From Salinisphaera shabanensis E1L3A (GTDB lineage Bacteria; Pseudomonadota; Gammaproteobacteria; Nevskiales; Salinisphaeraceae), in assembly GCF_000215955.2 (NCBI RefSeq), contig NZ_AFNV02000030.1:1-42077 (forward strand): DNA of 42,077 bases. The letters are read 5' to 3'. The first letter of the stretch is position 1; each line of letters starts with the position of its first letter. Shown here piece after piece: positions 1 through 42,077 of this stretch. A program made the position numbers and the translations under genes. The notes below the pieces were generated by a model, which did no database searches, had not been told where the DNA came from, and was given only the letters and a program-made list of their open reading frames with translations.

Positions 1-347
1 GCTTAAATGAACGGCATTACGGCCATGCGCCGGGCTTTTTATTGCCGTGTATCTGCGCCGAGCAACCTGCATGAACGGCGTTCGACATCGCCGCAGAGCA
101 CACGCACCGGGGCTCGGGCCCGCCGACCGATACACGACAACGCGGCGCCATGAACCACCCGCGGGCGCCAAACCCCATACGCAATACGGCTCGTTGGCAA
201 CAAAAGCCCCCGCCCCCAATGGCGTGCTTTTTTCCGTAATACGCGCGGGCCAATCGTCCCTTGCCCTTGGCATGCTCGACGGCAGGGCCTCGACCCAACG
301 CCGACGCCGACGCCGACGCGCACGCGCAAGTTATATAACTCAGTCAT
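1..347. other. Region without a supported gene
   Basis: Open frames of about 93 to 102 codons exist on both strands here, but they overlap each other, are Arg- and Cys-rich, and resemble no family I know. They look like the usual by-product of GC-rich DNA. The region holds a short tandem repeat (298-319) and ends at the terminator of the minus-strand gene that follows. An upstream gene may end just outside the window. Confidence 0.5.
298..319. repeat. Short 6-bp tandem repeat (ACGCCG)
   Basis: Three perfect copies of ACGCCG (298-315) are followed by a partial fourth. It lies in non-coding DNA upstream of the AT-rich palindrome ttatataa. It is probably slippage-generated and no function is visible. 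Confidence 0.6.
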
Positions 348-377
348 AAAAAACCCCCGTACCCGAAGATACGAGGG
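348..377 (-). terminator. Rho-independent terminator of the EF-hand gene
   Basis: Read on the minus strand, an 8-bp stem (370-377 with 354-361, one G-U pair) closes a loop containing TTCGGG and is followed by six T residues (348-353). It lies 27 nt beyond the stop of the minus-strand EF-hand gene, where a terminator is expected. Confidence 0.85.
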
Positions 378-403
378 CGGCCCCTTGAGCTGATCATGAT
401 ATG

Positions 404-1204
404 TCAGTCAGCGTCGATACGCGTGTTCGTCTCGGCCGCTGCGCCGTAATTGCCGGAGCGCTGAATCGACGTATCGGTTTCAACCGAGCCCTGCGCGTTG
501 GCACCTTGTGGCGCATCGCTCGTGCCACCCTGGCCTCGTGCACGCTGCTGCATTTCGGCTGCCTTGTTCTGTGTACGATCACGCCGGGGTTCAGCTTCGC
601 TACGCACTTGCTCCGCGCCATCCCGGGCACGGTTGTGCATCGACTGCGACTGGTTCTGAAGGCGTTGCTGCTGGCTTTGTGCTTCTGCCCCGGCCTGGCT
701 TGCCGCATCACCGACTTGTCCGGTTACCGCCGAGGCCGCGCCTTGTGCACGTGAGCCGGCTTTTGAAGCAGCGCCGGTCGCACCTTGCTTAAGCTTGCGA
801 CTACCATCCCGCATGATCGTATAGGTTTCGCCGCCGGAAGCAGCCGGGCCAAGGCTGCCGGAGCCCGACGCCGCGGCCTGCATGCCGGCCTGGAACTGAT
901 CGCGCGTGAGGCCGTTCGGCGTACTCTCTTTAGCGCTATCCTCGATGGTATCGGCAGTGTTCATCGAGTCGTACAGCGCCGAAATACGCGGATTGGATTC
1001 GGCTTCGCTGCGACTGAGCACACCATCGCCATTGGTATCGAGTGCATCGAACTGCGTGTTGATCGATGCTTCCATATCGATGCCTACGCCGGACTGGCCA
1101 GCGTTCGCTTGCGCACTGGCGCCGACGGCCGCGCCGTTCTGAGCGGCGACGCCCAAGCCGGAAACCATGGCCAGGCCGAGTGCGATTGCGGTTTTCTTCA
1201 TCAT
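404..1204 (-). CDS. Secreted EF-hand domain protein
   Basis: Predicted exported protein of 266 residues. The start is placed at the first codon of a double Met (1204) followed by Lys-Lys and a hydrophobic stretch, a typical Sec signal peptide; GGAA lies upstream. A frame seven codons longer exists but would put the signal peptide inside. One EF-hand calcium-binding loop is visible, DTNGDGVLSRSE, beginning near residue 56; a second pseudo-loop may follow. The C-terminal half is low-complexity, rich in Gln, Ala, Arg and Gly, and probably disordered or coiled. Calcium binding is inferred from the loop; the partner and role are unknown. The gene has its own terminator and lies downstream of tatC with a 90-nt gap, so it is probably transcribed separately. 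Confidence 0.75.
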   Translation of the reverse strand: MMKKTAIALGLAMVSGLGVAAQNGAAVGASAQANAGQSGVGIDMEASINTQFDALDTNGDGVLSRSEAESNPRISALYDSMNTADTIEDSAKESTPNGLTRDQFQAGMQAAASGSGSLGPAASGGETYTIMRDGSRKLKQGATGAASKAGSRAQGAASAVTGQVGDAASQAGAEAQSQQQRLQNQSQSMHNRARDGAEQVRSEAEPRRDRTQNKAAEMQQRARGQGGTSDAPQGANAQGSVETDTSIQRSGNYGAAAETNTRIDAD

Positions 1205-1294
1205 GGCGTTTTGTTTCCATGGCACGTGAAAAGGTGGCCCTACCCTAGGGTCACGCCATGAACCTTTACTTAACCGAGTTTCCAGGGACTCAGT

Positions 1295-2071
1295 CTAGGG
1301 TCCGCCCGACTGCTCGTCCTGCTGGGCCTCGACTTCACGCATGCCGGGCACGAACAGTCGCGCCATCACGATACCCACTTCATAAAGCAGGTAGACCGGC
1401 ACGGCCAAAAGCGTCTGCGAGATTACGTCCGGCGGCGTAAGCACCATACCGACCGCGAACGCGGCGACGATGATATAGGCACGGTAGCTGGCCAGCTGAC
1501 GCGGCGTGACAAAGCCCGCCCAGACGATAAGAAAAATACCCACCGGCAGTTCAAACGCGATACCGAACGCCAGGAACATGCCGAGCACGAAATCCAGATA
1601 AGCCGAGATATCGGTCATCACCGCAACGCCGACCGGTGCTACGGAAATGAAGAAGCCGAAGACCACGGGAAAGACCACGTAGTAGGCAAACGCCATACCC
1701 AGATAGAAAAGCCCGGTGCTGGATATAAGCAGCGGTGTCACCAATCGGCGCTCTTGTGCGTACAGCCCGGGGGCCACGAACATCCACACTTGATAGAGCG
1801 TCCAAGGCAACGATACGGCCACGGCGAGCAACATCGAGAGTTTGAACGGGGCAAGAAAGGGCGCCGCCACACCGGTTGCAATCAGGCTATTGCCTTCCGG
1901 CATATGGGCAAGCAACGGCCCGGACAGAAACGTGAACAGATCGCGGGCGAAATACGCCATCGGCAGAAACACCACGAGTATGCCGATGACGATACGCAGC
2001 AGCCGCGTCCGAAGCTCGAGCAGATGCGCGATCAGCGGCTGTTCCTGGCCTTCCAGTTCTTCGTCGCTCAT
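1295..2071 (-). CDS. tatC: Sec-independent protein translocase subunit TatC
   Basis: TatC, 258 residues, is the multi-spanning inner-membrane subunit of the twin-arginine translocase. It forms, with TatB, the receptor for folded precursors carrying RR signal peptides. Visible family features are the N-terminal HLLELRTRLLR segment before the first membrane helix, the periplasmic loop with FVAPGLYAQERR, and six hydrophobic segments. The length matches the E. coli protein (258). Its ATG overlaps the stop of tatB by 4 nt (ATGA), indicating translational coupling. It is the last gene of hisI-hisE-tatA-tatB-tatC on the minus strand, an order also found in Pseudomonas. Confidence 0.97.
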   Translation of the reverse strand: MSDEELEGQEQPLIAHLLELRTRLLRIVIGILVVFLPMAYFARDLFTFLSGPLLAHMPEGNSLIATGVAAPFLAPFKLSMLLAVAVSLPWTLYQVWMFVAPGLYAQERRLVTPLLISSTGLFYLGMAFAYYVVFPVVFGFFISVAPVGVAVMTDISAYLDFVLGMFLAFGIAFELPVGIFLIVWAGFVTPRQLASYRAYIIVAAFAVGMVLTPPDVISQTLLAVPVYLLYEVGIVMARLFVPGMREVEAQQDEQSGGP

Positions 2072-2502
2072 GCGTTGCGTTCGTTATCGTTGGCGCGGTC
2101 CACTGTCGCCTCTTGTGCCGACGTTTGTGCAGCTGCGGCATCGGCGACGGGATTGGCGCTATCGGCTTCGACCGTGGCGGCCTCATCCGCGGTATCGGCC
2201 GGCGGCGGAACCTGGGTATAGCGCGGTGCCCTGTTAGCCTCGCGCGGGTCGACTTCGCGAACGGAATCAACCGTGTCGCGCGTACCGGCCTCGATACGCT
2301 CGCGCGTACGGCACACCTCGGAACGAATGTCGTCCACATTGACCTCGCGCTCGAGTTCGCTGGTCAGACCGCGCACATACCCTTTCGCGCGCCCGACCCA
2401 GGTGCCCAACGTACGCGCGACCACAGGCAAGCGCTCGGGCCCGAGTACGATCAGGCCGATGACCGCGATGACCGTCAGTTCCCAGAAACCGATATCGAAC
2501 AT
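2068..2502 (-). CDS. tatB: Sec-independent protein translocase subunit TatB
   Basis: TatB, 144 residues, is a single-span inner-membrane protein that binds the mature part of Tat substrates together with TatC. The N-terminus MFDIGFWELTVIAVIGLIVL with the following GPERLP is diagnostic of TatB, with its Glu in the membrane segment and Gly-Pro hinge. An amphipathic helix follows, then a variable Ala/Asp/Glu/Thr-rich tail (about residues 80-144). The gene lies 18 nt after tatA and overlaps tatC by 4 nt. A TatA assignment is excluded by the GPERLP hinge and by a better TatA next door. Confidence 0.96.
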   Translation of the reverse strand: MFDIGFWELTVIAVIGLIVLGPERLPVVARTLGTWVGRAKGYVRGLTSELEREVNVDDIRSEVCRTRERIEAGTRDTVDSVREVDPREANRAPRYTQVPPPADTADEAATVEADSANPVADAAAAQTSAQEATVDRANDNERNA

Positions 2503-2520
2503 ACCTTGATTCCGGTTCGA

Positions 2521-2823
2521 TCAGTCCTGTTTATCGTCGGTTTCGTTCTTCTGGGCGTTGCGACGCTGGGCTTCTTCGACCGGGCCGGTATTGGGCTTGG
2601 TCTTGCCGAGATCGTCGACCAGTTGCGGATCTTCGGGTCGCTTGCGGGCGTCTTGAGTGGTTTCGTCCTCCTTGTCGGCTTCGCTGTCCTTCATCGCGCC
2701 GCGGAAATCCTTGAGCGCAGAGCCCAGATCGCCACCGAGATTACGCAGGCGTTTGGTGCCGAATATCAACACCACGATCACCAGGAGAATGAGTAACTGC
2801 CAAATGCTGATACCACCAATCAT
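2521..2823 (-). CDS. tatA: Sec-independent protein translocase subunit TatA
   Basis: TatA, 100 residues, is the pore-forming component that oligomerises in the inner membrane when TatBC holds a substrate. Visible features are the short N-terminal span [19 protein letters not shown], the [14 protein letters not shown] hinge plus amphipathic helix (about 21-45), and a highly charged Lys/Asp/Glu/Gln tail. The length is slightly above that of E. coli TatA (89). It lies 15 nt downstream of hisE in the same direction. Confidence 0.97.
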
Positions 2824-2838
2824 GTCTACCTCGTTTAA

Positions 2839-3180
2839 TCAGTTAGCCGGCGTATCGGAGGAGCCGCGCGCCGCTTTTTCTTCGATGCCCGACACACCGA
2901 AGCGCCGAGCCAATTCGGCCTGTACGGCCGCGGCGTTCAGGCCGCGTGCCTGCAGCAGGACCATGGTGTGAAACCACAGGTCCGCGATCTCATGCACCAG
3001 ATGACCATCATCAGCCTCGGCCGCTGCCTCGACGACCTCGGCCGCCTCTTCGGTGATCTTGGCCGTGATTGCAGGTGTGCCGCCGGCATAAAGTGACGCC
3101 GTATAACTCTTGCCTGGATCGGCATTACGGCGCTTGGACAGAGCCGCGTCGAGTTGGCTCAAGATATCGGAATTACTCAT
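2839..3180 (-). CDS. hisE: Phosphoribosyl-ATP pyrophosphatase HisE
   Basis: HisE hydrolyses phosphoribosyl-ATP to phosphoribosyl-AMP, the second step of histidine synthesis. The chosen start (3180, MSNSDIL) gives 113 residues, the normal size, and overlaps the end of hisI by 8 nt; a longer frame reaching 3309 lies wholly inside hisI and is rejected. The MazG-like metal-binding signature is visible as [13 protein letters not shown] and the later HEIADLWFH. HisE and HisI are separate polypeptides here, unlike the fused E. coli HisIE. Confidence 0.95.
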
Positions 3181-3607
3181 GCAGACCGTACATATCACTA
3201 GGATCGACAAGCACCGGATCCTGAGTGACCCAGCGGCCGTTGTCGTAGACCTGGAAAAAACAGGACTCGCGTCCGGTATGACAGGCAACGCCGCCGATCT
3301 GTTCAACAATCAGCAGCACAGCGTCGTTGTCGCAGTCCAACCGCACTTCGCGGATACGCTGCAGATTTCCCGACGACTCGCCCTTGCGCCAGAGTTTGGC
3401 ACGCGAACGTGACCAATACGTTGCAAAACCACTTTCGATCGTCGCGGTGAGAGATTCTCGGTTCATCCACGCCAACGTCAGCACGCGCTGGGTGTCGTAG
3501 GCCTGGGTTATCGCCGGCACCAAGCCCTGCTCGTTCCAGGCTACCTGGTCGAGCCATTCGGCCGATCGATTATCCGCAGTATGGAGAGTAGTGTTGTCCT
3601 TGGTCAC
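3173..3607 (-). CDS. hisI: Phosphoribosyl-AMP cyclohydrolase HisI
   Basis: HisI opens the adenine ring of phosphoribosyl-AMP, the third step of histidine synthesis, and is zinc-dependent. The 144-residue protein carries the family blocks [19 protein letters not shown], the metal-binding DCDND and [11 protein letters not shown]. The N-terminus is about a dozen residues longer than in many homologues, so an internal start is possible. It is the first gene of the minus-strand unit and is divergent from trkA across a 213-nt gap (3608-3820), which should hold both promoters; I could not pick convincing -35/-10 pairs there. Confidence 0.95.
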
Positions 3608-3820
3608 GATTGCAATAGTCGAAACTGTGTGCCGCCATCCTACGCTTTCGCCGATCGCAAACCCAGAGGGAAAGCCCCGCCACGCTGACCGGATAGGCCA
3701 TGTTCGCCGCGCGACCCGTCGTCTAACAGGAGCAATAGCCGAACAAAGCCGCTTACGTCACCAGCTGTTTCTGGCACGCTTTTACAAGCATTACGGCTTC
3801 GATGGACTACACTACAGCGC

Positions 3821-5200
3821 ATGAAGATCATCATTCTGGGGGCGGGTGAGGTCGGCGCGACCCTCGCCGAAAACCTTGCCCATGAGTCCAACGACGTGAC
3901 TGTCGTCGATACCGACGAAGCCTTGTTGCGCCCGCTTCAGGACCGTCTCGATATTCGCGCTGTACACGGCTACGCCGCGCACCCCGATATCCTGCGCAGC
4001 GCCGGCGCGAACGATGCCGACATGATCATTGCGGTCACGGCGGCAGACGAAGTCAACATGGTCGCCTGCCAGATCGCGTACACGCTTTTCCACACGCCGA
4101 CCAAGATCGCGCGTATCCGCGCGGCCGAATATCTGATCGAGGATCGCCTGTTTCATCAGGACGCGATTCCGATCGATATGAGCATCAGCCCGGAGCAACT
4201 GGTTACCGAACACATCAAGCGCCTGGTGCAATATCCAGGCGCCCTGCAGGTCGTGGATTTCGCGGACGGCCAGGTGCAGGTCGTCGGCGTCAAGGCCTAT
4301 TACGGCGGCCCGCTGGTAGGTAAGGAATTGCGCACCCTGCGCGAGCATCTGCCCGAAGCGGACACGCGCGTGGTCGCCATTTATCGGCGCGGCAAACCGA
4401 TGATTCCCGAAGGCAATACCGTTATCGAAGCCGACGACGAAGTCTTTTTTGTCGCCGCGCGCCGCAATATCAAGAAGGTGATTGGCGAGCTGCGCAAGAT
4501 CGACCGCCCGGTCAAGCGGGTGATGATCGCCGGCGGCGGCAATATCGGGCTGCGCCTGGCCCTGGCGCTGGAAAACCATTGCCAGGTCAAGATCATCGAG
4601 AACAACCCGGCGCGCGCAGGCTGGCTTTCAGAAAAGGTCAACCGCTCAATCGTACTCAAGGGCGACGCGGCCAACGAATCGTTACTGGTCGAAGAAAATA
4701 TCGAATCCGTCGACGTATTCTGTGCGATCACCAACGACGACGAAGCCAATATCCTCTCGGCGATGCTGGCCAAGCGCCTGGGCGCACGCAAAGCGATGTC
4801 GCTGATCAATCGTCTCGCTTATGTGGACTTGATCGAGTCGTCCGGCACGCAGATCGATATCGCGATCTCGCCCAAGCAATCGACTATTTCTGCACTGCTG
4901 GCCCATGTACGCCGCGGCGACGTGGTGCGCGTGCATACTCTGCGCCGTGGTGCCGCCGAGGCGATCGAAGCCATTGCCCACGGTGAGCGTTCCAACTCAC
5001 GCGTGGTCGGCCGGCGTATCGACGAAATCAAGCTCCCGCCGGGCACAACGATCGGCGCGATCGCACGCGGCGACGATGTGCTGATCGCCCATCACGACAC
5101 GGTGATCGAGTCTGGCGACCACGTCATGCTCTTCATCATCGAAAAGAAACATACCGCGGACGTGGAGAAGTTATTCCAGGTCGGCGTGTCTTATGTATAG
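3821..5200 (+). CDS. trkA: Trk potassium uptake regulatory subunit TrkA
   Basis: TrkA is the cytoplasmic nucleotide-binding gating subunit of the Trk K+ uptake system. The 459 residues match E. coli TrkA (458). Two RCK modules are visible: a first Rossmann motif at the N-terminus ([13 protein letters not shown]) with the acidic VVDTDE, and a second near residue 232 ([13 protein letters not shown]). Each is followed by a TrkA_C-type domain. The neighbouring trkH, 72 nt downstream, encodes the membrane channel partner. In Pseudomonas trkA is next to rsmB; here it has its partner as neighbour instead. Confidence 0.97.
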
Positions 5201-5272
5201 GCGCGGCATGCGTTCCAGACACGCAACACGGCACGGCCGAACCGCCTGCCGCCACCGACCGCTCGCCAGCGT

Positions 5273-6742
5273 ATGAAACTGTCGCTGAACTACTACTTCG
5301 CGGTCGTCCAGCGCGTACTCGGCATCCTGCTGATGATCTTCTCCACCAGCATGCTGGTGCCGATGATCATGGGCATGGCCTACGGCGACGGCGAGGCCGA
5401 CGCGTTCGCTATCGGTTTCGTGATCACCCTGCTCACCGGTCTTCTGGCCTGGCTACCTGTGCGCCACGTGCGTCGCGAACTTAAAATCCGCGACGGCTTT
5501 CTGGTAGTGGTGCTGTTCTGGCTGGTGCTGAGCCTGTTTGGCGCGGTGCCACTGTATCTGGCCGAGCGCCCGGATATCGGCGTGACCGATGCGGTATTCG
5601 AAGCCGTATCGGGCCTGACCACAACCGGGGCAACCGTACTTGTCGGCCTCGACACCCTGCCTCACGCGATCCTGTTCTGGCGCCAGCTGCTGCACTGGAT
5701 GGGCGGCATGGGCATCATCGTGCTGGCCGTGGCCGTACTGCCCATGCTCGGTGTGGGCGGTATGCAGCTCTATCGCGCCGAAACACCGGGGCCAATCAAG
5801 GATTCCAAGCTCACTCCGCGTATCCGCGAGACCGCCAAGGCGCTCTGGTATCTCTATCTGTCTCTGACCGGCGTATGTGCGCTGGTATTCTGGGTCGCGG
5901 GAATGACCGTTTTCGACTCGATCAGCCATGCGTTTTCGGCGATTGCGACCGGCGGTTTTTCCAACCACGATCTTTCGCTGGGCCATCACGACGACGCCAT
6001 CATCGAAATGGCCGCCATCGTCGCCATGATCGTCGGCTCGATCAGTTTCGGCATGCATTTCGCGGTGTGGCGCAGCGCCAATCCAATGACTTACTGGCGC
6101 GATTCGGAAACCCGCACCTTCCTGATCATGGTGGTAGGCGCCACGTTGCTCGGATGCATCGTACTGCTAATCGCTGGCACCTATGTATCGTTGCCCAACG
6201 CACTGATCAAGGCCATGTTCCAAGTGGTTTCGATCGGCACGACGACCGGCTTTACCACCACAGACTATTCGCTATGGCCAAGTTTTCTGCCGATGTTCTT
6301 GCTGCTGGGCAGCTTCGTGGGCGGCTGCGCAGGCTCAACCACGGGCGGAATGAAGGTCGTGCGATTCGTTCTGCTGGCCAAACAGGGCTCGCGGGAAATC
6401 AGTCGCCTGGTACACCCGAACGCCGAAATCCCGATCAAGATGGGCGGCAAGGTCATCCCCGATCGGGTCATCCAGGCGGTCTGGGGGTTTTTTGCGGTCT
6501 ATATCACTATTTTCGTGGCGATGTTCCTGATCCTGCTGGCGACCGGTCTCAACGAGCTCACCGCCTTTTCCGCCGTGGCGGCATCGATCAACAACCTGGG
6601 CCCGGGCCTGGGTGAGGTCTCCTCCAACATGGCGGGCCTGCCGGGGCTGGCCAAATGGGTGCTTTGTCTGGCCATGCTGCTGGGCCGTCTTGAGATTTTC
6701 ACCCTGCTGGTGATACTCACACCAGCATTTTGGCGCCGATAA
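5273..6742 (+). CDS. trkH: Trk potassium uptake membrane channel subunit TrkH
   Basis: TrkH is the inner-membrane K+ translocating subunit, 489 residues (E. coli 483). All four pore-loop filter segments of the SKT superfamily are visible in order: GLTTTGATV, ATGGFSNHD, GTTTGFTTTD and NNLGPGLGEV. Hydrophobic spans separate them and the protein ends with a short basic tail (PAFWRR). It starts at ATG following the GCGT spacer, 72 nt after trkA; no terminator is obvious between them, so co-transcription is likely. Confidence 0.97.
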   Translation: MKLSLNYYFAVVQRVLGILLMIFSTSMLVPMIMGMAYGDGEADAFAIGFVITLLTGLLAWLPVRHVRRELKIRDGFLVVVLFWLVLSLFGAVPLYLAERPDIGVTDAVFEAVSGLTTTGATVLVGLDTLPHAILFWRQLLHWMGGMGIIVLAVAVLPMLGVGGMQLYRAETPGPIKDSKLTPRIRETAKALWYLYLSLTGVCALVFWVAGMTVFDSISHAFSAIATGGFSNHDLSLGHHDDAIIEMAAIVAMIVGSISFGMHFAVWRSANPMTYWRDSETRTFLIMVVGATLLGCIVLLIAGTYVSLPNALIKAMFQVVSIGTTTGFTTTDYSLWPSFLPMFLLLGSFVGGCAGSTTGGMKVVRFVLLAKQGSREISRLVHPNAEIPIKMGGKVIPDRVIQAVWGFFAVYITIFVAMFLILLATGLNELTAFSAVAASINNLGPGLGEVSSNMAGLPGLAKWVLCLAMLLGRLEIFTLLVILTPAFWRR

Positions 6743-6769
6743 CAGGGCGTGTATCGGTACACTGTGCCC

Positions 6770-7099
6770 ATGGCGATGAAAGACCAACTCGAAAAGATGC
6801 TCGCCGCCGGCGAAGATAACGCGTTGCTGCGTTTTTCCCTTGGCGAGCTACTCTATAAAGACGGCCACTATGCCGATGCGGCCACGCATCTGGCCGAAGC
6901 GGTCGCCCACGACCCGGACTATTCCGCCGCGTGGAAACTGTACGGGCGGGCGCTGGTGGATGCTGGGGATATAACCGCGGGCATCGACGTACTCGACCAC
7001 GGCATCACCGTGGCCGAGGCGCGCGGCGACAACCAGGCAGCGCGCGAGATGCAAGTCTTCGCCAAGCGCGCAAGAAAACAACAGTCCGCAGGCAACTGA
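6770..7099 (+). CDS. Small tetratricopeptide-repeat protein
   Basis: A 109-residue soluble protein built largely of helical repeats. TPR-like positions can be read in LRFSLGELLYKDGHYADAATHLAEAV and in SAAWKLYGRALVDAGDITAGIDVLDHGI. The start is set at ATG 6770 (MAMKDQLEKM); a longer frame begins inside the trkH-linked spacer. Its stop overlaps the next gene start by one base (TGATG). Similar short TPR proteins are common in Pseudomonas-type genomes but I know no assigned function; a protein-binding scaffold is the inference. Confidence 0.8.
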   Translation: MAMKDQLEKMLAAGEDNALLRFSLGELLYKDGHYADAATHLAEAVAHDPDYSAAWKLYGRALVDAGDITAGIDVLDHGITVAEARGDNQAAREMQVFAKRARKQQSAGN

Positions 7100-8055
7100 T
7101 GTCGGTCTACACCCGCGTTACCGAAGACGATCTGCGCGCGCTACTGGCCGAATATTCGATTGGCGAACTGGAAGATTTCTGCGGTATTACCGCAGGGATC
7201 ACCAACACCAACTATTTTGTCGACACCTCGACCGGACGCTGGGTTCTCACCCTGTTCGAGCAGATGGACAACGGCTCGCTGCCGTTTTTCATGCAGCTGA
7301 TGGACCATCTGGCCGGCCATGGCGTGCCCGGCGCGCACCCCGTGGCACGCAACGACGGCGGCTTTCTCAGCCGGGTCCAGAATCGCCCGGCCGCGCTGGT
7401 CTATCGCCTCGCGGGCGCGAGCATCGAGACGCCGGAAGCCGGCCACTGTGCCTCGCTCGGCGGTGTAGTCGCTGAAATGCATCGCGCCGTGCGCTCCTTC
7501 GGCGAAGCCCAGCCTAACCCACGCGACCTGGCCTGGATCAGCAACGCGCGTGACCGGCTCGTCGATCGGCTCGATGCCGATACCGCAGCCCTGCTCGACG
7601 ACGAGATTGCGTTCCAGCGCGATAGCACACACATGACTTATCGCAGCTTACCCGAGGCCGTGATCCATGCCGACATGTTTCGCGACAACGTGTTATTCGC
7701 CGACGATCGCGTCTCCGGCATCATCGATTTCTATTACGCCTGCCACGATTATCTGCTGTTCGACCTGGCCGTGATCTGCAACGACTGGGCGTTCGACGAC
7801 AACGGGCAATATCGAGGTACACACTGGCAGGCGTTCATACGGGCCTATGATCGGCGTCGCGCGCTCACCGAGGCCGAACATGCAGCATGGCCTGCGATGC
7901 TGCGTGCGGCCGCCCTGCGCTTCTGGGCCTCGCGGCTGATCGACTATCACTTTCCCATGGACGGCGACGTCACTCATATCCACGACCCCAGCCCGTTCGA
8001 GCGACTGTTGCGTGCGCACCGCAAGGCTGCACCCGCGCTGATCGGCCAACCGTGA
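7099..8055 (+). CDS. thrB: Homoserine kinase, APH/ChoK-fold type
   Basis: Predicted homoserine kinase of the aminoglycoside-phosphotransferase fold (Pseudomonas-type ThrB, distinct from the GHMP-family enzyme of E. coli). It would phosphorylate L-homoserine in threonine synthesis. The 318 residues match the family. Visible motifs are the N-terminal GITNTNYFVDTSTGRWVLTL, the catalytic loop VIHADMFRDNVLF and the metal-binding segment GIIDFYYACHDYLLFDLA. The ATG shares one base with the preceding TPR gene stop, and the end overlaps dtd. A generic phosphotransferase role cannot be excluded without a tree, but the motifs fit homoserine kinase well. Confidence 0.9.
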   Translation: MSVYTRVTEDDLRALLAEYSIGELEDFCGITAGITNTNYFVDTSTGRWVLTLFEQMDNGSLPFFMQLMDHLAGHGVPGAHPVARNDGGFLSRVQNRPAALVYRLAGASIETPEAGHCASLGGVVAEMHRAVRSFGEAQPNPRDLAWISNARDRLVDRLDADTAALLDDEIAFQRDSTHMTYRSLPEAVIHADMFRDNVLFADDRVSGIIDFYYACHDYLLFDLAVICNDWAFDDNGQYRGTHWQAFIRAYDRRRALTEAEHAAWPAMLRAAALRFWASRLIDYHFPMDGDVTHIHDPSPFERLLRAHRKAAPALIGQP

Positions 8056-8492
8056 TCGCGCTCATTCAGCGCGTGACACAGGCCGCCGTGGCCATCGACG
8101 GCGAAACGGTCGCCCGTATCGGCCCCGGCGTACTCGCACTCGTTGCCGCCGAACCCGACGACACAGCGGCCCAGGCCACCCGCCTGGCCGAACGCGTGCT
8201 TGGCTATCGCATATTCGCCGATGAATGCGGGCGTATGAATCACAGCACTCGGCAAACCGGACGGCAGGTGCTTGCGGTGCCACAATTCACCCTCGCGGCC
8301 GATACGCAGCGTGGCAACCGGCCCGGTTTTTCCTCGGCGTGCCCGCCGGCCCGCGCACGCGAGCTGTTCGATACATTCATCGACGTATTACACGCGCGCC
8401 ATACCGAGCGTATCGAACAGGGTGTATTCGGCGCCGATATGCAAGTCTCGTTGATAAACGATGGCCCGGTGACCTTCTGGTTACACTCTTAG
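8052..8492 (+). CDS. dtd: D-aminoacyl-tRNA deacylase Dtd
   Basis: Dtd hydrolyses D-aminoacyl-tRNAs and misacylated Gly-tRNA(Ala), removing D-amino acids from translation. The GTG start at 8052 overlaps the thrB stop (GTGA) and gives 146 residues, the normal length (145). It begins IALIQRVTQAAVAIDGE as in the family. Both halves of the active site are seen: VPQFTLAADTQRGNRPGF, where the usual Ser before Gln is Pro, and the Gly-cisPro motif NDGPVTFWL. A longer open frame upstream is an artefact inside thrB. Confidence 0.95.
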   Translation: MIALIQRVTQAAVAIDGETVARIGPGVLALVAAEPDDTAAQATRLAERVLGYRIFADECGRMNHSTRQTGRQVLAVPQFTLAADTQRGNRPGFSSACPPARARELFDTFIDVLHARHTERIEQGVFGADMQVSLINDGPVTFWLHS

Positions 8493-8602
8493 CGCGCTCC
8501 GCGCCAATCACGATACCTGGCAGCGGCCGCTACGTTCGCGTTGCCTAATCAATGGGCGTATTATCCCGCCTCTCGGGGTGATCCACAGACTTGATTCTGT
8601 CA

Positions 8603-9196
8603 ATGAAGGCACGACGCGCAACGATCTCACGTCAGACCGCTGAAACCGAGATACAGGTCACACTGGATCTCGACGGCGAAGGCGTGTTCGCAGCCGAAAC
8701 CGGTGTGGGTTTCTTCGATCACATGCTTCATCAGATCAGCCGCCACGGTATGATCGATCTCGACGTGCGCGCCAAAGGCGATCTGCATATCGATGACCAC
8801 CACACGGTGGAGGATGTCGGTATCTGTATCGGACAGGCGCTGCGCGAAGCCGTTGGTGACAAGCGTGGCATCACCCGCTATGGCCATGCCTATGTGCCGC
8901 TCGACGAAGCGCTTTCACGTGTGGTCATCGATCTGTCCGGGCGTCCGGGGCTGTTCTTTGCCGCGGATTTCACCCGCGACAAGATCGGCACCTTCGATGT
9001 CGAACTGGTGCGCGAGTTCTTCCAGGGGCTCGCCAGCGCCGGCGCGCTCACTCTGCACATGGATGCGTTGAAGGGCCATAACGCCCATCACGTGGCCGAA
9101 ACCCTGTTCAAGGCGTTCGGGCGCGCGCTGCGCATGGCGGTCGCGGCCGATGGCCGGACTGGCGATACGATGCCGTCCACCAAGGGCAGCCTCTAA
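8603..9196 (+). CDS. hisB: Imidazoleglycerol-phosphate dehydratase HisB
   Basis: HisB (monofunctional IGPD) dehydrates imidazole glycerol phosphate in histidine synthesis. ATG 8603 gives 197 residues, standard for the monofunctional enzyme; a TTG four codons earlier is less likely. The Mn-binding His clusters are present: [24 protein letters not shown] and [14 protein letters not shown]. There is no histidinol-phosphatase domain as in E. coli HisB. It is the first gene of hisB-hisH-hisA-hisF; the 110-nt gap after dtd is likely to hold the promoter. Confidence 0.97.
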
Positions 9197-9226
9197 ACCC
9201 TTCTTTTCTTCGTACACGATCACACT

Positions 9227-9871
9227 ATGGCTACCGTCGGTATCATCGACTATGGGATGGGCAATCTGCACTCGATTGCCAAGGCGCTGCGTTACGTGGC
9301 GTCGGACGAACAGATCGAAGTCAGCTTCGACCCGGACGCGCTATCGCGCATGGACCGTCTGGTTCTGCCCGGCGTGGGCGCGATCGGGCATTGCATGGAC
9401 GAACTGCATCGGCTCGAACTCGACGACATGCTGCGCGAACAGCTCGGCAAGAAGCCGCTGATGGGCGTGTGCCTGGGTATCGAAGCGCTGATGGGCCATT
9501 CCGAAGAATCGGGCGGCGTGCAGTGCCTGGGCGCGTTTCCCGGCGATACCGTGCATTTCGCCGCGCCCGATGCCCAGCCCGATGGCGTGCGTCGCAAGAT
9601 CCCGCACATGGGCTGGAACCAGGTTCGCCAGGAGCGTCATCATCCGCTCTGGAAAGACATCGCGCCGGCGAGCTGGTTCTATTTCGTACACAGTTATTAC
9701 GTGGTCCCCAGCGACGAGCGCCATATCGCCGGCACAACCGACTATGGCGTGCGTTTTGCTTCGGTGATTCTGCGCCCGAACGTGTTCGCGGTGCAGTTTC
9801 ATCCGGAGAAAAGCCAGTCGGCCGGCCTTCAGTTGCTGGCCAATTTCCTGGAATGGGACGGCGCCGCCTGA
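9227..9871 (+). CDS. hisH: Imidazole glycerol phosphate synthase, glutaminase subunit HisH
   Basis: HisH releases ammonia from glutamine and channels it to HisF. It is a class I glutamine amidotransferase of 214 residues. The nucleophile Cys82 lies in MGVCLGIEAL, the oxyanion glycine region in LPGVGAIG (about 47-54), and the catalytic His/Glu pair in VQFHPEKS near residue 190. It starts 31 nt after hisB and precedes hisA by 60 nt. Confidence 0.97.
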   Translation: MATVGIIDYGMGNLHSIAKALRYVASDEQIEVSFDPDALSRMDRLVLPGVGAIGHCMDELHRLELDDMLREQLGKKPLMGVCLGIEALMGHSEESGGVQCLGAFPGDTVHFAAPDAQPDGVRRKIPHMGWNQVRQERHHPLWKDIAPASWFYFVHSYYVVPSDERHIAGTTDYGVRFASVILRPNVFAVQFHPEKSQSAGLQLLANFLEWDGAA

Positions 9872-9931
9872 GCGCGGTTCGCAAACTTGCTGTCGTTTCG
9901 ACCATTCAAGCCGTAGACGAGGATTATCGGC

Positions 9932-10687
9932 GTGCTACTCATACCAGCGATTGATATCAAGAACGGCCAGTGCGTACGCCTGCGCCAGGGCCGCATGGAC
10001 GACGTGACCGTCTTCGATGAAGACCCGGTCGCCGTAGCCGAGCGTTGGCTTGCCGAAGGCGCGGATCGAATCCATGTGGTCGATCTCGACGGCGCGAAGG
10101 CCGGCTACCCGGTCAACGACCGTGTGATCGGCCAGATCGTGTCGGCCTGCGGCAACGTGCCGGTCCAAGTCGGGGGCGGCATCCGCGATGAAGCCGCGAT
10201 CGAGACCTATCTCGAGCGCGGCGTCGAATACGTGATTCTCGGCACGCGCGCCGTGTCCGAACCGCATTTCGTGGCCGATGCCGGCGTGGAGTTTCCGCGC
10301 CATATCATCGTCGGTCTCGATGCGAAGGACGGCATGGTCGCGACCGACGGCTGGTCCAAGCTGTCGAACAACACCGTCGCCGAAATGGCCCAGCAGTTCG
10401 AAGAGGACGGCGTGGTTGCCATCATCCATACAGATATCGGCCGCGACGGCATGATGCAGGGTGTCAACGTCGAAGCCAGCCGTGCACTGGCTGCCGAACT
10501 CACCATCCCCGTGATTGCCTCGGGCGGGGTGACGCGACTCGACGATATTGAAGCGCTGCTCACCGCCGAGGAAGACGGCGTGACCGGCGCGGTGATCGGA
10601 CGCGCGCTCTATGAAGGCACGATCGATCTCGCCGAAGCCCGCAAACTGGTCAACGATCGCAAAGCCCAGGGCGAGGGGTCCGCGTGA
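9932..10687 (+). CDS. hisA: ProFAR isomerase HisA
   Basis: HisA is the (beta-alpha)8 isomerase that converts ProFAR to PRFAR. The GTG start at 9932 has GAGG about 10 nt upstream. 251 residues. The catalytic Asp8 is in [16 protein letters not shown], the second Asp is near residue 130 in [16 protein letters not shown], and phosphate-binding loops VGGGIRD and ASGGVTRL are clear. Its end overlaps hisF by 4 nt (GTGA), coupling the two. Confidence 0.97.
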
Positions 10688-11469
10688 GCCTGGCCAAACG
10701 CATCATCCCCTGCCTGGATATCGACAAGGGCCGGGTCGTCAAAGGCGTCAAGTTCCTCGAGATCAAGGATGCAGGCGACCCGGTCGAGATCGCCCGGCGC
10801 TACGACCAGCAAGGCGCCGACGAGCTCGTCTTTCTCGATATCACCGCCAGCCACGAAGACCGCGGCACCCTGATGGACGTGGTCGAGCGGGTGGCCGGCG
10901 AGGTCTTCATCCCGCTGACCGTGGGCGGCGGTGTGCGTACGCTGCCCGATGTGCGTCGCCTACTATCGGCGGGCGCCGACAAGGTGTCGATCAACACGGC
11001 TGCGATTTCAGACCCGAACTTCGTCGCCGAAGCGGCCTATCGCTATGGCTCGCAGTGCATCGTGGTCGCGCTCGACGCCAAGAACGTGGCCCGCAAAGGC
11101 GAGGCCCCTCGCTGGGAAATCTTCACCCACGGCGGGCGTAAATCCACCGGCATCGATGCGATCGAATGGGCCCAGAAGCTGGTGTCGCTCGGCGCCGGCG
11201 AAGTGCTGCTGACCAGTATGGACAAGGACGGCACCAAGTCCGGCTTCGATCTCAAGCTTACGCGTGCGATCTCGGAAGCCGTAGACGTGCCGGTGATCGC
11301 CTCGGGCGGCGTCGGCAACCTCGAACATCTGCATGACGGCCTGGAAATCGGCACGGCCGATGCGGTGCTCGCGGCATCGATCTTTCATTTCGGCACCTAT
11401 ACGATCCAGCAGGCCAAAGGCTATCTCGCTGAGCGCGGCGTGGTCGTACGCGACCCGATCTATCGTTAA
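10684..11469 (+). CDS. hisF: Imidazole glycerol phosphate synthase, cyclase subunit HisF
   Basis: HisF condenses PRFAR with ammonia delivered by HisH, giving IGP and AICAR. It is a (beta-alpha)8 barrel of 261 residues. Visible are the catalytic Asp11 in [15 protein letters not shown], the second catalytic Asp in VVALDAKN (near residue 130), and phosphate loops VGGGVRTL and [14 protein letters not shown] start overlapping hisA by 4 nt. The hisBHAF order with hisIE elsewhere nearby is the Pseudomonas pattern. Confidence 0.97.
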
Positions 11470-11808
11470 GACCCTGGCCCGCGCCGGGCGTGCTTCATTC
11501 CCGCGCGGGCTGCTTGGTGCCAGGCATCGTGCTTAGCATTCCAGCCGAAGCCGACGGGCCAGGCGGACTTTCAATACGTGCGGCTGGATATCGTTGCAGC
11601 GCTCGATACGCGCTCTCACATCAGATCGATTGACCGCACAGGCAGCGATTTCAATCCAAACATTCCGTGCCACCTGCGGATATGCGTTCCTCGCACCGCG
11701 ATCAGCGACGCCGCCGCGAATCAAGCCGGCGTGCTTAAGCCAGCCGCAAGCTTTGGGATCGGATAATCTGAGCACTCACCCGCCATGCGTTTATGCCGCA
11801 AATAAGTA
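11470..11808. other. Intergenic region hisF to SIMPL gene
   Basis: This 339-nt gap contains two short GC-rich inverted repeats just after hisF (for example CCCGCGCGGG near 11500) without a T-run, so they are at best weak terminators. It also contains an 80-codon minus-strand frame that is listed separately. No other structure was seen. Confidence 0.5.
11533..11775 (-). CDS. Possible small hypothetical protein
   Basis: An 80-codon minus-strand frame with GTG start that would encode a basic protein with Cys residues (begins MLRLSDPKACGWLKH). It fills the gap between hisF and the SIMPL gene, and the amino acid composition is less skewed than in the usual shadow frames. There is no strong ribosome binding site and I do not recognise the sequence. 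It could be a decayed gene fragment or chance. Confidence 0.25.
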   Translation of the reverse strand: MLRLSDPKACGWLKHAGLIRGGVADRGARNAYPQVARNVWIEIAACAVNRSDVRARIERCNDIQPHVLKVRLARRLRLEC

Positions 11809-12519
11809 ATGAAGAACAATATCTTGGCCGCAGCTGTTCTTGGCCTGTGTCTTGCCGTCGGACTTATTGTCGGCGGCAGCTATCTCAAGAGCGCGGCAAT
11901 TCAATGGAAATCGGCCGAACGCGCGGTCACGGTCAAGGGTCTCGCGGAACGCGAAGTGCGGGCTGACCTCGCCCTCTGGCCGCTGCATTTCACGGTCACT
12001 GGCGACGAATTGAGTACCGTGCAGCAGCAGGTCAATCGTCAGGCCGACATCATTCGTCGCTTTCTTACCGATGCCGGTTTCAAACCGGAGTCGATCACCA
12101 CGACGTCGCCACAGGTCACGGATCGCTATGCCAACAGCTACGGCAACCAGCGGCCGCCAACCCGCTATTCGGCCGAAACGACGGTACTCGTACGTACCCC
12201 GAAGATCGACAGGGTCAAACAGGCGATGCCGCGCGTAGGCGAACTGGTGAGCCTGGGGGTCGTGCTCTCGCCCAACTATGAATATCGCACCGAATTCCTG
12301 TTCACCGATCTGGAAACCATCAAGCCGGAAATGATCGCGCAGGCCACAGCCGACGCGCGCAAGGCCGCACGCCAGTTCGCCGAGGATTCCGGCAGCAAGG
12401 TCGGCGCCATTCGTTCCGCCTCGCAGGGCTATTTCTCGATCCAGGATCTGGACAGTTACACACCGGACATCAAGAAAGTCCGGGTCGTGACCACGATCGA
12501 CTACACGCTGGAAGATTAG
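11809..12519 (+). CDS. SIMPL-domain (DUF541) envelope protein
   Basis: A 236-residue protein with an N-terminal hydrophobic segment (about 5-25) that acts as signal anchor or signal peptide, followed by a SIMPL/DUF541 domain. Family features are the early VTVKGLAEREVRADLALWPLHF strand, the middle ITTTSPQVTDRY segment and the C-terminal KVRVVTTIDYTLE. Relatives include E. coli YggE and Brucella BP26, periplasmic proteins linked to oxidative stress. The molecular role is not established. It stands alone between hisF and a bidirectional terminator. Confidence 0.88.
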   Translation: MKNNILAAAVLGLCLAVGLIVGGSYLKSAAIQWKSAERAVTVKGLAEREVRADLALWPLHFTVTGDELSTVQQQVNRQADIIRRFLTDAGFKPESITTTSPQVTDRYANSYGNQRPPTRYSAETTVLVRTPKIDRVKQAMPRVGELVSLGVVLSPNYEYRTEFLFTDLETIKPEMIAQATADARKAARQFAEDSGSKVGAIRSASQGYFSIQDLDSYTPDIKKVRVVTTIDYTLED

Positions 12520-12558
12520 ACAACCCTCCCCGCGCCAAGCATCGCATGCAGCGCGCAT

Positions 12559-12586
12559 AAAAAAGCCCGGGCCGAGACCCGGGCTT
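12559..12586. terminator. Bidirectional intrinsic terminator
   Basis: A perfect 9-bp stem AAGCCCGGG / CCCGGGCTT (12563-12571 with 12578-12586) has loop CCGAGA and six A residues on the left, a U-run for minus-strand transcripts. It serves the minus-strand DJ-1/PfpI gene strongly and the plus-strand SIMPL gene more weakly; the two genes converge on it. Confidence 0.9.
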
Positions 12587-12615
12587 CGTATTGCACATGG
12601 CTAGACTTGAACAGA

Positions 12616-13182
12616 TCAGGTGGTCTGTTCTTCATGCTTGCCTTCGGCGATCTCTTCGATCGTCTTGGCACAGAACGCATCCAGATCGTCGGGCGTACGG
12701 CTAGTCACCAGCGCTTCGTCGCAGACCACTTCGCGGTCTTCCCACTTGGCGCCTGCATTCTGAAGGTCGGTCTTGATCGACGGGAACGAGGTTACCGTGC
12801 GGCCCTTGAGCACGTCGGCTTCGGCCAGCAACCACGGACCGTGGCAGATGGCGGACACCGGCTTGTGCTGGGCAAAGAAATCGCGCACGAACTGGACCGC
12901 CTTGTCGTTCATGCGCAGCGTATCCGGATTGGCCAGACCACCCGGCAGAACGAGTGCGTTGTAGTCGCCGGCGGATACCTGATCGACGGTCTTGTCGACC
13001 GCAATCGGATCGCCTTTCGGCTCGCCGCCGCTTTCACCCTGAATCTTGCCGTTTTCGAGCGAGATCAGTTCGACCTCGGCCCCCGCGGCCTTGATCTCGT
13101 CCCAAGGCTGGGTCAGCTCCGAATATTCGAAACCGTTCGTGGCCAGGAACGCCACCTTCTTGCCTTTGAGTTCGTCGCTCAT
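12616..13182 (-). CDS. DJ-1/PfpI family protein (putative deglycase/hydrolase)
   Basis: A 188-residue member of the DJ-1/PfpI superfamily, type 1 glutamine amidotransferase fold, closest in layout to E. coli YhbO/PfpI. The nucleophile elbow is AICHGPW (Cys113, His114), with the conserved Glu19 in ATNGFEYSEL. ATG 13182 is preferred over a GTG one codon earlier because GGAG stands 5 nt upstream. Family members have been described as proteases, chaperones or glyoxalase/deglycase enzymes against dicarbonyl damage; which applies here cannot be read from sequence. Confidence 0.9.
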   Translation of the reverse strand: MSDELKGKKVAFLATNGFEYSELTQPWDEIKAAGAEVELISLENGKIQGESGGEPKGDPIAVDKTVDQVSAGDYNALVLPGGLANPDTLRMNDKAVQFVRDFFAQHKPVSAICHGPWLLAEADVLKGRTVTSFPSIKTDLQNAGAKWEDREVVCDEALVTSRTPDDLDAFCAKTIEEIAEGKHEEQTT

Positions 13183-13282
13183 CACAACTCCAATTGGTTG
13201 ATGAATCAGTACACCCCCAATCGTGCGGTTGCGCGCAATCGTTTCAACTCCGTAATGCTACTTACCGGCGAAGAACCATCGT

Positions 13283-14614
13283 TCAAGCCGCGTCGCGTTC
13301 GAGCACCGCGTAGTAGAAACCATCAAAGCCGTGCATACCCGGCGCAATACGCCGGCCATAGCGTTCGGCAAACCCCCAATGGGCATCGATGACCTGTTCG
13401 CGTGCATCATCGGTTCGGGCCAGAAATGCATCGATCACATCCACGCCTTCGGCGCGCAGGATCGAGCAGGTGGCATAAACCAGACGCCCGCCCGGCGCGA
13501 GCGTGCGCCATAAACCGTCCAGTAACGCATTCTGGCGCTTGGCCGCCGCTGCGATATCGTCCGGCCGTCGCAGCCACTTGATATCCGGATGGCGACGAAT
13601 CACACCGGTGCCGCTGCAGGGCGCATCCAGCAAAATACGATCGAAGGCACGGCCGTCCCACCAATGTTCGATGTCGCCCGCGTCGGCTACCTGTACACGG
13701 GCAGTCGTGCCCACGCGCTGCAAAGTTTCATTGAGCGTTTCGAGCCGCGTGGCATCGATATCGAGCGCAAGCAGATCGATATCAGCACGTTCCAGAAGAT
13801 GCGCGCTCTTGTTGCCTGGGGCGGCACAGGCATCGAGCACATGATCGCCCGCCTGCGCGGCGACCAGCCCGGCAGCCAGTTGTGCGCCTGCGTCCTGAAT
13901 GGAAATCTCACCGCTGGCAAAGCCGGGCAGATCGCGCGCGGATATCGCGCTGTCGAGCGTGAGCGCACTATCGCAAACACGCACGGCTTGGCTGGCGATG
14001 CCTGCTTCGGCCAGACGTTGCATTGCCGTATGCCGACTACACTGGCGCGCATTGGCACGCAGATGCATCGGCGCCGGCCGGTTGCCGGCGGCTAGCACGG
14101 CGGGCCACAGGCTGCCCCAGTCGGCTTCGATCATGCGAACTACCCAGTCCGGATAGCCGTAGCGAACGCCCACCGCGAGTTCACTGGAATCGGCAGCCGC
14201 CGCGTCGCGCTGATGTCCCCGCAGAATGGCGTTGACCATACCGCGCGCCCTACCGAGCTTGAGCATCGCCGCAGCCGATACCGTGGCATGCACCGCTGCA
14301 TGCGGCGGAATACGCATCGCCTCCAGCTGCAACAACCCGACCAGCAACAGCGCGCGTAGCAACGGCTGCGGCTTGCGCGACAATTTCGGCGCGAGCAGCG
14401 CTTCCAGGCGGCGATAGTCGCGCAGTACGCCATAGGCGAGTGCGGAAACCAGCGCACGATCGGCACCACTCATATCGGCCGGCAACTCGGCCAGCGCGGC
14501 ATCGAGACTGCGACGATCATTCATCACCGCCGACACGCACCGCGCAGCCCAGGCCCGCGAAGCCGCGCCTTCGACCGACGCCGGCGGTGTATCGCGACGT
14601 TGCGATTTACTCAA
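13283..14614 (-). CDS. rsmB: 16S rRNA m5C967 methyltransferase RsmB
   Basis: RsmB methylates C967 of 16S rRNA using S-adenosylmethionine. 443 residues (E. coli 429). An NusB-like RNA-binding domain occupies about residues 20-160. The methyltransferase domain follows, with the SAM loop DACAAPGNKSAHLLE, DAPCSGTGVIRRHPDIKW (motif IV Cys) and YATCSILRAEG (motif VI catalytic Cys). The start overlaps fmt by 8 nt. def-fmt-rsmB is a widespread order. The N-terminus has several extra residues, so a later start is possible. Confidence 0.96.
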   Translation of the reverse strand: MSKSQRRDTPPASVEGAASRAWAARCVSAVMNDRRSLDAALAELPADMSGADRALVSALAYGVLRDYRRLEALLAPKLSRKPQPLLRALLLVGLLQLEAMRIPPHAAVHATVSAAAMLKLGRARGMVNAILRGHQRDAAAADSSELAVGVRYGYPDWVVRMIEADWGSLWPAVLAAGNRPAPMHLRANARQCSRHTAMQRLAEAGIASQAVRVCDSALTLDSAISARDLPGFASGEISIQDAGAQLAAGLVAAQAGDHVLDACAAPGNKSAHLLERADIDLLALDIDATRLETLNETLQRVGTTARVQVADAGDIEHWWDGRAFDRILLDAPCSGTGVIRRHPDIKWLRRPDDIAAAAKRQNALLDGLWRTLAPGGRLVYATCSILRAEGVDVIDAFLARTDDAREQVIDAHWGFAERYGRRIAPGMHGFDGFYYAVLERDAA

Positions 14615-15536
14615 AGCGTTGACCGACCCAGGCGCGACCGTTCACGGCAGCCGCCGCGTCCATGCGCTTCTTGCCCGGCAACTGCAACTCGGTCACCCGC
14701 AAGGTGCCGGCGCCGGTAGCGATATCGATTCCCTTCGGACTGGCCGCAACGACCGTACCCGGCTCGGCGCTGGCGCCAGCCGAAGTCGGCGCAGTGCCAG
14801 CCCGCCAGAACCGGATCGGTTGGCCACCCAGTCGGGCGTGTGCCACCGGCCACGGCACGAAAGCACGGACCGCGCGCGCAATCTCGTCAGCGCGCAGCCG
14901 CCAGTCGATCGCCGCCTCGCCTTTATCCAGGCGCCGCGCGTAGCAGGCCTGTGCGTCATCCTGCGATTCGCCGGTCACGCCCTGTTCGACGCGTCCGAGC
15001 AGCGCCGAAAGCTCGGCAGCGCCGAGTTCCGCAAGCCGGTCGTGCAGTTCGCCCGCGGTGGTATCGCTACCGATTTCCACAGCACGGCGCGCGAGCATCG
15101 GGCCAGTATCAAGCCCCGCGTTCATCTGCATCAGGGTTACGCCGCTTTCGCTATCGCCAGCCAGAATCGCACGGGCAATGGGCGCAGCGCCGCGCCAGCG
15201 AGGCAACAATGATGCATGAACATTGATACAACCGTATCGCGGCAGCGCGAGCACTTTTTTAGGTAGCAGCAATCCATAGGCCACCACGACCATCAGATCC
15301 GGCTCCAGCGCTGCCAAGTCTTCGAACGCGTCGTCTTTCTTGAGCGATAGCGGCTGTTGAACGGGGACACCCAGTTCCAGCGCGCGCTGCTTGACCGGCG
15401 ATGTGGCCAACTTGCGCCCGCGTCCGGCCGGCCGATCCGGCTGGGTGAGCACGCCGGTGAGACGATGCGAACTCTCCGCGACCGCATTTAGACAGGGCAA
15501 CGCAAATTCGGGCGTGCCGGCAAAAACAATATTCAC
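14607..15536 (-). CDS. fmt: Methionyl-tRNA formyltransferase
   Basis: Fmt formylates initiator Met-tRNA from 10-formyl-THF. 309 residues (E. coli 315). The N-terminus is MNIVFAGTPEFALPCLNAV; the THF/catalytic block is INVHASLLPRWRGAAPIARAI with the downstream GVTLMQMNAGLDTGPML. The C-terminal OB-like domain is seen near residues 205-305. It lies 3 nt after def and overlaps rsmB by 8 nt, so the three are co-transcribed. Confidence 0.97.
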   Translation of the reverse strand: MNIVFAGTPEFALPCLNAVAESSHRLTGVLTQPDRPAGRGRKLATSPVKQRALELGVPVQQPLSLKKDDAFEDLAALEPDLMVVVAYGLLLPKKVLALPRYGCINVHASLLPRWRGAAPIARAILAGDSESGVTLMQMNAGLDTGPMLARRAVEIGSDTTAGELHDRLAELGAAELSALLGRVEQGVTGESQDDAQACYARRLDKGEAAIDWRLRADEIARAVRAFVPWPVAHARLGGQPIRFWRAGTAPTSAGASAEPGTVVAASPKGIDIATGAGTLRVTELQLPGKKRMDAAAAVNGRAWVGQRFE

Positions 15537-15539
15537 GCG

Positions 15540-16061
15540 TTATTCGTCGCTTTGGTCGGCGGTTTGCTGACGCGCCGCCTTGGCCAGCTTGCGACGGATA
15601 CGCTCGCGCTTTAGCCGCGACAGCTGATCGATATACAACCCGCCATCCAGATGCGCCAGCTCATGCTGCACACATTGGGCAAGCAGGCCTTCGGCATCCA
15701 TTTCGTAACGCTCGCCGTCACGATCCTGGGCCGCGAAACGCACCCGCGCGTAACGTTTGACCTTGTCGTAATGGTCGGGCACCGATAGACAGCCTTCGTC
15801 GACCGTCTCGAGATCCTCACGCCAGAGTATTTCGGGATTGCACATCACGATGCGTTCGTTGCGATCCTCCGAGCAATCCATAACCGCGACCCGGCGCGTA
15901 TCGCCGACCTGTGTGGCAGCCAACCCCACCCCAGGCGCGTCGTACATGGTCTCGAACATATCGTCGATGAAACGTGACAAAGTCTCATCGAAAACGGTGA
16001 CCGGCTCGGTGCGTTCGCGCAGCCGTGGATCGGGGAAATGCAAAATCTCGAGAATCGCCAT
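15540..16061 (-). CDS. def: Peptide deformylase
   Basis: Def removes the N-formyl group from nascent proteins; it is an iron or zinc metalloenzyme. 173 residues (E. coli 169). The three motifs are GVGLAATQV (44-52), EGCLSVP with ligand Cys91, and QHELAHLDG with ligands His133, His137 and catalytic Glu134. In the third motif Ala replaces the Asp normally found before the second His (HExDH). The metal ligands and Glu are intact, so activity is likely kept. First gene of def-fmt-rsmB, divergent from the LysM gene across about 150 nt. Confidence 0.96.
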   Translation of the reverse strand: MAILEILHFPDPRLRERTEPVTVFDETLSRFIDDMFETMYDAPGVGLAATQVGDTRRVAVMDCSEDRNERIVMCNPEILWREDLETVDEGCLSVPDHYDKVKRYARVRFAAQDRDGERYEMDAEGLLAQCVQHELAHLDGGLYIDQLSRLKRERIRRKLAKAARQQTADQSDE

Positions 16062-16211
16062 ATTCTATTGGTCGTCAAAGTCGCAAGTGGGCCGGCCATT
16101 AATAAATGATCTGACTGGCCGATAACGAAAAAGCACACGGCATGGCCCGTTCAAGCGCTATAAATTGGGGGCGCGTCCTGGATGCGAGAGTATAACGATT
16201 TGAAACAGGCC

Positions 16212-17321
16212 ATGAAGTACGCCGGCACGGGTTTGACCCTGGTCATGGCGATCGCCGCGAGCGGTTGCGCCCATCAGCAGGCCGAGCCCGAACTCGCGCC
16301 GGCAGCCCCGGCGACGCCGCTGCCTGAACGCGCAGCGCCCGTGGTGCGCGAGAACACCGTGTCCAGCCAATTGCGTGCGGATGCGCCGTTGCGCTACGTG
16401 GTCAAGAAGGGCGATACGCTCTGGGATATCGCCGGGTATTACCTGCGCGACCCGTGGTATTGGCCCCAGCTCTGGTATGCAAACCCGGATATTGCCAATC
16501 CGCATCTCATCTATCCGGGCGACGTGCTGATTCTTACCCGCGACGCCGACGGCAATTTCCAGCTTCGCCGGGCCGGCACCAAAGTGCTTTCACCCCGGGT
16601 ACGCGAAAGTTCGCTCGAGTCGGTCGCGACCATTCCGCTGGATGCAATCCGGGCCTTCATCACCGGGCCGCGGCTGGTCAGCCAGGAAGAACTGGCCGAG
16701 GCGCCTTATATCGTGTCTTTTATCGACGAGCATCTCGTCGGCGGAAAAGGCACCGTCAGCTATGTTCGCGGCGTCGACGGCCAGGGTCACGATGCCGATC
16801 GTTACAGCCTCGTACGCGATGCCGGCCCCTACAAGGATCCCGATACTGGCGAAATTCTCGGCCAGCAGGCCGTACCGGTCGGCGAAATACAAATCACCGA
16901 ATACGGCCCGGTCGCGAAAGCCGAAATCACCAAAAGTTATCGTGAGGCCCTGGTCGCCGACCGATTGCTGCCTATGGAAACCGAAGACCTGGTACGCGAC
17001 TTCTATCCGCACGCCCCCGATCGTGCGATCGAAGGCCGCATCATCTCCGTGTATGACGGCGTCTCCGCCATCGGCCAGTATCAGGTTGTAACCCTGAGTT
17101 TGGGCAGTACGGACGGTGTCGAACGCGGCCACGTGCTCGATATCTTCGAGGCCGGCCGTGTCGTGCTCGATCCGGTCAAGGGTGGCCAGGTTCGCCTGCC
17201 CGAACTCAAATCGGGTCAGCTGCTGGTGTTCAAGACCGACGAACAGGTCAGCTTTGCGGTGATCATGCGCGCCGAACGTGCGGTGCATATCGAAGATTTC
17301 GTACGCACGCCGGCACGTTAA
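16212..17321 (+). CDS. LysM peptidoglycan-binding lipoprotein, TsaP-like
   Basis: A 369-residue envelope protein. The start is placed at ATG 16212 so that the signal peptide is MKYAGTGLTLVMAIAASGC, with a lipobox and lipidated Cys19; in-frame starts exist upstream (ATG 16182, TTG 16200) and cannot be ruled out. A LysM domain follows (about residues 61-110: YVVKKGDTLWDIAGYYL to LIYPGDVLIL). The rest is a long beta-rich region. Its position between def and dprA is that of the Pseudomonas protein related to TsaP, which links the type IV pilus secretin to peptidoglycan. A pilus link here is inference, since no pilus gene is in the window. Confidence 0.85.
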   Translation: MKYAGTGLTLVMAIAASGCAHQQAEPELAPAAPATPLPERAAPVVRENTVSSQLRADAPLRYVVKKGDTLWDIAGYYLRDPWYWPQLWYANPDIANPHLIYPGDVLILTRDADGNFQLRRAGTKVLSPRVRESSLESVATIPLDAIRAFITGPRLVSQEELAEAPYIVSFIDEHLVGGKGTVSYVRGVDGQGHDADRYSLVRDAGPYKDPDTGEILGQQAVPVGEIQITEYGPVAKAEITKSYREALVADRLLPMETEDLVRDFYPHAPDRAIEGRIISVYDGVSAIGQYQVVTLSLGSTDGVERGHVLDIFEAGRVVLDPVKGGQVRLPELKSGQLLVFKTDEQVSFAVIMRAERAVHIEDFVRTPAR

Positions 17322-17350
17322 GACGTGCCGATGGTGCGACAGGCCGTGCC

Positions 17351-18472
17351 ATGATGCCGCACGCCGAGCTGCAAATGGCTTGTACGCCGGGCATCGGCGC
17401 CACGCTCGGTAGCCGCTTGATCCAGCACTTCGGCACGGCCGAGCGCGCCTTGGCGGCCGGCGAACGTGCGTGGCGCGAACTCGGGGTGCCCCGCGCGGCC
17501 TGTGCAGCGCTCGCCGCCAGCGATAACGCGCGTCTCGATGAAACCGAGCGTTGGCTCGAAGCGCCGAATCATCATTTCATCACCCGCGACCATCGTCATT
17601 ACTCAAGCGCGCTCGCCGAGCTCGACCCGGCCCCGCCCTGGCTCTACGGGCTCGGCGATACCGAGCTTCTCAACTATCCGGCGATTGCGATCGTGGGCAG
17701 TCGCAACCCCAGCCCCGCGGGACTCGAAGCCGCGCGTGAATTCGGCTCTGCGCTTGCCTCAGCGGGGCTGGTCGTGGTGTCGGGCCTGGCACGTGGTATC
17801 GATGCCGCAGCCCACGAAGGCGCGCTTGCTGCCGACGGCATGACGATCGCGGTCTGCGGCACCGGCCTGGATCGCGTGTATCCCGCCATGCATAAGGAGC
17901 TGGCCGAGCGCATTGCCGCCAACGGCCTGCTGCTCTCGGAATTCGGACTCGGCACCGAGCCGGCACGTGGCAACTTTCCGCGACGCAACCGTATTATTGC
18001 CGGGCTGTGCACCGCCACACTCGTGGTCGAGGCCGCACGCGCCTCCGGTTCGCTCATCACCGCGCGAATGGCGAGCGCCGCCGGACGCGATGTCTTCGCT
18101 CTGCCCGGCTCGATCCACAACCCGCTGGCACGCGGCTGCCACCAACTCATTCGCGATGGTGCCAAGCTCGTCGAAACCACCGACCACATACTTGAAGACA
18201 TCGCCGGCGTACTCGACGGCTACCGCAGGCAACACGCCTATACGTCTGATCATGAACACGAAGACGTTGAGTCCGCCGCCGCGTCAACTATCGAAAGCGA
18301 CGACCACGCCACGCTTCTCGCCGCGCTCGGCCACGGCCCGGCTCGGGTCGACGATCTGGTCGCTCGCACGGGCTGGTCGGCAGATGCGGTATCATCCACT
18401 CTGCTCATCCTGGAACTGGAAGGCCGCGTACAGGCGGGCCCGGGCGGCGCCTATACCCGGGCAGTGTCCTGA
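17351..18472 (+). CDS. dprA: DNA processing protein DprA
   Basis: DprA/Smf binds incoming single-stranded DNA during natural transformation and loads RecA. 373 residues. An N-terminal helical region (1-70) precedes the Rossmann-like DprA domain with IAIVGSRNPSPAG, VVSGLARGIDAAAHEGAL, the GTGLDRVYP segment, SEFGLGTEPARGNFPRRNRIIAGL, and ARASGSLITARMA. A C-terminal winged-helix (about 310-370) is suggested by ALGHGPARVDDLVARTGWSADAVSSTLLILELEGRV-like order. CAGG stands 7 nt before the ATG. It follows the LysM gene by 29 nt. Confidence 0.95.
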   Translation: MMPHAELQMACTPGIGATLGSRLIQHFGTAERALAAGERAWRELGVPRAACAALAASDNARLDETERWLEAPNHHFITRDHRHYSSALAELDPAPPWLYGLGDTELLNYPAIAIVGSRNPSPAGLEAAREFGSALASAGLVVVSGLARGIDAAAHEGALAADGMTIAVCGTGLDRVYPAMHKELAERIAANGLLLSEFGLGTEPARGNFPRRNRIIAGLCTATLVVEAARASGSLITARMASAAGRDVFALPGSIHNPLARGCHQLIRDGAKLVETTDHILEDIAGVLDGYRRQHAYTSDHEHEDVESAAASTIESDDHATLLAALGHGPARVDDLVARTGWSADAVSSTLLILELEGRVQAGPGGAYTRAVS

Positions 18473-18521
18473 ACGCGGGCATGGCTGAGCGCCACGGTTC
18501 ACCTACGACGGATCTGCGCCG

Positions 18522-18992
18522 ATGAACGAAAACCTGCTCGACGTGTTGCTCTATCTGTTCGAGAACTTCTCGCTGGCGGATGCCGAGCACCTGTCCAGCG
18601 TACGCGACGACCTGGGCGACGCCGGTTTCTTCGATGATGAGATCGACGATGCCTTCGCCTGGATTCGCGCAACCGACCCCGCCGGCCAGTCAATGGCCGA
18701 AACGCCCAGCGACGACGCTATCCGGGTGTATGCCGAGCGCGAAATGCATGTGCTCGATGCCGAATGCCGCGGCTATCTCGCCCAATTGCAGCAGGCCGGC
18801 GTGCTCAGTGCCACCGCCCGAGAGATTGTGATCGATCGGATGATGGCCCTGGCCGAAGACGCTTTTGAAGGCGCCGAGATCGAACAGCTTAAATGGGTTG
18901 TGATGATGGTCCTGTCCTCGAGCGGTCAGGATCAGGCCTATGCCCGCATGGAAGCGATGATCCACGCCGAATCGCCCGGGGCGAGTCACTAG
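18522..18992 (+). CDS. smg: Smg family protein (DUF494)
   Basis: A 156-residue Smg/DUF494 protein. The N-terminus MNENLLDVLLYLFENF is typical, followed by acidic helices and the central region MHVLDAECRGYLAQLQQAGVLS and a C-terminal block with LKWVVMMVLSSSGQ. These proteins are nearly always encoded between dprA and topA, as here. The function is unknown. Confidence 0.93.
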   Translation: MNENLLDVLLYLFENFSLADAEHLSSVRDDLGDAGFFDDEIDDAFAWIRATDPAGQSMAETPSDDAIRVYAEREMHVLDAECRGYLAQLQQAGVLSATAREIVIDRMMALAEDAFEGAEIEQLKWVVMMVLSSSGQDQAYARMEAMIHAESPGASH

Positions 18993-19147
18993 CGAACTCC
19001 CTGCCCTGCGCTTCGGCCGCTCGCAGGCTCGTCATGCGCCGGCCGACGCGGTTGACGTGCCTCGGTCGCGCATGCTTCAAAGGCTATGCTAGTGTGCAGC
19101 GCCCTGCGCGTAAGTGCAGGCCTCAATCCCAAATATAGCGTGAATCG

Positions 19148-21679
19148 ATGAGTCGTAATCTCGTCATCGTGGAATCGCCGGCCAAGGCCCGGACGATCGA
19201 AAAATATCTCGGCAAGGACTATGAGGTCCTGGCCTCGTACGGCCATGTGCGCGATCTCGTGCCCAAGGAGGGCGCGGTTGATACCGAGCACGACTTTGCG
19301 ATGCGCTACGACATCATCGATCGCAACGCGAAGCAGGTCGACAAGATTGCCCGCTCGCTGAAGAAGTCGGATGCCCTGCTGCTGGCGACTGACCCGGATC
19401 GCGAAGGCGAAGCCATTGCCTGGCACCTGCTCGAACTGCTACGCGAACGCGGTCTGCTCGAAGACAAGCACGTCGCCCGCGTGGTTTTCCACGAAATCAC
19501 CAAGAAAGCGGTCGGCTCCGCGGTCGCCAATCCGCGTGAAATCTCCGACGATCTGGTTAATGCCCAGCAGGCTCGGCGGGCGCTCGATTATCTGGTGGGC
19601 TTCAATCTTTCACCGCTGCTCTGGCGCAAGGTTCAGCGTGGGCTGTCGGCCGGGCGTGTGCAGTCACCGGCGCTGCGCCTGATCTGCGAGCGCGATGCCG
19701 AGATTGAAGCCTTCATCCCCCAGGAATACTGGAAGATCGAAGCCCAGGTCGAAAAGGACGCACAGCCGTTTTCTGCACGCTTGTCGCAGCTCGACGGCGA
19801 AAAGGTCGAGCAGTTCACGGTCAACAACCAGGGCAGCGCTGATGCCGCCCTGGAAACGCTCACCAAGGCCGCGCAAGGCCAGCTGCGCGTGGTCAAGGTC
19901 GATCGCAAACAGCGCAAGCGTAATCCGGCGCCGCCGTTCACGACCTCCACGCTGCAACAGGAGGCCGCACGCAAGCTTGGGTTTACGGCCAAGCGCACCA
20001 TGCGCACGGCACAAAGCCTGTATGAAGGCGTATCGATCGACGGCGCCGAGGCGACCGGTCTGATCACCTATATGCGGACCGACTCGGTCAGTCTGGCCGC
20101 GGATGCGGTCAACGAACTGCGTTCGATGATCGGCAAGCGCTATGGCGACAAGAACCTGCCCGACGCGCCGCGTACCTTCAAGACCAAATCGAAGAACGCC
20201 CAGGAAGCGCATGAGGCCATCCGGCCGACCGAGAGCGCGCGTATCCCGGACGAAATCAAATCCAACCTGACCAGCGATCAGGCGCGCCTGTACGAGTTGA
20301 TCTGGCAGCGCACTGTCGCCAGCCAGATGATGCATGCCCTGTTCGATACGGTCTCGGCCGATCTCGCCGCTGGCGACGACGCGAAGCACCTCTTCCGGGC
20401 CTCGGGCCGAACCCTGCGCGAGCCGGGCTTTCTTTCGGTTTACAAGGAAGGTAAGGACGACGACAAGGGCGACGACGACGCCGATAAGCGCCTGCCGCAC
20501 CTGGAAGAAAACGAGCTGCTCAAGCTCGCCGAGATCATCCCGACTCAGCATTTCACCGAGCCGCCGCCGCGCTTTACCGAAGCCGCGCTGGTGAAAACGC
20601 TCGAGGAATACGATATCGGCCGGCCATCGACCTATGCCTCAATCATCTCGACGCTGCAGGATCGCGAGTACGTCGAAATGGATGGCAAAGCGTTCATGCC
20701 GACGCCGCTGGGCAAGATCGTCAACAAGTTCCTGACCGACCATTTCACCCGCTATGTGGACTACAAGTTCACCGCCAATCTGGAAGACCGGCTGGATGCG
20801 GTCTCGCGTGGCGAGGAGAAATGGCAACCGTTGCTCAGGGAATTCTGGGATCGCTTCTCCGAGCAGATCGAGTCCAAGCAAGATCTCTCGCGCGAAGAAG
20901 TCGCCCAGGCCCGGGAACTCGGTACCGATCCGAAATCCGGCAAACCGGTGATCGTGCGCATCGGCCGCTTCGGCCCGTTCGTGCAGATCGGCAGCAAGGA
21001 CGACGAAGAAAAACCCAAGTTCGCCGGCCTGCGCAAAGGCCAGGACATGGACAAGATCACCCTCGACGAGGCGCTGTATCTGTTCAACCTGCCGCGCGAT
21101 CTCGGGGAAACGCCGGAAGGCGAGGAAATGATCGTCAACGTCGGTCGCTTCGGCCCCTATGTGCGTTACGGCAAGAAGTTCGCCTCGCTCAAGGAAGACG
21201 ATCCCTACACGGTGACCAAGGAACGTGCGCTGGAAGTGGTCGCCGCGAAGAAAGAGGCCGACGCCAAGAAACTGATCAAGCACTTCGAAGCCGAAGGCAT
21301 CAAGGTCCAGCACGGCCCCTTTGGTGTCTATATCACCGACGGCAAAAAGAACGCCAGCGTGCCCAAGGACCAGGAGCCGGCCGATCTGACCCTGGAACAG
21401 TGTCAGGAGATCATCGCCAAGGCGCCCGAGAAGAAAAAGCGCGGCCGTAAAGGCGCGGCCAAGAAAGACACCGCAAAAACCAGCGCGAAGTCGACAGCCA
21501 AGACAACCAAGAGCACCGCTGCGAAAAAAACCACGGCGGCCAAGAGTACGTCCAAGGCCAAGAGCACAACCAAGGCCGCGGCCGCCAAGAAGACCACGGC
21601 CAAACGCAGCACGGCCAAGAAGGCGCCGGCCAAATCGAGCACAAAATCGGCCGACAGCGCCAACAAGGGCGACGCCTGA
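19148..21679 (+). CDS. topA: DNA topoisomerase I (type IA)
   Basis: TopA relaxes negative supercoils. 843 residues. The Toprim domain begins with LVIVESPAKARTIEKYLG and contains ATDPDREGEAIAWHL; the catalytic Tyr308 is in GLITYMRTDSV. The C-terminal part lacks the Cys4 zinc fingers of E. coli TopA. It has instead repeat modules of the Topo_C_Rpt kind (IGRFGPFVQIG, VGRFGPYVRYG, HGPFGVYIT) and ends in a roughly 80-residue Lys/Ala/Thr/Ser-rich tail resembling histone H1 tails. The 155 nt upstream should contain its promoter, but I found no convincing spaced pair. Confidence 0.97.
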   Translation: MSRNLVIVESPAKARTIEKYLGKDYEVLASYGHVRDLVPKEGAVDTEHDFAMRYDIIDRNAKQVDKIARSLKKSDALLLATDPDREGEAIAWHLLELLRERGLLEDKHVARVVFHEITKKAVGSAVANPREISDDLVNAQQARRALDYLVGFNLSPLLWRKVQRGLSAGRVQSPALRLICERDAEIEAFIPQEYWKIEAQVEKDAQPFSARLSQLDGEKVEQFTVNNQGSADAALETLTKAAQGQLRVVKVDRKQRKRNPAPPFTTSTLQQEAARKLGFTAKRTMRTAQSLYEGVSIDGAEATGLITYMRTDSVSLAADAVNELRSMIGKRYGDKNLPDAPRTFKTKSKNAQEAHEAIRPTESARIPDEIKSNLTSDQARLYELIWQRTVASQMMHALFDTVSADLAAGDDAKHLFRASGRTLREPGFLSVYKEGKDDDKGDDDADKRLPHLEENELLKLAEIIPTQHFTEPPPRFTEAALVKTLEEYDIGRPSTYASIISTLQDREYVEMDGKAFMPTPLGKIVNKFLTDHFTRYVDYKFTANLEDRLDAVSRGEEKWQPLLREFWDRFSEQIESKQDLSREEVAQARELGTDPKSGKPVIVRIGRFGPFVQIGSKDDEEKPKFAGLRKGQDMDKITLDEALYLFNLPRDLGETPEGEEMIVNVGRFGPYVRYGKKFASLKEDDPYTVTKERALEVVAAKKEADAKKLIKHFEAEGIKVQHGPFGVYITDGKKNASVPKDQEPADLTLEQCQEIIAKAPEKKKRGRKGAAKKDTAKTSAKSTAKTTKSTAAKKTTAAKSTSKAKSTTKAAAAKKTTAKRSTAKKAPAKSSTKSADSANKGDA

Positions 21680-21710
21680 TTACGCACACGCCTGACTCGA
21701 CCGAGCGTCT

Positions 21711-22313
21711 ATGACTACAGATTCGAACCGTGCAGGCGCGCATGTCAGCGCCCACCGCCTGCGCCATGCCGCCCGTATTCTTCATGCGGGCGGCGTGGTC
21801 GCCCATGCCACGGAAGGCGTGTGGGGTCTGGCCTGCGATCCGCTGGATCCGGCGGCCGTGCTGCGCCTGCTCACGCTCAAGCAACGCGATATCGAGCGCG
21901 GCCTGATTGTCATTGGGGCCGATAGCACGCAGCTCGAACCCTTCGTTGCAAGCGACGCCGATCAGGCCTGGGCACGGGCCACTGAAAGCTGGCCCGCCGC
22001 CATAACCTGGTTGCTGCCCGCGGCAGACAACACGCCCTGGTGGCTCACCGGAGCCCACGATAGCATTGCCCTGCGCCAGACCGCCCACGCCGACAGCGCT
22101 GCGCTATGCCGGGCATTCGGCGGCGCGCTGGTTTCAACCAGTGCAAACATAAGCGCGCGCCCGCCGGTACGCAGTACCTGGCAAGCACGTGCACGGCTGG
22201 GTACGCATCGGCGTACGCTTGTCGACATGATCCTTGGCGGCACGCCCGATACGCCGGGGCGCCCCAGCACGATTCGCGACGCCCGCAGCGGCGAGACGCT
22301 GCGAGGCCGCTGA
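21711..22313 (+). CDS. tsaC: Threonylcarbamoyl-AMP synthase TsaC
   Basis: TsaC makes threonylcarbamoyl-AMP from Thr, bicarbonate and ATP for the t6A37 tRNA modification. 200 residues of the Sua5/YciO/YrdC family: [18 protein letters not shown] near the N-terminus (the usual P-T-E-x-x-x-G-L pattern with Ala before Thr), [16 protein letters not shown] and [13 protein letters not shown]. The N-terminus has about a dozen residues before the conserved core. It lies 31 nt after topA and 1 nt before hemF. TsaD, the transferase of the same pathway, is encoded at 29603-30664. Confidence 0.95.
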
Positions 22314-22314
22314 G

Positions 22315-23238
22315 ATGAGTCACGCCGGAATCGATGCCGATCGCGTAATCACCTGGTTTCGCGAGCTGCAGGACCATATCTGCGATCGCCTGAGCGTGTT
22401 CGAGCCCACGCTCGATTTTCATATCGACGCCTGGCAGCGACCGGCCGGCGGCGGCGGCGATACCCGCGTGCTCGCCGACGGTGAAACATTCGAGCGCGCC
22501 GGCGTGAATTTCTCCCGCGTGACCGGCGACAACCTGCCGGCCTCGGCATCCGCGCGCCGGCCGGAACTCGCCGGTCGCTCGTTTATTGCCACAGGTGTGT
22601 CGGTGGTCATCCACCCCCGCAATCCCTATGCCCCCACGGCCCACGCCAACGTGCGTTTCTTCGTTGCCGAAAAAGAAGGCGAAGACCCGGTGTGGTGGTT
22701 TGGCGGCGGCTTCGATTTGACGCCTTACTATCCGTTCGAAGCCGATGCGGTGGCCTGGCATGAAGCAGCGCGCGATGCCTGTGCGCCTTTCGGCGACGAA
22801 CTCTACGGCCGCTTCAAGGCCTGGTGCGACGACTACTTCTATCTGCCCCATCGCGACGAGACACGCGGCGTCGGCGGGCTGTTCTTCGACGATTTCGATG
22901 AGCTTGGCTTCGAAGACAGCTTTGCCTTCGTGCGTAGCGTCGGCCAGGCGTTTATCGATGCCTATGCGCCGATCATCGAGCGCCGGCGCGAGCACGATTA
23001 CGGCGAGCGCGAGCGCGACTTCCAGCTCTATCGGCGTGGGCGCTACGTCGAGTTCAATCTGGTTTACGACCGCGGCACGCTATTCGGCCTGCAATCGCGC
23101 GGGCGTACCGAATCCATCCTGATGTCGATGCCGCCACTGGCATCGTGGCAATATGGGTACACGCCCGTACCCGGCAGCCCCGAAGCCACGCTCTACGAGG
23201 ACTTTCTCAAGCCTCGTGACTGGCTCGGCGCGACTTGA
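22315..23238 (+). CDS. hemF: Oxygen-dependent coproporphyrinogen III oxidase
   Basis: HemF decarboxylates coproporphyrinogen III to protoporphyrinogen IX with O2, in haem synthesis. ATG 22315, one base after the tsaC stop, gives 307 residues (E. coli 299). Signature blocks are [51 protein letters not shown] and [21 protein letters not shown]. tsaC-hemF adjacency is also seen in Pseudomonas. An earlier in-frame start inside tsaC is rejected. Confidence 0.97.
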
Positions 23239-23267
23239 GCCGACCGAAGGATGAGATTCACCACCCG

Positions 23268-24236
23268 ATGCATATCACGCTTACCGAACTGCGGTATCTG
23301 ATCGCGCTCGACAAGGAGCGCCACTTCGGCCGGGCCGCCAAACGCGCTTTTGTGAGCCAGCCGACCCTGTCGGTCGCGGTCAAGAAGCTCGAAGGCGAGC
23401 TCGGTGTCACCGTATTCGAACGCAATCGCGGGGAGGCCCGGGTCACGCCGATCGGCCGCCGCATCATCGAACAGGCCTATCGTATTCTGGGCGAAGTCAG
23501 CGCCTTGGAAACCGTAGCCGAACAGGGCCGTGACGAGCTCAAGGGCGCCCTGCGTCTGGGCGTGATTTATACGGTCGGCCCGTATCTATTGCCGCACCTG
23601 ATCCCGGCGCTGCGCGAAAGCACGCCCGATATGCCGCTGATTATCGAAGAGAACTTCACCGGCGCACTCACCCAGCAGTTACGCAACAACGAGCTCGATG
23701 CCGTGATCGTGGCCATGCCCTACGATGTCGGCGGCTTTTCCACTTGGCCGCTCTATGACGAATCCTTCGTCGTCGTCATGCCACAGACGCATCGCTGGGC
23801 CCACCGCGACGAGATCGATGCCAACGAACTCGCCGAGGAAGATCTGCTGTTGCTCGGGCCCGGCCACTGCTTTCGCGATCAGGTACTGGCGCTTTGCGAA
23901 GACTGTCGGGATCGCGAACGCGAACGCCAGCCGCATTCCGGCTCCAGTCTGGAAACGATTCGCCACATGGTAGCCAGCGGCCTCGGCGTGACCGTATTGC
24001 CCCGTTCGTCGATTCCAGGCCTGTCGGAAGAGTCACGCCTGTTGGAGACTCGACCGTTCGCCGGCGATGCGCCCATGCGCCGTATTGCCATTGCCTGGCG
24101 CAAGAGCTTTCCGCGACCACGGGCCATCACGGCCCTGCACGATGCCGTCATGCAATGCGACCCCAGCGGCGTCACGCTGTTGCCAGAAGAAGTCGCGGTC
24201 AACGTCGACGACGACACGTTCGCTGAAAGCTTTTAA
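23268..24236 (+). CDS. oxyR: Hydrogen peroxide-responsive regulator OxyR
   Basis: OxyR is a LysR-type regulator that activates peroxide-defence genes when two Cys residues form a disulphide. ATG 23268 (MHITLTELRYL) gives 322 residues. The winged-helix N-terminus includes HFGRAAKRAFVSQPTLSVAVKKLE. The redox pair is visible in GPGHCFRDQVLALC: Cys201 and Cys210, equivalent to E. coli C199 and C208, with a further Cys213. It follows hemF by 29 nt, and haem supply next to a peroxide regulator makes sense if co-transcribed. A TTG start overlapping hemF is possible. Confidence 0.95.
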   Translation: MHITLTELRYLIALDKERHFGRAAKRAFVSQPTLSVAVKKLEGELGVTVFERNRGEARVTPIGRRIIEQAYRILGEVSALETVAEQGRDELKGALRLGVIYTVGPYLLPHLIPALRESTPDMPLIIEENFTGALTQQLRNNELDAVIVAMPYDVGGFSTWPLYDESFVVVMPQTHRWAHRDEIDANELAEEDLLLLGPGHCFRDQVLALCEDCRDRERERQPHSGSSLETIRHMVASGLGVTVLPRSSIPGLSEESRLLETRPFAGDAPMRRIAIAWRKSFPRPRAITALHDAVMQCDPSGVTLLPEEVAVNVDDDTFAESF

Positions 24237-24458
24237 TCCGGCACCAGCACAGCTGACTATGGCCACTGTTTTCAACGCCTCGCCCCATGAAGGCCGGCAC
24301 ATGTCCGTCTTTCATTCGAACAAGGCTTCACGGCTAACGCCCGCCACGCATACGTGCAGCGCGCATTCGTTTTATTAACCCGACTGGCCAGCTGTTTTCA
24401 TACCGCGTCAACAAAAACACGTCCGCCGCGCCGGCCAGCGTGAGTTACACTCGGCGCT

Positions 24459-26408
24459 GTGAATAGCCCCAACGCCAAGATCGCCATGCGCCTGTTTTTC
24501 ATGGCCATACTGCTGCTGTATGCCGGCACCAGCCTCGCCGCCGATGCCGCCCAGCGCGCGGTATTTCGCGATGCGCTCGCGGCCGCCCAGCAAGGCCGTC
24601 TGGACGACCGCTCGGACCTACGTGCGCAGCTACAAACTTACCCGCTCTACAATTATCTGAGTGCTGCTGAACTGCGCTACCGGCTCGATACCGATGCCAA
24701 CGCCGCGCTCGACACCCAGATCCAGTCGTTCATATCCGCCCACCCGGACCTTCCGCCGGCCGAAAGCCTGCGCCGCAACTGGCTCCCGACACTGGCCCGG
24801 CGCGATCGCTGGTCGATGCTACTGGCCAACACGAAAGACAGCGACGGCTCGACTGCGACCTGTCGCGCCGTTAACGCCCGTATTCAGATGGGCGGCAATC
24901 CGCGTGCCGCCGCGCTCGATCTCTGGCGCGTTGGCCGCAGTCAGCCCGATGCCTGCGACCCTGTATTCGGCTGGCTTGAAGCGCAGGGCCTACTTGGTGC
25001 GGACGAAGTTCTAGAGCGCGCACGCCTGGCCGTGCTGGCAGGCCAGTTCGGCCTCACCCGCTATCTGGCACGCCAGCTGCCGGCGAACCGGCGCGCACGC
25101 GTCGACCAGTGGCTTGATGTTGCGGAAACGCCTGCAAACCTGCACTACGCGTCGGCCGGCCTCGACGGCGATATCGCGGTCTACGCATTCAAACGCTACG
25201 CGCTACGTGATCTCGACCGTGCGGCCGACTTGTTCACGCCCCTGGCCGAACGCCTGCAGCTCGACGAAGCCCAGCGCCACGACATGAAGCGCCAGCTCGC
25301 CCTGCTCTACGCCCAGTCTCAAAAATCCCAGGCGCTGGTGTGGTTCGCACGTATGGATCATGCGCGTATGAACGACGACGAGCACGCGCTTGGCTGGGAA
25401 ATTCGTGCCGCGATCTATCACGAGCGATGGCCGCTGGTCGTGGACGCCATCAACGATCTGCCGCCCGCCATCGCCGACGAGGAAGAATGGCGCTACTGGC
25501 ATGCGCGGGCACTCGAAGCCATGGGCCGCACCCAACAGGCGCGTACGCTTTACACGCCGCTGGCTCAGGAACGCAGCTACCACGGCTATCTTGCCGCCGA
25601 CGCGCTCGATCAGGACTACAGCCTCAACGAACAGCCCCTGGTCGTGGACCGCCCCGCACGGGCACGCGTTGAGTCGCGAGCCGCGCTCGATCGCGCCTAC
25701 GAACTGCGCGCCCTCGGCATGGAGCATGCCGCCGGGCTCGAATGGAACGCGGTCATCGACGGTCTGGATCAGGCGGCGCTCGCCCAGGCTGCACGTATCG
25801 CCCATGAATGGAACTGGCATTCACGCGCGATCATTACACTGGTGAAAGCCGACTACTGGGACGACCTGGATATTCGCTACCCCACGCCCTACAGCGATGC
25901 GGTACGTCAGTTCGCCGACGACAACGATCTCGACCCGGCCTATGTGTTCGCCATCATGCGAACCGAATCGCTGTTCCAGCCGGCCATCCGTTCCTCGGCG
26001 GGCGCCGTCGGCCTGATGCAACTGTTGCCGGGCACTGCCCGGCTGGTAGCCCGTCGTATGGACGCAACATCCCCCTCGAGCAGCGCGCTGACAATCCCTG
26101 AAATCAATATCCAGCTCGGCACGGGCTATCTGGCTCAGATGCTCGATCGCTGGGACGGCAATATTGCCATGGCGAGTGCAAGCTATAACGCCGGGCCGCA
26201 GCGTATCCAGCGCTGGCTGCCCGACGACGATATGGATCCGACGATCTGGATTGCGAACATTCCCTATACCGAGACCCGCAACTACGTGCAGCGGGCGATG
26301 TCGCATATGACCGTCTTCCAGGCCCGGCTGAACGAGAACATTGTGCCGCTCGACAAACGCATCGACGAGATCAAACCGAGCTACGGCGACCAAACCGCTA
26401 GCCGTTAG
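24459..26408 (+). CDS. slt: Soluble lytic murein transglycosylase
   Basis: Slt cleaves the MurNAc-GlcNAc bond of peptidoglycan with formation of 1,6-anhydro ends, in the periplasm. 649 residues (E. coli Slt70 is 645). The signal peptide is MRLFFMAILLLYAGTSLA, so ATG 24486 may be the real start rather than GTG 24459. A long superhelical U/L domain (about 35-490) precedes the catalytic SLT domain with FAIMRTESLFQPAIRSSAGA (Glu503), GLMQLLPGTA and MASASYNAGPQR. The 222-nt gap before it should contain the promoter; it holds no gene that I can see. Confidence 0.94.
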   Translation: MNSPNAKIAMRLFFMAILLLYAGTSLAADAAQRAVFRDALAAAQQGRLDDRSDLRAQLQTYPLYNYLSAAELRYRLDTDANAALDTQIQSFISAHPDLPPAESLRRNWLPTLARRDRWSMLLANTKDSDGSTATCRAVNARIQMGGNPRAAALDLWRVGRSQPDACDPVFGWLEAQGLLGADEVLERARLAVLAGQFGLTRYLARQLPANRRARVDQWLDVAETPANLHYASAGLDGDIAVYAFKRYALRDLDRAADLFTPLAERLQLDEAQRHDMKRQLALLYAQSQKSQALVWFARMDHARMNDDEHALGWEIRAAIYHERWPLVVDAINDLPPAIADEEEWRYWHARALEAMGRTQQARTLYTPLAQERSYHGYLAADALDQDYSLNEQPLVVDRPARARVESRAALDRAYELRALGMEHAAGLEWNAVIDGLDQAALAQAARIAHEWNWHSRAIITLVKADYWDDLDIRYPTPYSDAVRQFADDNDLDPAYVFAIMRTESLFQPAIRSSAGAVGLMQLLPGTARLVARRMDATSPSSSALTIPEINIQLGTGYLAQMLDRWDGNIAMASASYNAGPQRIQRWLPDDDMDPTIWIANIPYTETRNYVQRAMSHMTVFQARLNENIVPLDKRIDEIKPSYGDQTASR

Positions 26409-26422
26409 CCCGGGAACGAAAT

Positions 26423-27646
26423 ATGCAACGTTATCTGGTCGGCGGCGCACTGCGGGACGAATGGCTCGGTTTACCGGTGTCCGATCGCGACTGGGTGGTA
26501 GTCGGCGCTCAACCCGAAGATATGGTGGCCGCCGGCTATCGGCCGGTCGGACGCGACTTCCCCGTATTTCTTGATCCCGAAACCCATGAAGAGCATGCGC
26601 TTGCTCGTACCGAACGCAAAAGCGGGCGCGGCTACCATGGCTTCGTATTCCATACCGGCGCCGATGTCAGCCTCGAAGACGATCTCGTCCGTCGCGATCT
26701 GACCATCAACGCGATCGCCCGCGCCGACGATGGCACGCTGATTGATCCATGCGGCGGTCGGTCCGATCTCGAAGCGCGCGTATTGCGCCACGTCTCACCG
26801 GCCTTCGTCGAAGACCCGGTGCGCCTGTTGCGCCTGGCGCGCTATTACGCGCGCTTTGCGCCCCTGGGCTTTCGCGTGGCCGACGAAACGATGGCGCTGT
26901 TGCGCGACATGGTGGCTTCAGGCGAAGTCGATCATCTGGTGCCCGAACGGGTGTGGGCCGAAACCGAACGCGCGCTCATGCACGATGAGCCACAGCTATT
27001 CTTCTATCTGTTACGCGAATGCGGTGCCCTATCGCGTCTTTTCCCGGAACTCGACAATCTGTTCGGCGTGATTCAGCCGATTCGTCATCACCCCGAGATC
27101 GACTCGGGCGTGCATACGCTGTTGGTACTCGGCCAGACGGCGGCCGCTGGCGATTCGCTCGCCGCGCGCTATGCGGCGCTGTGCCACGACTACGGCAAGG
27201 CGAGCACACCGCCGCATATTCTGCCGGGCCATCATGGCCACGAAGCCGCCGGTGTGCCTCTTGCCGATAACTGCAGCAACCGCCTGAGCGTGCCCAAGGC
27301 CGTACGCGAGACCGCCGCTATCGTCACGCGCTGGCATACGCATATCCACCGCATGCACGAACTGCGTCCGGCCACCATGCTCGAGGTATTCGAAGGCATC
27401 GATGCCTTTCGCCGGCCGGAACGTCTCGAGATCCTCATCGCTGTATGTATCGCCGATGTGCGCGGCCGGCTGGGCTTCGAAAAACGACAGTACGACCAGC
27501 CGGCAACCGCGCGCGCAGCGTTCGAGGCCGCGCGTGCCATCGATGCAGGTCGGCTCGCCGCTTCAGGCCTTAAAGGTCCGCAGATCGGTGAGGCATTGCA
27601 TCGCGAGCGTATAAACGCGATCGCCGAAGCGATCGGACGCCGCTAA
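26423..27646 (+). CDS. cca: CCA-adding tRNA nucleotidyltransferase
   Basis: Cca repairs or adds the 3' CCA of tRNAs. 407 residues (E. coli 412). The nucleotidyltransferase core reads [13 protein letters not shown] and the metal-binding [19 protein letters not shown] and the ERxW segment [12 protein letters not shown] follow. The C-terminal half contains an HD domain ([11 protein letters not shown]), as in E. coli, where it gives phosphatase and phosphodiesterase activity. It starts 14 nt after slt and converges on uppP with a 22-nt gap. Confidence 0.96.
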
Positions 27647-27668
27647 CGAGTACGCTGCCCTAACGGCA

Positions 27669-28475
27669 TTAACCGTTCCAGCCGAAAATCGCGAACAGCG
27701 CGATGCCCAGAATCACGCGATAGACCACGAACGGCATCATGCCGACCGATTGCAGCATGCGCAGGAAATAATGGATCGCGGCAAATGCGCTGATGCCGGC
27801 CAGCACCGCGGCCATGGCCATTGCGCCCCAGGCGTCGGCTGTCGGCGTCTGGATCAACAACACGGTTTCGAAAGCAATGGCCGCCGTGGTGATTGGAATC
27901 GCGAGATAGAACGCAACGCGCGCTGCGGCCTGGCGATTGAGTCCGCAGGCACGGGCACCGAGTATGGTCATGCCGGAGCGCGACGCGCCGGGAATCAGCG
28001 CGATGGCCTGCGCGAACCCGATCGCCAGATAGGCACGCCAGCCGATCTGGTCCGGCTCGCGTGTACACGGCGCACGCCAGTCCACCCATCCAAGAGCCAG
28101 CCCGAACACGATACTCGTGGTCGCGATCACACCCGGTACGCGCAGCATCGATTCCCCGATCAAGCCGAGGAAAAGACCGAATATGATGGCCGGCACGGTG
28201 GCAAGCAGCAGCCCCCAGGCCATGACGACTTCACCGTCACGACGGCCGGCAGTTATCGATTCGACCCAGGCGTGCCACAGCCGAACCATGTCGTGGCGAA
28301 AATAGACCAGTACTGCCACTAACGTGCCGAGATGCATGGCCAGATCGAAACCCAGCCCCTGGTCCGGCCAGCCCAGAAAATGCGGCACCAGGATGAGATG
28401 CGCCGAGCTCGAAATCGGCAGAAACTCGGTGATGCCTTGCACGATCGCAAGCACCACCATCTGATACCACTCCAT
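27669..28475 (-). CDS. uppP: Undecaprenyl-diphosphatase UppP (BacA)
   Basis: UppP dephosphorylates undecaprenyl diphosphate to recycle the lipid carrier of cell-wall synthesis and can give bacitracin resistance. 268 residues, an integral membrane protein. Both family motifs are seen: GITEFLPISSSAHL with its catalytic Glu (about 14-27) and IPGASRSGMTIL (about 159-170). Several hydrophobic spans separate and follow them. It lies downstream of folK by 119 nt on the same strand. Confidence 0.97.
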   Translation of the reverse strand: MEWYQMVVLAIVQGITEFLPISSSAHLILVPHFLGWPDQGLGFDLAMHLGTLVAVLVYFRHDMVRLWHAWVESITAGRRDGEVVMAWGLLLATVPAIIFGLFLGLIGESMLRVPGVIATTSIVFGLALGWVDWRAPCTREPDQIGWRAYLAIGFAQAIALIPGASRSGMTILGARACGLNRQAAARVAFYLAIPITTAAIAFETVLLIQTPTADAWGAMAMAAVLAGISAFAAIHYFLRMLQSVGMMPFVVYRVILGIALFAIFGWNG

Positions 28476-28594
28476 AGACTCGCCCGAAAGAAAGAAATAA
28501 TCGGCTGCGTATTTGGCCCTATCGGCCGCAAGCAGCGCGCACTATAGCGCGAGCATCCAGCAGGACGCGTTACGTTTTCGTTGCGGTCTCGTGG

Positions 28595-29095
28595 TCATGG
28601 CGACAAGGGCGCATCTGTCTGCAACTGCACCGGTTCGAGCGTGCTCGATTGCGCCGCCATCTGTCCCCAAAGATCGGCATAGCAGGTGCCGCATACAGGA
28701 TGGCGCGCCTGCGGCATGATTTCGGCTAGCGGGCCCAGCACAAACGCCTGGTCGAGGATATCCGCACGCGGCAATACCGGATCGCTTTCGCGCACCACGT
28801 CGCCAAACAACAGAAGATCGATATCGATACATGGCGGTGTATGCGTATGGGCGCGATCGCGTCCGCAGGCCGCTTCGATATCGCGCAGCTGTACACAGAT
28901 ATCGGCAAGACAGGCCGCGGTATCGAAAGCGGCCACGAGATTCAGAAAATCCGCCCCCCGCATCCCGACCGGCGGGCAGCGATAGACCGAAGATCGCCAC
29001 AACGTCCCAAAACTCTGTTCGAGCACATCCAACGCGAGCGCAATATGGGCATGCGGCGATACATTGCTGCCAATACCAACGACCGCTAATGTCAT
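28595..29095 (-). CDS. folK: HPPK, 2-amino-4-hydroxy-6-hydroxymethyldihydropteridine pyrophosphokinase
   Basis: FolK transfers pyrophosphate from ATP to 6-hydroxymethyl-dihydropterin in folate synthesis. 166 residues (E. coli 159). Visible are VVGIGSNVSPHAHI at the N-terminus, VYRCPPVG, and the metal-binding CIDIDLLLFGD followed by LPRADILDQAFVLGPLAEI. The ATG overlaps the folB stop by 4 nt. The C-terminus (CGTCYADLWGQ and a Gln/Thr/Pro tail) is divergent. Comparable folB-folK pairs occur in Pseudomonas. Confidence 0.93.
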   Translation of the reverse strand: MTLAVVGIGSNVSPHAHIALALDVLEQSFGTLWRSSVYRCPPVGMRGADFLNLVAAFDTAACLADICVQLRDIEAACGRDRAHTHTPPCIDIDLLLFGDVVRESDPVLPRADILDQAFVLGPLAEIMPQARHPVCGTCYADLWGQMAAQSSTLEPVQLQTDAPLSP

Positions 29096-29448
29096 ACCTC
29101 GCGAGAACGGGTAACGCGTACGCCGACGTTGGCAGCCTGGGGCAGCGCGCCCGGCTTGCTCACACGTACCCCCACCTCGAGCACGTCGAAATCGGCGATC
29201 AGCAAACGGGCAATCTCTTCGGCCAGTGTTTCGATGAGCCGGTAGCGGCTGGCCGCCACGAATTCCTGCACCCGCTCGGCCACGGCCTGGTAATCCAGCG
29301 TCTGATCGACGTCGTCGTCAGCCGCCGCGTCGCGGATCGTAAAGCCGATATCAAGATCGATGAACAGCCGCTGGGTTATCTCTCGTTCCCAGTCGTAGAC
29401 GCCGATCACGGCATCTACCGCGAGCTGTTCGATGAAGATCGTGTCCAA
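29092..29448 (-). CDS. folB: Dihydroneopterin aldolase FolB
   Basis: FolB converts dihydroneopterin to 6-hydroxymethyl-dihydropterin, the step before FolK. The start is set at TTG 29448 because a complete AGGAGG lies 4 nt upstream (29453-29458) and the product then begins MDTIFIEQLAVDAVIGVYDWE, exactly where FolB proteins begin; the longer frame to 29520 has no family support. 118 residues. The conserved segments are GVYDWERE, the LDYQAVAE region, LIETLAEEIA with catalytic Glu, and VSKPGALPQAANVGV with catalytic Lys. Confidence 0.94.
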   Translation of the reverse strand: MDTIFIEQLAVDAVIGVYDWEREITQRLFIDLDIGFTIRDAAADDDVDQTLDYQAVAERVQEFVAASRYRLIETLAEEIARLLIADFDVLEVGVRVSKPGALPQAANVGVRVTRSREV

Positions 29449-29602
29449 ACCGCCTCCTGAACCCTGGTTTGCCGCGCCCGAAGCGCGGCGGCTTTCCGTC
29501 AACGTGCCGCAATCTATCACCCGCCAGACATGTCCTGCCGCCGAGTCACGACCAATGCATTCAGCCTACGCACGGTCAATCCAGACGGACGCACCTATGC
29601 CT

Positions 29603-30664
29603 CTATACGCCGACAGCCTGCGGTACTTCGAGCGTATCCAGGGGCCAGCGGGCCACAGCGTCCGCCGGCGCGATCCCGGTTCGCATCTCGTCGGCACGCA
29701 GACTCCCCACCAGCGCGATCATGGCAGCGTTGTCCGTACAAAATTGTGACTGCGGGAAATACAGCTCGAATCCGTCGCGCGCGCCGCACTGGGTCAGCGC
29801 GGCGCGAAGGTGACGGTTGGCACCTACCCCGCCGGCTACCACCAATCGCCCCAGGCCGGTCTGTTTGAGCGCACGCGCACATTTGGCGACCAGTGTATCC
29901 ACGACCGCCTGCTCGAAGCTTGCCGCAATATCGGCGTGCGCCTGGCGCGTATCCGGCGCGCCCTTTACAGCCAGCATCACCGCCGTCTTGAGCCCGGAGA
30001 ATGAGAAATCCAGACCCGGGCGTTTGAGCATCGGCCGCGGGAAGTCGTAGGCATCCCGCCGCCCTGCCTGCGCGAGTGCCGCCAGCGCCGGACCGCCCGG
30101 GTAACCCAGCGCAAGCATCTTGGCGCACTTGTCGAACGCCTCGCCCACTGCATCGTCGAGACTCTCCCCGAGCATGCGATACCGGCCCACGCCTTCGACC
30201 TGAACCAGCAACGTATGGCCGCCGGAAACCAGCAAGGCCACAAAAGGAAACGCCGGGGCTCGTTTTTCGAGCAGAGGCGATAAAAGGTGGCCTTCCATAT
30301 GATGCACACCCAACACGGGCAGGCCACGACTCATGCCCAACCCCGCCGCGACGGACGCGCCGACCAGAAGCGCGCCTACCAGACCCGGGCCGCGCGTATA
30401 CGCGATACCGGTGAGTTGTGGCGCACCCGCCTCGGCACTGACCTGTTCAATCAATGGCATGAGCTTGCGAATATGATCTCGCGACGCCAGCTCCGGTACC
30501 ACGCCGCCGTAGTCAGCGTGCAGCGCCACCTGGCTGTGCAACGCGTGGGCGAGCAGCCCCCGCTCGCTGTCGTAAATGGCCGCGGCGCTCTCGTCGCAGG
30601 AACTCTCGATGCCGAGGATGACGTTTTTTCTTTGCAAAGCGCGCGTGCAGGTATTAGACTTCAT
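29603..30664 (-). CDS. tsaD: tRNA N6-adenosine threonylcarbamoyltransferase TsaD
   Basis: TsaD transfers the threonylcarbamoyl group to A37 of ANN-decoding tRNAs, with TsaB and TsaE. 353 residues (E. coli 337); the start carries about 14 residues before the usual [12 protein letters not shown], so an internal TTG start is possible. Metal-binding His residues are in [45 protein letters not shown] and [13 protein letters not shown] are all present. Divergent from rpsU across 81 nt, the classic tsaD/rpsU arrangement. Confidence 0.96.
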
Positions 30665-30745
30665 CGCCTTATTCTAGCTGTCGGGCCGAATCATGCCCAT
30701 GGCTGGATCAATAAACCGCAGATTCTTCCGGAGAGTGATTGCTCA

Positions 30746-30961
30746 ATGCCTAGCGTACGCGTCAAAGAAAACGAACCGTTCGAAGTCGCCCTGCGTCGCT
30801 TCAAACGCAGCTGCGAAAAAGCGGGCGTTGTAACTGAAGTACGCCGTCGCGAGTTTTTTGAGAAGCCCTGCCAGACCCGCAAGCGCAAGCGCGCTGCCGC
30901 GGTCAAGCGCCATGCCAAAAAGCTCCAGCGCGAACAGCAGCGTTTTACGCGCCAGTACTGA
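30746..30961 (+). CDS. rpsU: 30S ribosomal protein bS21
   Basis: bS21, 71 residues, is a small basic 30S protein important for initiation. Sequence [20 protein letters not shown], then [11 protein letters not shown] and the basic tail [15 protein letters not shown] are unmistakable. GGAG lies about 12 nt upstream. First gene of the macromolecular synthesis operon (rpsU-dnaG-rpoD), here with yqeY inserted before dnaG. A much longer in-frame reading through the upstream region is an artefact. Confidence 0.98.
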
Positions 30962-30988
30962 TTACGGCTTTCAATACCGACGCACGAA

Positions 30989-31014
30989 ACAGCGGCCCCA
31001 GAGCCGCTGTTTTT
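30989..31014 (+). terminator. Intrinsic terminator/attenuator after rpsU
   Basis: A perfect 8-bp stem ACAGCGGC / GCCGCTGT (30989-30996 and 31003-31010) with a 6-nt loop precedes a TTTTT run. It lies 27 nt after the rpsU stop. As in E. coli, where a terminator between rpsU and dnaG attenuates the operon, it probably lets S21 be made in excess of the downstream products. Confidence 0.9.
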
Positions 31015-31049
31015 CGTTGTAAGGACGCTATTTCGACAGGAGAACGCGC

Positions 31050-31493
31050 TTGAGTCTCAAAGCCCAGCTACAGGACGACATGAAATCCGCCATGCGCACG
31101 CGCGACAAGGAACGCCTTGCCGTCATCCGCATGCTCATGGCCGCGGTCAAACAGCGCGAAGTGGATGATCGCGAAGAACTCGCCGATGGCGACGTATTGG
31201 CCGTGGTCGAGAAGATGGTCAAACAACGCCGCGATGCAGAGCAACAATACCGCGACGCCAACCGACCGGAACTGGCTGATGCCGAAGCCGCCGAGATCGC
31301 GGTGCTCGAAAATTATCTGCCGACCCAGCTCTCCGAGGCCGAGATCGATCAGGCGATCGAAAATGCGATTGCCGAAAGCCAGGCGGAATCGATGCGCGAC
31401 ATGGGCAAGGTCATGGGCGTGCTCAAACCACGGCTGCAAGGTCAGGCCGACATGGCCGTGGTCAGCCAACGGCTCAAGGCCCGGCTGCAGTAA
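31050..31493 (+). CDS. yqeY: YqeY/GatB-like domain protein
   Basis: A 147-residue YqeY-family protein related to the tail domain of the amidotransferase subunit GatB. The TTG start at 31050 is decided by AGGAG 7 nt upstream, and the product begins SLKAQLQDDMKSAMRTRDKERLAVIRML as in the family. The C-terminal block MRDMGKVMGVLKPRLQGQADMAVVSQRLKARL is also typical. The biochemical role is not known; a link to tRNA-dependent amidation is only suggested by the fold. It is common between rpsU and dnaG. Confidence 0.93.
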   Translation: MSLKAQLQDDMKSAMRTRDKERLAVIRMLMAAVKQREVDDREELADGDVLAVVEKMVKQRRDAEQQYRDANRPELADAEAAEIAVLENYLPTQLSEAEIDQAIENAIAESQAESMRDMGKVMGVLKPRLQGQADMAVVSQRLKARLQ

Positions 31494-31613
31494 TAACGCA
31501 CGAATGGGTCGTCGTGAAGACGACATCTGCGTGGCAGACAACCGCTGAGGCGTTACATTCGCGCCTCGGCGGACGTCGTATCATTACCGGGATCAGCGGA
31601 GGTCTGGCCTGCC

Positions 31614-33377
31614 ATGGCGCGCATCCCTCAGGACTTCATAGATCAGCTACTCGACCGCACGGATATCGTGTCGCTCGTCGACGCGCGCGTGCCGCTGAAG
31701 AAGTCCGGCACGGACTATGCGGCCTGCTGCCCCTTTCACGATGAAAAAACGCCCTCCTTCACCGTCTCGCCGACAAAGCAGTTCTACTATTGCTTCGGCT
31801 GCGGCGCCCACGGTACGGCGATCAGCTTCCTCATGGAATACGACCGCCTGGAGTTTCGTGACGCGGTCGACGTTCTGGCCCAGAACGCCGGGCTGGAAAT
31901 CCCCGAAGATGCGCAGACGCAGGCACCGAGTGGTCCGCCGCGCGATCCGCTCTTCGATGCGATGAACCTGGCCGATCGCTTTTATCAGACCCAGCTGCGC
32001 CGCAATCCGGATGTGATCGATTATCTTAAAACGCGCGGCGTGTCCGGCGCGATGGCCAAACAGTACGGTTTGGGCTTTGCGCCCGACAGCTGGGATGCCC
32101 TGACGCGCCAGCTTCGCGATAGCGCGTCGGGGGCTCGCGCGGGCCTTCTTATCGAGCGCGACGGCGGCGGTTTTTTCGACCGGTTCCGCAATCGGCTGAT
32201 GTTTCCGATCCGCGATACGCGTGGCCGTACGATCGCTTTCGGTGGGCGCACGCTCGGCGACGACAAGGCGAAGTACCTGAACTCGCCGGAAACGCCACTC
32301 TTTCACAAGTCCGACCATATGTACGGGCTGTTCGAAGCCCGTCAGGCCATGCGCGATCTGCCACGGTTGCTGGTCGTGGAAGGCTATATGGACGTAATCG
32401 CCCTCGCCCAGCACGGTTTTGCCAACGCCGTGGCCACGCTCGGCACAGCGACCACGGCCTCGCATCTGACCACGCTGTTTCGACATACGGAAGAAGTGGT
32501 GTTCTGTTTTGATGGCGATGCCGCCGGCGTACGCGCGGCACGCAAAGCGCTCGACCAGAGCCTGCCGGTGATGCGCGGCGCGCGGCGCGTGCGCTTTCTG
32601 TTCGTGCCCGAAGGCGAGGACCCTGATTCAATGGTACGAGGCGAGGATGGTACCCAACGATTCCAGGCCGCAATCGATGCCGCGCGGCCTGCATCCGCCG
32701 TGTTGATGGAGGCTCTGACCGACGGCCTGTCACTGGATTCACCCGACGGCCGGGCCACCTTGATCGAAAAGGCCCGCCCCTACGTGAACGCCCTGCCGCC
32801 GGAGGCGTTTCGGGCCGAACTGATCGGCGAACTGGCACAGCTGGCGCGCCTGCCCGCAGACGATTTGCGCACGATGTATGCCCGTACGCCTTCAACGTCG
32901 AGCGCAGCGGTCGATAAAGGCTCTACACAACAGAAGACTAGAGTGACGCCGGTGAGCCGCGCCCTGAGCCTTTTATTTGCCGATAGCGCACTCGCCGAGC
33001 GTGTGCGCGATAGCGCGGCCCTACGCGAGGCCGACACACCGGGCGCAACGATTCTTGCCGAAGCGATTGAGTTTTTCGCACAAACCCCAAACGTATCGGT
33101 ATCGCAGTGGCTGGAACGCTACCGCGAACACCGGTTTTTCGACCGGCTACAGGAACTGGCAGCAACGACGCCGCCAGGTGATGCCGAAAGCCGGGCGCAG
33201 GAGTTCGATGAAACCGTTGCACGACTGGGTTCGAATACCGCATCGCTGGCGTCACTTCGCCGGCGTTACGATGAACTGGTCGCCCAACAAAATCGCGGCC
33301 CGCTGGATGCAGCGGCCGCCACCGAGTTGCAGCAGATACATCAGCAGCTCAGACGTTATCGTCAACAAACCGGTTAG
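31614..33377 (+). CDS. dnaG: DNA primase DnaG
   Basis: DnaG makes RNA primers at the replication fork. 587 residues (E. coli 581). The N-terminal zinc finger has ligands Cys39, His42, Cys60, Cys63 (CCPFHDEKTPSF, YYCFGCGAHG). The RNA polymerase domain includes FRNRLMFPIRDTRGRTIAFGGR, and the Toprim motifs VVEGYMDVIALAQHG and CFDGDAAGVRAA are clear. The C-terminal DnaB-interacting region (about 435-587) is poorly conserved, as is usual. The 120 nt before it contains short inverted repeats (31508-31524 and 31547-31567) of unknown use. Confidence 0.98.
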   Translation: MARIPQDFIDQLLDRTDIVSLVDARVPLKKSGTDYAACCPFHDEKTPSFTVSPTKQFYYCFGCGAHGTAISFLMEYDRLEFRDAVDVLAQNAGLEIPEDAQTQAPSGPPRDPLFDAMNLADRFYQTQLRRNPDVIDYLKTRGVSGAMAKQYGLGFAPDSWDALTRQLRDSASGARAGLLIERDGGGFFDRFRNRLMFPIRDTRGRTIAFGGRTLGDDKAKYLNSPETPLFHKSDHMYGLFEARQAMRDLPRLLVVEGYMDVIALAQHGFANAVATLGTATTASHLTTLFRHTEEVVFCFDGDAAGVRAARKALDQSLPVMRGARRVRFLFVPEGEDPDSMVRGEDGTQRFQAAIDAARPASAVLMEALTDGLSLDSPDGRATLIEKARPYVNALPPEAFRAELIGELAQLARLPADDLRTMYARTPSTSSAAVDKGSTQQKTRVTPVSRALSLLFADSALAERVRDSAALREADTPGATILAEAIEFFAQTPNVSVSQWLERYREHRFFDRLQELAATTPPGDAESRAQEFDETVARLGSNTASLASLRRRYDELVAQQNRGPLDAAAATELQQIHQQLRRYRQQTG

Positions 33378-33491
33378 AACAATGCCTGCCGCCGGGCCTC
33401 GAAGTCGCCGTCAGCCGCACGACTTGTTACCATGGCCGGTTATCGCAGCGTTCGCCACGCCCCACGAGCCCAACATACGCAGCAAAAGCAC

Positions 33492-35300
<1,809 letters not shown>

Positions 35301-35307
35301 GATCGAT

Positions 35308-35349
35308 CGTGTGAGCGCGCCGTTCGAATATGAACGGTGCGCTCACACG
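35308..35349 (+). terminator. Long hairpin after rpoD, likely terminator
   Basis: An 18-bp inverted repeat (35308-35325 with 35332-35349, one G-T pair) with loop GAATAT starts 7 nt after the rpoD stop. No T-run follows, so it may act as a factor-assisted terminator or as a transcript 3'-end stabiliser. The symmetry would allow it to work on either strand. Confidence 0.65.
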
Positions 35350-35459
35350 TTAGACCGACAATTAGTATCTCGCTTGCGGCGAAATTGCATCTGCAAGCCG
35401 CAAGCGGATGAGCGTGACCGGCAACTCTGCCGTTCATGCCATCGATCTGCGGGAGACGC

Positions 35460-36149
35460 ATGGCTGTGATGGGGGTCGACAGTCGAGACACGGGCCGGCG
35501 GCTTGCGGTCGGAATATGGCTATGGATGCTTGCCGTGCAGCCCGGCTGGGCCGCAGATCTCACCGTGCGCGTAACCGATCCCCAGGGCCGCCCGCTTGGC
35601 AATGCCGTCGTTGCGGTGCGGTGGCCCAATGCAGCCCCGGCTGAGCCGGATCCCGAACCGGCAGTAATGCGCCAGCGGGATATGACGTTCATCCCGCACG
35701 TATTGGCCGTGCCCGTGAATACCAGCGTGCTGTTCCCCAATTACGACAACACGCGCCACCACGTCTACTCGTTTTCCGAGGCCAAGACGTTCGATATCAA
35801 GCTGTATGTCGGCTTTCCGGAACGGCCGATTCTGTTCGACCAACCCGGTGTTATCGCGCTCGGCTGCAATATCCACGACAAGATGCATGCGTTCATCGTG
35901 GTTAACGATGCACCCAGGATGGCTGTCACGGCCAAAGACGGGCGTGCTGTACTCGAAAACGTCCCCGCCTTACCGCGCGAGCTCTATATTTGGCATGAAT
36001 GGCTTAATCATGGCCAGAAGGGTGTAATTCGGCACGCGGCGGCCGATATCAACTTTATACCTGTCGATATCGATATATCACCGCCGCCTGCGTCGCCGCC
36101 AAAGGAATCCATGTCCCTGCAACAGCGATTCGATCGGATTGCCCAATGA
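35460..36149 (+). CDS. Periplasmic cupredoxin-like protein
   Basis: A 229-residue exported protein. ATG 35460 has GGGAG 4 nt upstream, and a signal peptide RRLAVGIWLWMLAVQPGWAAD follows. After an Ig-like start (LTVRVTDPQGRPLGNAVVAV) comes a plastocyanin-type domain: FPNYDNTRHHVYSF gives His100/His101, and LGCNIHDKMHAF gives Cys136, His139 and Met142, the Cys/His/Met spacing of blue copper or related sites. Proteins of this kind are often labelled methylamine utilisation proteins, without evidence here. It may bind copper and sense or carry electrons. It overlaps the GGDEF-EAL gene by 4 nt (ATGA). Copper binding is inferred from the ligand pattern. Confidence 0.85.
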   Translation: MAVMGVDSRDTGRRLAVGIWLWMLAVQPGWAADLTVRVTDPQGRPLGNAVVAVRWPNAAPAEPDPEPAVMRQRDMTFIPHVLAVPVNTSVLFPNYDNTRHHVYSFSEAKTFDIKLYVGFPERPILFDQPGVIALGCNIHDKMHAFIVVNDAPRMAVTAKDGRAVLENVPALPRELYIWHEWLNHGQKGVIRHAAADINFIPVDIDISPPPASPPKESMSLQQRFDRIAQ

Positions 36150-38470
36150 CCCTGCGCCCGCGCACGTTCCGAAACCAGCTCATGATCGTGCTGCTCGGTT
36201 TCGTGCTACTGGCCGAACTTACTGTGACGATCGCTATTCTGCATCGCACTTATAACCAACGCGTAAGCCAGGCGCACGATACCCTCCAGGTCGCCAATCG
36301 GGTGCTCGACCGAGTACTCAACCTACGCGCCGAGCAGCTACTGGCCACGGTCAGCATTCTGACCTCGGATTACGGGTTCAAATCCGCGATCGCGACCCAG
36401 GACGAGCCCACGCAGCGTACGGTGCTGCGCAACTTTGGCGACCGCGCGCATGCTGACCTGGCCACCCTCGCGGCCCCCTCGGGCGAACTGACCACGCAAG
36501 TGCCGCGTACCGACGCCGATCTGAGTATCGAGCCATTCAATAACGTGCTCGAACGGGCCCGGCGCCTGGGCCGTGCCAGCGGTCTGGTAATGGTCGACGA
36601 ACGCCCCTACCAGTACGTCATCGCGCCGGTGAATGCGCCGCGGCTTATCGCCTGGGTCGGTATGGGTTTTCTCGTCGACGCCAATATTGCCCGCAACGTG
36701 GCCAGCGTAACCGGGGTGAACGTCAACTTCATCGTGCACGAAGGCGAGCGCGAATTATTCTCCACTGGCCCACAGAATCAGCACGGCGATGTGTCGCTCG
36801 AAGGCGATGCGTTTCTTAGCGAACGACATACCCTGTTCGATGCGGACGGCCGCCAGTTGGACGTAGCGTTGTCGTTGTCCAGACAAACAGTACTGTCGCC
36901 CTACTACGATCTGGCAAGCAGCCTAAGCCTGGTATTCGTTGTCACCATCGGCTTCAGCGCACTGGTCGCGATCGCGCTGGCGCGCCGGCTGAGCCAACCG
37001 GTCCGCGAACTCAGCGAATTCGCCGAGTCGGTCGCTGCTGGACAATACCACGAGACCCCGGGCGCCCAAGGCATCGGCGAATTCGATGTGCTCAGCGATG
37101 CGCTCAACGATATGCAGATCGCGGTACGACAACGCGAAAACCGTATCCGCCACCAGGCTACGCACGACGCGCTCACCGGCCTGCCCAACCGCAACGTCGT
37201 TCGCGACGTGCTCTACCGGCAGATGAACGATGGCGCCCGAGTTACCCTCGTACGATTCGCGTTACACGGTTTTTCGCGTATCAACAGCGCGCTCGGCTAC
37301 AAGCTGGGCGACGAGGTACTCAAAACCGTCGCCGGCCGTCTCAAAAATGCCTGCACCATGGCGCACACGCTGGGACGGATTGAAGGTAACGACTTTCTGG
37401 CACTTATCGAATGTAGCGCCGACGACGACGAGATCGACGCGCTGGTCGACCGTATACGCGCCCCGGTGGAACAGCCGCTGTATCTTCAGCATACGTCGAT
37501 CCAGCTGTTGCTCGATATCGGCGTCGTTCGCGTACCCGACCATGCGAACGATATCGAATCTGCGTGGCGGCGCACCGTTATCGCGCGGGACGCGTCACGC
37601 CAGCGTCGCTGCGCGACTTTTCTATACCAGCCCGGCATGGACGAGGCGCATCAACGCGAATTGACTATCATCCAGGGTATCGTCCCAGGCATCGAGCAAG
37701 GCGAAATGTCGCTCGTGTATCAGCCCAAGATGGCGCTTGCCAGCGCCCGGATCGTACAGGCCGAGGCGCTCGCCCGCTGGAACCACCCGACCCTCGGACC
37801 GATCTCCCCGGACGAATTCATTCAGTTGGCCGAACGCTCGGGGCAAATTAGGCTCGTTACCGAGTGGGTCGTCAAACAAGTCTGTCGTGATCTCGCGCAC
37901 TGGCACGCCAACGGCTTGTCCATCGGCGTCGCGATCAATCTCTCTGCAGACGAGATCGCGCAGAGCGAACTCGAGGCAACGCTCGCTCCCCTATTGGAGC
38001 AATGCCGGACCAGCGAGAAAATTACGCTCGAAGTCACTGAAAGCGCGTTACTGCGCGATCCCCAGACGGCCCTGCAGAATCTTCGTGCGCTCCAGGCGCG
38101 CGGTGCGCGTATATCGGTCGATGATTTCGGCACCGGCTATTCGTCACTTGCCCAACTCAAACGCCTGGCGCCGGACGAGCTCAAGATCGACAAGTCTTTT
38201 GTGTTCGGGCTCGCCGAAACCCCGGCCGATCAGTTCATCGTCGACCTGATTATCGATCTCGGCCACAAGCTCGGGCTCGAAGTGGTCGCCGAAGGCATCG
38301 AGAACGCAGCATCCTGGCGATATCTGACGCACCGCGGTGCCGATCTCATGCAGGGCTATTTCCTGTCCCGGCCGATGCCTGCAGACGCCATGATTGCCTG
38401 GGTCGGCGAACATGACGCCAATCGCGCACGCTGGCTCAACCACGCAAGCGACCCACAGCCACAACAATGA
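36146..38470 (+). CDS. Membrane sensor with degenerate GGDEF and intact EAL domain
   Basis: A 774-residue inner-membrane protein predicted to hydrolyse c-di-GMP. Order: short cytoplasmic start, TM1 (about 12-33), periplasmic sensor domain (about 35-255), TM2 (about 256-280), a HAMP-like linker, GGDEF-type domain (about 335-490) and EAL domain (about 510-755). The GGDEF signature is degraded to EGNDF (412-416), so it should not make c-di-GMP and may bind GTP or regulate. The EAL site is intact: EALARW (540-545), NLSADEI, LEVTESALL, VDDFGTGYSSL (Asp659, Asp660), LKIDKSF and VVAEGIEN. It overlaps both neighbours by 4 nt, so it is translated together with the cupredoxin and the outer-membrane protein. 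Confidence 0.93.
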   Translation: MTLRPRTFRNQLMIVLLGFVLLAELTVTIAILHRTYNQRVSQAHDTLQVANRVLDRVLNLRAEQLLATVSILTSDYGFKSAIATQDEPTQRTVLRNFGDRAHADLATLAAPSGELTTQVPRTDADLSIEPFNNVLERARRLGRASGLVMVDERPYQYVIAPVNAPRLIAWVGMGFLVDANIARNVASVTGVNVNFIVHEGERELFSTGPQNQHGDVSLEGDAFLSERHTLFDADGRQLDVALSLSRQTVLSPYYDLASSLSLVFVVTIGFSALVAIALARRLSQPVRELSEFAESVAAGQYHETPGAQGIGEFDVLSDALNDMQIAVRQRENRIRHQATHDALTGLPNRNVVRDVLYRQMNDGARVTLVRFALHGFSRINSALGYKLGDEVLKTVAGRLKNACTMAHTLGRIEGNDFLALIECSADDDEIDALVDRIRAPVEQPLYLQHTSIQLLLDIGVVRVPDHANDIESAWRRTVIARDASRQRRCATFLYQPGMDEAHQRELTIIQGIVPGIEQGEMSLVYQPKMALASARIVQAEALARWNHPTLGPISPDEFIQLAERSGQIRLVTEWVVKQVCRDLAHWHANGLSIGVAINLSADEIAQSELEATLAPLLEQCRTSEKITLEVTESALLRDPQTALQNLRALQARGARISVDDFGTGYSSLAQLKRLAPDELKIDKSFVFGLAETPADQFIVDLIIDLGHKLGLEVVAEGIENAASWRYLTHRGADLMQGYFLSRPMPADAMIAWVGEHDANRARWLNHASDPQPQQ

Positions 38471-39327
38471 ATAGCGTGTCGAACCGATACCGCTATTACC
38501 CAGCATGGGCGTTCGCGCTGCTGCTCACCGTAGCCACGATCGCTCAGGCGAACGGCAGCCGTCTTTGGGCAACCGGCGGTGTGACCAATGTCAACGGCAC
38601 AGCCGGCGGCGGCATCACGACCTGGGCTGTGCTCAACGGCTATGCCAGCGATAGTGAATCCACCCTCAACTTGTCGACCTCGACCGCACGTGTCGACGAT
38701 TTCAACCTGCAAACGCTGAGTGTTGGCTTTAACTGGGCCAACCGGCTGGCCGTTACCGTGGCTCACAATCGGTTGGACGTAAAACCACTCGCCATCGACA
38801 TCCGACAGCAGACCGTTGGGCTCAAGTTGCGCCTGGCAGGCGAAGCACTATACGACCGATTCGGCCAATACAGCGTGGGTATGCAATATACCCACAACGC
38901 CGATTTCGGCGTACCGGCCCTGCTCGGCGCTGTGGACAACCACGGCGTGGATTTCTATTTCGCTGCCAGCAAGGTATTTCTTGCAGCGATTGCCAACCGC
39001 AACGTCATCGTCAATGCCACCGCGCGCGCTACCCGTGCCAACCAGCTCGGTCTGCTCGGCTTCGGCAGTGCCAATGACAACAGTTACGAACTCGTCGGCG
39101 AATTCGGCGCCGGGCTCTTCCTCAACCGTCGCTGGCTGATCGGGGCCGAGTATCGCGAGAAACCGGACAAGCTCGATAGCGTGACCGAGGACGATTGGAA
39201 AACGTTGTATCTGGTTTATGTACCCTCGCGGGCGCTTGCCTTTACCCTCGCCTATGTCGATCTAGGGCGGGTTGCGGGGTTCGACGATCAGACCGGCTAT
39301 TTTCTATCGCTGCAGACAGGCTTTTAG
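38467..39327 (+). CDS. DUF3034-like outer-membrane protein
   Basis: A 286-residue protein with signal peptide (AFALLLTVATIAQANG) and a Gly/Asn/Tyr/Thr-rich body with alternating hydrophobic strands ending in aromatic Phe, as in outer-membrane beta-barrels. The pattern (LWATGGVTNVNGTAGGGITTWAVL, then FNWANRLAVTVAHNRL and DQTGYFLSLQTGF) fits the DUF3034 family, whose function is unknown. It overlaps the preceding EAL gene by 4 nt and precedes the globin by 1 nt. DUF3034 is assigned from memory of pattern and context, not by search. Confidence 0.75.
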   Translation: MNSVSNRYRYYPAWAFALLLTVATIAQANGSRLWATGGVTNVNGTAGGGITTWAVLNGYASDSESTLNLSTSTARVDDFNLQTLSVGFNWANRLAVTVAHNRLDVKPLAIDIRQQTVGLKLRLAGEALYDRFGQYSVGMQYTHNADFGVPALLGAVDNHGVDFYFAASKVFLAAIANRNVIVNATARATRANQLGLLGFGSANDNSYELVGEFGAGLFLNRRWLIGAEYREKPDKLDSVTEDDWKTLYLVYVPSRALAFTLAYVDLGRVAGFDDQTGYFLSLQTGF

Positions 39328-39328
39328 G

Positions 39329-39858
39329 ATGGGCGCGAGACTTCGTTTAAGCGCTGCCTGGGCACCAATCACGGTCGTGGTGGCGCTGACCCTGAGCGCA
39401 TGTCAATCGATGCCGGCTCACGATCGCAGCCTGTACCGTGCACTGGGCGAACGCGAGGGCATCGCCGAACTCACCGAAACACTGTTGCTGACAGTCGCCG
39501 GCGACAAACGTATCGCCGGCGATTTCCGACGCGTGGATATCGATCGCCTGCATCGCATGCTGACCGACTATATCTGCGTGATCGCGGACGGGCCGTGTGA
39601 ATACACCGGCGATAGCATGCTCAACGCGCATCGCGGCCAACAGATCAGCAGCGCCGACTTCAACGCGCTGGTCGAAGACCTTGTGCTATCGATGGAAGAA
39701 CACGGTTTGCCCACCGCAACCCAAAATCGCTTACTGGCGCGTCTTGCGCGCGATCGACGCGCGATCGTCGACGCACCGGCGCCGCCCTCGCCCGAACTAC
39801 GCCAACTCATCCTTGGCGACCTTCCACTATCCCGATATAGTGCTCCCCGCGATGTACG

Positions 39859-39868
<10 letters not shown>
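39329..39868 (+). CDS. Lipoprotein group 1 truncated haemoglobin
   Basis: A 179-residue lipoprotein with signal peptide and lipobox LTLSAC (lipid Cys25), followed by a globin core of trHb-N type: SLYRALGEREGIAELTETL, RRVDIDRLHRMLTDYICVI, and MLNAHRGQQISSADFNALVEDL with the likely proximal haem ligand His101. Export and lipidation put it on the periplasmic side of the envelope, unusual for a globin. The B10 Tyr of many group 1 globins seems to be absent (LTETLLLTV at that place). The last codons and stop (39859-39868) run into the tRNA gene. Gas binding (O2, NO) is inferred from the family. Confidence 0.85.
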
Positions 39869-39935
<67 letters not shown>

Positions 39936-39981
39936 TTATTCTGAATAGTTTACCCGCGCTCAGATTTGACGACGAATAAAG

Positions 39982-40000
39982 ATGTAGACGCAATGTAGAC
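39982..40000 (+). repeat. Paired direct repeats ATGTAGAC
   Basis: Two perfect copies of ATGTAGAC (39982-39989 and 39993-40000), 11 bp apart start to start, about one helical turn, lie 47 nt from the tRNA 3' end. Repeats of this kind beside a tRNA fit arm-type binding sites for a tyrosine integrase or a repressor operator. This is inference from place and spacing. Confidence 0.6.
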
Positions 40001-40005
40001 ACGCA

Positions 40006-40020
40006 CTGCACATTATGCAG
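40006..40020. promoter_or_regulatory. Inverted repeat upstream of the GAF gene, possible operator
   Basis: CTGCA-CATTA-TGCAG forms a 5-bp perfect inverted repeat, 22 nt before the GAF-protein ATG, in a place where a -10 (CATTAT) or operator could lie. It is too short to be sure. Confidence 0.35.
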
Positions 40021-40042
40021 GTGTGTTCTCGCAGTCCACCGC

Positions 40043-41002
40043 ATGAAAAATATAACAATAAGCCGTACCCGGATCGCGCAAATTGCGCACAAAGCTCAAA
40101 AGGTTATAGAGATATGGTGGGTGCGGTTTGTGATTATACCCGCGCTCCAATCGATACCCGGCGCGTTATTTTTTGCCACCCTACGCGTTGATAAAGCGGA
40201 CAGCCTTTACCGCCCCATTCGACCTCTCTACAACTGGGTCAACCAGAACCCATTCTTAGCATCGGTAATTGTTGCCCTCTATGTCATCGGTTTAAACGCG
40301 ATAATTTCAGGCGTTCATCGATTAGCAAAAGGCAGCGAACGTGTAGAAATCAAAGACCTTCTCCGTCTCTTCGAAGTGCTCGAGACTATCGTGGGGTCCA
40401 AATCTAAACGCTTTGGGGAGTACGTCTCTACCAGCTATAAGAAACCGCGCAGCGAATTCTCGGCGGAAGCGACCTTTAGGAATATAACGCAGCCAGATCA
40501 GCAGATTGCGCTACTGAATATTGGCATTCAGACTTTCTTTGACGCTATCGATCGACACGATACTAATATTGCTACAGCAATTGTGAGCGTGAGCGAAAAC
40601 GGCGCCCCTGAAAGCTGGTTCCATTTCCACCCCGACAGCAAACCACCGCTAGCTACGCCGGAGGAGTTGGCAAAACCGGACAGCACAGTCATGCATGCGA
40701 TCAAACGGCGGCGCATGGTCATCATAGAAGACATCGCGGCCGAAGCTAAAAAACCTGACCGCTCTAGACGTTATAGAAAGGTAGAGAACGAAGATGAAGA
40801 GGGGTCGCTAATTTGCTACCCTATTATCGATGGCAGCAGCAACAAAGTCCCGTACGTGGTGTCTATTAAGGCGGATCGTAAAAAGTACTTCCGCAAACAC
40901 CACAGCGAGTTTTATAGCTGGGTATTAGAAACGTTCGAAGTACGAATACGCTTAGAACATAGTCTGTTGTTATTACGGAGTCTAGCCGATGAGTGCAATT
41001 AA
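40043..41002 (+). CDS. Membrane-anchored GAF-like domain protein, unknown function
   Basis: 319 residues, not recognised as a named protein. Two hydrophobic segments (about 28-48, VRFVIIPALQSIPGALFF; and about 71-92, PFLASVIVALYVIGLNAII) form a membrane hairpin. A helical linker and a C-terminal domain (about 140-310) follow, with GAF-like order: ATAIVSVSENG, then MVIIEDIA, GSLICYPIID, VPYVVSIKADRKKYF and a final helix FYSWVLETFEVRIRLEHSLL. GAF domains bind small molecules such as cyclic nucleotides; the ligand here is unknown. The start has no clear Shine-Dalgarno, so the first 26 residues are uncertain. It is AT-rich compared with the chromosome and overlaps a small second gene by 14 nt. 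No effector domain is visible. Confidence 0.7.
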   Translation: MKNITISRTRIAQIAHKAQKVIEIWWVRFVIIPALQSIPGALFFATLRVDKADSLYRPIRPLYNWVNQNPFLASVIVALYVIGLNAIISGVHRLAKGSERVEIKDLLRLFEVLETIVGSKSKRFGEYVSTSYKKPRSEFSAEATFRNITQPDQQIALLNIGIQTFFDAIDRHDTNIATAIVSVSENGAPESWFHFHPDSKPPLATPEELAKPDSTVMHAIKRRRMVIIEDIAAEAKKPDRSRRYRKVENEDEEGSLICYPIIDGSSNKVPYVVSIKADRKKYFRKHHSEFYSWVLETFEVRIRLEHSLLLLRSLADECN

Positions 41003-41183
41003 AACGCGCCGAGCATCGAATGGCAGCCGCGTTAAAAAAACCAAGAGCACACCTGCGGTTAAAAGCGTTGTTACGCTTTCAGAAACAAACAAACACCATA
41101 GTCGAAAGCTGACAGCTCATGCTGTTAATAAGAATGTCGACAGCGATCTAAAGATTCTGCGTCGCCACTATTCTATTAGCTGA
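40989..41183 (+). CDS. Small basic protein overlapping the GAF gene
   Basis: A 64-residue protein, MSAIKTRRASNGSRVKKTKS to the end HYSIS, rich in Lys, Arg, Ser and Thr with no hydrophobic segment. A GGAG (40977-40980) 8 nt before ATG 40989 is a proper ribosome binding site within the end of the GAF gene, and the 14-nt overlap suggests coupled translation. Such basic peptides can bind nucleic acid or membranes, or act as a small partner; none is shown. I recognise no family. Confidence 0.6.
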   Translation: MSAIKTRRASNGSRVKKTKSTPAVKSVVTLSETNKHHSRKLTAHAVNKNVDSDLKILRRHYSIS

Positions 41184-41226
41184 GCTTTTTTGTGTTTACA
41201 CAGCCCTGCTCGACCATCTCGTACAG

Positions 41227-41919
41227 TTATTGACAGAACTCCAAGGGCGGCTTCGCCGCCTCGTGCGCTGAAAACTGAGGCGCATGCATTGGGGCGGTCG
41301 CGCAGGCCGCGGACTCGTTTAACTCGCCGCGGTCTGCGCGCTCGCCCCTCTTCTCTATGCTCCACTTGTGGACGCGAGTAGTGAGCGTGATCGCGCCCGC
41401 AGTTACGCCAAAGACTGAATAGCCCGTCGGCTCTCCATATCGTCCTGGCTCGTCACTCCACACTTTGGCTAAGCGCACGGGAATCTCTTTGCGCGTTACT
41501 TGTGGCCCGCGCATTAGCGTTACGAAGTCGGCCCAATTGCCCGAGTCCGCCGCGGTACACGCCTCGCTAAGCAGCCCCTCTGGCGCGCCATCGGCACGGC
41601 GTAACTCACGCCATACTGATACCGGCGGCCCGCCGATCTGTTGAAACTGCCGTATACGCCATACGCTTGCCCAGGCTTCTATTCGCTCAGCAGCCTTTTC
41701 CGCGGACGTTCCGTACTCGTCCGTTTCTATTCGGTGCCCATCGATATTTTTCGATATATATTTGGCGATGTATCCGACCGCCGTTCCTTTTTCAGGATCG
41801 ATCGCTTCGATACGGAAAAGATGCGTGTTTACGCCAGGCTCATTGCCATCGTGTTCGAACGCATATCGCTGCCAGCTTTCTCGGACCGTACAGCGCCGTA
41901 TAGGCGAAATCGATACCGT
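41227..41919 (-). pseudogene. Remnant of P2-type phage replication protein gpA
   Basis: A continuous 230-codon frame with no plausible start near its left end and a TAA at 41920-41922. It reads as the C-terminal third of gpA-like rolling-circle initiators: after WQRYAFEHDGNEPGVNTHLFRIEAIDPEKG comes GYIAKYISKNIDGHRI, whose two Tyr three residues apart are the nicking pair, then AWASVWRIRQFQQIGGPPVSVWRELRR. The upstream part with the HUH metal-binding motif is absent, so it cannot initiate replication. A shorter frame from ATG 41514 exists but would lack the catalytic Tyr. Decay or truncation occurred on the upstream side. Confidence 0.85.
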
Positions 41920-41996
41920 TTAGCTGAGCGCCGCACGCCAGTTGGTGAACAAATCATCATCGCTGTCGGAGCGCTGATATCGGCGCTACGCCCGGT

Positions 41997-42031
41997 TTAT
42001 CCACAAAGTTGTCCAACCGATTTGTGGAGAA
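41997..42031. promoter_or_regulatory. Inverted pair of DnaA-box-like sites
   Basis: A perfect TTATCCACA (41997-42005) faces TGTGGAGAA (42023-42031, one mismatch from the reverse-complement box), separated by 17 nt. They lie upstream of the gpA remnant in about 160 nt with no clear gene. They may be part of a mobile-element origin or a DnaA-controlled promoter. Confidence 0.45.
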
Positions 42032-42077
42032 CATAACAGCGCGTCCGCGCTAGTGGATTAAGCAACATTCTTTCTGT

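Follow-up and report, generated by a model that had tools for sequence, protein, structure and literature searches.

Control of an inner-membrane c-di-GMP enzyme by a periplasmic protein has been described for the polyamine receptor NspS-MbaA of Vibrio cholerae (PMC8967002). The locus discussed here shares with that receptor a two-gene arrangement of input and output and a periplasmic partner for a c-di-GMP enzyme. NspS is a polyamine-binding solute-binding protein, whereas the partner here is a cupredoxin by profile, and the operon here further differs in adding an outer-membrane-like protein and a globin and in having its output swapped among loci. The YfiBNR (TpbB) system of Pseudomonas aeruginosa offers a second likeness by combining an outer-membrane protein, a periplasmic protein and an inner-membrane c-di-GMP enzyme with a HAMP domain, but YfiN makes c-di-GMP and the output here is instead an EAL domain. 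YfiR and the OmpA-like YfiB are unrelated to the cupredoxin and DUF3034 as far as Pfam and profile scans show, and YfiBNR is not known to include a copper or haem protein. A recurring pair of cupredoxin and sensor with different outputs hints at an undescribed way of sensing extracellular conditions.

The four-gene block and its copper protein

The window, which is the whole stretch of 42,077 nucleotides that was analyzed, carries the following features:

35460..36149, + strand: exported cupredoxin-like protein (ORF, family profile, product name in plasmid records)
35757..35885, + strand: type 1 copper ligand set (His 35757-35759, Cys 35865-35867, His 35874-35876, Met 35883-35885)
36146..38470, + strand: dCache_3-HAMP-GGDEF(degenerate)-EAL inner-membrane protein (Pfam)
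36266..36745, + strand: periplasmic dCache_3 sensor domain (Pfam, residues 41-200)
37382..37396, + strand: degenerate GGDEF motif, EGNDF (intact GGDEF in 13/37 homologues)
37691..38374, + strand: EAL domain with intact catalytic residues (Pfam, residues 516-743)
38467..39327, + strand: DUF3034 protein, probable outer-membrane beta-barrel (Pfam 1.8e-86; aromatic C-terminus; all-beta low-confidence model)
39329..39868, + strand: lipoprotein-like group 1 truncated haemoglobin (Bac_globin 3.9e-07; HbN profile match 4.6e-23)
39859-39935, + strand: tRNA-Met (ARAGORN; overlaps the 3' end of the globin gene)

An earlier note on this DNA, made from the letters and their open reading frames, had described four same-strand genes with 4-nt overlaps and a 1-nt gap, a candidate copper site and a predicted c-di-GMP phosphodiesterase, and all three descriptions hold. 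The ORF coordinates place ATGA overlaps of 4 nt at the cupredoxin/EAL and EAL/DUF3034 junctions and a gap of 1 nt between DUF3034 and the globin. The copper ligands and the EAL site, both computed directly from alignments, are taken up below. Candidate ATG starts for the cupredoxin gene lie at 35436, 35460 and 35469, with the stop ending at 36149, and the ATG at 35460, the start used in the earlier note, is preceded by GGGAGA at a distance of three bases. The lipobox was assigned by eye, as were the signal peptides and membrane spans. Patterns resembling promoters and terminators were no more frequent than in shuffled sequence. The final 10 nt of the globin gene are shared with the tRNA-Met gene, and rpoD lies upstream of the block; comparison with relatives shows that rpoD and tRNA-Met flank the position of the block in this genus.

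Taken alone, the window cupredoxin gives a sub-threshold CarboxypepD_reg match as its sole Pfam signal, and it is the family profile that matches the cupredoxin domain of CuNIR (7.7e-07) and amicyanin (6.2e-04). The His/Cys/His/Met set of type 1 ligands is invariant in all 42 aligned sequences, and a C-x2-H-x2-M motif, with the ligand spacing of amicyanin, is found in 64/64 members scanned. Type 1 ligands and profile similarity are common to this protein and to amicyanin, plastocyanin, pseudoazurin and CuNIR domains, but the protein here is larger, has extra domain sequence and is paired in the genome with a gene for a sensor, not for a redox enzyme. Because confidence is low in the AF2 models of both the cupredoxin (mean pLDDT 41) and DUF3034 (all-beta, mean pLDDT 43), neither the geometry of the copper site nor any interface is seen in them.

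Electron transfer and copper resistance are the known roles of cupredoxins. Were the Cache domain to distinguish loaded from empty cupredoxin, the system would couple c-di-GMP to periplasmic copper. Invariant copper ligands would suit such a sensor of copper availability, as would the known place of cupredoxins in copper resistance. However, in a non-systematic reading of the ORF-listed regions, genes for copper efflux or copper chaperones were not seen to recur, and a type 1 site is typical of electron carriers; we regard this reading as unlikely. Far less credible still is a function in methylamine utilization, in which the cupredoxin would be an amicyanin-like acceptor for methylamine dehydrogenase. 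On a different contig, C8, the genome of the window does encode the light chain of methylamine dehydrogenase, and both the amicyanin profile match and the amicyanin-like spacing of the motif would fit. A cytochrome-like ORF lies beside that light chain in the C8 cluster (by eye), though, and the light chain was found in only 3 of 24 searched carriers, one of them the window's own genome, and methylamine utilization is rejected as the role of the family. For the family, the name "methylamine utilization protein" used in databases lacks support.

A sensor family with exchangeable outputs

Pfam assigns dCache_3, HAMP, GGDEF and EAL domains to the second protein of the block. Twelve of the 13 EAL catalytic positions checked are conserved in 37/37 homologues, and the A of the EAL motif in 36/37; the predicted phosphodiesterase site is intact throughout the 37. 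The NCBIfam YfiN/DgcN model scores the protein at 101.5, below its cut-off of 325.

Among 369 sampled genomes of the class, 42 full-length sensors were collected from 48 rows after five partial rows were excluded and two pieces in G085 merged, with at most five candidates scored per genome. A cupredoxin match lies within 4 kb of 32 of these 42, a count to be read with the sensor profile itself having been built on cupredoxin-adjacent sensors, and in 29 of the 32 it lies within 300 nt; the other ten have no nearby cupredoxin. Proximity was counted from 43 of 117 cupredoxin rows, and the rest were judged by eye to lie on contigs without any of the 42 sensors. Five of the 39 sensor genomes are without any cupredoxin match, and a closer look at 16 genomes found 12/13 strong full-length sensors adjoining a cupredoxin. 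Of the 20 cupredoxin regions read away from DUF3034 loci, 5 are without the sensor and one has it at a distance of 1.8 kb, and in G107 a cupredoxin is present but a full-length sensor is not. The cupredoxin is the genomic partner of one periplasmic sensor family.

Behind the same pair the output varies among EAL, class III cyclase, HisKA/HATPase histidine kinase and Ser/Thr kinase. The dCache_3 periplasmic domain aligns among the four kinds of sensor, and judged by sequence the periplasmic domains behind all four outputs are homologous. Recurrence of the pair with other outputs supports a connection of the cupredoxin with the sensor half of the EAL protein. The third gene often encodes an outer-membrane-like protein. 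Of 14 sensor-linked loci without DUF3034, 8 have such a gene, from another family, alongside the pair; in the window the third gene is DUF3034, and the globin comes with it. Kinship between DUF3034 and the outer-membrane-like proteins of other loci was considered and is unsupported (hhalign probability 7.4% and 1.1%).

DUF3034, the globin and the conserved unit

In the 54 regions fetched around DUF3034 genes, the exact four-gene order occurs 29 times and all four genes are present 37 times, so that the gene order, whose conservation the earlier note had proposed to survey, is kept. The 29 include L051 and L068, in which the EAL genes are broken. Genes in these region surveys were called as the longest ORFs, which makes starts and spacings rough. 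The scan of genome contigs gave 2 loci, and the survey rests on other genomes. A DUF3034 fragment at a contig end in G207 falls outside the 54 regions, and alignment A3 excludes the broken second DUF3034 place of G449 (L104) and the L051 fragment. Pairwise dN/dS against the relative G380 is 0.10-0.26 across the four genes, values that are only rough because dS exceeds 1. The block goes beyond chance since the exact order recurs and dN/dS is in this range; chance adjacency is ruled out by the recurring order and by the sensor-cupredoxin proximity. The four genes are a real conserved unit. Cupredoxin is also present in 12/13 plasmid records holding DUF3034, and viral contigs scanned with the DUF3034 alignment gave no relative. 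The sensor is absent from the locus at L061, L075 and L092, and in G171 the EAL gene is stop-free (pairwise dN/dS 0.10 to the window) although the gene bodies of cupredoxin, DUF3034 and globin have been lost.

DUF3034 is probably at the outer membrane, to judge from its signal-like start, its C-terminal F/Y/W in 48/55 rows and its all-beta low-confidence model. The globin, which tracks DUF3034 and not the EAL enzyme, accompanies it in 48/54 regions. Bac_globin matches all 49 members of the globin family, in which the proximal His and two Cys are invariant. The profile match and the proximal His are common to this protein and mycobacterial HbN, also a group 1 truncated haemoglobin, whereas export and the two invariant Cys set the protein apart. 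The distal polar pair of HbN is TyrB10 and GlnE11; the aligned columns here are apolar in 48 and 49 of 49 members, with one Asn. Apolar distal columns would disfavor stable O2 binding and leave NO or electron transfer.

The earlier note had copper and haem proteins signaling to the EAL enzyme. Its copper half is strengthened by the recurrence of the cupredoxin-sensor link with other outputs, and its haem half is weakened by the globin following DUF3034. An O2 or NO receptor in which the globin haem binds the gas and relays to the EAL enzyme, along the lines of that note, would fit an exported globin in the operon with an invariant proximal His, and NO would be among the roles left by the apolar distal columns. 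Yet none of the 20 cupredoxin regions read outside DUF3034 loci holds a globin of the window's family, and we find such a receptor improbable.

A stronger competitor, though one we would still bet against, divides the block into two modules, with cupredoxin and sensor forming the receptor and DUF3034 and globin performing a haem-based task of their own at the outer membrane (redox or NO chemistry) under shared regulation. DUF3034 and globin occur without cupredoxin and EAL in 7/54 regions, three of those seven genomes have neither a cupredoxin match nor a full-length sensor, divergent pairs occur in 6/54, and the cupredoxin-sensor pairs of the 20 regions do without a globin. Against such a division stand the 37 regions that keep all four genes. 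In addition, in four of these seven genomes a cupredoxin lies at another place, beside an EAL sensor (in G752 by match coordinates), and over 36 loci the four proteins have correlated distances, with r 0.71-0.83 before any control for the species tree.

A proposed receptor model and its consequences

The reading that we prefer, and that we hold in even balance between acceptance and doubt, is a modular trans-envelope receptor in which a blue-copper protein provides the input. The exported cupredoxin would dock on the adjacent sensor at its periplasmic dCache_3 domain, and the state of the cupredoxin, most likely reduced versus oxidized copper, would set the signal. HAMP would relay that signal to the output in the cytoplasm, which at this locus is a c-di-GMP phosphodiesterase. 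An outer-membrane partner, here DUF3034 and probably the exported globin at the same membrane, would supply or report whatever species determines this state. The kept gene order, the invariant copper ligands, the intact EAL site, the sensor-cupredoxin pairs with their varied outputs, the outer-membrane-like third genes and the co-occurrence on plasmids speak for this reading; against it stand the sensors with no cupredoxin nearby, the cupredoxins with no sensor and the lone EAL gene of G171. We infer the physical contact, the binding of metal and haem, the outer-membrane location, the direction of signaling and the identity of the signal; the recurring pair and its swapped outputs, like the gene order, were computed directly. 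Whether this amounts to a new receptor class is a more tentative matter, on which we lean toward doubt: an inner-membrane Cache sensor would read the redox state of a dedicated cupredoxin, which an outer-membrane protein, joined at this locus by an exported globin, would feed across the envelope, and the sensor would drive c-di-GMP hydrolysis, a nucleotide cyclase, a histidine kinase or a Ser/Thr kinase.

With four kinds of output attached to one pair, this proposal is testable in whichever carrier offers the easiest assay. If true, the database name of the cupredoxin would be corrected, an input would be supplied for a family of EAL enzymes, and both DUF3034 and one branch of the exported truncated haemoglobins would gain a suggested role. 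A family of cupredoxins partnered with receptors would connect periplasmic electron flow or copper state directly to second messengers and kinases.

The four-gene block and its history within the genus

Reading of the open reading frames bore out the positions proposed earlier for the cupredoxin, EAL protein, DUF3034 protein and globin genes, and the junctions are also as described at that time, with two ATGA overlaps followed by a 1-nt gap. The upstream neighbor of the block is rpoD.

Features of the block (basis in parentheses)
end at 36149, + strand, cupredoxin (ORF reading)
36146-38470, + strand, EAL protein (Pfam dCache_3, HAMP, GGDEF and EAL)
38467-39327, + strand, DUF3034 protein (Pfam DUF3034)
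39329-39868, + strand, globin (Pfam Bac_globin)
39859-39935, + strand, tRNA-Met (ARAGORN), sharing 10 nt (39859-39868) with the 3′ end of the globin gene

On the 3′ side of the tRNA, a 319-aa ORF (40043-41002) matched nothing in Pfam or NCBIfam at E values up to 0.01. In the window and in the same-genus relatives G380 and G381, rpoD and tRNA-Met flank the block; in G381 the EAL gene carries one in-frame stop. The rpoD ends of 10 relatives lacking DUF3034 were compared, which with the three carriers covers 13 of the 17 family genomes. In seven of the 10, rpoD directly adjoins tRNA-Met, in one (L133) no tRNA lies within the stretch at the rpoD end, and in two the EAL gene alone is retained (G171, 81% identity; G379, 46%). 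G171 still has a recognizable 3′ end of the globin gene, and the final cupredoxin codons can be made out there by eye. This locus (L125, 489-3929) is a partly decayed block that retains the EAL gene but has lost the cupredoxin and DUF3034 genes and the greater part of the globin gene. The simplest reading is that the block was gained or lost as a unit, with partial decay, and since G171 retains the EAL gene alone, this gene is able to persist without its partners.

The four proteins and the gene order around DUF3034

The four type 1 copper ligands of the cupredoxin are invariant in 42 sequences, a C-x2-H-x2-M motif is found in all 64 members scanned, and the profile matches the CuNIR cupredoxin domain (7.7e-07) and amicyanin (6.2e-04). 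Each residue checked in the EAL protein is present in 37/37 sequences, save the A of EAL, which is kept in 36/37; 13 of the 37 have an intact GGDEF, and Pfam places dCache_3 in 36 and HAMP in 31. All 49 globins match Bac_globin, and the alignment has an invariant proximal His, two Cys and one Met. The columns aligned with TyrB10 and GlnE11 of HbN are apolar save for one Asn. A lipobox-like pattern occurs in 27 of the 49 longest globin ORFs, with a signal-like start, judged by eye, in many of the remainder. The last residue of DUF3034 is F in 37, Y in 8, W in 3 and another in 7 (n = 55). Pairwise dN/dS between the window and G380 is 0.15 for the cupredoxin, 0.16 for the EAL protein, 0.10 for DUF3034 and 0.26 for the globin, values that are rough because dS exceeds 1; against G381 it is 0.36 for the cupredoxin and 0.26 for the globin.

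DUF3034 is present in 18/369 sampled genomes of the class, 3/17 of the family and 39/398 of the phylum, samples that overlap one another and all include the window's genome. The conservation survey that the earlier note had called for covered 54 DUF3034 regions from 53 genomes, the window not counted, and found cupredoxin-EAL-DUF3034-globin on one strand in 29. Six regions have EAL-cupredoxin divergent from DUF3034-globin and two more have all four genes in other orders, so that the complete set occurs in 37/54. The remaining 17 comprise DUF3034-globin without cupredoxin or EAL (7), DUF3034 without the other three genes (5), DUF3034-globin-cupredoxin (2; L061, L092), EAL-DUF3034-globin (1; L090), cupredoxin-DUF3034-globin (1; L075, where a nearby EAL protein lacks such a sensor) and L055, the single one of the 17 with DUF3034 and cupredoxin but no globin, where a Ser/Thr kinase carrying a sensor and a Porin_5 gene complete the set. 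Overall, the globin is found in 48 regions and the cupredoxin in 41. In the three globin-less regions L063, L064 and L065, DUF3034 has nearby a protein of 445-464 aa whose start looks PAS-like (3/3, by eye), perhaps a different DUF3034 setting.

Four of the seven DUF3034-globin genomes carry the cupredoxin elsewhere, adjoining an EAL sensor in L195, L197 and L198 and, judged from match coordinates, in G752 (L196); genome profile searches of the other three (G358, G280, G449) gave no cupredoxin match and no full-length sensor. In G492, the genome of L090, the cupredoxin elsewhere adjoins an outer-membrane-like gene. A close cupredoxin is thus present in 46/53 DUF3034 genomes; among the other seven, G259 and G156 have weak matches, and that of G259 adjoins a sensor. 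Among plasmids, 12 of 13 records with DUF3034 have the cupredoxin, and of three plasmid regions read, L185 and L187 hold all four genes and L186, from Comamonas, has DUF4394-cupredoxin-EAL.

The cupredoxin-sensor pair and its outputs

Cupredoxin profile matches, many of them distant, occur in 93/369 genomes of the class, and 20 regions were read around closer matches outside DUF3034 loci. No globin of the DUF3034-locus family was found in the 20. A sensor of the family that forms the periplasmic input half of the EAL protein is near the cupredoxin in 14, directly adjoining in 11 and at ~0.8 kb in three (L165, L169, L170); in L181 one lies 1.8 kb away, and L172, L178 and L182-L184 have none.

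Outputs joined to the sensor
GGDEF-EAL: L165 (Pfam)
class III cyclase: L166, L167, L171, L174 (Pfam)
HisKA/HATPase: L168 (Pfam)
Ser/Thr kinase: L177, L179, L180 (Pfam)
EAL: L169, L170, L173, L175, L176 (profile match)

L166 has no dCache_3 match and L179 and L180 have a sub-threshold dCache_1 match only, so sensor kinship at these loci rests on our own profile and alignment. Eight of the 14 sensor-linked loci (L165, L167, L170; L166, L168, L173, L175, L176) have an outer-membrane-like gene, a label based on sub-threshold Pfam matches for some, a Porin P match (E 0.065) and appearance; the proteins fall into two loose groups. Two cyclase-type loci have a third, HAMP-containing gene (L171, 6970-8274, by Pfam; L174, 8255-9556, from similar position and start) for what is probably a coiled-coil membrane protein.

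A profile (A9) built from sensors adjoining cupredoxins recovered 42 full-length sensors across the same 369 genomes. A cupredoxin match lies within 4 kb of 32, and within 300 nt of 29 of these; the other 10 are in G171, G312, G117, G368 (one of two), G348, G233, G334, G147 (contig end), G037 and G321. Cupredoxin matches occur in 34/39 sensor genomes vs 59/330 others (p 4.7e-18, kinship of genomes ignored). A closer look at 16 genomes gave 13 strong full-length sensors across 12, the remaining rows starting at profile position 179 or later, which is mainly the HAMP end. Twelve of the 13, that of G610 included, are near a cupredoxin; the exception is in G508, whose cupredoxin sits at the DUF3034 locus. 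G107 has the cupredoxin and no full-length sensor. The cupredoxin tree requires 5 changes of output and a quick sensor tree 3, the trivial minimum for four labels being 3; outputs switched a few times, not often.

A proposed input side for the receptor

Among known systems, NspS-MbaA (PMC8967002) and YfiBNR are the nearest in design; the operon would work in a similar way but lacks the features that define them. Open-licence literature gave nothing related on DUF3034 at title level. It likewise gave no paper joining methylamine utilization protein, the database name of the cupredoxin family, with truncated hemoglobin and EAL domain or with c-di-GMP, none linking cupredoxin to c-di-GMP in an operon with an EAL domain, and none on truncated hemoglobin as a periplasmic lipoprotein with signal peptide. 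By titles and abstract starts for methylamine utilization protein, by title for cupredoxin with diguanylate cyclase, and by title among the matches listed for cupredoxin together with a periplasmic sensor histidine kinase, no such pairing was found. In a published transcriptome, a raised "methylamine utilization protein" (BPSS0404), which may belong to this cupredoxin family, was taken as a sign of methylamine use (PMC3418162). The window's genome has a methylamine dehydrogenase light chain (Pfam) in L236 (4125-7500), on contig C8 and not on C12, the contig that the window spans in full. Judged by eye, the neighboring ORFs include a cytochrome-like one and others resembling MauD, MauE and MauB.

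The recurrence of the cupredoxin-sensor pair under changing outputs suggests that the cupredoxin is part of the receptor's input side. With its type 1 site complete, such a protein could report either redox state or copper loading. We favor redox state, since the ligands match those of electron carriers and the operon here also includes a haem protein. DUF3034 and the globin would form a second pair, separable from cupredoxin and sensor; the simplest role for this pair may be to link the receptor with the outer membrane or with a haem ligand.
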